A stretch of DNA of 43,700 bases from the NCBI GenBank assembly GCA_029260715.1, contig JAJDCS010000025.1, positions 1 to 43,700 on the forward strand. The letters are read 5' to 3'. Shown piece after piece: positions 1 to 43,700 of the stretch; the first letter of the stretch is position 1; each line of letters begins with the position of its first letter. Both the position numbers and the translations under genes were made by a program. The stretch comes from Phycisphaeraceae bacterium. Lineage in GTDB: Bacteria > Planctomycetota > Phycisphaerae > Phycisphaerales > Phycisphaeraceae. The notes below the pieces were generated by a model. The model saw only the letters and a program-made list of their open reading frames with translations. It was not told where the DNA came from and did not search any database.

Positions 1-59
1 ATTATAATCATGACCGTCCACACAGTGCCTTGGGCAACCTGGCCCCCAAGGAATTCGCT

Positions 60-95
60 GCTTCATCCGGCCAGGCTAGCCTGGCCGGATGAAGC
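60..95. repeat. 36-bp perfect palindrome, hairpin-forming
   Basis: Every base from 60 to 95 pairs with its mirror position around the centre at 77/78 (core GCTAGC), so the DNA can form a very stable hairpin or cruciform. No T-run follows on either strand, so it is not a textbook intrinsic terminator, although it could still stop or protect transcripts. It lies in the apparently mobile left edge of the window with no gene within 250 bases. Confidence 0.8.
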
Positions 96-176
96 CCAAA
101 GCCTCAACCTCCAAATGGCTCAGCTTAGGGGACAAGCGCACGAAACTTATGGGTTAGGATATTAGGGTTGATTTAA

Positions 177-315
177 CTAGAAGCCATCCCAAAACCCCAA
201 ACGGCAGATCACCGGCAACGGTCGGTCCGTTGCAAACCTCCGCCATTTACACTGGCTGGCAAGCAGCCAGTGGCACACAATTCAACCTCATGAGGGGTTT
301 TGGGATGGCTTCTAG
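177..315. repeat. 139-bp unit bounded by 22-bp perfect inverted repeats
   Basis: The 22 bases at 177-198 are the exact reverse complement of 294-315; the outermost bases are CTAG. The interior contains two further hairpins: CAACGG/CCGTTG, and CACTGGCTG/CAGCCAGTG around a GCAAG loop. The whole unit could fold as a long stem carrying two arms. It has no reading frame. It could be a miniature inverted-repeat element, a structured RNA or a bidirectional terminator. No clear target duplication is visible at its edges. Confidence 0.7.
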
Positions 316-352
316 GAATTAGAACTGACAATCTCAACGAATAAGTTAAGAA

Positions 353-646
353 TCAGATAAAATTATCAATCGACTGTACAAGCATCTGAGCTGCGGCCAG
401 ATTGCGGTCGAATTGCTCATCACTTACATCGGTGACGGTGGCGGGGGAAAGCTTAGAGCGTACAAAGGCATCTATGACACCGCGCCCGTAGAATATGAGC
501 CGACCTCCAATTTTATCGACGTGTTGCGGAGACACGAGCGGCCGAATCTGCCTATCAAAGTAGGCCTCGGTCACGTCGAACATAAGAGCGGTGGCTTGTT
601 TGCTAAACCAGGCGTTATGCCGGTGAGGTTTACGTGGTGACCCCAT
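353..646 (-). CDS. Small phage-type helix-turn-helix protein (excisionase or terminase-small-subunit-like)
   Basis: This 97-residue protein starts with ATG at 646 behind a plausible Shine-Dalgarno (GGAG in the leader). Residues about 12-65 have the look of the winged-helix DNA-binding domain of Nu1-type terminase small subunits and of some excisionases: an N-terminal WFSKQATALMF helix pair, then a strand-rich GGRLIFYGRGVIDAFV wing and a last helix. The rest is short and charged. It sits about 350 bases inside the presumed attachment site made by the tRNA-Tyr fragment, next to an integrase-tail-like frame. That suggests a directionality factor or a remnant phage gene. The fold is inferred from sequence pattern only, and the exact role is not shown. 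Confidence 0.55.
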   Translation of the reverse strand: MGSPRKPHRHNAWFSKQATALMFDVTEAYFDRQIRPLVSPQHVDKIGGRLIFYGRGVIDAFVRSKLSPATVTDVSDEQFDRNLAAAQMLVQSIDNFI

Positions 647-803
647 GTGTTAGGCTCCTACTACTACTGCGCGCAACTGACTAACTCCTGAAATCATGCC
701 CTGTACGCAAAAAAGTTCCGAGATGATGATTTTCTGACCTCCGTACCCCCGCGTCAGAAGGACCCCAAGCTGTAAAATATCTCTGCTTTTACTTTGTGAG
801 CTG

Positions 804-1100
804 TCATGATTCACCCTTCACGTGTGTTTGTGACGCTTTGACCATGGCGACAATGCCCATGCGCACCGCCTCCGGCAGCCGCGGCCAAGCGTTGACCAAC
901 TCCACTAGCTCAGGGTTTTGGCGCAAGCACTGCGCAAGCGCGGTCACTTCGTCGGGTAAAGATTGAGTGTTTACAACAGTTTGCGTTGGTTTGGGGGCAG
1001 ACTGTAAATCTGCTGGCTTATGCCTACGCTGGTTCGAATCCAGCCGCGCCCATTCGCCTTGTTTTCTTACTCCCCCGTCTATAACGCCTGCCCCGTCTGG
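804..1100 (-). pseudogene. C-terminal tail of a tyrosine-integrase-like protein running across the att site
   Basis: An open frame with no obvious start codon runs leftwards from an in-frame stop at 1101-1103 to a TGA at 804-806. It reads antisense through the tRNA-Tyr fragment (giving ARLDSNQRRHKPADLQSAP) and then into LPDEVTALAQCLRQNPELVE followed by AWPRLPEAVRMGIVAMVKAS. That last pattern, a helix ending in WPxLPExxRxGIxAMV, resembles the tail I associate with planctomycete phage-type integrases. No catalytic domain is present. If the attribution holds, the gene's 5' part lies elsewhere, perhaps at the other end of the element because attP lies inside the gene. The antisense-tRNA portion on its own is not evidence of coding. 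Confidence 0.35.
993..1052 (+). tRNA. tRNA-Tyr(GTA) 3' fragment, probable att site
   Basis: The anticodon arm is intact: stem GCAGA (997-1001) with TCTGC (1009-1013), and anticodon GTA at 1004-1006. A short variable arm follows, then a perfect T arm (GCTGG TTCGAAT CCAGC) and the 3' acceptor strand CGCGCCC ending at 1051 with discriminator A1052. The matching 5' acceptor GGGCGCG and a proper D arm are missing upstream, so this is not a functional tRNA. A 3' tRNA fragment is the usual scar at the far end of an element integrated into a tRNA gene. The intact gene should lie left of the window, with the element between them. Confidence 0.8.
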
Positions 1101-1120
1101 CTATAGCGGCTGTGCCGGTA

Positions 1121-1139
1121 GCTCCTGGGGGGGAGGAGC
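1121..1139. repeat. GC-rich hairpin just outside the tRNA fragment
   Basis: GCTCCT and AGGAGC flank a G-run loop. There is no T-tract on the plus strand. This may be a transcription stop between the integrated element and the chromosomal genes, but nothing else supports a function. Confidence 0.3.
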
Positions 1140-1237
1140 CGCGTAAAACCAACGAGAGCATTCCACTTTTAGTGTGCCATAGTGGTGACACCGCTTGGCA
1201 CAAGGCCCGCCCTAGCCGCGCCGATCCATAGTGCGGG

Positions 1238-1447
1238 TTGGACTTGAGGCGAAACCGGTCGGCTCAAAGAAAAAGTAATTCGGCCGTTCGCACGACCGGA
1301 TCGACGGGATTGCCTGGCTTAGGTTTTGCGGTCGGCTTGGGTGTGCTTACTTGCCTATGTTCCACAACTGTTACGGGCTGCTTTCTCCATACGCCGCAAC
1401 CGGTACAAGCAATCGCCAAACCACTTAACTACGCACGGATGCCTTGA
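1238..1447 (+). CDS. Possible small lipoprotein
   Basis: A 69-codon frame with a TTG start. It has a basic N-terminus, a hydrophobic stretch at about residues 24-45 and a lipobox-like TVTG-C ending at about residue 48, followed by a short polar tail. It ends where the next frame could begin, so the two could be co-transcribed. There is no homology that I recognise and no strong ribosome binding site. It could be chance coding, since GC-rich DNA readily gives frames of this size. Confidence 0.25.
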   Translation: MDLRRNRSAQRKSNSAVRTTGSTGLPGLGFAVGLGVLTCLCSTTVTGCFLHTPQPVQAIAKPLNYARMP

Positions 1448-1509
1448 GCGGTGAAGTAACCGAGCCGATTCAACACATGTCTTGGAGGCATAACAAAGGG
1501 GATAGCAAG

Positions 1510-2022
1510 GTGTCGAAACCCATCCACATCGGCCAAATCTTGATCGAGCACGGCGTGCTCAGCGAGCAGCAGGTGTTCGAGGTGCTCCAAGCCCAGCGTG
1601 AGCAGCACAAGCCGTTCGGCGTGTTGGCTGAGCGTATGTTCGACGTCACGCTCCAGAGCATGGAGCGCGCGTGGGTCGACCAATATTGCAGGATTACCGG
1701 GGAGATGGACCTGTCGCAAGAACAGATCGACCCACGGGTGCTGCACACCATCAACAGGCGACAGGCTTGGCAGTTTGAGATGATGCCGCTGCACTACGAA
1801 CCGGGCGGCGAGCTGGTTGTGGCCGCGTCGGACCGCCGCTTGGCGAGGGCGGTGACGTTCGCAGCCAACAGGCTTGAGTCGGTCGTGTATTTCCGCGTCG
1901 TGCCCGCCAAGCAGCTACGCGAGTACCTCATGAAGCACTACCCCATGCCCCAGGCCCCGCAGAACCTGATCGAGCAGGCTATGGAAATGACATGGTTGCC
2001 GCCTCGCGCGGAGTCCGCCTGA
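1510..2022 (+). CDS. GspE/MshE N-terminal-domain protein (orphan)
   Basis: The protein is about 170 residues from the GTG at 1510; a TTG start at 1444 is possible but adds an unlike N-terminus. The opening IGQILIEHGVLSEQQVFEVL followed by a QREQHKPFG stretch matches the N-terminal domain of type II secretion and type IV pilus ATPases (GspE/PilB N). That domain is a small helical module that binds inner-membrane partners or, in MshEN versions, c-di-GMP. The second half, with MMPLHYEPGGELVVAASD and a helix-rich end, continues the same fold (a P-L-x-x-x-x-G-x-L-x-V-A-x-x-D pattern). No ATPase domain follows. It is therefore a stand-alone regulatory or adaptor version; its partner is not visible here. 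Confidence 0.6.
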   Translation: MSKPIHIGQILIEHGVLSEQQVFEVLQAQREQHKPFGVLAERMFDVTLQSMERAWVDQYCRITGEMDLSQEQIDPRVLHTINRRQAWQFEMMPLHYEPGGELVVAASDRRLARAVTFAANRLESVVYFRVVPAKQLREYLMKHYPMPQAPQNLIEQAMEMTWLPPRAESA

Positions 2023-2044
2023 ATCATGGCGCCGCGGGTGCCGG

Positions 2045-2461
2045 CTAGCCCCCCCGCCGTGAAGCCCAGAACGTCATCAGGATTTGCGCCGCGGCTAACG
2101 CGTCGCGCCGGGCTTTTTTGCCCTTGCGTGTTAGGCCGGATTGGCTCATGAGTTCGTCCGCGGCATCGCTGGTGAGGCGCTCGTCGGCCAGGTGAACCGG
2201 CAGACCAAACCGCTGATTAAGCAGGTCCGCAAACGCGCGTACACGGGTCACGCCGGGGCCTTCCGAGCCGTCCATGTTCAGGGGCAAGCCCACGACCAGT
2301 TCATCGGGCTGGTGCTCTTGGATCGCCTCGCCAATGCAGCGCAATAGGTGCTGCTCGCTGGCGGTTTCGATCACATCAACAGGCGTAGCGATGCGCGTGC
2401 GGTCGTCGCCAACCGCTAAGCCGGTGCGTTTCTGACCCAGGTCTATCGCGAGGTGGCGCAT
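2045..2461 (-). CDS. ruvX: Holliday junction resolvase-like / pre-16S rRNA nuclease RuvX (YqgF)
   Basis: A protein of 138 residues, the usual family length. It has the RNase-H-like fold markers in order: the DLGQKRTG motif with D7, VVGLPLNMDG at 56-64 containing the GLP signature, D93-E-R-L-T-S98 and D120 in the last helix (RRDALAAAQIL). D7, E94 and D120 are the expected metal ligands. The family trims the 5' end of pre-16S rRNA and was first described as a resolvase. It follows the mannose-1-phosphate guanylyltransferase gene on the same strand by about 35 bases, so co-transcription is likely, though the functions are unrelated. Confidence 0.92.
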   Translation of the reverse strand: MRHLAIDLGQKRTGLAVGDDRTRIATPVDVIETASEQHLLRCIGEAIQEHQPDELVVGLPLNMDGSEGPGVTRVRAFADLLNQRFGLPVHLADERLTSDAADELMSQSGLTRKGKKARRDALAAAQILMTFWASRRGG

Positions 2462-2496
2462 GAGAAGGGTTCTGATTATCGAAAAGTCACCCGCTC

Positions 2497-3594
2497 TTAC
2501 AGCAGCGCATCCCCGAACCGCTTGCCGACTTCTTCGTGTAACTGCTTGATATCCTGGGCCCGGTCGGCTCGGCAGACGAGCGTGGCGTCGGGGGTGTGGA
2601 CGATCAGCAGCCCTTCACAGCCGATCGTGGTGATCAGGTGATCAGGGTCGCTGGAGGCGATCAGCGTGTCGTGCGTATCAATGGCGGCGTGTTTGGCGGC
2701 GGCGATGGCGTTGCGGTCGGCGTCAGCGTCACAAGTCTGGGCGAACGCGGGCCAAGAGCCCACGTCCAGCCAACTAACGGGCATGGGCACAGCGGCTACT
2801 TGCACCTGCGCATCGTCGGAGGCCGGCTCCATCACCGCGAAATCGACGCTGGTCTTCTCCAGCGTGGGGTAGACCTCGGCCAACACGGCGTCTTGCCGCG
2901 GGGTGTCCCACGCTTCGGCGATGCGCATTAGCCCCTTGTGGTTCTCCGGCTTGTAGCGGCGGATGCAGTCCATCAGCGTGGCCGCCCGCCAGACGAACAT
3001 GCCGCTGTTCCACAGGTAGCGATCTGGGCCTTGGTCGTAGTACTGCTGGGCGGTGGCGGCGACGGGTTTTTCTTTGAACCGGTCCACGATGTGGGCGTCG
3101 TGGCCTTGCACGGGCTGGCCTAGCTCTAGGTAGCCGTAGCCCGTGGCAGCGTGAGTGGGCGTGATGCCGAATGTCACAAGCGTGTTGGGTTGGGCCTCGA
3201 CCAGTTCGTATCCGGCGCGGATGACGTCCTGGAACCGGTCGATCGGCTCGATGATATGGTCGGCGGTGAACACACCGATCACGGCGTCTGGGTCTTTGTG
3301 GCTCAAAACCGCGGCGCCGAGCCCGACGGCGTTTAGCGTGTCACGGCCCATGGGTTCGCCGATGAACTGACGGCTATCAAAGCCGGGCAATGCTTTGCAA
3401 ACCGCGTCTTGGTGTGACAGCCCGGCACAGATGTACCGCTGCTTGGCTTCGACCAGGCCTTCGAGCCGCTGGTCGGCGATGGCCAAGAGTGACGAGCCTT
3501 TGATGAACGGGATCAGTTGTTTGGGTAGTTGCTTGCGGCTCATGGGCCACAGGCGGGTGCCCGAGCCGCCGGCGATGATCAGGGAGTAGCGCAT
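2497..3594 (-). CDS. manC: Mannose-1-phosphate guanylyltransferase
   Basis: The protein makes GDP-mannose from mannose-1-phosphate and GTP for glycans and capsule. It is 365 residues from the ATG at 3594; a TTG three codons upstream is less likely. The nucleotidyltransferase signature GGSGTRLWPMSR is at 9-20. The family blocks TGYGYLE, DRFKEKP and WNSGMFVW follow in order. The length fits the short, single-domain guanylyltransferase; the C-terminal isomerase cupin of bifunctional ManC/AlgA enzymes is absent. It is the first gene of a two-gene minus-strand run with ruvX. The symbol refers to the activity and not to a bifunctional enzyme. Confidence 0.88.
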   Translation of the reverse strand: MRYSLIIAGGSGTRLWPMSRKQLPKQLIPFIKGSSLLAIADQRLEGLVEAKQRYICAGLSHQDAVCKALPGFDSRQFIGEPMGRDTLNAVGLGAAVLSHKDPDAVIGVFTADHIIEPIDRFQDVIRAGYELVEAQPNTLVTFGITPTHAATGYGYLELGQPVQGHDAHIVDRFKEKPVAATAQQYYDQGPDRYLWNSGMFVWRAATLMDCIRRYKPENHKGLMRIAEAWDTPRQDAVLAEVYPTLEKTSVDFAVMEPASDDAQVQVAAVPMPVSWLDVGSWPAFAQTCDADADRNAIAAAKHAAIDTHDTLIASSDPDHLITTIGCEGLLIVHTPDATLVCRADRAQDIKQLHEEVGKRFGDALL

Positions 3595-3869
3595 GGGGGC
3601 CAATCCTAGGCCACCGGCCGTGGAACCTCAACGCCGACGCCTCGCCCCACCCACAGGCCCGCGAGCGTAAGCCACCGATCAAACCGCCGCTTACAAAAAC
3701 CCGTCTAAGCCACCGGGCGTGTCTTTCACCACGGATTTAGGACAACCGACCCGATGGCCGATAACACCGTCTGGGGCAGTGTTTAATTAACAGTCACCGC
3801 TGCTTGGGCCGCACCCGCTGACCATGACGGTGGAAATTCACGCAGCAGGTTCTAGAATATGAGCTAACC

Positions 3870-4139
3870 ATGCCCAAGAAACCGCCCAAATCACTGGCGT
3901 TGCTGGATGAGGACATGTGCACCGGGTGCGAGGCGTGCGTGGCGGTGTGCCCTGTGGACTGCATCGACACGCTGCCGGGCCCGGAGCACAACTACGTCAT
4001 GCAGAACTGCACGATCGACCTGCCGCGGTGCATCGGCTGCACGCTGTGCGCCCAGGTCTGCCCGTGGGACTGCATCACCATGGTGCCCAGCGACCAGATG
4101 CTGCGTGAACAAAAATACGCCCAGGAGTTCGGCCTCTGA
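3870..4139 (+). CDS. 2[4Fe-4S] ferredoxin
   Basis: An 89-residue soluble protein with two complete cluster motifs. C17, C20, C23 and C27-P form the first; C54, C57, C60 and C64-P form the second. Extra cysteines at 31, 47 and 68 could tune or bind a cluster. The spacing between the motifs is longer than in clostridial ferredoxins and is like the RnfB/NuoI-type insert. The C-terminus carries a short charged extension. A ferritin-like gene starts 38 bases downstream on the same strand, which suggests one transcript and a role in electron supply for iron release or storage. That coupling is inferred from position only. Confidence 0.88.
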   Translation: MPKKPPKSLALLDEDMCTGCEACVAVCPVDCIDTLPGPEHNYVMQNCTIDLPRCIGCTLCAQVCPWDCITMVPSDQMLREQKYAQEFGL

Positions 4140-4177
4140 GCGACGGTCTCCGTCGCGGCCGACAGCGAGCCCCTTCC

Positions 4178-4645
4178 ATGACAGACGCCCAACGCAAAAA
4201 AATCGTAAAGCTGCTGTATACCAGCTACAACATGGAACTGGAGACGGTGATCAACTACGTCGCCAACGCCGTACACCTCGACGGCATCCGCGCCAAGCAT
4301 ATTAAGGACAGCCTCGAAGCCGACGTGGCCGAGGAATTGGGCCACGCCCAGTCGTTGGCCAGGCGGATCAAAGTGTTGGAGGGGCGCGTGCCCGGCTCGC
4401 AAGACCTCAAGATGACCCAGAAAGCCCTGCAGCCGCCCAAGAACCCGCTGGACATCAAAGCGGTCATCAAGGGTGTGATCGCCGCCGAGCAAGGCGCGAT
4501 CGACCAATACCAATCAATCATCGACGCCTGCGAGGGTATTGACCCCGTCACGCAAGACCTCTGCACCACGCTCAAGGGCGATGAAGAAGAGCACCGGCGT
4601 GAGTTTAAGGGATTCCTGGCCGAGGCCGAATCGATGAAGCTCTAG
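4178..4645 (+). CDS. Bacterioferritin/ferritin-like iron protein
   Basis: At 155 residues it has the length of a four-helix ferritin subunit. Iron-ligand pattern residues sit where expected: E20/E22 in helix A, E52-E53 with H56 (EELGH) in helix B, E104 in helix C (AAEQGAIDQY) and E137/E138-H139 (DEEEH) in helix D. This matches the bacterioferritin-type diiron site. A methionine for haem binding is not obvious to me, so haem-free ferritin is possible. It follows the ferredoxin gene closely. The likely job is cytoplasmic ferrous iron oxidation and storage. A rubrerythrin-like or ferritin-like oxidase is the alternative. Confidence 0.8.
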   Translation: MTDAQRKKIVKLLYTSYNMELETVINYVANAVHLDGIRAKHIKDSLEADVAEELGHAQSLARRIKVLEGRVPGSQDLKMTQKALQPPKNPLDIKAVIKGVIAAEQGAIDQYQSIIDACEGIDPVTQDLCTTLKGDEEEHRREFKGFLAEAESMKL

Positions 4646-4693
4646 CCGACCCGATCCATTTACATCACCCAATCCCGTATGGAGGCACCAGCG

Positions 4694-5446
4694 ATGCGTA
4701 CCGCGAACCCCGCGTTGAGCGCTAAGACATTCGACCAGTTGTACCCGACCACCGCCGCGAAGCCGGCGGACGTGATGACCGTCCAGGGCACGGTGAACAA
4801 GACCGCGATCCTGCTGGTGTTGCTGGTGGCGTCGGCGGCGTGGGTATGGAACAAGACGTACCAGGCGCCCGACCCCGCAGCGATTCTGCCGTGGCTCATC
4901 GGCGGTGTGATCGGCGGGCTGGTCATGGCGATGATCACCATCTTCAAAAAGACCTGGGCGCCGGTGACAGCCCAGCTCTACGCGGTGTTCGAGGGTATGG
5001 CCCTGGGCGGGATCTCCGCGCTTTTTGAGATGATGTACCCGGGGATCGTCGTGCAGGCGGTGGCGCTGACGTTTGGCACGCTGCTGGCCCTGCTGTTCGC
5101 CTACACCACGGGCATCATCAAAGCCACGGAGAACTTCAAGCTCGGCGTGGCGGCCGCGACGGGCGGCATCTTCCTGGTCTACATGGTCTCGTTTGTCCTG
5201 AGTTTTTTCGGCACCAGCGTGCCGTTCATCCACAATAGCGGGATGATCGGCATCGGGTTTAGCCTGTTCGTGGTGGTGATCGCGGCGCTGAACCTGGTCC
5301 TGGACTTCGACTTCATCGAAAACGGCGCCGAGCAAGGGGCGCCCAAGTACATGGAGTGGTACAGCGCATTTGGGCTGATGGTCACGCTGGTCTGGCTGTA
5401 CCTGGAGATACTGCGGCTGCTGGCGAAGCTGCAAGACCGGCGGTAG
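4694..5446 (+). CDS. Bax inhibitor-1 / YccA-family membrane protein
   Basis: About 250 residues from the ATG at 4694. An in-frame ATG at 4679 exists, but GGAGG lies at an ideal distance before 4694, which decides the start. The N-terminus (MRTANPALSAKTFDQL) is typical of the YbhL/YccA branch. About seven hydrophobic segments follow, the first at roughly residues 38-52. The sixth segment leads to DFDFIENGAE, the acidic block conserved near the end of this family, and a last segment precedes the basic tail KLQDRR. The family forms pH-sensitive calcium-leak channels or modulates proteases in other organisms; the role here is unknown. Confidence 0.85.
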   Translation: MRTANPALSAKTFDQLYPTTAAKPADVMTVQGTVNKTAILLVLLVASAAWVWNKTYQAPDPAAILPWLIGGVIGGLVMAMITIFKKTWAPVTAQLYAVFEGMALGGISALFEMMYPGIVVQAVALTFGTLLALLFAYTTGIIKATENFKLGVAAATGGIFLVYMVSFVLSFFGTSVPFIHNSGMIGIGFSLFVVVIAALNLVLDFDFIENGAEQGAPKYMEWYSAFGLMVTLVWLYLEILRLLAKLQDRR

Positions 5447-5465
5447 GTCCGGGCCTGTCCGGACA
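5444..5465. repeat. REP-like palindrome (GTAGGTCCGG type)
   Basis: Immediately after the stop of the Bax-inhibitor-like gene, GGTCCGG and CCGGAC flank a short loop. The same TAGGTCCGGGC core recurs at 23443-23466, and its reverse complement recurs at 23490-23513. This makes a dispersed short palindromic repeat family in 3' ends of genes. It may act as a terminator or mRNA stabiliser. Confidence 0.55.
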
Positions 5466-5567
5466 ACGAAATCACAATAAACGCCCGCGTTCGAGCCGTT
5501 CCGGACCCACTATCTTGCTTCGTGATGCCAACACCGTATCGCAGCCGTTGCTGATACCCTTAACACC

Positions 5568-6788
5568 TTGTTCAACCTCAAAGCCCAATACTTCCTCACC
5601 TTCGCGGTGATGGGCAGCCTGCTGCCGTTCTTACCCGTGTACCTCAAGCAGCACGGGCTGGGCTCGGTGCAGATCGGGTACATCGGCTCGGCGGCCAGCG
5701 CCGCGGTGCTTATCACGCCGGTACTGGCCACACTGTTGGCCGACGGCACCATCAGCGGGCGGCGGCTGTTGGCGTTTATCTTCGGCATCTGCGGCGCGGT
5801 GCTGTGGCTGATGTACCGGGCCGAGGGGTTCTGGGCGATCCTGCTGTTCTTTAGCCTGTACAACCTAGCCTTCGCGGCCAGCACGTCGCTCCAAGACGGG
5901 TTGAATTTCCTGGTCCAAGGCCGGCGGCGGTCAGACGGCCTGCCCACGGTGGATTACCACCGCATCCGCGTGTGGGGAACGGTGGGCTTTATCGTGCCAA
6001 GCGTGCTGCTGTTCGTGTCGTTGCGACACGGATACCCCATACGGCTGATCATGCTGTTCGCGATCGGGTTCTGCGTGTTAGGGTTGTTCAACGCGTTTGG
6101 CCTGCCGCGCGTGCTGATCTCGCCTGAAAAAGGGCTGGGGCCCACTGACCCTGAAGCGTTCGCGCCCACGCGCGACGCACGACGCCTGCCCACACTCGAA
6201 GCGGCCAAGGCCATGCTCGACCCGCGCGTGCTGGTGTTCTGCCTGGCGATGTTCCTGGCGCACATGGCCACCGCCGCGTACTACTTTTTCTACCCCATCT
6301 ACCTCAAAGAGAGCGTCGGCCTCGACGAGCAGTGGCTGGGCGTGGTGTCGAGCATCGGCGTGGGGATCGAAATCTTTTACATGCTCGGGTTCGGCAGGCT
6401 GATGTCGTCGTGGGGCATCAAGCGGCTGATGGCCGTCGGTGTGGGTTGTATGGCGGTGCGGTTCGCGCTGCTTGGCGCTAGCAATTCCATCTGGGTAGCG
6501 GTGGGCACGCAGGTGTTGCACGGCATGATGGTGCTCGTGGTGCACGTGGCCCCGCCGATCTTCATCAACCGCTACGCCCAGGACCGCTACCGCAACTCCA
6601 TGCAGGGGCTATACGTCATGATCGTTTACGGCTTGGGGCGTATCGTGGGCAACTTCGTAGCGGGGCACATCGCCGAGACCGGCGTGCAGCGTGTATTTTT
6701 GTGTGGCGCGGTGCTGTGTGTGTTGGCGGCGGGGCTGTTTATATTCGCGTTCCACGAAAAGCCGCACGGCCAGGCGGGGCAGGCTTAA
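5568..6788 (+). CDS. Major facilitator superfamily transporter (MFS_1-like)
   Basis: 406 residues with about twelve hydrophobic segments and the central loop near residues 190-215. The N-terminal run FLTFAVMGSLLPFLPVYLKQ followed by HGLGSVQIGYIGS resembles the MFS_1-like group, which includes HcaT and nucleoside symporters. GRLMSSWGIKRLMAVG at the start of the second half resembles the loop 8-9 counterpart of the G-x-x-x-D-R motif. The first in-frame start codon after the upstream stop is a TTG at 5568, with no clear Shine-Dalgarno. The substrate cannot be told. It ends with a basic His-rich tail, 38 bases from the convergent acidic protein gene. Confidence 0.8.
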   Translation: MFNLKAQYFLTFAVMGSLLPFLPVYLKQHGLGSVQIGYIGSAASAAVLITPVLATLLADGTISGRRLLAFIFGICGAVLWLMYRAEGFWAILLFFSLYNLAFAASTSLQDGLNFLVQGRRRSDGLPTVDYHRIRVWGTVGFIVPSVLLFVSLRHGYPIRLIMLFAIGFCVLGLFNAFGLPRVLISPEKGLGPTDPEAFAPTRDARRLPTLEAAKAMLDPRVLVFCLAMFLAHMATAAYYFFYPIYLKESVGLDEQWLGVVSSIGVGIEIFYMLGFGRLMSSWGIKRLMAVGVGCMAVRFALLGASNSIWVAVGTQVLHGMMVLVVHVAPPIFINRYAQDRYRNSMQGLYVMIVYGLGRIVGNFVAGHIAETGVQRVFLCGAVLCVLAAGLFIFAFHEKPHGQAGQA

Positions 6789-6826
6789 AGAGGCTGGTGA
6801 AAAGCTAGGCCTTGATTAGGTTTCGT

Positions 6827-8377
6827 TCAGATCAACCCCGTCATCTTGCCCAGGATCAAAACCGACCCGATGAACAGTTGCAGCAGCGCCGCGTAGCCGA
6901 CGATCTCTTTCACGGAAGACGGGGCTTTGCGCAGTGGCCAGTTCATTACGTAGCAGGTTTTGCGCAGGTGCTTCTCACACACCGCGATCTTGATTTTCAG
7001 GCCCTTCTTGTCGGGTGTCGCGGCCTGCTTCATAGCGTCGGCCATCTGACCCGCGGATTGCAGCGAGGGGCGGCGCTCGGGTTGCTCGTCGAGTTCCTTG
7101 GCGACCGCTTGGGCGTCGGCGTTAAAGCCGCTGGCGCTTAGGTCCAGGGGCTCGCCAGCCGGCTGGGGCTCCGCGGCGTCTTGGAACGGGTCGTGCCGTT
7201 GCCTGGATGAGCCGATGTCTTGCGCACTGGCGTCATCCGGCGCGGATGCCATGGCGGCACGTGGCGCCTCAGCAAGCTCGCCGAATTCTTCGTCTACACC
7301 TTCGGCTTCCCCGGCGAGCAGATCATCGATATCGTCCAGCGAAATGTCCTGGTCTTCAACCGCCGACGCTTGGGGCTGACCGGCGACCGGCTCTTCTATC
7401 GGTGCCGCAGCGGGCTCCGCCTCGGCCGAGGGGGCGGCTGCGCCTAGCGCTTCTTTTTCTTTCGCGGCGGCTGCTTGGGCTGCTTTCTCGTCCTGCTCAG
7501 CCTGTTCGAGCAAGGCCTGTAGCTGATCGGTGATGTCGGCCGAGGGTTCTTCCGGGTCCGCTCCCGGCGCTGCCTCTGGCTCCGGCGGGGCCACCATGGC
7601 TACGATCTCATCGAAGTCGTCGTCTTCGCCCTCTTGGGCTTCTTCGGTTGCGGCGGCCTCAAGTATCTCGGCGGCCTGGAGGACTTCGGCCTCTTGGGCC
7701 GGTTCGGTTGCCTCAGCGACAGGCGGCGGTGGCGGTTCCGCTTCTACGATCTCTTGAACAGGCGGGTCCGCTTCGTCGGCTTGGTCAGCCTGAGCGGTCG
7801 CGGCTAATTCCTGGTCGACGAGGCTGTCAATTTCATTAGCAACGTCGAGGTTGGATGCGGCGATGGCGTCTTCGTCTTGAAAGGAGATGCCGGCTTCTAG
7901 ATCGTCGATCTGATCCTCGATTTGTTCGCTTAGCAACTGATCGAGCTTGTTGGCCATGCCGTCCGATTCGGCGGCGGAAGCGTCTTGAGCGACCGGGGCG
8001 GTCTGTTCGGCCGCAGCCGCCGGTTCCGCGTCGGCTGATTCCGTTACGGACTCGACTTGATCTTCTATCCGCTGGTCGATCTGTTGCTCAATCACCTGGT
8101 CAGCCGGGTCGGCGGGCGGCGGGTCTTGGGCAACAGCCTCCGTGGCTTCTGCGGTCACGCCCGCCTCAGCAGGCGCTTCTTCTACGACCGCGGCGGCTTC
8201 TTCCACGGCTGTAGCCGAGTCGTCCGCCGCGGTTGGCGGTGTTGCCTCACGGGGTTTCGGCGGTTCGGGCCGGTTAAGCAGCCCGGGCTCGGCTTGCTCT
8301 AGCTGGACCAACAGCGCATCGAGTTGCTCCTCGATGGATAGTTCTTCCGGGGCGTCGGTTTGCGGTTGGTCTGGCAC
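6827..8377 (-). CDS. Long acidic, low-complexity protein with C-terminal membrane anchor
   Basis: 516 residues starting at GTG (8377). Residues 1 to about 455 are dominated by Ala, Glu, Asp, Gln and Pro and should be mostly disordered. Short motifs of the form hydrophobic-D-x-L-L recur (LDALLVQLEQ, LDQLLSEQIE, IDSLVDQEL, LQALLEQAEQ, IDDLLAGE), like repeated docking sites. The last 57 residues change character: KGLKIKIAVCEKHLRK, two cysteines, then one or two hydrophobic segments ending ILGKMTGLI. That makes it a tail-anchored membrane protein facing the cytoplasm with a long acidic arm. I recognise no family and give no function. It is divergent from rsmE and convergent with the transporter. 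Confidence 0.7.
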   Translation of the reverse strand: MPDQPQTDAPEELSIEEQLDALLVQLEQAEPGLLNRPEPPKPREATPPTAADDSATAVEEAAAVVEEAPAEAGVTAEATEAVAQDPPPADPADQVIEQQIDQRIEDQVESVTESADAEPAAAAEQTAPVAQDASAAESDGMANKLDQLLSEQIEDQIDDLEAGISFQDEDAIAASNLDVANEIDSLVDQELAATAQADQADEADPPVQEIVEAEPPPPPVAEATEPAQEAEVLQAAEILEAAATEEAQEGEDDDFDEIVAMVAPPEPEAAPGADPEEPSADITDQLQALLEQAEQDEKAAQAAAAKEKEALGAAAPSAEAEPAAAPIEEPVAGQPQASAVEDQDISLDDIDDLLAGEAEGVDEEFGELAEAPRAAMASAPDDASAQDIGSSRQRHDPFQDAAEPQPAGEPLDLSASGFNADAQAVAKELDEQPERRPSLQSAGQMADAMKQAATPDKKGLKIKIAVCEKHLRKTCYVMNWPLRKAPSSVKEIVGYAALLQLFIGSVLILGKMTGLI

Positions 8378-8462
8378 CGGCGTGTCTCACAGAGGGGTTG
8401 TCACTGGCCGACTGGGGCTATTATCAACCGGTCGGCTTAACTATATCGATTAAGATCGTGCC

Positions 8463-8471
8463 TGGTATACT
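8463..8471 (+). promoter_or_regulatory. Extended -10 promoter candidate for rsmE
   Basis: TGGTATACT combines a near-consensus -10 hexamer with the TG extension, about 130 bases before the rsmE start. No good -35 hexamer is visible at 16-18 bases. It lies in the divergent gap (8378-8603) between the acidic protein gene and rsmE, where nothing else stands out. Confidence 0.4.
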
Positions 8472-8603
8472 TATCGATACAACGATCCCCTGCCAGCAGC
8501 TTTATCGGCCCATTCGGCGAGCCACTGAAGGGTTGACGCCAAGCGTCTTGGCCGCTGACCAACAGCCCTTAGCCCCTCGTGACCCGCGTTACCAAGCACA
8601 GCC

Positions 8604-9350
8604 ATGCACCGATTCTACTGCCCTGACGCATTGCCCCAAGCCCCCCCGCCTGCAAATTTATCGGAACCGGTTATCCCTCTAACTGCTCAAGAGAGCCATC
8701 ACGCTATGCGTGTGCTGCGGTTACGGGAGGGGGACGCGGTGGAGCTATTCGACGGCCGAGGCACCACCGCCCAAGGCGAAATCGAATTCCAGGGCAGCCA
8801 AGCCCTGGTGCGACTCACCGAGACGCGCAAAGCCCCGCCCCCGCAACCACGGGTCCACGTCGCCGCCGCCTTGCCCAAAGGCACGCGTGCCAAGGACATG
8901 GTTAATCAACTGGGCCAACTCGGGGCCGATCAACTTACACCTCTACTGACCGAGCACAGCGTGACCGACCCGCGCGCCGGCAAACTTGGCCAACTGGAGC
9001 GCGTCGCCATCGAATCCGCCAAGCAGTGCGGGCGTGCTTACTTGATGCGGGTGTGTCCGCCTCAATCGTTTAAAGACGTGCTTGCACAACCGCACGGCCT
9101 ATGCCTGTTTGCGGACACCGCACAGCCTGCAACGCCCGGGGGTGTCGGCGACGCCATCGCGAAACAGATCGCCGAGGCCAAAGACGTGCTCATCTTGATC
9201 GGCCCAGAAGGTGGGTGGAGCGACGAAGAGCGGCGCATGGCCAACGACGCGGGCGCCGTGGCTTGGTCGCTTGGCCCCCACACCCTGCGCGTGGAAACCG
9301 CGGCGGCGGCAGCGGTAGCGGTAGCGCGGTATCTGACAAGGATCTGCTAG
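8604..9350 (+). CDS. rsmE: 16S rRNA (uracil-1498-N3)-methyltransferase RsmE
   Basis: 248 residues, normal for the family. The N-terminal PUA-like part contains the typical HAMRVLRLREGDAVELFDG run. The C-terminal SPOUT domain has the trefoil-knot motifs GPEGGWSDEE at about 200-209 and LGPHTLRVETA at about 223-233, which bind S-adenosylmethionine. The enzyme methylates U1498 of 16S rRNA in the 30S subunit. The next gene begins about 70 bases downstream but appears to have its own promoter. Confidence 0.93.
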   Translation: MHRFYCPDALPQAPPPANLSEPVIPLTAQESHHAMRVLRLREGDAVELFDGRGTTAQGEIEFQGSQALVRLTETRKAPPPQPRVHVAAALPKGTRAKDMVNQLGQLGADQLTPLLTEHSVTDPRAGKLGQLERVAIESAKQCGRAYLMRVCPPQSFKDVLAQPHGLCLFADTAQPATPGGVGDAIAKQIAEAKDVLILIGPEGGWSDEERRMANDAGAVAWSLGPHTLRVETAAAAAVAVARYLTRIC

Positions 9351-9371
9351 CCGCACGGGTCGACGACCGGC

Positions 9372-9400
9372 TTGGAAAAACACCAACCCGGCTGTACACT
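9372..9400 (+). promoter_or_regulatory. Sigma-70-type promoter for the ChdC-like gene
   Basis: TTGGAA (9372-9377) and TACACT (9395-9400) are separated by exactly 17 bases, in the short gap between rsmE and the next gene. The transcription start would be about 15 bases before the ATG at 9422, giving a very short leader. Confidence 0.5.
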
Positions 9401-9421
9401 TATCCGTTTCATTGCCTACTT

Positions 9422-10192
9422 ATGACAACAACCACACCCACTCAGCCCAACACGATGAACCGCCCCGCCGCTGAAAAGCCCGACCTGCGCGAGCAAGCGC
9501 GCGGCCGAGACGGCCAAACACGCTACTGCGACCGGCGGCTGTTCATACAATTTTTAGCATTCGGCGGTTGCGGCGACAGTGCCGCGATTACGCAGGCCTT
9601 GGCAAGGTCGACGGTCACGGGCGTGGTCTACGAAGACATCAACGACCCGAAAGGGATCGCGGTGCTGGCGTTGCACGAAGACCCCGATTACTTCGTCACC
9701 GACTGGCGGCGTTTGCTGAATCAAGCCCCGTTCAGCAACCTGACGCCCAAGCCCGACTACACCATGTTCGGCAGGACATACGCCATCGGTTTTGAGCCGG
9801 ACCTAGAGCAATGGCTGCTGGAAAAGCCCAAACAGACGGCGTTGAACCCCGATTGGCCATGGGCGGTGTGGTACCCCTTGCGACGCAGCGGCCAGTTCAT
9901 CAAACTGAGCGAGCAGGAGCAGCGGCAGATCCTCATGGAACACGCCGTCATCGGCCGCTCCTTCGGCGAAGCGGACTACGTCCACGACATCCGCCTGGCC
10001 TGCCACGGGCTGGACCGGAACGACAACGATTTTGTGATCGGGCTAACAGGCAGCAAGCTACACCCGTTATCCGCCATCGTCCAGGCCATGCGAAAGACCA
10101 CCCAGACTTCGCAATACCTCGAAAAGCTCGGCCCATTTTTTGTGGGTAAAGCGGTCTGGCAGGCCCCGCTTAAGAGTCAATCGGCTTCTTAA
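9422..10192 (+). CDS. Chlorite-dismutase-fold haem protein, probable coproheme decarboxylase (ChdC/HemQ-like)
   Basis: 256 residues from ATG 9422; an in-frame ATG at 9455 is an alternative. The long N-terminal polar leader precedes the first ferredoxin-like half (FIQFLAFGGC at 41-50). The second half has GRTYAIGFEPDLEQWLLEKP at 117-136, VWYPLRRSGQF at 149-159, ILMEH with H174, and CHGLDRNDNDFVIGL. By pattern alignment, H174 takes the place of the proximal haem ligand. The distal arginine needed for chlorite dismutation (13 residues later) is V187. Y151 lies in the WYP block where ChdC has its catalytic tyrosine. I therefore favour the haem-biosynthetic role over chlorite detoxification. Confidence 0.75.
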   Translation: MTTTTPTQPNTMNRPAAEKPDLREQARGRDGQTRYCDRRLFIQFLAFGGCGDSAAITQALARSTVTGVVYEDINDPKGIAVLALHEDPDYFVTDWRRLLNQAPFSNLTPKPDYTMFGRTYAIGFEPDLEQWLLEKPKQTALNPDWPWAVWYPLRRSGQFIKLSEQEQRQILMEHAVIGRSFGEADYVHDIRLACHGLDRNDNDFVIGLTGSKLHPLSAIVQAMRKTTQTSQYLEKLGPFFVGKAVWQAPLKSQSAS

Positions 10193-10284
10193 CTGTCGCA
10201 CGGACGGTGGAGATCGCCCCTACCAAAGCCGATCTTAAGTAGTCCAGGCTCATTTGAGCCCGGTAATGAGCAGCCAAAACAGCC

Positions 10285-11730
10285 ATGCCCACCGCATCCA
10301 CCACAGACCGGCTATCACAGGCCCGCGAAACGCTCGGCAGCGTTGGGCAAGGCCACGTACTGAGTTTCGTCGATCAGCTAGACGAGGCCGCGACCGAGCG
10401 GTTGCTGTCGGAAGTGGAAGCGATCGATTGGAACCGGCTAGCCAAGCTGATCGAAAGCCACGTCAAGCACAAACCCGAGTTCAAGCTGCCCGAAAGCATT
10501 GAGCCGGTGCCCACTTACCCGAGCACACCCACCGCCGAATTGAAGGACAAGTACAAAAAATCGCGCGAGTTGGGTGAACAGCTAATCCGCGAGGGCAAGG
10601 TCGCCGCGTTCACCGTGGCTGGCGGCCAGGGCACGCGCCTGGGTTGGCCGGGGCCCAAGGGCGCCTACCCCGCCACACCGATACGCAAGCTGCCGCTGTT
10701 CGCGTGCATGGCTGAGTACCTGCGCAAGGTTGAGAAGAAATACGGCACCGCCTGTCGGTGGTACATCATGACCAGCCCCGCCAACGACGCCGACACACGC
10801 GCGTTCTTCAAAGACCACGGCTACCTTGGCCTGGCGCCCGACCAGGTTGTGTTCTTCCCCCAGGGCATGCTGCCGGCGATCGACACAACCACGGGCAAGG
10901 TGCTCATGGCGTCGCAATCCGGGCTGGCGTTGTCGCCAAACGGGCATGGCGGCTCGCTCCAAGCCCTCTACGCCAGCGGCGCGATCGACGACATGAAGCA
11001 GCGCGGCATCGAGCAGATCAGCTACACCCAGGTGGACAACCCGCTGGTGAAGGTGATCGACCCCGTGTTCATCGGGCTACACGCGATGGACAACTGCGGG
11101 ATGTCGTCCAAGATGCTGCCCAAAGCCTTCCCGAAGGAAAAGCTGGGCAACTTCTGCCTGGTCGACGGACGCGTGACCGTGATCGAATACTCCGACTTGC
11201 CTGACGAACTAACCGAGCAGCGGCTCGACAACGGGCAACTCCGGTTCAACGCCGGGTCGATCGCGATCCACATGATGCGTGTTGATTTCGTGGAATCGCT
11301 CAACACCGCGCCCGGCGGGTTCGCCCTGCCCTACCACCGCGCCGAGAAAAAAGTCACCTGCCTGGACACCACCACCGGCAAGCTGATCGAGCCGCAATCC
11401 CCCAACGCGGTGAAGCTCGAAACGTTTGTGTTCGACGCGCTGCCCCTGTGTGAGCGGTCGATCGTGTACGAGACCCAGCGTGAAGAGGAGTTCGCCCCGA
11501 TCAAGAACGCCACGGGCGTTGACAGCCCCGAAACCAGCGCCCAGCTACAGACCCAACGCGCCGCCAAGTGGCTCGAGCGGTGCGGCGTGGCGGTGCCGCG
11601 CGATGAACAGGGCGACCCCCAAGCCGTCATCGAGATCAGCCAACTCAAAGCCATCGAGCCCGACGACCTATCCGGCAACGGCGCAAGCCTGCCCGCTTCG
11701 ATCGAAGCGGGCACCGAGGTTCTGCTTTAA
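10285..11730 (+). CDS. UDPGP-family UDP-sugar pyrophosphorylase (UAP1-like)
   Basis: 481 residues. The N-terminal helical region is followed by the nucleotide loop AGGQGTRLG at 112-120 and PKGAYP at 124-129, then SPNGHGG and a QVDNPL block that hold the uridine and the sugar phosphate. This is the eukaryote-like UDP-N-acetylglucosamine/UDP-galactose pyrophosphorylase architecture and not the bacterial GlmU or GalU type. It would form a UDP-sugar from UTP and a sugar-1-phosphate; GlcNAc-1-P is likely but not proven. The 3' end contains a 22-bp palindrome (11691-11712) inside the coding region. Confidence 0.85.
   Translation: MPTASTTDRLSQARETLGSVGQGHVLSFVDQLDEAATERLLSEVEAIDWNRLAKLIESHVKHKPEFKLPESIEPVPTYPSTPTAELKDKYKKSRELGEQLIREGKVAAFTVAGGQGTRLGWPGPKGAYPATPIRKLPLFACMAEYLRKVEKKYGTACRWYIMTSPANDADTRAFFKDHGYLGLAPDQVVFFPQGMLPAIDTTTGKVLMASQSGLALSPNGHGGSLQALYASGAIDDMKQRGIEQISYTQVDNPLVKVIDPVFIGLHAMDNCGMSSKMLPKAFPKEKLGNFCLVDGRVTVIEYSDLPDELTEQRLDNGQLRFNAGSIAIHMMRVDFVESLNTAPGGFALPYHRAEKKVTCLDTTTGKLIEPQSPNAVKLETFVFDALPLCERSIVYETQREEEFAPIKNATGVDSPETSAQLQTQRAAKWLERCGVAVPRDEQGDPQAVIEISQLKAIEPDDLSGNGASLPASIEAGTEVLL
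11691..11712. repeat. 22-bp perfect palindrome inside a gene 3' end
   Basis: GCCCGCTTCG is followed directly by its mirror ending GCGGGC; the sequence is its own reverse complement. It encodes residues near the end of the UAP1-like protein. A second hairpin, GCCCGC AAAT GCGGGC, follows at 11785-11800. Together they may form the transcript end, though no T-run follows. Confidence 0.55.
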
Positions 11731-11784
11731 ACACGCCGTTTTTCTGAGCGATATCGGGCAGCCCGCCCCATACCACCTAAACCG

Positions 11785-11800
11785 GCCCGCAAATGCGGGC
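11785..11800 (+). terminator. Hairpin after the UAP1-like gene
   Basis: A perfect 6-bp GC stem (GCCCGC/GCGGGC) closes a 4-base AAAT loop, 55 bases after the stop codon. There is no U-tract, so it may be Rho-assisted or merely protective. Confidence 0.35.
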
Positions 11801-11869
11801 GATCTAAGAAGAAGCTTACCCAGCGAAGCGGTGGGCTCGTTCGCCCGGTGGTAGGAGAGACACGCTAGC

Positions 11870-13414
11870 ATGACGGGGACACCTCTTGTGTCGAAGTCCA
11901 TTTTCTTATGGTGCGCGGTGTTTTTATCGGCGTCTGTCGCGCACGCGCAGGACGGCTCGTTCGTTGAACGCGTCTCGCTGTTGAGCAAACCGCCCGCTTA
12001 TTGGTCCGTGCTGCCCCACACGCTCCAGTCCACCCCCGACGCCACGCACGTGTTATACGCCGCCACCCGGAACAACCAGGCGCTGGTGGTACACGACCAG
12101 CAGGTAGGCCAGCCGTACAGCCAGATCGTTGGGCCCACGCTAAGCCCCGACGGTTCGCGGTTCGCGTACCTAGGCCGCCGGGACAACCTCTGGTGGCTGG
12201 TTCTTGATAACCGCACGCTGCTGGGCCAGCCGCCGCAGACGCCCCCCGTCTTCAGCTCGGATTCGTCGCACGTGGCATACCTGGCTCAAGAAGGCAGCCG
12301 CTGGTTTTTCGTCATCGATGGCAAAGACGGACAGCGGTTCGACCAAGTCGACGCCGAGTCGCTGGCGTTCAGCCCGGATTCGTCGAGCGTGGCGTACGCC
12401 GCGAGGGACGGCAACATGTGGTTCGTGGTCGAAAACGAGCAACCCAGCCGCAAGTATGACCGTGTGGTAGGCCAACTCGTCTACAGCCCCGACTCGACGC
12501 GCCTGGCGTACGTCACCGTGCGGGGCGACAACTGGCGCGTGTCCGTTAATAACCAACTCGGCCAGCCGTGCAAGCAGATCGGCGGCAAGCCGGTGTTCAG
12601 CCCCGATTCGTCCCACGTCGCCTACTGGGCCAAGCAACCCAACGGCAAGTGGGCCGTGGTCTTGGACGGCAAGGTAGACCTCAACTACGAAGCCGACGCT
12701 TTCCACGAACTGGTTTTTAGCCCCGATTCAAGCCGCCTGGCCTGTTTTGTGCGGCGCGGTAAGCGATGGCGGGCGGTGGTGGACGGCAGGGTGAGCCTGG
12801 CTTACGACGGCATGGGGCTAAGCAGCCTGACCTTCAGCGCGGACTCTAAACACGTCGCCTACGCAGCCAAGCGGCGGTGGTCCTGGTACATGGTCAAAGA
12901 CATGATCGAACACCCAGCCTACGACCAGCTATTGGCCGGATCCGTCCGGTTCAGCCCGGATTCGAGCCGCCTGGCATACGGCGCCAGCCGCGACGGTCGG
13001 TGGGCGATCGCGGTGGACGGCTACGAGCACCGAGGGTTCGACCAAGTCGACCCCGGCAGCATTGTGTTTAGCGAAGACGGGTCAAAGATCGCGTACGTGG
13101 CGACGTCCAATTCGAAGTCGCGCGTGGTGATCGACGGCGAACCTCAGCCCCAGGCGGACCGAGTGAGCCAACCGGTGATCAGCCCGGACGGGGCGTATGT
13201 CGCTTGGCTTAGCCAACAGCCCGATCAGAGTTGGCGCGTGATGGTCAACGGCGTGCCCAGCGGCTTGGCGTTCGCGCAGCCTCTGCCTGGCGCGGCGTTG
13301 ACCTTTGACACCCCCACCAGCTTGCGGATCGGGATCGCCGAGTTACCGGGCCCACGGTACCAGCGGCTGGAGCTGAGGGTCGAACCCACCACGACCGTCT
13401 CAGCGAGGCCCTAG
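11870..13414 (+). CDS. Exported PD40/WD40-like beta-propeller protein, paralogue 1
   Basis: 514 residues with a classical signal peptide (hydrophobic core at about 9-22, cleavage likely after AHA-Q). The rest is about ten repeats of 40-48 residues, each marked by a form of FSPDSSxVAYxA; variants include LSPDGSRFAYLG, FSADSKHVAYAA and ISPDGAYVAWLS. Each repeat then has W-x-x-V-x-D/N-G. This is the TolB/PD40 propeller pattern. The C-terminus has PGAALTFDTPTSLRIG and PGPRYQRLEL, shared with the next gene. A good Shine-Dalgarno (AGGAGA) precedes the ATG. The protein should fold in the periplasm or outside as a binding scaffold; no catalytic residues are visible. Confidence 0.8.
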   Translation: MTGTPLVSKSIFLWCAVFLSASVAHAQDGSFVERVSLLSKPPAYWSVLPHTLQSTPDATHVLYAATRNNQALVVHDQQVGQPYSQIVGPTLSPDGSRFAYLGRRDNLWWLVLDNRTLLGQPPQTPPVFSSDSSHVAYLAQEGSRWFFVIDGKDGQRFDQVDAESLAFSPDSSSVAYAARDGNMWFVVENEQPSRKYDRVVGQLVYSPDSTRLAYVTVRGDNWRVSVNNQLGQPCKQIGGKPVFSPDSSHVAYWAKQPNGKWAVVLDGKVDLNYEADAFHELVFSPDSSRLACFVRRGKRWRAVVDGRVSLAYDGMGLSSLTFSADSKHVAYAAKRRWSWYMVKDMIEHPAYDQLLAGSVRFSPDSSRLAYGASRDGRWAIAVDGYEHRGFDQVDPGSIVFSEDGSKIAYVATSNSKSRVVIDGEPQPQADRVSQPVISPDGAYVAWLSQQPDQSWRVMVNGVPSGLAFAQPLPGAALTFDTPTSLRIGIAELPGPRYQRLELRVEPTTTVSARP

Positions 13415-13630
13415 GTCGGCGGCTGTGGCGACACAACTTTTAAGCTGTAAAACCTTTATACGCCGTATACGCCACCAGGCGTTAACCCTTCAAAATAAAG
13501 TGTGACGGCGGATGCGTCGAAGTGTTTAGTATCAGTGATCATACGGTTGGGCTGTACGCGCCTGTGTTGCCACAGCGGATGCCAAGTAAGGGGACGGAGG
13601 CACCTGCACCATCGGGATTTTTTTCGCACC

Positions 13631-15136
13631 ATGGCTATCCATACGCACACCCCCCATCACCTCCTGCGGTGGCTGCTCATCGGCGCCGCCTTTGCCGCGG
13701 CGTTTTTCGGGTTCCAGTCGCGCGTGGGCGGGCAAGAGGTCTCGGAAGAGCAGCCGACCTTCGCCGAGCGCCTGATCCCACTTAGCACCGTGCCGCACGA
13801 TTGGTCCATGGTGACCGACTCAGCGGTCGCAAGCCCAGACTCAAGGCGCGTGGCATTTCGCGTAGGCAAAACCAGAGGTGGCCAAGCGCAGGCTGTCATG
13901 TTGGATGGGGATATGGGTCGAAAATCACCCACGCTTTACGGGCCTGTGTTTAGCCCGGACTCCAGCACCGTGGGCATCGTACACACCGCCGGAGACCAAG
14001 GGGTGTTGGAAGTCGACAACCGCGTCCTGACCGTGCAAGAACCTGTCGCGCCGGTCATCTTTAGCCCGGACTCCAAACGCACCGCCTTCATTGCCAGAGA
14101 AGGCACGCAGCGGTTTGTGGTGGTCGACGCCAAGCGTCAACTCGTGGTCTATGACGAAGTCCCCCCAGAGATGATCACGTTCAGCCCCGACTCGAAGCAC
14201 ATCGCGTTCGTGGCGCGGCGGGGGCGGGCGTGGTTCGTCGTGGTCAACGGCCAGGAAGGCGAGGCTTACTCCATCGCTAGCCACCCGGTGTTTAGCCCCG
14301 ATTCGCAACGGCTGGCGTACTGGGTCCAGAAGTCGTCAGGCCAATGGGTGGTCGTTGTCGACGGGCAGGAAGACCTGTTAGCCATCGGCGACGCACCGGG
14401 CGGGCTTGTCTTCAGCCCTGATTCTTCGATGCTGACAGCCGTGGTGAAGCGCAACAAGCGCTGGCACGTGGTCATCAACAACCGTTTCGAGCCCGGTTAC
14501 GAGGCGATCGGCCCCGACGGCGTGGTCTTCAGCCCGGATTCGTCCCACCTGGCCTACACCGTGAAACACGAGGGGCGTTGGCGGGTCGTGCTCAACGGCA
14601 AGCTGCTGGCCGGGCAATTCGACGCGATCATGCCCTGCAGCCTCATGTTCAGCCCGGACTCCGGGCGGCTGGCGTACGCGGCGCAGGGGCGGGGCGGCTG
14701 GGCCATGATCGTCGATGAAATACCCCATCAAACCTACGCGTGGGTGTACGCAGAGAGCATGCGGTTTAGCCCCAACTCCAACCGCTTCGCCTACGTGGCC
14801 GGCACCTCTTCGGGCAAAGCCGTGGTGGTCGTGGACGGGCAACGATGGGGCGTCTGCCACGGGGTGGAAGACCTGGCCTTCTCGCCCGATTCGTACAGCG
14901 TGCTGTGGGTGCAGCGGCTAGGCAGACGCAGCCGTATGGTCGTAGACGGCGGTTGGGGCGTTGAGGTGTTTGACGGCCTTGTCCCCGGGGCGTCGATCGT
15001 GTTCGACAGCCCCACCAGGTTTCATACGGTGGTCAGCAAGCGGCCCGGCCCGGTGTACTTCCGCTTGGAGGGCGACTTGAAAACCGACCCTCTGCCAAGC
15101 GTGCCCGCCCCGCCACACAGCGTGACCTCCTACTAA
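13631..15136 (+). CDS. Exported PD40/WD40-like beta-propeller protein, paralogue 2
   Basis: 501 residues from the ATG at 13631. The open frame extends upstream to 13502, but the signal peptide (core LLRWLLIGAAFAAAFFG) starts here, which decides the start. Ten FSPDS-type repeats follow (FSPDSSTVGIVH, FSPDSKRTAFIA, FSPNSNRFAYVA and others). The C-terminal block PGASIVFDSPTRFHTV and PGPVYFRLEG is clearly homologous to that of the preceding gene. The two are a tandem duplication that has since diverged. Its stop overlaps by four bases the stop of the convergent small membrane protein gene. Function unknown; a binding or sensing scaffold is likely. Confidence 0.78.
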   Translation: MAIHTHTPHHLLRWLLIGAAFAAAFFGFQSRVGGQEVSEEQPTFAERLIPLSTVPHDWSMVTDSAVASPDSRRVAFRVGKTRGGQAQAVMLDGDMGRKSPTLYGPVFSPDSSTVGIVHTAGDQGVLEVDNRVLTVQEPVAPVIFSPDSKRTAFIAREGTQRFVVVDAKRQLVVYDEVPPEMITFSPDSKHIAFVARRGRAWFVVVNGQEGEAYSIASHPVFSPDSQRLAYWVQKSSGQWVVVVDGQEDLLAIGDAPGGLVFSPDSSMLTAVVKRNKRWHVVINNRFEPGYEAIGPDGVVFSPDSSHLAYTVKHEGRWRVVLNGKLLAGQFDAIMPCSLMFSPDSGRLAYAAQGRGGWAMIVDEIPHQTYAWVYAESMRFSPNSNRFAYVAGTSSGKAVVVVDGQRWGVCHGVEDLAFSPDSYSVLWVQRLGRRSRMVVDGGWGVEVFDGLVPGASIVFDSPTRFHTVVSKRPGPVYFRLEGDLKTDPLPSVPAPPHSVTSY

Positions 15137-15606
15137 ACGGCTTGGCGGCTGGACGCCCAATCAAATACCGCTCGTATAAACGCAAGGACGTGGTCCAACC
15201 CCCACCGCGCCCAGCGGCCCGCTTCTTCAAGCCACTGGTTAATACCGGCGCTGCCATAGGTCAGCCAAACCCAGACCACCGCGCCGCCCAGCAGCACGCC
15301 GATCAATATCAAAAACACCAGCCGCCTAAGCTTGCCTAGCCAACGCCAGTTTTTAATCACGCGTTCTTTCGGCGGGTCGTAGTAAACCACTTCAGGCGTT
15401 GCTTTGGCGTTGCTTTTCTCGTCTTTATCAAAGATTGAGGTGGTGGCCACCCCGGCGGTATCGGCTTCGTCTTCCGTGTCGACCGAAAGAACGATAATCG
15501 ACTGCCCCGCGGCTTTTTTGCCAGCCGATTCCCGGGTCGCCGCGTCGATGATCATCTCGACGTCCTCGCCCGTGTGCATGTGCGAGCCGGTGATTTTAAA
15601 CTTCAT
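15133..15606 (-). CDS. Small membrane protein with GspF-N-like head
   Basis: 157 residues. The N-terminal 45 residues have the pattern F-K-I-T-G...T-G-E-D-V...A-A-T-x-x-x-A...S-I-I-V-L-S-V, which resembles the short head repeat of type II secretion GspF-like proteins (a transform-the-substrate-index pattern with D and G at fixed points). A hydrophilic linker to about residue 88 precedes one strong transmembrane segment, LVFLILIGVLLGGAVVWVWL, and an amphipathic tail. The function is unknown. It is convergent with the second propeller gene and about 100 bases from the next minus-strand gene. Confidence 0.6.
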   Translation of the reverse strand: MKFKITGSHMHTGEDVEMIIDAATRESAGKKAAGQSIIVLSVDTEDEADTAGVATTSIFDKDEKSNAKATPEVVYYDPPKERVIKNWRWLGKLRRLVFLILIGVLLGGAVVWVWLTYGSAGINQWLEEAGRWARWGLDHVLAFIRAVFDWASSRQAV

Positions 15607-15703
15607 GGTCTTGCCTATGCGGGTCGCGGCGGGCGATGCGGTGTTGGGTTTACGACCAGCCGTACGGTACCCGGCCCATCAACGCTCACGGCGCGACACC
15701 GGT

Positions 15704-17404
15704 TTAGCTGGTCTGCGTCAGGACGCGCTCGGTGAATTCCCAAAAATGGGATTCGCGGAAGGTCGTCGCGGCGCCGGGCAGCGTGCCGTGGCGCTGGGTG
15801 TGGTGGTTCCAGGCGCTCTGAGCGGCCAACACGCGCAACCGGCACGCCTCGGCGTCGCGCGGCGACCGGCTCGTGAGATACGCCCGGTACGCCACCAACC
15901 CCGCGAACAGGTTGTACAACGCGCCCAGCAGCGACTCGCCGTACAGAAGCGTGTTAATCAGCGGGTCCAGGCGGTGGTGGTTTTCGTCTGTCAGCAACTG
16001 CTGGAGGCCGACCCGGTCGGCGGCGATCCGCTCAACGGCTTCCTGCTTTTCTTGCACCACACCGGGCAGCCGCGATTGAGGCAGCGATTCGATGATCCGC
16101 CAAACTTCCTGCACATCGAGCAGGTCGTCTTGGACCCACCGGCCGTTAGGGTTCCAACGGTCTTGGTTCTCGCCTGCATACGGGCCGATGTAAAACGCTT
16201 TTAGGATAATGTCGGTTGAGTGTTCGAGGGTCTGCTTGATCGCTTGGGCCACAGCGGGGTCTTTAACGCCCAAACGATCCGCCACCCAGGTTTGGGCCAA
16301 TTGGTGTGGCTGCGCGGCGGGGTCGTCCGCCAATGCCGGCACGGCGTGAGCGTTGGCATCGATCCATGTCTCGTTTTGGACAATCGGCCCGCCCCACCCC
16401 CCGCCGCGGACCCACGCCCAGAGCCCCGCGAGCCTGACCCGGCCAGCGACTTGGGCCAAACCACCCCGCGGCTCAGTGCGGTCTTGAGATTGTGGCTCTG
16501 AATCCGCGCACTCACCGGGCCCGTCACGCCACAGCGGCACCTGCCAATTTGGGACACTGCCCTTGCCCTCGAACTCACGCTGGCACTGCAACTCATAAAT
16601 AATCGGGCACGCCTCACCGATGACCAGGCTGGCGGGGTTCCACGGCTGATACCTGCCGAAATCGCCGCGCGTGAATTTAAACGACACGATGAACCGATCG
16701 CTGTCGCGGTTAGCAAGTTCCTCGCCGATCGGCCCCTGCTTGAGCCGTTCGAGCACGTCTCGGCAAACCCGCGGCGAGTCGTGCAGCCCGCCGGGTCTAA
16801 CGTTCCACGCGCGGGCGATCAATTGCTTGCCCAGCCGCCCCACGACCAACGCGTAGAACCGCTGCAAGACGCTGTCCACCCGCTTGGCTGCGTCCCACGA
16901 GCGGCAGTGGGCACAACTCGGTTGATAGATGTCGTGGCCGACCAAGTACGGCAAGCGCGGGGCGTCGCAATCACCGAAGCGGATGACAACACCGTCGACC
17001 AACGCCAACTCACCGAGCAACTGCTCCAGCGCCTCGGCGGAGCGGTCGAGCACCGCCCCCTTGGCGGGGCACAGGCGTTGCGGGTGGTTCTTGCAGCACA
17101 ACGACCCGGCGTCACGCTGCACCGCCTGCCTTGGCAGGCTAAATACATCGTATGAGATATACGTGCGCAGCCCCGCACCGCGCGCTTTGCCCAGGCGTTC
17201 CCGCACCGTGTGGAGCTGCTGCGTCAGCCAGTGGCGGAGGTCTTCTTCTTGCACACGACCAGGGCTGCCGATGCCCGACAGCGCCGTGGTTTCATAAACA
17301 ATCAGCCCGTTGTACCCCAGCCGTTTGAGCTCTTGGGGGTCGCTGTACCGGGTCGCCATGGCCGGTTCACCCGGGTTTTGTAAGGCTGTCGCCAGCTTGA
17401 GCAT
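15704..17404 (-). CDS. Possible glycoside hydrolase, distantly GH67-like
   Basis: 566 residues without an evident signal peptide. The N-terminus reads like a TIM-barrel start (LKRLGYNGLIVYETTALSG, then a GLRTYISYDVFSLP strand). The block PIIYELQCQREFEGKG resembles the ELQITQEYLGQ block of alpha-glucuronidases. Other features are CCKNHPQRLCP and QPSCAHCRSWD cysteine pairs, a GHDIYQP segment and an ENQDRWNPNGRW segment. E and D residues suitable for catalysis exist, but I cannot assign them. The C-terminal third is helical. A carbohydrate-active enzyme is the best guess; another barrel hydrolase is possible. Confidence 0.45.
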   Translation of the reverse strand: MLKLATALQNPGEPAMATRYSDPQELKRLGYNGLIVYETTALSGIGSPGRVQEEDLRHWLTQQLHTVRERLGKARGAGLRTYISYDVFSLPRQAVQRDAGSLCCKNHPQRLCPAKGAVLDRSAEALEQLLGELALVDGVVIRFGDCDAPRLPYLVGHDIYQPSCAHCRSWDAAKRVDSVLQRFYALVVGRLGKQLIARAWNVRPGGLHDSPRVCRDVLERLKQGPIGEELANRDSDRFIVSFKFTRGDFGRYQPWNPASLVIGEACPIIYELQCQREFEGKGSVPNWQVPLWRDGPGECADSEPQSQDRTEPRGGLAQVAGRVRLAGLWAWVRGGGWGGPIVQNETWIDANAHAVPALADDPAAQPHQLAQTWVADRLGVKDPAVAQAIKQTLEHSTDIILKAFYIGPYAGENQDRWNPNGRWVQDDLLDVQEVWRIIESLPQSRLPGVVQEKQEAVERIAADRVGLQQLLTDENHHRLDPLINTLLYGESLLGALYNLFAGLVAYRAYLTSRSPRDAEACRLRVLAAQSAWNHHTQRHGTLPGAATTFRESHFWEFTERVLTQTS

Positions 17405-17639
17405 GCGCGCGTTTTACACCAACCCGGACCCGCTAGCAAACGCTTGGTATTTCAAACAGGCAACACGACATCCAGCGTGGCAAGCACCTCGGTACGCCCC
17501 AGCGGCCTGAATTTGTAGCTGATTCTCAACCCTTGGCCGATGCGGACGCAGCCAATCCAAACACGCATCGAAAGGCCAATTTAACCCAATAACATTGAGG
17601 AAAAATGAAAAAAAGTCTAGGACCTGGCGTGACTTGCCT

Positions 17640-17753
17640 GTAAGATGACAAACTGTCGATCCGTGTCCCTTACGGCGCGGCCATGAAGGGAAATCCTGGG
17701 GAGACAACCTGCTTGGATTGGCGATGCTTGCTGGGTCGCTTCGCCTGCCCCGG
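17640..17753 (+). ncRNA. Candidate structured 5' leader of the giant PEP-CTERM gene
   Basis: The 465-base gap 17405-17869 holds no credible gene. Within it, GTAAG (17640-17644) can pair with CTTAC (17669-17673) around a nested GACA/TGTC hairpin. Next, CTGGGG (17696-17701) can pair with CCCCGG (17748-17753, one G-U), enclosing GGCGA/TCGCC. This looks like two folded domains in the leader. It does not match any riboswitch consensus that I know. A strong Shine-Dalgarno (GGAAAGGAAAA) precedes the ATG at 17870. Confidence 0.3.
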
Positions 17754-17869
17754 ATTAAGCGGTATTTCCACACGGGCAATCGCTTGGGGAGTATTAAACC
17801 TTTTGTTACATCGCCATAATCAGCAAGGCTTTTATTCGCCACAAAAATAGGTGGACGGAAAGGAAAACC

Positions 17870-20800
17870 ATGAGACACCCAAAATGGCTGCTTGTGTTGG
17901 CGTTTTTGATTAGCTGGGGCTGGGCCGCCCAGGCGTGGTCGATCAACTTTGTTTTTACGTATGAGACGGGCAACTCGAACCCGCCGACCATCAACGGCCA
18001 GGTCGATCTATTCGGCGCTCAATTAACCAGCATGATGAACAGCGCCGCAACCTTGTGGGAAGACATCATCGAAGACAACTGGACGATCAACGTAGCGCTA
18101 CGCTGGCAGGTGCCCACGCTAGGCCCCAACTTTTCCGGGCAGATGTCGCTCTACGGAGCACACCCCAACAACACGAACGGCGACCCTTCCGAGCAGAGCG
18201 GGCGCGCGGTGTGGACATTGATCGTCATGAACCCCAACCGCACCTGGTGGGTGGACCCCACCCCATTCGACAACTCCGAATTCGACATGACTCAAACGCT
18301 CTACCGTGATCTGACATCCGGAGCAGGAGGCCAGCAGTCCGCGTGGTACACCGGAAACGTCCCCAGTGTGCTCGAAGTGGGGTTCCGCGGCGCGCCAAAC
18401 GCCTCGGCGCCTGCCTTAATGCAAGCCGCCGGCACGCGCGACCTGCTCACCGTCGGGATACACGAATTGGGGCACACCATCGGCGTCGGAGGCACGCAGG
18501 CGGCCACCAACGAATTCAGCACCGACGGCGATTACGACATCGACACCCAGTTCGTCAACGGGGCTAATTTTGACGTGCTGTCTCAATCGACCGGCAACAG
18601 CCACCTCCACCCATCGTCCACAGCTGGCGCGCCAAACCTCATGTGCGTGTGCAGCCTTGCGAATATACGCATACTCCCAAGCGCGATCGACGTGATCGCC
18701 GGCGCGACGGTTGCGAACTGGACGGATATCGACCTGCAACGCCAAGACTTTCTGGGCGGCAATAACTGGAACACCGCGTTCAACTGGGAAGGCGACGCGG
18801 TGCCCGGTTCGGCAGACGACGCCTTTGTGCGCACCGGGGCGAATGTTTCGCTCAGCGCCAACGGCCGCGTTGAAAACCTTTTGATCAGCAACAGCAGCGA
18901 GGTCACCACCAACGCCAACACGCTCACGGTCGATAGCACCACCACCCTTGAAAACAACAGCGGCGGGCTGCGCCCGTTTTTGAGGGTCAACGCGGGCGGC
19001 GTGTTCGAGACCAACGACTTAAACCTCAACGGCAGCGAGTTGCTGCTGATCGGCGGGCAGGCAGACATCAGCGACGACCTGACCGTGCGTGTTGCGAACG
19101 GCCTGGGCGGTCGCGTGACGGGGCAGGGCACAATCAATATCGCCGGGGACTTCACCAACGGCGGGGTGATCCGTCCCAGCGGCGGCACGATCACGATCAA
19201 TTCGTCGGCTGCGTTTCCCGCGCTGAACCTCGACGGGATCGGCGGTGCCGGTGAAATCGACGCCACCGTGGGCGACCTCGTCGTCAACGGCGAACTGCTG
19301 GGCTCGTTCGACGGCCTAATCACCATCGGCGAAGGCAGGACCGTCACGTTCAACGACGGGTGGGAGCTTGGCACCAGCGGCGAGTTGAACCTTGAAGGCG
19401 GGGCAGAAGTGAGCGATGCAGCAAGGATCGCAGGCTCAGCCACCACGCTTGACGGACCCGTCAATGTCGATGGCCTAGCGCTACTCAATACCACCACTAC
19501 GACGATCGAAGACGGGGCCACGATCAACTTGGCCGCCAACACCGCCTCCGGAACGCTTGAGATCAACGGCCAAACCGTCTACGCCGGCGGCAACACCGTC
19601 GGCGCGGGCGTGTTCAAGCAAGACGGCGACGTGACCGTGACAGGTAATTTCTCAGTCGGAAACGCGGTCTACGACTGGGACGGCGGCGGGTTAAGTAATA
19701 TGACCATCAACCCGGGGGCCACCCTGTCCATTAGTTCCAACACCGTCGAGCCCACCGCAAACGACGGACGCGACGCCACGCTCGACATCAACGGCGGCAC
19801 GCTGTCTGTCGTCACGGCCTGGCGGCTCGACGGCACCATGAACCTTACTGAAACAGGCGGTCAAGCGCCGACGCTCAACGGCGTCGGCGGCGTCACCGTC
19901 CACACCACGGGCGAGTTCAACGTCACCGGCGACGCCACCATCAACGCACCCGTCACGGTCAACGGGGACATGAACATCGGCCAATTCGGCCAAACCGCGG
20001 GCATCGCCCGGTTCAACGGCCAGACAGAGTTCGAATCAACCGCCACAGTGACACTCGAACAGGGCTCTGTCTTGTGGCTATTCGGCGACGCGACCTACCG
20101 CGGCGGCTCACACGTCGGCAACGGCACGCTACGCCTCGACGGCACCGTGGATATCCTAGACGACACGTCCTGGGGCATGCTCACACTCGACTGGGACGGC
20201 AGCAACGGTAACAGCGTCACCAACATCGGCCTGGCCGACTCACTGTCTATCGCTTCAAGCACCATTGAAACCACCGCCAACGACGGCCACGACGGGGAAA
20301 TCAACATCACCAGCGGCCAATTGAGCGTGCTCACCGCGTGGCGCCTCGACGGTGAGATGAATATGACACAAATCGCTCCGCAATTTATCAGCCCAACGCT
20401 AAACGGGGCGGGCGGGCTGACCGTACACACCACCGGCCAACTCAACACCGACGGCAACACCATCATCAATACCGCCGTCACCGTCAACGGCGGCGTGCAG
20501 GTCGTCGACGGCATCGCCCACTTCAACAACAACGTGACCTTCAACAACACGGCTGACGTCGTTGTGAGTATCAGCTCGCTAAGCGTAACGGACGCCGAAG
20601 TGATCGAGCTTAATAGTGACACCACCTTCAACGGCGGCAGCTATGTCGGCAACGGCACCATCCGCCAAATCGGCGACGCCACGGTCAACGCAGCCACGAC
20701 CATCTCCGTGGGTCGCTACGACGCGGACGGCGAAGAAGCCACGCCCAACACGCTGCTGCTCAACGCCGACCTGACCCTCAACGTCGAACAGATCGACGAA

Positions 20801-22141
20801 CCGGGCGTGGTCAAATCCGGCAACAACAAGTTCGACGCAACGCTGAACATCACCAGCGGCGCCACGCTCACCGTCAACACGCCCGCACCCTGGGTGTTCA
20901 ACGGCAGCGGCTTCCTCGGCAACGGCGGCGCGGCCCCCGCCGTCATCGCAGGGTCAACCGTGGGCATCGGCGACGGCTCTATCCCCGCTTCGCTAATCGT
21001 TAACGGGCTTGGCAGGATCACCGCGCCGGCCGACTTCCGCGCCGACGCGGCGGTGGGCATCCCCAACGTCCCCAGCCGCCTGGAAATGCTAGGCGTCACC
21101 ACACTAAGCGGCGGTACCTACAACGGCCTGGGCACCATGGCATTCGACAACGACCTCACCGTGCTGACAGACACCACCATCAACACCGATGGCCTGGACC
21201 TCGACGGCGGCACTGACGCCGATCACACCGTCACCGTGGCCAACGGCGCAACGTTCACCATCAACTCGATCCGCCTCGATGACACCAACACTAATTTCGG
21301 CGACACCATGGTGATCGAAAACAACGCAACCCTCGACGTGAACACAAACACCGGCTGGGGGCTTGACCCCGCAGGCGTGCTGCGTTTCGAGGGCGAAGCC
21401 GAAATGAACCCCAGCGCCACGCTCTCGGGCCAAACCCTCAGCAGCCTTGGCCGCATCGAAGGCAACGGAATATTGGAAGTCACGGTCATCACCCGCGGCA
21501 CCATCAGCCCCGGTCTGTCGGCTGGGATATTGCAGTTCGACCAATTAATTCAAGGATCAGCCAGCGTCACCGAGGTCGAGCTAGGCGGCACCGCCGCAAT
21601 CACCGAGCACGATCAGGTTGTCGTCACCGGCGGCGTGTCCCTGGACGGCGCGTTAAACATCTCGCTGCTGGGCGGTTTCACCCCCGATTACTTTGACGAG
21701 TTCCAAGTCATCACCGCCACTACGCGAAGTGGCGAGTTTGATCAATTCGCCGGCGCGTTCATCAACTCCGACATGACCCTCGCCCCCATCTACGATTACG
21801 GCGGCGACATCGGGCTAACGCTCATCGCGGCGATCCCCGGCGACGCCAACCTCGACGGCACGGTCAACGGCCTGGACCTGCTGACCTGGCAAGCCAACCT
21901 GTTCAGCGGCGACGAGTGGGTCCAAGGCGACTTCAACCTCGACGGCCTAGTCAACGGCCTGGACCTGCTGATCTGGCAGAGCCACTTGTTTGACACCGTG
22001 GCCGGCCTCGCCGGCGGCGCCGCCCCGTTGGCGTCCGGCACCCCGACGATCCCAGAGCCTGGGACGCTTGGCTTGATGGGCCTGGGCGTGCTGGGCATAG
22101 CCACGCGGCGCAAGGCGGCTTATAGCACGTTGCATTTATAA
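17870..22141 (+). CDS. Giant exported zincin-like, tandem-repeat, dockerin and PEP-CTERM protein
   Basis: 1423 residues. A signal peptide occupies about 1-22. Residues 25-290 form a zincin-like domain with H198-E-L-G-H202-T-I-G205, but the usual third ligand three residues on is G208; HLH at 246-248 and the Met at 258 (NLMC) may complete the site. This fits the metalloprotease family often fused to PEP-CTERM. Residues about 300-1310 are beta-solenoid-like and contain four long repeats whose GG-x-x-V-G-x-G marker falls at 573, 745, 922 and 1081 (period 159-177). A dockerin with two calcium loops (DANLDGTVNGLDLL and DFNLDGLVNGLDLL) is at about 1324-1375. The sorting signal PEP at 1395-1397, a hydrophobic helix and TRRK end the native protein. 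YSTLHL and the stop come from an inserted repeat element. Confidence 0.85.
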   Translation: MRHPKWLLVLAFLISWGWAAQAWSINFVFTYETGNSNPPTINGQVDLFGAQLTSMMNSAATLWEDIIEDNWTINVALRWQVPTLGPNFSGQMSLYGAHPNNTNGDPSEQSGRAVWTLIVMNPNRTWWVDPTPFDNSEFDMTQTLYRDLTSGAGGQQSAWYTGNVPSVLEVGFRGAPNASAPALMQAAGTRDLLTVGIHELGHTIGVGGTQAATNEFSTDGDYDIDTQFVNGANFDVLSQSTGNSHLHPSSTAGAPNLMCVCSLANIRILPSAIDVIAGATVANWTDIDLQRQDFLGGNNWNTAFNWEGDAVPGSADDAFVRTGANVSLSANGRVENLLISNSSEVTTNANTLTVDSTTTLENNSGGLRPFLRVNAGGVFETNDLNLNGSELLLIGGQADISDDLTVRVANGLGGRVTGQGTINIAGDFTNGGVIRPSGGTITINSSAAFPALNLDGIGGAGEIDATVGDLVVNGELLGSFDGLITIGEGRTVTFNDGWELGTSGELNLEGGAEVSDAARIAGSATTLDGPVNVDGLALLNTTTTTIEDGATINLAANTASGTLEINGQTVYAGGNTVGAGVFKQDGDVTVTGNFSVGNAVYDWDGGGLSNMTINPGATLSISSNTVEPTANDGRDATLDINGGTLSVVTAWRLDGTMNLTETGGQAPTLNGVGGVTVHTTGEFNVTGDATINAPVTVNGDMNIGQFGQTAGIARFNGQTEFESTATVTLEQGSVLWLFGDATYRGGSHVGNGTLRLDGTVDILDDTSWGMLTLDWDGSNGNSVTNIGLADSLSIASSTIETTANDGHDGEINITSGQLSVLTAWRLDGEMNMTQIAPQFISPTLNGAGGLTVHTTGQLNTDGNTIINTAVTVNGGVQVVDGIAHFNNNVTFNNTADVVVSISSLSVTDAEVIELNSDTTFNGGSYVGNGTIRQIGDATVNAATTISVGRYDADGEEATPNTLLLNADLTLNVEQIDEPGVVKSGNNKFDATLNITSGATLTVNTPAPWVFNGSGFLGNGGAAPAVIAGSTVGIGDGSIPASLIVNGLGRITAPADFRADAAVGIPNVPSRLEMLGVTTLSGGTYNGLGTMAFDNDLTVLTDTTINTDGLDLDGGTDADHTVTVANGATFTINSIRLDDTNTNFGDTMVIENNATLDVNTNTGWGLDPAGVLRFEGEAEMNPSATLSGQTLSSLGRIEGNGILEVTVITRGTISPGLSAGILQFDQLIQGSASVTEVELGGTAAITEHDQVVVTGGVSLDGALNISLLGGFTPDYFDEFQVITATTRSGEFDQFAGAFINSDMTLAPIYDYGGDIGLTLIAAIPGDANLDGTVNGLDLLTWQANLFSGDEWVQGDFNLDGLVNGLDLLIWQSHLFDTVAGLAGGAAPLASGTPTIPEPGTLGLMGLGVLGIATRRKAAYSTLHL

Positions 22142-22247
22142 ATTTGATTGACTGGGTGGCACGGCTTGCTTGCAAGCCGTGAAATGCGGGTTCGCCATGT
22201 CAACGACCACCGAACATCCATCAAAGATAATCACGCCAGGTGCTCTA
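22121..22247 (+). mobile_element. MITE-like 127-bp element, copy 1
   Basis: This copy is identical to 43555-43681 except for one base near its right end. The left end TATAGCAC and the reverse complement of the right end TAGAGCAC form imperfect terminal inverted repeats (about 25 bases with scattered matches). Both ends are bounded by TA, as expected for IS630/mariner-type target duplication. An internal hairpin CACGGCTTG/CAAGCCGTG lies in the middle of the left half. There is no coding capacity. It begins inside the last codons of the PEP-CTERM gene and provides that gene's stop codon. Confidence 0.8.
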
Positions 22248-22677
22248 GACAACGCCCTTGTGTGCGCACGGCTTTTTCCGCTGGACCGGGTGTGCTGCAA
22301 TAAGAAAAACGCTCATAAGTGCCCTCCATAGAAGTGTTTTATTAACCGTCTTAGGGTGATGGCGGCGCACGGGGATGACCCTTCGGCACAGGTTGTGAAG
22401 AAGCACATCGACTTTCAGGTGCCGGGTTTTCGAGAGATCCGCGACTCAAGAGGCCCGGTGGTCCAGCCAAGGGTTCGGCCCAAGGGGCTGCGGCCACGAT
22501 CATTACGCCCCCAGCGGTTCCGCCCAGGGATCGACCCGAGATTCAGCTTCGCCCTCAACGCCGTGGGCAACCCCTCCTTTCGGCCGCGACGCATGCGACC
22601 CCACCCCCTGCGCCCGGTCCAATTTCCCATTTTTTGACCCCGCCAAAATAGCTGTAAACTGATGGCGAGCAGGCTGC
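22248..22677. other. Gap between PEP-CTERM gene and rpmI, no recognised gene
   Basis: This stretch holds an Arg/Pro-rich frame on the plus strand (22359-22637, 92 codons, ATG directly after GTG) and an equally long frame on the minus strand. Neither resembles a protein I know, and infC, which normally stands here, is not visible. The plus frame repeats R-P-x-x-L-R-P and may be chance coding or a degraded gene. Confidence 0.4.
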
Positions 22678-22705
22678 TTGCGTACACCCGTTGTAAAGAT
22701 ACAAT
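22678..22705 (+). promoter_or_regulatory. Promoter candidate for rpmI-rplT
   Basis: TTGCGT (22678-22683) and TACAAT (22700-22705) are 16 bases apart, giving a start about 25 bases before the rpmI ATG. No L20 autoregulatory leader of the E. coli type is recognisable, because the leader is too short. Confidence 0.45.
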
Positions 22706-22738
22706 AACCGGTCTGTACGTAAAAAGGGTTGACTCGCC

Positions 22739-22960
22739 ATGCCAAAGACCAAATCGCACAAAGGCTTGCTCAAGCGCGTGAAGATCACCGCGAAGGGCAA
22801 AGTTAAGTTTAAGAAAGCATTCACGGGCCACCTGCGCAGCCACAAAAGCGGCAAGACCCTGCGGCAGCTACGTGTCAAGAGCGTGGCCCAGCCGGGGGAC
22901 ATCAGCCGTCTCGAGCGCATGCTCCACCGCCCGCTCAAACCCGCAAAGAAGGATTATTAG
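22739..22960 (+). CDS. rpmI: 50S ribosomal protein L35
   Basis: 73 residues, slightly longer than the usual 64-66. It opens MPKTKSHKG, then has the basic VKITAKGKVKFKKAF stretch and a HLRSHKSGKTLRQLR core typical of L35. The C-terminal extension ends LKPAKKDY. It binds 23S rRNA. It is followed by rplT after about 100 bases, the normal order, but infC is not upstream. Confidence 0.93.
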   Translation: MPKTKSHKGLLKRVKITAKGKVKFKKAFTGHLRSHKSGKTLRQLRVKSVAQPGDISRLERMLHRPLKPAKKDY

Positions 22961-23062
22961 CTCGGCCCGGTGTGGCTAGAAAGCCCCAGGCCTTGTTTAC
23001 AGGTAAGTTTCAGTTAACCGTTCAGGTCGCTAAGGCTTGAATGGAACCATGGAGAGATCATC

Positions 23063-23419
23063 ATGCCCCGTGCAAGGAAAGGCGCCGCACGGCGTCAGGC
23101 GAAAGTCCGTTGGTTCAAGCTCGCCAAAGGCCACCGCGGCAGCCGCAGCAGGAGTTGGCGCCGCGTCAAGGAAGCGGTCATACGCGCCGGCGTGTTCGCC
23201 ACAGAACACCGCAAATTGGTGAAGCGCGACTACAGGCGTCTTTGGGTCACGCGCCTCAACGCGGCGGCCCGGATGAGAGGGCTGGCCTACAGCCGCCTCA
23301 TCGCCGGCTTGAAGGCTGCCAACATCACGCTCAACCGCAAGATGCTCAGCGAAATCGCCATCGCCGATCCCAAGGCGTTCGACGAGATCACCAGCCAAGC
23401 CAGCGCCGCCCTTTCGTAA
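23063..23419 (+). CDS. rplT: 50S ribosomal protein L20
   Basis: 118 residues, normal length. The opening MPRARKGAARRQ, GHRGSRSRSWR and YRRLWVTRLNAAARMRG are the L20 hallmarks: a long basic helix and a globular C-terminal domain that contacts 23S rRNA early in assembly. A clear Shine-Dalgarno (GGAGAG) precedes the ATG. A REP-like palindrome pair begins about 20 bases after the stop, between this gene and the convergent mfd. Confidence 0.95.
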   Translation: MPRARKGAARRQAKVRWFKLAKGHRGSRSRSWRRVKEAVIRAGVFATEHRKLVKRDYRRLWVTRLNAAARMRGLAYSRLIAGLKAANITLNRKMLSEIAIADPKAFDEITSQASAALS

Positions 23420-23442
23420 ACACGAGCGTAAGCAACACAGTT

Positions 23443-23513
23443 GTAGGTCCGGGCCAGCCCGGACACTTTGATGGCCGTTGTGCTATCCCTGCCCGGCTGA
23501 AGCCGGACCTGCA
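23443..23513. repeat. Inverted pair of REP-like palindromes (BIME-like)
   Basis: The left palindrome, TAGGTCCGGGC with GCCCGGAC, and the right palindrome, GCCCGGCTGAAGCCGGAC ending in CCTGC, are themselves inverted to each other (TGTAGGTCCG against CGGACCTGCA). This is the layout of bacterial interspersed mosaic elements. The pair lies at the converging 3' ends of rplT and mfd, and the right palindrome is read as the last codons of mfd. A related copy is at 5444-5465. Confidence 0.7.
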
Positions 23514-26500
23514 AAGCGGTGGTCTCCCCGCCCAGTGACCAATAACTTCCTCAACACCGCCAACAGCGTCGCCGGCTCCAGATAATTCGCCGGCGGCCGC
23601 CAGTACACCGTGGTTTCGTCGATCACGCTCACCCGCCCCACCGCCACGCCTAGGACCGGCTCAAGCTGCCGGGGCTTGGGTGTGCGGAAGATCACGTCAG
23701 GCCCGTCGAGCTTCACCGCCTCCACGCCCAGCGCCGTGGCGGCAACGCGGATCTGGGCTAAGTCCATCAGCGTTTGGGCCGGCTCGGGCGCGTCGCCGTA
23801 CGCGTCGGTGATGCTCTTGACCACGCCATCCAGCTCTTCAAGCGTAGCGGCGCGGCTTAACCGCCTGTAGGCGGACATCCGGAATTTTTCCGACGCGATA
23901 TACCCCTTGGGCAGCCGCCCCGCCACGGGCAGTTCGAGGTGTGTCTTGGCAGGCTCGATGATCGGCTCGTTGCGCAGGTGCTTGGCCGCTTGTTCTAACA
24001 ACTGGCAGTACATCTCGTACCCCACCGCCGCGATGTGCCCGCTCTGTTCTTTGCCCAGCAGGTTGCCCGCGCCGCGTATCTCCAGGTCGCGCATAGCGAT
24101 CTTGAACCCCGCGCCGAGCATCGAGTATTGTTCGATCGCCCGCAGCCGGCGCGAGGCCGTGTCCGTCACCGGCCGATCAGCGGGTAATAGCAAATAACAA
24201 TACGCCCGGTGCTTGTACCGGCCCACGCGCCCGCGGAGCTGGTGCAGGTCCGCCAGGCCGAACCGGTCGGCGCCGTGGATGAAAATCGTGTTGGCTGTGG
24301 GGATGTCCAGCCCGGATTCGATAATCGTCGTGCACACCAAGATGTCCACCTCCCGCCGCATGAACCGCAGCATCACCTGTTCAAGTTCGTTGTCGGGCAT
24401 CTGCCCGTGCCCGACGGCGATGCGCGCCTTGGGCGCAAGCTTGCCCACCTCGTCAGCCATGCTCTGGATGTCATGCACACGGTTGTGCACAAAGTAAATC
24501 TGCCCGTCACGGTTGAGCTCGCGGATGATCGCTTGCTTGACGCGCTGCGTGTCGAACGGGATGACCTCGGTCACGATGGCGCGCCGATCCATGGGCGGCG
24601 TGGTCAATGAGCTGATGTCGCGCAGGCCCAGCATGGACATGTGCAGCGTGCGCGGAATCGGCGTGGCTGAGAGCGTCAACACGTCCACGGTCAGGCGCAG
24701 GCTCATGAGCTTCTGCTTGTGCTCAACGCCGAACCGCTGCTCTTCGTCCACCACCACCAGCCCCAGGTCAGCGAACTTGATATCGCCCGACAGCAGCCGG
24801 TGCGTGCCGATGACGATATCCACCTCGCCCCGCTCCAGGTCGCGCAGCACCTTGGCTGCTTCCTTGGCGGTTTTGAACCGGCTCAGCGACTCAACGCGGA
24901 ACGGGTAATCGGCCACGCGCTCGCGGAACGTGCGCTCGTGCTGCTCGGCCAACACGGTTGTGGGCACAAGCACCGCCACCTGTTTGCCGTATTCGACGGC
25001 CTTGAATGCGGCGCGCACCGCCACCTCGGTCTTGCCGAAGCCCACGTCCCCGCAGATCAGCCGGTCCATGGGCGTGACATCGTTCATGTCGCGTTTAACC
25101 GCGACAATCGCAGCGAGTTGGTCCTCGGTCTCGTCGTAAGGGAATTCCTCTTCAAACTTGTGCTGCCAGTCGGTGTCCGGCGGGTAGCGGATGCCCGCCA
25201 TGCTCGCCCGCGCCGCCTGAACACGCAGCAACTCCGCCGCCAAGTCCTTCACCGCCTCGGCCACGTCCTGCTTCTGTTTGGACCACCGCTTGCCGCCCAA
25301 CAAACTCAGCGGCGGCTTGCCCTGGAACCCGCCGATGTAACGCTGGACCAACTCAACCTGCGACGCCGGCACGTGCAGGTGCGCCTTATTGGCAAACTCG
25401 AGCGTCAGGAAGTCCTCGGTCTTGCCCTTGCGACGGATCGTACGCAAACCCAAGAACCGCGCGATGCCGTGGTCCACGTGTACCACGTAATCGCCCTGGG
25501 CCATGTCCAGGAACGCGTCCGACGCCTTGCCCCCCGCGGTCGGCTGCCCGCTTAGCCTGCCCAGCCGCCGCCGCACGTGGTAGCGGTGGAACAACTCATG
25601 GTGCGGGATGATGTAAAGCTTCCGCCCGTCGCCCTCGCTGCCCCAGACAAAGCCGCGGTGCAGGTAGCCCAAGTCGATCCGCACCGCCGCTTCGCTGCCG
25701 GGCGACTGCTGACGCAACAACTCGACCAGCCGGTCTCTTTCAGCCGTGTTCTGGCACAGCACGACGACTTTGGCTTTGGCTTCTTGGCCGTCGTGCGCGG
25801 TGTCCGAATGACCGGCTAGATCAGCCAACTCACCCACCGCTTCCAGCGCGTCGCGGCTGAAGCCCGGCAGCGCCTCAATGGGCAGCGTCATCGCGTCGTC
25901 TTCGCCCGATTGGCCGCTGTATTGGTTTATCTCAATGTGTTGGCGTTCTGTGAGCAGCTTGAACACCGCCCGCGGCGCGTACACCCCCCGTGCGTCGGTC
26001 AGCCGCTCGTAGTACCCCCTAGCCTGCTCGGCCAACTCAAGCGTCTCGTGCATGATCACCACGGTGTCGTCATGCAATAGCGAAATGATGTTGGTGGTAT
26101 CGCTATCGTCTTGGGGCTTGGCGGTGGTGGCGCTAAAGACTTGGCACGTGTCGATGCACGCCCCCGAGCCCATCGTGTCGATATCGATTAGACGGATCGT
26201 TTCGACCTGATCACCGAAGTAGTCCAACCGGATCGCCCCACCGCTGCCTTGCGACGGGTCGCTGTCCGCGTCGCGCGTGGCCCGCACGCCGGTGGGCAGG
26301 TAGATGTCCACAATCCCGCCGCGCACCGCGAACTGCCCCGGCTGCTCGACCGCTTCGACGCGCTCATACCCCGCGTCCGTCAGCCACGCCAGCAGTTGTC
26401 CCTGGGGCATATCTTGCCCGGCTTGGACCGTCAGCACCATTTGCCGCAGCGCCGCTGGCGTGGGCACAGCCTGCATCAACGCCTGGACCGGGGCGATGAC

Positions 26501-26899
26501 GACCTTCGCCGCGTTGGGCTCCGCTTCACCCCCGCTGGATAACTGCCGTACCAGTTCTAACCGCTGCGCCAGTAGGTCCGGGTTGACCGCCGACTCGCCG
26601 GGTAACACCTCCAGAGCGGGGAACCGCTGACCTTGGATAGCGCGCCTCGGCGATTCGAATAACGCCAAGTCGTCCAGCGCATCGTCGGCTTCATCGGGGT
26701 GGGCCACGACCATCAGCACCGGCCGACCCATGCACAACGCCACCGCGCCCGCCACAATCGCGGTGCTCGATCCGCGACTGCCGCTGACCGCGACACGCTG
26801 GGTCTGCGTGGCGCGGTCGCAGAGCGACTGGACCGGAGCCGTCGCCATCAACGACTCCAGCCAAGCGTGCTTTACTTCTGTTTCTGTCTCAGCCCGCAT
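23483..26899 (-). CDS. mfd: Transcription-repair coupling factor Mfd
   Basis: 1138 residues from the ATG at 26899, preceded by a GAGG Shine-Dalgarno; a TTG further upstream is open but adds an unlike leader. Order of domains: UvrB-homology region with LPGESAVNPDLLAQRL; RNA-polymerase-interaction (CarD-like) domain with GDYVVHVDHGIARFLGL; SF2 translocase with GDVGFGKTEVAVRAAF (Walker A), VVDEEQRFGV (Walker B) and LSATPIPRTLHMSMLG; then the RecG-like TRG region and the Mfd C-terminal domain. The protein removes stalled RNA polymerase at lesions and recruits UvrA. The last ten residues (FAGPASAGQG) are encoded by the REP-like palindrome, so its native end has probably been altered. Confidence 0.95.
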   Translation of the reverse strand: MRAETETEVKHAWLESLMATAPVQSLCDRATQTQRVAVSGSRGSSTAIVAGAVALCMGRPVLMVVAHPDEADDALDDLALFESPRRAIQGQRFPALEVLPGESAVNPDLLAQRLELVRQLSSGGEAEPNAAKVVIAPVQALMQAVPTPAALRQMVLTVQAGQDMPQGQLLAWLTDAGYERVEAVEQPGQFAVRGGIVDIYLPTGVRATRDADSDPSQGSGGAIRLDYFGDQVETIRLIDIDTMGSGACIDTCQVFSATTAKPQDDSDTTNIISLLHDDTVVIMHETLELAEQARGYYERLTDARGVYAPRAVFKLLTERQHIEINQYSGQSGEDDAMTLPIEALPGFSRDALEAVGELADLAGHSDTAHDGQEAKAKVVVLCQNTAERDRLVELLRQQSPGSEAAVRIDLGYLHRGFVWGSEGDGRKLYIIPHHELFHRYHVRRRLGRLSGQPTAGGKASDAFLDMAQGDYVVHVDHGIARFLGLRTIRRKGKTEDFLTLEFANKAHLHVPASQVELVQRYIGGFQGKPPLSLLGGKRWSKQKQDVAEAVKDLAAELLRVQAARASMAGIRYPPDTDWQHKFEEEFPYDETEDQLAAIVAVKRDMNDVTPMDRLICGDVGFGKTEVAVRAAFKAVEYGKQVAVLVPTTVLAEQHERTFRERVADYPFRVESLSRFKTAKEAAKVLRDLERGEVDIVIGTHRLLSGDIKFADLGLVVVDEEQRFGVEHKQKLMSLRLTVDVLTLSATPIPRTLHMSMLGLRDISSLTTPPMDRRAIVTEVIPFDTQRVKQAIIRELNRDGQIYFVHNRVHDIQSMADEVGKLAPKARIAVGHGQMPDNELEQVMLRFMRREVDILVCTTIIESGLDIPTANTIFIHGADRFGLADLHQLRGRVGRYKHRAYCYLLLPADRPVTDTASRRLRAIEQYSMLGAGFKIAMRDLEIRGAGNLLGKEQSGHIAAVGYEMYCQLLEQAAKHLRNEPIIEPAKTHLELPVAGRLPKGYIASEKFRMSAYRRLSRAATLEELDGVVKSITDAYGDAPEPAQTLMDLAQIRVAATALGVEAVKLDGPDVIFRTPKPRQLEPVLGVAVGRVSVIDETTVYWRPPANYLEPATLLAVLRKLLVTGRGDHRFAGPASAGQG

Positions 26900-26988
26900 C
26901 ACATCAACCTCAAACACGGCGCGCACGTGCAACCCGCCCGGCTGTGCGACCAACCGGCGGGCCTAGACACTTTATTAGCGGACAAGCC

Positions 26989-27570
26989 CTACTTCGGCTC
27001 GTCCATTTTCGGGCGACGCTCTTGGGGCGTGGGCCGCGTCTCAAGTGTCACCGGCACCTCGTACCGCCCCTCGGGCGGCGGCGGTGGCACCGGCTGCTCC
27101 TGGGCCGCGTCGGGCACATCTTCAAGCACGCGCATCATGGCCACCTCGTCGCAAGCCTGGTTGCGCGAGCAGTGCACGCAATCCGACCAAACCTTCAACG
27201 GCAGCTTCTGGCGGTCCACCACGTCAAACCCGCAGGCTTTGAAAAACGCGGTCTCGTAGGTCAACGTCATCAGCTTGCGCACGCCCAACTGCCTCGCTTC
27301 GTCCACGCAGGCCGTCACCAGCCGCTTGCCCAGCCCCTGCGCGCGGTGCTTGGGCCCTACCGCCAGCGCGAACACCTCCGCCAGGTTCGCCCAGACGATG
27401 CGCAGCCCGCACACGCCCACCACCGCGTCGTCGGCCACCGCCACGTGGAACTCACGCACGTGCTCGTACAAATACGACTGCGACCGGTGGAGCATCAGCC
27501 CGTACTCGGCGCAGTCGTTGATAATCTTGCCCATCGCGGGCACGTCATGGACCATCGCTTGGCGGATCAT
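26989..27570 (-). CDS. GNAT N-acetyltransferase, N-acetylglutamate synthase (ArgA)-like
   Basis: 193 residues from ATG 27570; GTG at 27579 is an alternative. The acetyl-CoA loop RAQGLGKRLV follows FALAVGPKHR, and the block LTYETAFFKACGFD is typical of the short stand-alone acetyltransferase domain of N-acetylglutamate synthase. The later WSDCVHCSRNQACDE cluster has three closely spaced cysteines, seen in that subfamily (possible metal site). It would start arginine biosynthesis from glutamate. A proline-rich tail of about 45 residues is unusual. It lies just upstream of mfd on the same strand, but the spacing (about 90 bases to the mfd start) leaves room for a separate signal. Confidence 0.75.
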   Translation of the reverse strand: MIRQAMVHDVPAMGKIINDCAEYGLMLHRSQSYLYEHVREFHVAVADDAVVGVCGLRIVWANLAEVFALAVGPKHRAQGLGKRLVTACVDEARQLGVRKLMTLTYETAFFKACGFDVVDRQKLPLKVWSDCVHCSRNQACDEVAMMRVLEDVPDAAQEQPVPPPPPEGRYEVPVTLETRPTPQERRPKMDEPK

Positions 27571-27696
27571 TCGGTTCACCCAATCAATTTCACTAGCACA
27601 CCACTGCTTCTATCGGCTCAACGGCCACCATCTGCCATGATAATCATCAAAGCCAAAATGACCCTGGACTGCAGGCTCTGGACTCTGGACTCCGTA

Positions 27697-29826
<2,130 letters not shown>

Positions 29827-29835
29827 TCAGGACTC

Positions 29836-30465
29836 TTACCTATCCACGGCTTTCTTCAACGCTAGTCGCGCCGCGTTGTTTCGCAATTCGCGCATTTGCT
29901 CATGGATCAGGCCGTCCTGCCTTTGTTTCTTGATGTCGCTGACGAGTTGGTTCAAGTGTCTCTGCCGGTTGATCGCGAACCGGTCGAACGCCTGCTCCAG
30001 GTCGTGGCGGGTGTAGCGGCTCAGCGGATCGGTAAGCCCGGATTGGGCCACCGCCCAGTCGATCAGCCCGCGGTCGCTTTCGTCAAACCTGTAGCTGACC
30101 AGCGTCGCGTCCAGCCGCCCGGCAAGGCTCACGAACGGGTCGGTCATCGCTTCGGGCAATTGCCACAGCTCGTTTTGCCCGCCTTGTTCCAGCGTGCTTA
30201 GCCAACCCCTGTCGGCTGGCAGTGTGGTGGGTGGTGTGTCGGCGCTGTGGCTCATGGTCGGCTCCTTGTGTTGTTGGGCGGCCAGCGTCGCGACGGCTGT
30301 ATTGACCGTCACACGCCCGTGGTTGGCGAAGGTGATCACCAGCCGCTGGGCTTGTTGGCCTTCGTGGGTGATAGCGGTGGCCCGGTCCACCACGCCCCTG
30401 CCCCATTCCGGGCGGCGGGTATGCACCACCACGTCGCCCCGTTTAAATGTCGGCTTGCTCGTCAT
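29836..30465 (-). CDS. DUF3553-like protein
   Basis: 209 residues from the ATG at 30465; a GTG at 30477 is an alternative. The N-terminus, FKRGDVVVHTRRPEWGRGVV, with a following VITFANHGRVTVNT block is the small beta-barrel of the DUF3553 family, which looks like a CarD/KOW-type nucleic-acid or protein-binding fold. The middle is a disordered linker (SADTPPTTLP). The C-terminal half is helical and charged: RYTRHDLEQAFDRFA, then a coiled-coil-prone KKQRQDGLIHEQMREL. No enzymatic motif is visible. It is between ligA and a YihY-family gene and may share a transcript with them. The function is unknown. Confidence 0.65.
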   Translation of the reverse strand: MTSKPTFKRGDVVVHTRRPEWGRGVVDRATAITHEGQQAQRLVITFANHGRVTVNTAVATLAAQQHKEPTMSHSADTPPTTLPADRGWLSTLEQGGQNELWQLPEAMTDPFVSLAGRLDATLVSYRFDESDRGLIDWAVAQSGLTDPLSRYTRHDLEQAFDRFAINRQRHLNQLVSDIKKQRQDGLIHEQMRELRNNAARLALKKAVDR

Positions 30466-30565
30466 CGATTGTAACACAAACTTGCGTGTCGAGATGCTAT
30501 TTTATAATCATTCTATCTTACGAAATGTGAGCGGCTCGGTCACGGCGGCCGCTTTCAGACGCTAA

Positions 30566-32011
30566 TCACCTCGACAATGTCTCAAGCAACTGGGCCAGCG
30601 TCTGGTCGCCCGCCGCTTGACGCTGGGCGTCGTCGAGCCAGGCCACACTCGCCCACGCCTGGCTGCCGGCTTTACCGGCGCCGTTGAGGCTGACCGTGCG
30701 CCCCGTGTCGAGCATCTGCTGAATGGTGATATCCTCCGCGGGGCGCGCCAGCGTGTAGCGCGTTTCCTGCTCGTCGTTGCTTTGGAGGCTGTGGATCATC
30801 CCCTCGGCCTGGAGCTTCTGGCCCAGTTCGATGACCCCCCTCACCGGCAGGCCCAGGTCCGCGGCAAGCTCTTCGGGCCCCACGGGCTGGGCGTGTTTGA
30901 ACGACCCGGCGATCCGGGCCATGATCGGCAGCACCCAACGCGGGTCATAAACGCACCGTTGCTCGGCGCGCTGGGCCGCTTTCTCAAACACACGCCCACG
31001 CATCGCCTGAAGCGTGTACGTGATCTCCAGCCCAAACAGCACGATGATCCAAGTCACGTACAGCCACAACAAGAACAGCGGCACCAGCCCCAGCGTGCCG
31101 TAGATCGCTGAGTATGACACCGCCCGGCTGACGTAAAGCTTAAACCCCCACTTGCCCGTCTCCCACAGCACCGCCGCGACCAAAGACCCCGCCAACGCCG
31201 GGCGCAGGCGCACTCGCCCGTTGGGCATCAGCACGTACAACAAGAACAGTAGCAGCCACGTGGCCCCAAGCGCCGCCAGCCGACCCAACCAACCTACGGC
31301 TTCTAACAGCACCAACGGCATCCCGCCCGCCTCCACCCAATGTTGCGCGCCCGCCAGCCCCGCTTCAACCACATATAGGCTTACAAAAAGCAGCACCGGC
31401 CCCAGCGTGAGCACCGCCCAGTAGATCGGCACGCGCAGGTGCCACGACCGGCCGGTCGGGCAGTTGTAAACTTGATTAAAACAGTTTTCGACGGTGATCA
31501 GTTGCGCCAGAGCCGCCCAGATCAACACCAACAAGCCCACCGCTCCGACGCTGCCCACGCTCGCTTGCGAGGCCTTGCTCGTCAGGTCCGTCATGATCTG
31601 GGCGATGCTGTCTTTTAATTGCTGCTGGGTTTGGGGGTCGGCGGTCTCGTCCGTAGATTGAGCCGTGCCACCCGCCGCCACGCTCGGACCGCCGCTCTGA
31701 GCGGGTAGAGAGATCGATGCAAGCCCCAGGTATTGGTAGACCCTCTCCTGCATGGAGACGCTTGCCTGCTCGAACCCGCCGAACGCGCGGAAGACCAGCA
31801 GCATCAGCACCGCGATCGGTATGAGGCTAAAGATCGTCCGATAGGTCAGCGCCGCGGCCATCTGCGTGGCTTGGTTCCTGCCCAACTCGCGGGCGCAGTG
31901 CCGCGACAGGTCGGCCCAGAACCGCAATGCCCGCTGGGCGCGGGTCAGCTCACCCACCGGCTGGGTGATCACGCGCCGCAGGTGTGTCGTGATCAACTCC
32001 ATAAGCGACAT
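30566..32011 (-). CDS. YihY/BrkB-family inner-membrane protein
   Basis: 481 residues from the ATG at 32011, which lies seven bases after the rnpA stop; the open frame runs further into rnpA, so the start here avoids the overlap. The N-terminal half has about six hydrophobic segments with the family hallmarks: MAAALTYRTIFSLIPIAVL, a loop, and YGTLGLVPLFLLWLYVTWIIVLFGLEITY. A serine/glutamine-rich loop at about 120-155 is an unusual insertion in the periplasmic part. The C-terminal 130 residues form a soluble winged-helix-like region (PVGPEELAADLGLPVRGVIE). The family was once annotated as ribonuclease BN, wrongly. The substrate is unknown. Confidence 0.85.
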   Translation of the reverse strand: MSLMELITTHLRRVITQPVGELTRAQRALRFWADLSRHCARELGRNQATQMAAALTYRTIFSLIPIAVLMLLVFRAFGGFEQASVSMQERVYQYLGLASISLPAQSGGPSVAAGGTAQSTDETADPQTQQQLKDSIAQIMTDLTSKASQASVGSVGAVGLLVLIWAALAQLITVENCFNQVYNCPTGRSWHLRVPIYWAVLTLGPVLLFVSLYVVEAGLAGAQHWVEAGGMPLVLLEAVGWLGRLAALGATWLLLFLLYVLMPNGRVRLRPALAGSLVAAVLWETGKWGFKLYVSRAVSYSAIYGTLGLVPLFLLWLYVTWIIVLFGLEITYTLQAMRGRVFEKAAQRAEQRCVYDPRWVLPIMARIAGSFKHAQPVGPEELAADLGLPVRGVIELGQKLQAEGMIHSLQSNDEQETRYTLARPAEDITIQQMLDTGRTVSLNGAGKAGSQAWASVAWLDDAQRQAAGDQTLAQLLETLSR

Positions 32012-32018
32012 GAACCCC

Positions 32019-32519
32019 TTATCGGTCAGATTCGGCCCCGTCCGGACCCGTATGGCGCCCCGGCGGCGCGTCCGACTTACCGGGCTGTGCACGGCGTTGC
32101 CAGTGCTTGTCCACCTGTCGCACCGCCCCGGCTAGCCAGTGCTGGTAATCCGCTAGCTTCGCAGGCTCGTGGGCACGCACGACCACCACCACATCATAGC
32201 CCCCAAGGCCGTCCCGCCCCCCGGACACCCCGGATGCCCCGGAGCCCCCGGAATCCCCGTCCCCTCTCGGTAGGTCGTGCTGCTGGAGCCGGAATGCTTC
32301 GCGCAGCAGCCGCTTGATCCGGTTGCGACGCACCGCGTTGCCGACCCTGCGAGACACGCTAAGCCCCAAGCGGCTGTACCCCAGGCCATTGGGCTTGCCG
32401 TAAACCGTGACCGGGCCCACGTGTTTGCGGCATCGCCCGTCGAACACCGACGCAAACGCCCGCCCCCCGTGCAGGCGTTGCGAATGGCTGAACCGAAAAC
32501 GTAGATTGCTAAGCACCAT
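32019..32519 (-). CDS. rnpA: Ribonuclease P protein component
   Basis: 166 residues, about 40 longer than usual. The RNR signature VGNAVRRNRIKRLLREAFR (59-77) binds the RNase P RNA. An insert at 86-107 (GDGDSGGSGASGVSGG) consists of S-G-x units and is encoded by four 9-bp repeats at 32217-32252. The C-terminus has a second disordered extension (QPGKSDAPPGRHTG). rpmH, the usual upstream partner, is not present; the upstream gene is an RmlD-like reductase ending 28 bases away. The protein helps process pre-tRNA. Confidence 0.92.
   Translation of the reverse strand: MVLSNLRFRFSHSQRLHGGRAFASVFDGRCRKHVGPVTVYGKPNGLGYSRLGLSVSRRVGNAVRRNRIKRLLREAFRLQQHDLPRGDGDSGGSGASGVSGGRDGLGGYDVVVVVRAHEPAKLADYQHWLAGAVRQVDKHWQRRAQPGKSDAPPGRHTGPDGAESDR
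32217..32252. repeat. Four 9-bp repeats inside rnpA
   Basis: Four copies of NNCCCCGGA on the plus strand read as S-G-x S-G-x S-G-x S-G-x on the coding strand. This is a microsatellite-like expansion in a loop of RnpA, and it is likely to vary between related strains. Confidence 0.75.
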
Positions 32520-32546
32520 GGCTAAACGCCCACCGCCCGCTGTTCG

Positions 32547-33494
32547 TCACCCGGTATTGTTGCCGGCTCGCGCGGCAAAGTCACCCGCAATCGGCCCCAG
32601 GGCTTCGCCCATCGCTTTGGGTCGGCGACCCAACAAACCCCACAGCCGGGCGCTGTCCAGCGAGACATCGCGTGGCCGAGGCGCGGGGTAGGGCGACTCC
32701 GCTAGCCGGGTTGGCTGAATCAGAGACGGGTTGAACCCGAACGCCTCGCACACCGCCCGCCCAATCGCCACGCGGCTGAGGCGCTGGGGCCCACCAGCGT
32801 GCCACAGCCCGCCCCGGCCGTTGGCTGCCAACGCGACCATCGCCCAGCACAGGTCTTCCACCCAGATCGGGCAGCGCACCTCGTCTTCAAACAGCGTCAG
32901 CGGCTTGCCGCCGGACAACGTACCCACCATCCAACCCAAGAAACTGCTTTTGTGGGTGGCAGGCTTGCCGTAAACCAGCGCCGAACGCAGCACCACCCCA
33001 CGGGGCAACCCCAGGACCGCCGCTTCCGCTTCCAGCTTCAACTGCCCGTAGGCTGACAGCGGCTGCGCGGCGTCTTGCTCGCTGTACGGGGCGTGTTCGC
33101 CGTCAAAGACAAGGTCCGTAGACAGCGCCACAAGCGGTGTCTCCGCATCGACTTCACGGACGGCTTGGGCCAGGTGGCTGGTGGCGTCCACAATATGCCC
33201 CCTGGCCTGATCGGGGTGCTGCTGGCACCACGCGGCGTCCGTGGCGGCGGCGCAGTGGAAAACCGCCCGGGGCTTGAGATCACGAACCACGCGCGTGGCC
33301 GCCTCGGCGTCCCGCAGGTCTATCCGCTGAAGGGCGATTCCAGGGTAATCAACCGACCGCGTGTGGCCCAACCCCGTCACCGCACCCCCCACAGCGACCA
33401 GTAAACGGGCCAAATGCTCGCCCACAAACCCGGTAGCCCCCGTGACCAGCAGCGGTCCACCGTTAAAACCTGTTAAATGGTCACAACCAGCCAT
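32547..33494 (-). CDS. RmlD-like NAD(P)-dependent sugar-nucleotide reductase/epimerase
   Basis: 315 residues of the extended short-chain dehydrogenase fold. GATGFVG at 19-25 binds the dinucleotide, S125-T126-D127 precedes the active site, and Y149-x-x-x-K153 is the catalytic pair. The block RPRDVSLDSARL near the end is typical of dTDP-4-dehydrorhamnose reductases (RmlD) and their relatives. No rml cluster is nearby, so a different deoxysugar or a modified nucleotide substrate is possible. It is divergent from the GH16-like gene. Confidence 0.75.
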   Translation of the reverse strand: MAGCDHLTGFNGGPLLVTGATGFVGEHLARLLVAVGGAVTGLGHTRSVDYPGIALQRIDLRDAEAATRVVRDLKPRAVFHCAAATDAAWCQQHPDQARGHIVDATSHLAQAVREVDAETPLVALSTDLVFDGEHAPYSEQDAAQPLSAYGQLKLEAEAAVLGLPRGVVLRSALVYGKPATHKSSFLGWMVGTLSGGKPLTLFEDEVRCPIWVEDLCWAMVALAANGRGGLWHAGGPQRLSRVAIGRAVCEAFGFNPSLIQPTRLAESPYPAPRPRDVSLDSARLWGLLGRRPKAMGEALGPIAGDFAARAGNNTG

Positions 33495-33505
33495 CGGGTA
33501 TAAAA

Positions 33506-33520
33506 TCCAAGTTTCTTGGA
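33506..33520. promoter_or_regulatory. Operator-like 15-bp palindrome in a divergent gap
   Basis: TCCAAG TTT CTTGGA is a perfect palindrome just upstream of the RmlD-like gene, in the gap shared with the GH16-like gene. Its size and place would suit a dimeric repressor site. No regulator gene is adjacent. Confidence 0.35.
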
Positions 33521-33583
33521 AACATTCCGTTTATAAGATAGAATAATAGGTAGATTACCGTACCATTTAATCATTCACATCTT

Positions 33584-33592
33584 TGGTATATT
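33584..33592 (+). promoter_or_regulatory. Extended -10 promoter candidate for the GH16-like gene
   Basis: TGGTATATT has a good -10 with the TG extension about 46 bases before the ATG at 33638. A purine-rich ribosome site (GAAAGAGAGA) follows before the ATG. The surrounding 33530-33590 stretch is AT-rich compared with the rest of the window. Confidence 0.45.
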
Positions 33593-33637
33593 CACGGTAG
33601 GTGCGAAGCGACACACATCAGACGAAAGAAAGAGAGA

Positions 33638-34399
33638 ATGAGAATAACCCTTGTCACAGCCCTGTTGTTGCTGACACCGACCCTACCGATCGCTGCCGAG
33701 GAACGCACGATCGAATGGTCCGGCCATAAATGGGTTGTGAAAGCCACGGAGACACCCTACGGCCCCGGCCCTAATTTCTGGTCCGATTCGGAGAAGTCGG
33801 TCTGGGTAGACGCCCAGGGTCGGCTGAACCTCAAGGTCCGCCAAATCAATGGCCAGTGGCAGTGCGCCGAGGTCTACAGCGAAAAATCTTTCGGGTACGG
33901 CAAGTACATCTTCTACCTTGACAGCCGCGTGGACAACCTCGACCGCAACGTTGCCGTGGGGCTGTTCGTCCACGGCAGCGACCGCGACGAGATCGACATC
34001 GAGTTCTCCAAGTGGACGCGCGATGTGAAGTACGCCTACAGCCAATACGTGCTACAGCCCCGCGTGGACTCGTCCAACATCAACCGCACCGAGTACCGCG
34101 TCTTGGACCCCCGGTCCACGCACGGCTTTAGCTGGTCAAGGGCGGGCGTCGGGTTCCGCAGCTACGTCGGGCACGACATCGCCGGCAAAAAACCGATCAA
34201 GCTCTGGAACTACACCGGTATTCACAACCCCACCCCCGCGGAAGAAAAAGTCCATATCAACGTCTGGCTCTACCAGGGCAAGCCCCCCGAGGACGGCCAA
34301 GAAACATTGCTCGTCATCGACCGGTTTGTCTTCGTCGCACACACCGAAGCCCAGATGCAACAAGAGCTGCGTGAACAAGAGGTCGAGCCGCAGCCGTAG
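33638..34399 (+). CDS. Exported GH16-like glycoside hydrolase
   Basis: 253 residues with a signal peptide (MRITLVTALLLLTPTLPIAA, cleaved before EER). The catalytic motif is E118-I-D120-I-E122 in DRDEIDIEFSKW, the GH16 signature without the beta-bulge insertion; E118 would be the nucleophile and E122 the acid/base. A jelly-roll fold is expected: SFGYGKYIFYLDSR and INVWLYQGKPP are the typical strands. Substrates of the family include beta-1,3(4)-glucans, agars and carrageenans; this one cannot be told from sequence. The end is short and acidic. Confidence 0.78.
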   Translation: MRITLVTALLLLTPTLPIAAEERTIEWSGHKWVVKATETPYGPGPNFWSDSEKSVWVDAQGRLNLKVRQINGQWQCAEVYSEKSFGYGKYIFYLDSRVDNLDRNVAVGLFVHGSDRDEIDIEFSKWTRDVKYAYSQYVLQPRVDSSNINRTEYRVLDPRSTHGFSWSRAGVGFRSYVGHDIAGKKPIKLWNYTGIHNPTPAEEKVHINVWLYQGKPPEDGQETLLVIDRFVFVAHTEAQMQQELREQEVEPQP

Positions 34400-34443
34400 G
34401 CCAGTACAACCTGTCGACAAAGCGAGCCCCGAGCGGTCCGCCG

Positions 34444-35373
34444 TCAAGGCCAAACCACAATCTCACGTTCGAGCTTCACGCCAAATCGGTCCGCCACACG
34501 CGACTGTACACGTCCCACCAGTGTGAGCACGTCGTCGGCTGTGCAGCCCGGGTGCGCCACCACAAAATTCGCGTGACGCGAAGACACCTCCGCGCCACCG
34601 ACGCGCAACGCCTTTAGCCCCGCGCGGTCGATCAACTGCCCCGCGGTTGGTGGTGGTTCTTCACTTTCTGAGCACGGTGTGGGCGGTGGGTTTTTGAACA
34701 CACACCCCGCCGAGTGCTCAGCCAACGGCTGGCTGCTCTTTTTTAGCCGGAAAATCTCCTTCACCCGTTGCATCAACCCGTCGGCACCCGAAGGCGACAA
34801 CTCAAACTCAATATCCAGGATGTACCTAGCCACGATATTCGTCCGGCGGTAGCCAAACTCCAAGTCGTCGCGGCTTCTGTAGTACACCTGCCCGCGCGCG
34901 TCGCAGACCATGACCCGGCGCACGGCGTTGCCGATGCAGCCAAACGCCCCGCCCGCGTTCATGCGCACCGCCCCGCCCACGCTCGCCGGGATGCCCGCCA
35001 GGCACTCCAACCCGGCCAGCCCCGCTCGGGCGGTGTCTAACACCAGCTTGGCCAGGTCGTAACCCGCGCCGGATGTGACCCGCGTTCCTTCAATCTTGAT
35101 CTGCTTAAAACACGGGTCGTCGAGCTGGACCACCACGCCGCGCACACCCCGGTCAGCCACCAGCAGGTTCGCGCCGCTGCCCAGCACGTACACAGGCGTG
35201 TCGGTCTCGTGGCACCTAGCCGCCAGGGCCGAGAGCTGCTGCACGCTCGACGGGTGGGCCAAGTATTCAGCCGACCCGCCAAGCCCGTACCACGTCAGCG
35301 GTCCCAGCGGCACGTTGCGCTCGTGTGGGATGCTCAAGTCTTCTAGCAGCGTGTCGCTGGTCGTTGTAGCCAT
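34444..35373 (-). CDS. murB: UDP-N-acetylenolpyruvoylglucosamine reductase
   Basis: 309 residues from the ATG at 35373; the frame is open further upstream, but this start matches family length. FAD-binding blocks VLGSGANLLVADRGVRG (63-79) and GIPASVGGAVRMNAGGAFG (127-145) are clear. In the active-site block SAGCVFKNP (221-229) a cysteine (C224) stands where E. coli-type MurB has the catalytic serine. An insertion PPPTPCSESEEPPPTAG (229-245) follows it. The short C-terminus (LEREIVVWP) marks a type II enzyme. It makes UDP-MurNAc for peptidoglycan. No other mur genes are nearby. Confidence 0.93.
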   Translation of the reverse strand: MATTTSDTLLEDLSIPHERNVPLGPLTWYGLGGSAEYLAHPSSVQQLSALAARCHETDTPVYVLGSGANLLVADRGVRGVVVQLDDPCFKQIKIEGTRVTSGAGYDLAKLVLDTARAGLAGLECLAGIPASVGGAVRMNAGGAFGCIGNAVRRVMVCDARGQVYYRSRDDLEFGYRRTNIVARYILDIEFELSPSGADGLMQRVKEIFRLKKSSQPLAEHSAGCVFKNPPPTPCSESEEPPPTAGQLIDRAGLKALRVGGAEVSSRHANFVVAHPGCTADDVLTLVGRVQSRVADRFGVKLEREIVVWP

Positions 35374-35420
35374 GATAGGGGTATCGGAATATGGATTGAT
35401 TTCGTGCCAGCAATCGCGGG

Positions 35421-36608
35421 CTACGCGCCGGCGTCCCTGAGACGCGTCGGGGCTTGAGATTGACACACCCCGTTGTCGTTTTGAATGGCTTGGGTGATCC
35501 ACCCCCCCCCAATGACTTCTTCGTGGCGGTAACACACCGCCGCCTGGCCGGGTGTCACCGCTCGCTGGGGCTCGTCAAACCGCACATCAAATGTGTCTTC
35601 GCTGAGCCTGGTCATCACAGCTGGCACCGCGGGGCTGTTGTGGCGGATTTTCACTTGGCAGGCCTCGGCCCGGCCAACCGACACGTCGGTCAACCAATTG
35701 GCCTGATCGGCCACAAGCCCGTTTGCAAAGAGGTCCTGCTGGGTGCCCAACTTGATGGTGTTCGCCTCGGGGTCTTTGTCAACCACGTACGCCGGGTGCC
35801 CCAGCGCCACAGCCACCCCACGCCGCTGGCCGATGGTGAACTGCTGGTGGCCCTCGTGGCGGCCCACAACGCGCCCTTGGCTATCCACAATATCGCCCGG
35901 TTCAACCGCGTCGGGCGTGGTCTTGCGGATCAGGCCCATGTATTTGTTGTCGGGCACAAAGCAGATTTCCTGGCTGTCGGGCTTGTTGAACACGGGCAAG
36001 CCAAACTCTTGGGCCAGGTCGCGCACGTGGGTCTTCTCCATCTCTCCGATCGGCAGGATCATCCGCTCCAGGCGATCCGGCGACGTGCCGAACAGGAAAT
36101 AACTCTGGTCTTTGCGCGCGTCGCGCCCGCGCAGCAGCCTCGCGGGCATGTCACCGCTAGCACGCTGAATACGGGCGTAGTGGCCCGTGGCGATGTAGTC
36201 GGCGTTGATCGACTCGGCGTACGCGGCGAGCTTGCCGAACTTCAGCCAATCGTTGCACCGCACACACGGGTTGGGCGTGCGGCCGGCGTTGTACTCACTC
36301 ACAAAGTAATCGATGATCTTCCCGAAATCCTTTTTGAAATTCAGCACGTAAAACGGGACTTCGAGCATCGCCGCGACAAGGCGCGCGTCCGAGGCGTCGT
36401 TGAGCGAGCAACACCCCTGGTGCCCCGGCTTGATTCGCGCGGGGTCGCAGGCCTGCGCCTCGGCCGCCTCCACGCTGTCCTCGCTGCCCAGGCGCATGAA
36501 GCAGCCCACGACTTCGTAGCCCTCTTGCTTGAGTAGCGCCGCGGCCACGGAGCTGTCCACCCCGCCGCTCATCGCCACCACAACCTTTTTCTTCTTCGCC
36601 CGTTGCAT
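35421..36608 (-). CDS. mnmA: tRNA-specific 2-thiouridylase MnmA
   Basis: 395 residues. The P-loop SGGVDSS is at 14-20; the catalytic cysteines are expected at C118 (in NPCVRCN) and C216 (in QEICFVPD). TGHYARI and DQSYFLFG follow in the adenylation domain, and the C-terminal beta-barrel (HQQFTIGQRRGVAVALGHPAY) is complete. The enzyme makes 2-thiouridine at position 34 of tRNA for Lys, Glu and Gln. An insert at 43-67, rich in D, E and C, is typical of some phyla. The last 25 residues are unlike other MnmA proteins. It precedes murB on the same strand. Confidence 0.93.
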   Translation of the reverse strand: MQRAKKKKVVVAMSGGVDSSVAAALLKQEGYEVVGCFMRLGSEDSVEAAEAQACDPARIKPGHQGCCSLNDASDARLVAAMLEVPFYVLNFKKDFGKIIDYFVSEYNAGRTPNPCVRCNDWLKFGKLAAYAESINADYIATGHYARIQRASGDMPARLLRGRDARKDQSYFLFGTSPDRLERMILPIGEMEKTHVRDLAQEFGLPVFNKPDSQEICFVPDNKYMGLIRKTTPDAVEPGDIVDSQGRVVGRHEGHQQFTIGQRRGVAVALGHPAYVVDKDPEANTIKLGTQQDLFANGLVADQANWLTDVSVGRAEACQVKIRHNSPAVPAVMTRLSEDTFDVRFDEPQRAVTPGQAAVCYRHEEVIGGGWITQAIQNDNGVCQSQAPTRLRDAGA

Positions 36609-37002
36609 AAGCGGTATGATATACCCTTGTCACCCCGATATCATGAACACAGCCGTTCGCCTGGGCAGCCAAGCCGGTACCGCTTGGTTTGCCAAAGCGG
36701 CGAATCGGTTCTAGGCTAGTGCGAAATAAATTTATGAATCGTTGTAATAGCTAGGTGTTATTGACGTTATAGCCTGATCAGGCGGGTGGTAAAATTCAAT
36801 CGAATTTGGTGGTTCTCAAGAACAACAGGTATGCGCGTCGCATACAGTTTAAAAGCTTGGCCGGCTTTATTTAACGGCTTCATCTTTCCGTCATGCACCG
36901 CGTTGCCACAACCGGCTCTTGTGTCACCGCCACGTGAGAAACCGCACACAAGAGCCTTATATGCAACTTTCCTAACGCAGGATCGTTTAATAGGAGCACG
37001 CT
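36609..37002. other. 394-base gap with two leader hairpins
   Basis: No gene is visible. On the plus strand, GTATGCG/CGCATAC (36829-36845) and an 11-bp perfect stem (36914-36924 with 36946-36956) precede the next gene, so the leader may be structured. A CCAAGC/GCTTGG hairpin at 36669-36687 could end a transcript. A good Shine-Dalgarno (AGGAGC) lies before the ATG at 37003. Confidence 0.45.
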
Positions 37003-38928
37003 ATGGACCGGTTGTGGACAACCCAAAGTATCCGCTTGTTCGCGGTGATGAGTCTTTTAACCGCGGCCTTCGCCGGCGCCGCAACCGCCCAAAATGCCCA
37101 ACTGCAAGACACTTTAAGCCTGGTCCCGCCCACCGCCCCGGTGGCGATCGTGGTGCCGAATATGGCGGCCTTCAGCGGCAAGGTCGCCCGGTTCAACGGG
37201 CAGGCGCTGGACGGGTCGGTGCCCGAGTTGGCTGACGTGCTGGGCATGGCCAAGCAGTCGGCGGGGATCACCCAAGGCATCGATGACAACGGGCCGTTCC
37301 TGATGGTCATCACGGACGTGGAAGGCCTCAAGAACGCCGCTAATTCCAACGAACCCCCGCTGGCCATGTTCGTGCCGGTGACCGACTACAAGACGTTTTT
37401 AATTAATTTCCAAGGCGCCTCGCTGGTCGACGCCGACCGCGGCATCACCTCGCTGTCGGTCGGGGGCGGGTCGCCTGCGTTTGCGCGCTCGGTCGGCCGA
37501 TTCGCGCTGATCGCCCCGACGCAGAAGATAGCCGCGTCCTTCCAACCCGGCGGTGGCGAAGCGGGGCTGATGCAGATGGCAGGCAAGCTCGGAACAAAGT
37601 GTCTCACCACAAGCGACGCGGTGGTGATTGTTAACGTCCGCGCCATCGAGCCGGTCGTCCGCCCGCAACTCCAGGCTGAGCTGGCGAAAATGAACGCCCA
37701 ACTCGGCCAAGAACAGCTCGACCCGGCCGAGCAAGCCACGATGGCCTTGAGCCTGGCGATGATCAAAATCTACGGCGACTCAGCCAACGCACTGCTGCGC
37801 GACACCGACACCGTCGTCACCGGCCTGGGCTTGGACGATCAAGGCGTCTCGCTGACCTACACCGCTCAATTCAAAAAAGGCAGCCACATGGCGCGGGTCT
37901 TCACCGAAGGCGGGCCCGCCGCGGCGCTCATGGCCAAGCTGCCGAACCAGCCTTACCTGATCGCATCTTCGATGAACTTCGCGGGGATCAACCGCCAACT
38001 GCTGTCGGACAGCCTCTCACAGAGAATGCCTCAGCCTCAAGACGACGGCGCCGCAGGCAACCCCTTGATGGGGCTGGTCACGCAATTGACGACGATGATC
38101 GAACGCACCAAAGGCGTGGCCTCCTTCTACGCACCGCCCGCCCAGCAAATGATGATGATGGGCGGCGGGCTGAGCAATGTTTCGGTGATCGAAACCGACG
38201 ACCCCCAGGCCTACAAAGCCGCTTTTAAGGGGTACCTCAAGAGCATCGAGGGCATTGTCGGCATGGCCAACAACCCCGCAGCGGGGGGCAACCCAGCCCC
38301 GCAAGGGCAGGTCAGTGTGATCACCCGGTACACGCCCGATGCCCAGCAGGTCGACGGCGTGTCCGTGGACCAGTACGCCATGCAGGTCCAGTACCCACCA
38401 GCCATGATGCAGCAAATGGGGCCGATGATGCCGCTTGTCATGATGCTCGGCGGCGCCGGCTCCACCGGCTTTGTCGCGGCGAAAGACAACCACCTCATCG
38501 TGACGACCACGCCCGACGTCCAGCTCTTGCAGACCGCGTTGGCGTCTGTCGGCAAAAACACCGGCCTGGGCACGGGCGGCGTGATCCAGCAGGCGCGTCA
38601 GGCAGCCTTCGGCGGAAACCCGTCGTATGAAACGTATATCAGCATCCCCGGCATCATGAGCAGCGCCAACATGTTCATGGCCATGATGGGCATGCCCCCC
38701 ATCCAGGTGCCCGAGGGCATGCCCCCCGTCTCGGTCGGCGGCCACATCACCGGCAACGGCGTGAGCTTGAAAGTACACACACCGATCCAGATCATCCGCT
38801 TCGGCTACGACACCGCCAACAACTTTATGGACCAACAGATGGCCCCGCCCCCTGGCGATCAGTTCGGCCCCGACGGCTTCGATCCCGACCAAGGGCCCCG
38901 CCGCGGCCCGCCACCGGCGCCGTTTTAA
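37003..38928 (+). CDS. Exported planctomycete protein of unknown function (DUF3352-like)
   Basis: 641 residues with a signal peptide (hydrophobic FAVMSLLTAAFAGAATA, cleavage near TAQ-N). The mature part has the pattern of proteins in which PxxAPVAIVVPNMAAF (about 40-55) opens the domain, followed by FLMVITDVEG and repeated Met-rich patches (PAQQMMMMGGG and GPMMPLVMMLGG). The C-terminus is disordered (GDQFGPDGFDPDQGPRRGPPP). There is no catalytic motif I know. The resemblance to DUF3352-type beta-rich proteins is loose. Met-rich patches could bind copper or simply reflect flexible loops. Confidence 0.55.
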   Translation: MDRLWTTQSIRLFAVMSLLTAAFAGAATAQNAQLQDTLSLVPPTAPVAIVVPNMAAFSGKVARFNGQALDGSVPELADVLGMAKQSAGITQGIDDNGPFLMVITDVEGLKNAANSNEPPLAMFVPVTDYKTFLINFQGASLVDADRGITSLSVGGGSPAFARSVGRFALIAPTQKIAASFQPGGGEAGLMQMAGKLGTKCLTTSDAVVIVNVRAIEPVVRPQLQAELAKMNAQLGQEQLDPAEQATMALSLAMIKIYGDSANALLRDTDTVVTGLGLDDQGVSLTYTAQFKKGSHMARVFTEGGPAAALMAKLPNQPYLIASSMNFAGINRQLLSDSLSQRMPQPQDDGAAGNPLMGLVTQLTTMIERTKGVASFYAPPAQQMMMMGGGLSNVSVIETDDPQAYKAAFKGYLKSIEGIVGMANNPAAGGNPAPQGQVSVITRYTPDAQQVDGVSVDQYAMQVQYPPAMMQQMGPMMPLVMMLGGAGSTGFVAAKDNHLIVTTTPDVQLLQTALASVGKNTGLGTGGVIQQARQAAFGGNPSYETYISIPGIMSSANMFMAMMGMPPIQVPEGMPPVSVGGHITGNGVSLKVHTPIQIIRFGYDTANNFMDQQMAPPPGDQFGPDGFDPDQGPRRGPPPAPF

Positions 38929-39003
38929 GCCACCTGCGGTTCAACAATCCCACACAACGAGCCATGACCGTAAGGGAGTGGTCTCTTATCTGTTAAACCA
39001 CCT

Positions 39004-40116
39004 ATGCTCCGCCCCCTTCTGATCGCCGCGTTTGCCCTGTACACCCTGTCACTGCTCGGCGTCGTCTTCGTCACCGACCACCCCCACCGTCAACCTCTGT
39101 ATAGCCCTACTACCGACCAGCGTGCCCAGCGATCAGCCGTGCCCCTGCCGCTGCGCGGCTTTGCCATCAGCCTCCACCACACCGACCAATTCCCGCTCTA
39201 CCTCCAAGCGGTGGACGAGATCGCCGCCCTGGGCTTCGATAGCCTTGAAGTTGCCACACCCGCGTTCCAGACCGACGGCGCCTCGCAACAAATCCGCATC
39301 GAAACCGGCCCCGGGCGAGGCCCCCAGCGGGGACAGCTCGTAACGCTTCTCAAGCACGCTAAAACACGAGGCCTAACCACCTCGCTCATGCCACAGGTCC
39401 TGTTCACCCAGCCTCGCGGCAACGAGTGGCGCGGCAAGATACACCCCCACAACTGGGCCCCATGGTGGGAGAGCTACCGCGAGATGATCGGCTACTTCCT
39501 AGATGTCGCCATCGAAGCCGACGTGGATATCTTCTGCGTCGGGTCGGAACTGCTCAGCACCGAGCGCCAAACCGACCGCTGGGTGGAGTTGATCGCAGAG
39601 GTACGTCAAGGCTTCCGGGGGCTGCTGACCTACTCCACCAACTGGGACCATTACCACGTCCCCACCCTCTGGCGGCACCTGGACCTGATCGGCATCAGCG
39701 GCTACTGGGACATGACCAAAGGCGTCACCCACGACCCGCCAACCCCCGAAGACCTCGCTGCTCGCTGGTCGCAAATCCGCACAAAACTGCTGAACTTCGC
39801 AATCGCTCAGAACCGTCCCATTTTGTTCACGGAAATCGGGTATCCCACCCTCCCCTGGGCGATCAAAGACCCGTGGAACTACGTCAACAGCGACAACACC
39901 CTGCCCGACCCGCACGCCCAAGCAGCAGGTTACGCCGCGTTCCTGGCCGCGTGGGAAGACCTGTTAATCCACCAGCCCAACCCCGCGGTAGCAGCCGGTG
40001 TGTTCTTCTTTGAGTGGGACCCCTACCACCAAGGCGGCCCGGGGGACAGCGGCTACGGCGTCAGGGGCAAACCCGCGTTCGACTTACTGCGTCAATGGCT
40101 GGTTAAACGGCCATAA
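39004..40116 (+). CDS. GH113-like beta-mannanase-type protein
   Basis: 370 residues with an N-terminal hydrophobic anchor or signal (LIAAFALYTLSLLGVVFV). A TIM-barrel follows. The acid/base glutamate is E182 in FCVGSELLSTE and the nucleophile is E277 in ILFTEIGYP, both with the family surroundings (GISGYWDM at 230-237, FFFEWDP near the end). This fits GH113, whose known members cleave beta-1,4-mannan. It probably sits on the outer face of the cytoplasmic membrane or is secreted. It ends about 80 bases before purD. Confidence 0.75.
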   Translation: MLRPLLIAAFALYTLSLLGVVFVTDHPHRQPLYSPTTDQRAQRSAVPLPLRGFAISLHHTDQFPLYLQAVDEIAALGFDSLEVATPAFQTDGASQQIRIETGPGRGPQRGQLVTLLKHAKTRGLTTSLMPQVLFTQPRGNEWRGKIHPHNWAPWWESYREMIGYFLDVAIEADVDIFCVGSELLSTERQTDRWVELIAEVRQGFRGLLTYSTNWDHYHVPTLWRHLDLIGISGYWDMTKGVTHDPPTPEDLAARWSQIRTKLLNFAIAQNRPILFTEIGYPTLPWAIKDPWNYVNSDNTLPDPHAQAAGYAAFLAAWEDLLIHQPNPAVAAGVFFFEWDPYHQGGPGDSGYGVRGKPAFDLLRQWLVKRP

Positions 40117-40195
40117 CGGATCCCCGCACGGCCGCCACCGCCATTTCCGCTCATATTTTGCATGCGTCTATCGCCACCTCTATGATGCGGTTCTC

Positions 40196-41521
40196 ATGAA
40201 TATTCTTGTCATCGGCAGCGGCGGACGCGAGCACGCACTGGGCTGGAAGCTCAAGCAATCCCCCAAGTGCGACAAGCTATTTTTCGCGCCCGGCAACGGC
40301 GGCACAGCCTCGCTAGGCGAAAACGTCTCGCTCGCCACCGAACCCGTCAACACCAAAACCGTGGACGCGATCGCGTACTTCTGCCGCGAGCACAAGATCG
40401 GCCTGGTGGTGGTCGGCCCGGAAGACCCGCTGGCAGATGGGCTGGTGGACCAACTCACCGCCGCCTGCCAGGCATTGAGCCAGGGCAAGCCGATCCCGGT
40501 CATCTTCGGCCCCGTCCAGGCCGCCGCTCAGTTAGAAGCCGACAAGGCATTCGCCAAAAAACTCATGCGCGCCGCCGCCATCCCCACTGCCGAAGCGCGT
40601 ACCTTCACCGACCTCGAAGCGGCCCTGGCCTACGTGCGCAGCCACGAGACACCCGTCGTGGTCAAAGCCGCCGGTCTTGCCAAGGGCAAGGGCGTGGTCG
40701 TCTGTGACGACTCGCAACAAGCTGTCGACGCGGTCAACATGATCATGAGCGACCGCGCGTTCGGCCAAGCGGGCGACACCGTGGTGGTTGAGGAACGCCT
40801 TGTGGGTCAAGAGCTATCCGTGCTTGCCCTGGTGGACGGGCGCAACATCTTCGTGCTCGACCCCGCCCAAGACCACAAGGCGATCGGCGAAGGCGACACC
40901 GGCCCCAACACCGGCGGCATGGGCGCCTACTGCCCCACGCCGTTGATTGACGACAAGCTCATGAGCCAAATTGAACGGCATATCATCGTGCCCATGGTGG
41001 ACACACTGCGGCGCGAGGGCGTGGTGTATCAGGGCGTGCTGTACGCGGGGCTGATGCTCACCGCTGGCGGGCCGAAGGTGCTTGAATTCAACTGCAGATT
41101 CGGCGACCCCGAGACACAACCGCTAATGATGCGTTTGAAAGGTGACTTGGTTCACATCATGCTCGCCACCGCCCAGGGCAGGCTAGACGAAGTGGACCTG
41201 TCGTGGGACGACCGCTGCTGCTGCTGCGTGGTCATGGCCAGCGGCGGATACCCCGGCCCGTATGAAAAAGGCAAGCCCATCACCGGGATCGATGCTCTCG
41301 ACGGCGATCACGACGTTCAGGTCTTCCACGCGGGCACCACCGTCAATAAGGACGGCCCGCTTGTTACTTCCGGCGGTCGCGTGCTGGGGGTGTGTGCCAT
41401 GGGCGACGACTTGGCCGCCGCCCAGCAGAAAGCCAACGCAGCCTGTGAGAAGATCCAATTCGACGGCGCCTACTTCCGCCGCGATATCGGCCACCGCGTC
41501 ATGCAAACCGCTAAGTCGTAG
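40196..41521 (+). CDS. purD: Phosphoribosylamine-glycine ligase
   Basis: 441 residues from the ATG at 40196; the open frame starts inside the GH113-like gene, but MNILVIGSGGREHAL is the family start. GSGGREHA (7-14) is the phosphate loop. ATP-grasp blocks KAAGLAKGKGVVVCDD, EERLVGQELSVLAL and TGGMGAYCPTP, and the EFNCRFGDPETQ metal site, are all present. It catalyses the second step of purine synthesis. No Shine-Dalgarno is visible. It precedes pheS on the same strand by 35 bases. Confidence 0.95.
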   Translation: MNILVIGSGGREHALGWKLKQSPKCDKLFFAPGNGGTASLGENVSLATEPVNTKTVDAIAYFCREHKIGLVVVGPEDPLADGLVDQLTAACQALSQGKPIPVIFGPVQAAAQLEADKAFAKKLMRAAAIPTAEARTFTDLEAALAYVRSHETPVVVKAAGLAKGKGVVVCDDSQQAVDAVNMIMSDRAFGQAGDTVVVEERLVGQELSVLALVDGRNIFVLDPAQDHKAIGEGDTGPNTGGMGAYCPTPLIDDKLMSQIERHIIVPMVDTLRREGVVYQGVLYAGLMLTAGGPKVLEFNCRFGDPETQPLMMRLKGDLVHIMLATAQGRLDEVDLSWDDRCCCCVVMASGGYPGPYEKGKPITGIDALDGDHDVQVFHAGTTVNKDGPLVTSGGRVLGVCAMGDDLAAAQQKANAACEKIQFDGAYFRRDIGHRVMQTAKS

Positions 41522-41556
41522 CACCACAACGCCACACTCAAAAACCACTCACGCCT

Positions 41557-42576
41557 ATGACCGACCCCATCGACGAACTCGAATCTCAAGCCACGCGGGA
41601 CCTCGCGGCGATCGCCAACGCCCAAGACCTTGAGCAATTCCGCATCCAATACATGGGCAGCAAGGGCCTGCTCAAGCAGCTGATGACCCAACTCAAGAGC
41701 GTGCCGCCCGACCAAAAACCGCTGTTCGGCAAGCGCGCCAACGAACTGCGAGGCAAGATCGAATCGCTGTTTGAACAACGCAAGGGTGAGCTAGGCTCAA
41801 GCACCACACCCAAAAGCAAAAGCCCGACACTGGACATCACCGAGCCGGGCCTACCCCCTCGCCTGGGGCGCACGCACGTTATCACCCAGACACTCGACGA
41901 GTTGAACGAGGTCTTCGGGCGCATGGGCTTCGACGTGGCCACCGGCCCGGAGGTGGAAGACGATTACCACAACTTCGTGGCCTTGAATATCCCCGAGCAG
42001 CACCCCGCACGCGACCCGCTAGACAACTTTTACTTGAAGCACCCCGCCGGCGACTCCAAGCAAGGCGGCAACCATTTGCTGCGCAGCCAGACCAGCACCA
42101 TCCAGATCCGCGTGATGGAGACCACCGCCCCGCCGATCCGCATCATCGCCCCCGGGCGCGTCTACCGCCCCGACGAACACGACGCCACGCACACCTCCAT
42201 GTTCCACCAGATCGAAGGGCTGTACGTCGACCGCAACGTGACCATGGCCGACCTAAAAACCACGCTCATCCAATTCGCCCACGCCTACTTCGGCCCCGAA
42301 GCTGAGATCCGCCTGCGACCCAGCTTCTTCCCCTTCACCGAGCCCTCCGCTGAGTTGGACATCAAGATGCGCGTTAAAGACACCTGGGACTGGGTCGAGC
42401 TAGGCGGCTGCGGCATGGTGGACCCCAACGTGTTCGAAGCCGTCGGGTACGACCCCGAAGAATGGACCGGTTTCGCCTTCGGCCTGGGCGTCGAGCGAAT
42501 CGCCATGCGAAAATACGGCATCACCGACATCCGCTGGCTATTCGAGAACGACGTGCGGTTTTTGCGGCAGTTCTAA
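41557..42576 (+). CDS. pheS: Phenylalanyl-tRNA synthetase alpha subunit
   Basis: 339 residues, normal for the alpha subunit. The N-terminal coiled coil is followed by the class II catalytic core: motif 2 region TSMFHQIEGLYVDRN and motif 3 GLGVERIAMRKYGI (about 309-322). The phenylalanine pocket residues lie in GCGMVDPNVFEAVG. The alpha-beta partner pheT does not follow; the next gene, 175 bases on, encodes a PEP-CTERM protein. The active enzyme therefore needs a beta subunit from elsewhere in the genome. Confidence 0.96.
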   Translation: MTDPIDELESQATRDLAAIANAQDLEQFRIQYMGSKGLLKQLMTQLKSVPPDQKPLFGKRANELRGKIESLFEQRKGELGSSTTPKSKSPTLDITEPGLPPRLGRTHVITQTLDELNEVFGRMGFDVATGPEVEDDYHNFVALNIPEQHPARDPLDNFYLKHPAGDSKQGGNHLLRSQTSTIQIRVMETTAPPIRIIAPGRVYRPDEHDATHTSMFHQIEGLYVDRNVTMADLKTTLIQFAHAYFGPEAEIRLRPSFFPFTEPSAELDIKMRVKDTWDWVELGGCGMVDPNVFEAVGYDPEEWTGFAFGLGVERIAMRKYGITDIRWLFENDVRFLRQF

Positions 42577-42619
42577 GGCTGCATATGCCTAGATATACTA
42601 AATATTTATAAAAAACAGC

Positions 42620-42647
42620 TTCACATCGCTGCTGTCGGTGCTATAAT
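42620..42647 (+). promoter_or_regulatory. Sigma-70-type promoter for the second PEP-CTERM gene
   Basis: TTCACA (42620-42625) matches the -35 consensus in five of six bases, and TATAAT (42642-42647) is perfect; the spacer is 16 bases. It is the best promoter in the window, giving a leader of about 95 bases with a good Shine-Dalgarno (AAGGAGAG) before the ATG at 42751. Confidence 0.65.
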
Positions 42648-42750
42648 CAGTTGGAGAGGTTGTTTGCACGAGCCATGTCTTGGGCTATTAGGGACAGACG
42701 AGAGAACACGTTTTTACTTGGTTTACGTCAATAACAGGAAAAGGAGAGCT

Positions 42751-43539
42751 ATGAATTTTCGCTATTTAATGGTTGCCTTAACCACGACGGCGTGCCTCAC
42801 GGTGGCCGATTCGGCCAGCGCGATCGCTACTTACGACGCAGAAGCGATGTCGACTTTCACTCTGGTGAGCACCGGGGGGATGGGCATTTCTTTTGAAACA
42901 GGGCCTGAAGTCCCCACCTCGTCGACGACGGGTGTCGCGGTGGCCAGCATCGACGCCGATATACAGACGCCGTCGGGCATGTTTACCCTGGCGCCGGGTG
43001 AATCGGTGATGCAGACCTCGGCGGTCTCCGGCTCAGCCGACGCGCCCGCCGGTTTCAGCGAAGCCTCGGTCTTGAATGGCGTGTTCGTCACGCTCGACAA
43101 CACCGCGGGCCTCACAGACGCGGTGGCTGAGTTTACTTTTGAGTACACCTGGAGCGGGGTATTTACAAAGACCGACGCGTTGCTTGAAGCCGCGTCCGCA
43201 TCGCCCTTCTTCCACCTGACAGGCTTCGCCCCGTCTGGCAGCGAGACGCTGATGATCGACGACGGCGGCGGCGCGATGCCGGTGGCCGACTGGCTTGTGC
43301 ATCCCGTGGTGGGCAGCCCTTTGGGTGACGCCTTCCTAGCCGGCGGCGCCGCTGGCACTGAAATAGTAACCGCATTCGTCACGGTCCCCGCGGGCAGCAT
43401 CGACTCGTTTTCGGTGATCACAGACGCCTTCGGCGCGGCGGTACACATAAGCCCCGTGCCCGAGCCGATGACCGCGGCGCTTGGGTTCATCGCACTGGGT
43501 GCGCTGGGCGCTGGGATTCAACGGCGTCGCGCGGCGTAG
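42751..43539 (+). CDS. PEP-CTERM sorting-domain protein
   Basis: 262 residues from the ATG at 42751. A signal peptide (LMVALTTTACLTVADSASA, cleavage near ASA-I) precedes a beta-rich exported domain with few distinctive features; TFEYTWSGVFTKTDALLEAA is the middle. The C-terminus has the sorting signal: VPEPMTAALG, the hydrophobic stretch FIALGALGAGI and a basic RRR end. Exosortase would cleave at the PEP site; no exosortase gene is in the window. A MITE-like repeat begins 15 bases after the stop. Confidence 0.82.
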   Translation: MNFRYLMVALTTTACLTVADSASAIATYDAEAMSTFTLVSTGGMGISFETGPEVPTSSTTGVAVASIDADIQTPSGMFTLAPGESVMQTSAVSGSADAPAGFSEASVLNGVFVTLDNTAGLTDAVAEFTFEYTWSGVFTKTDALLEAASASPFFHLTGFAPSGSETLMIDDGGGAMPVADWLVHPVVGSPLGDAFLAGGAAGTEIVTAFVTVPAGSIDSFSVITDAFGAAVHISPVPEPMTAALGFIALGALGAGIQRRRAA

Positions 43540-43554
43540 CAAAGTTTCGCTGGC

Positions 43555-43681
43555 TATAGCACGTTGCATTTATAAATTTGATTGACTGGGTGGCACGGCT
43601 TGCTTGCAAGCCGTGAAATGCGGGTTCGCCATGTCAACGACCACCGAACATCCATCAAAGATAATCACGACAGGTGCTCTA
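43555..43681 (+). mobile_element. MITE-like 127-bp element, copy 2
   Basis: This is a near-identical second copy of 22121-22247 (one base different, at 43670). TA flanks both ends, the terminal inverted repeats are TATAGCAC and TAGAGCAC, and the internal CACGGCTTG/CAAGCCGTG hairpin is intact. It sits 15 bases downstream of the stop codon of the PEP-CTERM gene, so here it leaves the protein unchanged. Confidence 0.8.
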
Positions 43682-43700
43682 ACACATTCGATATCGCACA

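Follow-up and report, generated by a model that had tools for sequence, protein, structure and literature searches.

Insertion of a putative IS630-type MITE into the stop codon of a planctomycete PEP-CTERM gene, and related insertions at other gene ends

How does the gene of a large exported protein come to end inside a mobile repeat, and what happens to a protein whose stop codon is hit in this way? The question is raised by a stretch of 43,700 nucleotides from a Phycisphaeraceae bacterium (contig JAJDCS010000025.1, hereafter the window), for which a preliminary description had proposed that a mobile repeat, present in two copies, captured the stop codon of a PEP-CTERM gene and set the C-terminus of its product. 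The best explanation as a whole, to which we give a probability of about 0.93, is that a MITE moved by an IS630-family enzyme inserted into the TAG stop of this gene, and that the left end of the element, reading TAT, gave the protein a short tail. The features on which this reading draws are collected in Table 1; the window is contig C18 of a genome of 3.32 Mb in 44 contigs (G000), and it was compared with a related genome (G032).

Table 1. Features of the window and MITE copies near PEP-CTERM motifs elsewhere in its genome (G000)
Feature	Position	Strand	Remarks
PEP-CTERM/dockerin-like exported protein gene, 1423 aa	17870..22141	+	last six codons and stop within the MITE
PEP-CTERM sorting motif TIPEPGTLGLMGLGVLGIATRRK	22046..22114	+	best of 60 PF07589 matches in the window's genome
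IS630-type MITE, young subfamily, 127 bp from TA to TA	22121..22247	+	one of 25 distinct full-length copies
Putative left TA target copy, bases 1-2 of the ancestral TAG stop	22121..22122	+	
MITE-encoded tail YSTLHL (predicted) and TAA stop	22121..22141	+	
Central palindrome with 10-bp stem, CACGGCTTGC..GCAAGCCGTG	22160..22181	+	common to the older subfamily and the G032 elements
Putative right TA target copy and G, displaced remains of the ancestral TAG stop	22246..22248	+	
Second MITE copy	43555..43681	+	starts 15 nt past another PEP-CTERM gene's stop and stops 19 nt short of the contig end
MITE near PEP-CTERM motif	window 22046-22247, 43453-43681; G000:C13:125963-126217, C28:35462-35785		
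MITE near PEP-CTERM motif, continued	G000:C9:112719-113128, C43:74115-74343, C35:3493-3799		

The two copies of the repeat are present as described and are 99% identical, and the second indeed lies outside a gene. A repeat search of the whole genome gave 44 matches (40 of the 72 first-look candidates being scored), 28 of them nearly complete (97-100% identity) and the remainder diverged or partial. Leaving out two contig-end duplicates of other copies (L025 and L027) and one copy whose left end is missing (L028), 25 distinct full-length copies make up a young subfamily, a number that is far beyond chance. All 25 run from TA to TA, mostly with a pyrimidine before and a purine after, and their ends and flanks indicate that the TA target is duplicated. 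The young ends read TATAGCAC and, on the opposite strand, TAGAGCAC, which are the only terminal inverted match in this subfamily; the repeat search reported no long perfect inverted repeat at the ends of the window's copy. The element is short and non-coding; in the window's copy, the longest frame that enters from either end has 36 residues. An older subfamily of 126 bp, represented by 14 full-length copies that were analysed, has the central palindrome and the end sequence in common with the young one; one older copy (L138) lacks the right TA, its right junction reading TG. We also observed a young MITE (L015, G000:C28:77372-77592) that sits in the TA with which an older copy ends.

Among 50 other genomes of the family that were searched, full-length copies were found in G032 only, and a scan with 49 bases of the young left half as an exact pattern gave no contig match in a collection that possibly holds no records very near the window's genome. 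The related element of G032 carries TAGAGCAACTGGCGTCA at both ends, and long inverted ends are seen in this family; its end has 256 matches in that genome, implying well over 100 copies. A second G032 size class of 105 bp has the same ends, lacks the palindrome orientation mark and accounts for 20 of 75 end pairs (stretches L218, L220, L229, L235-L245 and others).

A possible source of the enzyme that moves these repeats is present in the window's genome, where PF13358 (DDE_3, the IS630-type transposase domain) was identified at one intact-looking locus and at one locus in two pieces. The former, L091:2781-3796 on contig C4, is an IS630-family element of 1016 bp with two overlapping frames, which match HTH_Tnp_IS630, DDE_3 and the NCBIfam model for IS630 family transposases (132 bits against a cut-off of 100). 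Its ends, TAGAGCGTCTGGCGTAATTC and TAGAGCCACTGGCGTAAACA, differ from the older-subfamily end at 4 of 20 positions and from the young right end at 5 of 21, so that an autonomous IS630-family element with matching ends resides in the same genome. It is the only intact-looking IS630 copy found, and no matching ends were recognised at the two-piece DDE_3 locus. The full-length copies, the TA junctions and the matching IS630 ends bear out the earlier view that the repeat is mobile, and the sequences suggest that it is non-autonomous and was moved by an IS630-family enzyme. Targeting of TA by the IS630 family has been shown for ISY100, according to the accessible part of that report (PMC2170065). 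In addition, an IS5-family IS of 876 bp (G000:C5:3-878; L112, L113), with two overlapping frames, ends TAGGTGCTACGGACATTCAT and 11 end matches, in four cases (contig ends of C1, C41, C15 and C28) directly adjoins a MITE copy at its GTGCTC-TA end; the terminal TA of the MITE seems to be a landing site for this other IS.

When the flanks of the window's copy are joined at a single TA, the reconstructed empty site reads ...ACG CGG CGC AAG GCG GCT TAG, with an in-frame stop exactly at the junction. Because the joined flanks give GCG GCT TAG, the MITE appears to have landed in the TA of an old TAG stop, and the protein, formerly ending ...TRRKAA (as reconstructed), now ends ...TRRKAAYSTLHL. This agrees with the prediction that an empty site would show a stop near TRRKA. 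The element had been described as beginning inside codon 1418; the codon is correct, and the start lies exactly on its first base rather than within it, since the first TA of the MITE is the TA of the old stop. The open reading frame does end in YSTLHL-TAA within the MITE, as had been stated, after the PEP-CTERM signal. A full-length orthologue free of the repeat, in which an earlier stop had been expected, was found in G032, which belongs to another genus: it is 63% identical over residues 8-1415 and ends LARRRAV-TAA with no YSTLHL tail, and the MITE nearest to it, 141 bp downstream, is a separate insertion. The finding named in the preliminary description as a refutation, a repeat-free orthologue with these same last residues, was thus not obtained.

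We propose the following series of events. A non-autonomous MITE would be moved by the IS630-family transposase into TA, preferably in the context YTAR, and one copy would have entered the TA of the PEP-CTERM gene's TAG stop, duplicating the TA. The young left end reads TAT-AGC instead of the TAG-AGC usual in the family, and because of this difference six further codons (YSTLHL) would be translated up to the next TAA. Stops preceded by a pyrimidine would be natural landing sites, as they contain the target and the element's own end would mostly repair the lost stop, and insertion would be tolerated at gene ends and immediately beyond them.

The sorting signal itself is untouched. The PF07589 match covers residues 1393-1415 of the 1423-residue protein (E 1e-07) with the motif intact, and both this model and TIGR02595 score over their cut-offs; a PEP motif, a hydrophobic stretch and a basic end near the C-terminus are all found, and the genome has two matches to the exosortase model PF09721, as expected for a substrate of the PEP-CTERM/exosortase system. 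Among the best 30 of the 60 PF07589 matches in the genome, 0-11 residues follow the match, and only three values (9, 9 and 11) exceed the 8 residues of the window's protein. As 8 is near the upper end of this range, the tail is unusual but not unique. Judged from the reading frame, the YSTLHL tail would be translated into protein, and it is probably harmless, though it may affect recognition by exosortase. Elsewhere in the window, two adjoining genes at 11870-15136 contain many repeats of the FSPDS..AY type (direct-repeat families D1-D4), and their products may be beta-propeller-like.

Whether stops are hit more often than other places was assessed by counting insertions per available site, with genes called by our own 5-mer gene finder (training set, about 0.5 Mb of the window's genome) rather than taken from an annotation. 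In this genome, none of the 40 full-length insertions (25 young, 14 old and the IS630 element) is inside a called gene, and eight occupy the TA of a stop codon, TAA or TAG (three young, four old and the IS630 element itself). Among the 39 insertions with gene context, these eight stop hits compare with 3.2 expected from the distribution of YTAR sites between stops and non-genic DNA (P=0.013); one old copy in an 801-bp stretch with no gene context (L101) was left out of this expectation and of the stratified counts, and L138, with its TG junction, was included. For the young copies alone, the excess is not significant (3/25 against 2.1 expected, P=0.34). For G032, 571 kb were analysed, and 75 end pairs were reduced to 72 by removing overlaps. 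Only one of the 72 insertions is in a coding region, and 14 of the 71 non-coding ones are in stops, against 4.7 expected (P=2e-4); since two adjacent pairs share one site, the distinct stop hits number 13, and the expectation of 4.7 refers to the uncorrected count of 14.

Pooled over the samples of the two genomes, insertions per YTAR site come to 20/194 at stops, 72/2326 in intergenic DNA and 1/3332 in coding DNA. The intergenic sites divide into those up to 150 bp 3' of a gene (45/607), those up to 150 bp 5' of one (13/765) and those farther away (14/954). The odds ratio of stop to intergenic sites, stratified by tetramer and genome, is 3.5-3.9 at three gene-calling thresholds. A special preference for stops compared with the remaining 3'-flank sites was also considered and is not supported (P=0.23, 0.16 and 0.19 at the three thresholds), and tolerance is therefore enough as an explanation. 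The simplest reading of these counts would be that gene ends, stops included, tolerate insertions, with no special targeting of stops shown. YTAR accounts for 93 of 108 pooled insertions (L138 not among them), with 15 elsewhere, and of the TA sites in stops and intergenic DNA roughly one in four is YTAR; stops are available as targets because YTAR contains TAA and TAG. An orientation bias with respect to the upstream gene, strong by eye in the young copies, was likewise not borne out, the count in tandem-gene contexts being 24/42 (P=0.44).

The pooled stop hits number 21 (8 in the window's genome and 13 in G032), and 20 of these genes were read out, the hit at L245:11694 being left aside. In 18 of the 20, the stop is restored at once by the element's own end (16 TAG, 2 TAA). 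The two exceptions are the window's PEP-CTERM gene and an ArsC-type arsenate reductase gene of the same genome; both were hit by the mutated young left end, in which TAG has become TAT, and both end in the same YSTLHL tail by the same kind of insertion. In G032, no more than a weak match to the ArsC-type gene (26% identity) is present, and a family model was used in place of an orthologue: the TIGR00014 match extends to the last of the 114 model positions, which it reaches at the last of the 116 residues before the junction. All eight hit genes of the window's genome have a Pfam family over its cut-off; among the 12 scanned in G032, six have such a match (UbiD, a secretin, a DnaA-type protein and a TPP-dependent enzyme included), two have matches below the cut-off only and four have none.

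The ends of the family generally read TAG. In G032, 144 of 150 ends read TAG and 6 read TAA. The older subfamily has TAG at 14/14 left ends and 12/14 right ends (TAA at 1/14). All 25 right ends of the young subfamily read TAG, and its left ends read TAT in 22/25 and TAG in 3/25, an asymmetry fixed in a subfamily that spread recently. It is conceivable, though we hold it rather doubtful, that the terminal TAG of this IS630/MITE lineage is a stop-restoring end, with stops as a safe harbour and selection helping to keep the third-base G; the young TAT would then be a natural mutant that leaves YSTLHL tails. If this were true, a TA-targeting element with TAG ends could enter any TAA or TAG stop and leave the protein unchanged.

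Other explanations of the window's copy need to be weighed against insertion into the stop. The MITE might have landed upstream of the true stop, in the coding region, and removed the original C-terminus; an element bringing its own stop codon would look alike on the 5' side, but the joined flanks have an in-frame TAG right at the junction, the full PEP-CTERM motif is in place two residues before it and the orthologue stops at the corresponding position, and we consider such a truncation very improbable. An error of short-read assembly, wrongly joining the repeat to the gene end, is given slightly less credence still. Contigs of this genome do end at repeat copies, and the contig pairs C18/C38 and C12/C35 share 141 bases at such copies, which indicates that the repeat did break the assembly. 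The copy in question, however, is internal to its contig, and the apparent word of 141 bases exceeds the 127-bp repeat in length, so that words can span both junctions and the join is credible. Moreover, the join restores an in-frame stop beside a complete motif, and the same occurs at unrelated genes in two genomes.

The repeat might instead be a chromosomal regulatory repeat or terminator (REP-like) that is kept downstream of genes for its function, its overlap with the stop being incidental. Its stable palindrome (RNA fold -40.1 kcal/mol, z -2.1), the location of most copies 3' of genes and the position of 8/51 copies within 260 bp downstream of PEP-CTERM motifs would fit such a role. By contrast, a chromosomal repeat does not readily account for TA-duplicating junctions in common, for identities of 97-100%, for a copy inside the terminal TA of an older copy, or for the matching IS ends in the genome. 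There are also no terminator-like sites (a stem-loop followed by a T run) in window positions 21900-22500, and no Rfam family was found in the window. As an account of the repeat we regard this as improbable; single MITE copies may have a domesticated role. The copies near PEP-CTERM motifs (5/26 young and 3/25 old, with 60 motifs in the genome) may be explained by long 3' spacers.

Insertion of the MITE into the stop codon has some general consequences. TA, which elements of the IS630/Tc1/mariner superfamily target, occurs in two of the three stop codons, and stops are therefore predictable landing sites wherever such elements occur. The outcome follows a rule: an end reading TAG or TAA leaves the protein unchanged, and an end reading TAT adds six residues. 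Odd C-terminal tails can thus be explained without invoking function, which is of help for gene annotation, and the question is raised whether element ends evolve towards harmlessness at stop codons.

Small repeats at gene ends have been described in several other bacteria, here compared through the accessible parts of the published accounts. RUP of S. pneumoniae is a non-coding element of about 107 bp with a TA target and ends like those of the resident IS630-Spn1, and it is overrepresented between convergent genes, which its source explains by weak selection downstream of genes (PMC2229807, PMC3049150). As a MITE served by an IS630-family IS, it has the same anatomy as the MITE and the L091 element described here; it differs in sequence and host and has stops in all six frames, and the accessible text reports neither landing in stop codons nor stop-restoring ends. 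The nearest printed precedent is BOX, also of S. pneumoniae, in which the repeat encodes the real gene's stop in 36/58 overlapped coding sequences and orthologues give no strong evidence of truncation (PMC3049150). BOX, however, is another type of element (its ends were compared with ISSpn2), and the accessible text does not link its stops with a TA target or a terminal TAG. In Coxiella burnetii, QMITE1 and QMITE2 overlap gene 3' ends by 1-50 bp, and EnhC of one strain has 33 additional C-terminal residues from QMITE2 (PMC5896051); these are other sequences, for which the text seen states neither how often available sites are hit nor any restoration rule. In Erwinia carotovora, the small mobile repeat RU-1 removed the normal stop of ECA3499 and extended the C-terminus of the enzyme (PMC2759123), the extension being of 35 residues and the repeat of another family. 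Judging from what these sources print on BOX, QMITE and RU-1, that a MITE can supply a stop was therefore already known. For counts per available site and for stop-restoring ends, our searches of the open-licence literature found no precedent, and the new part is this wider pattern, in which stop hits are counted per available site and the ends of the element restore the stops that it enters.
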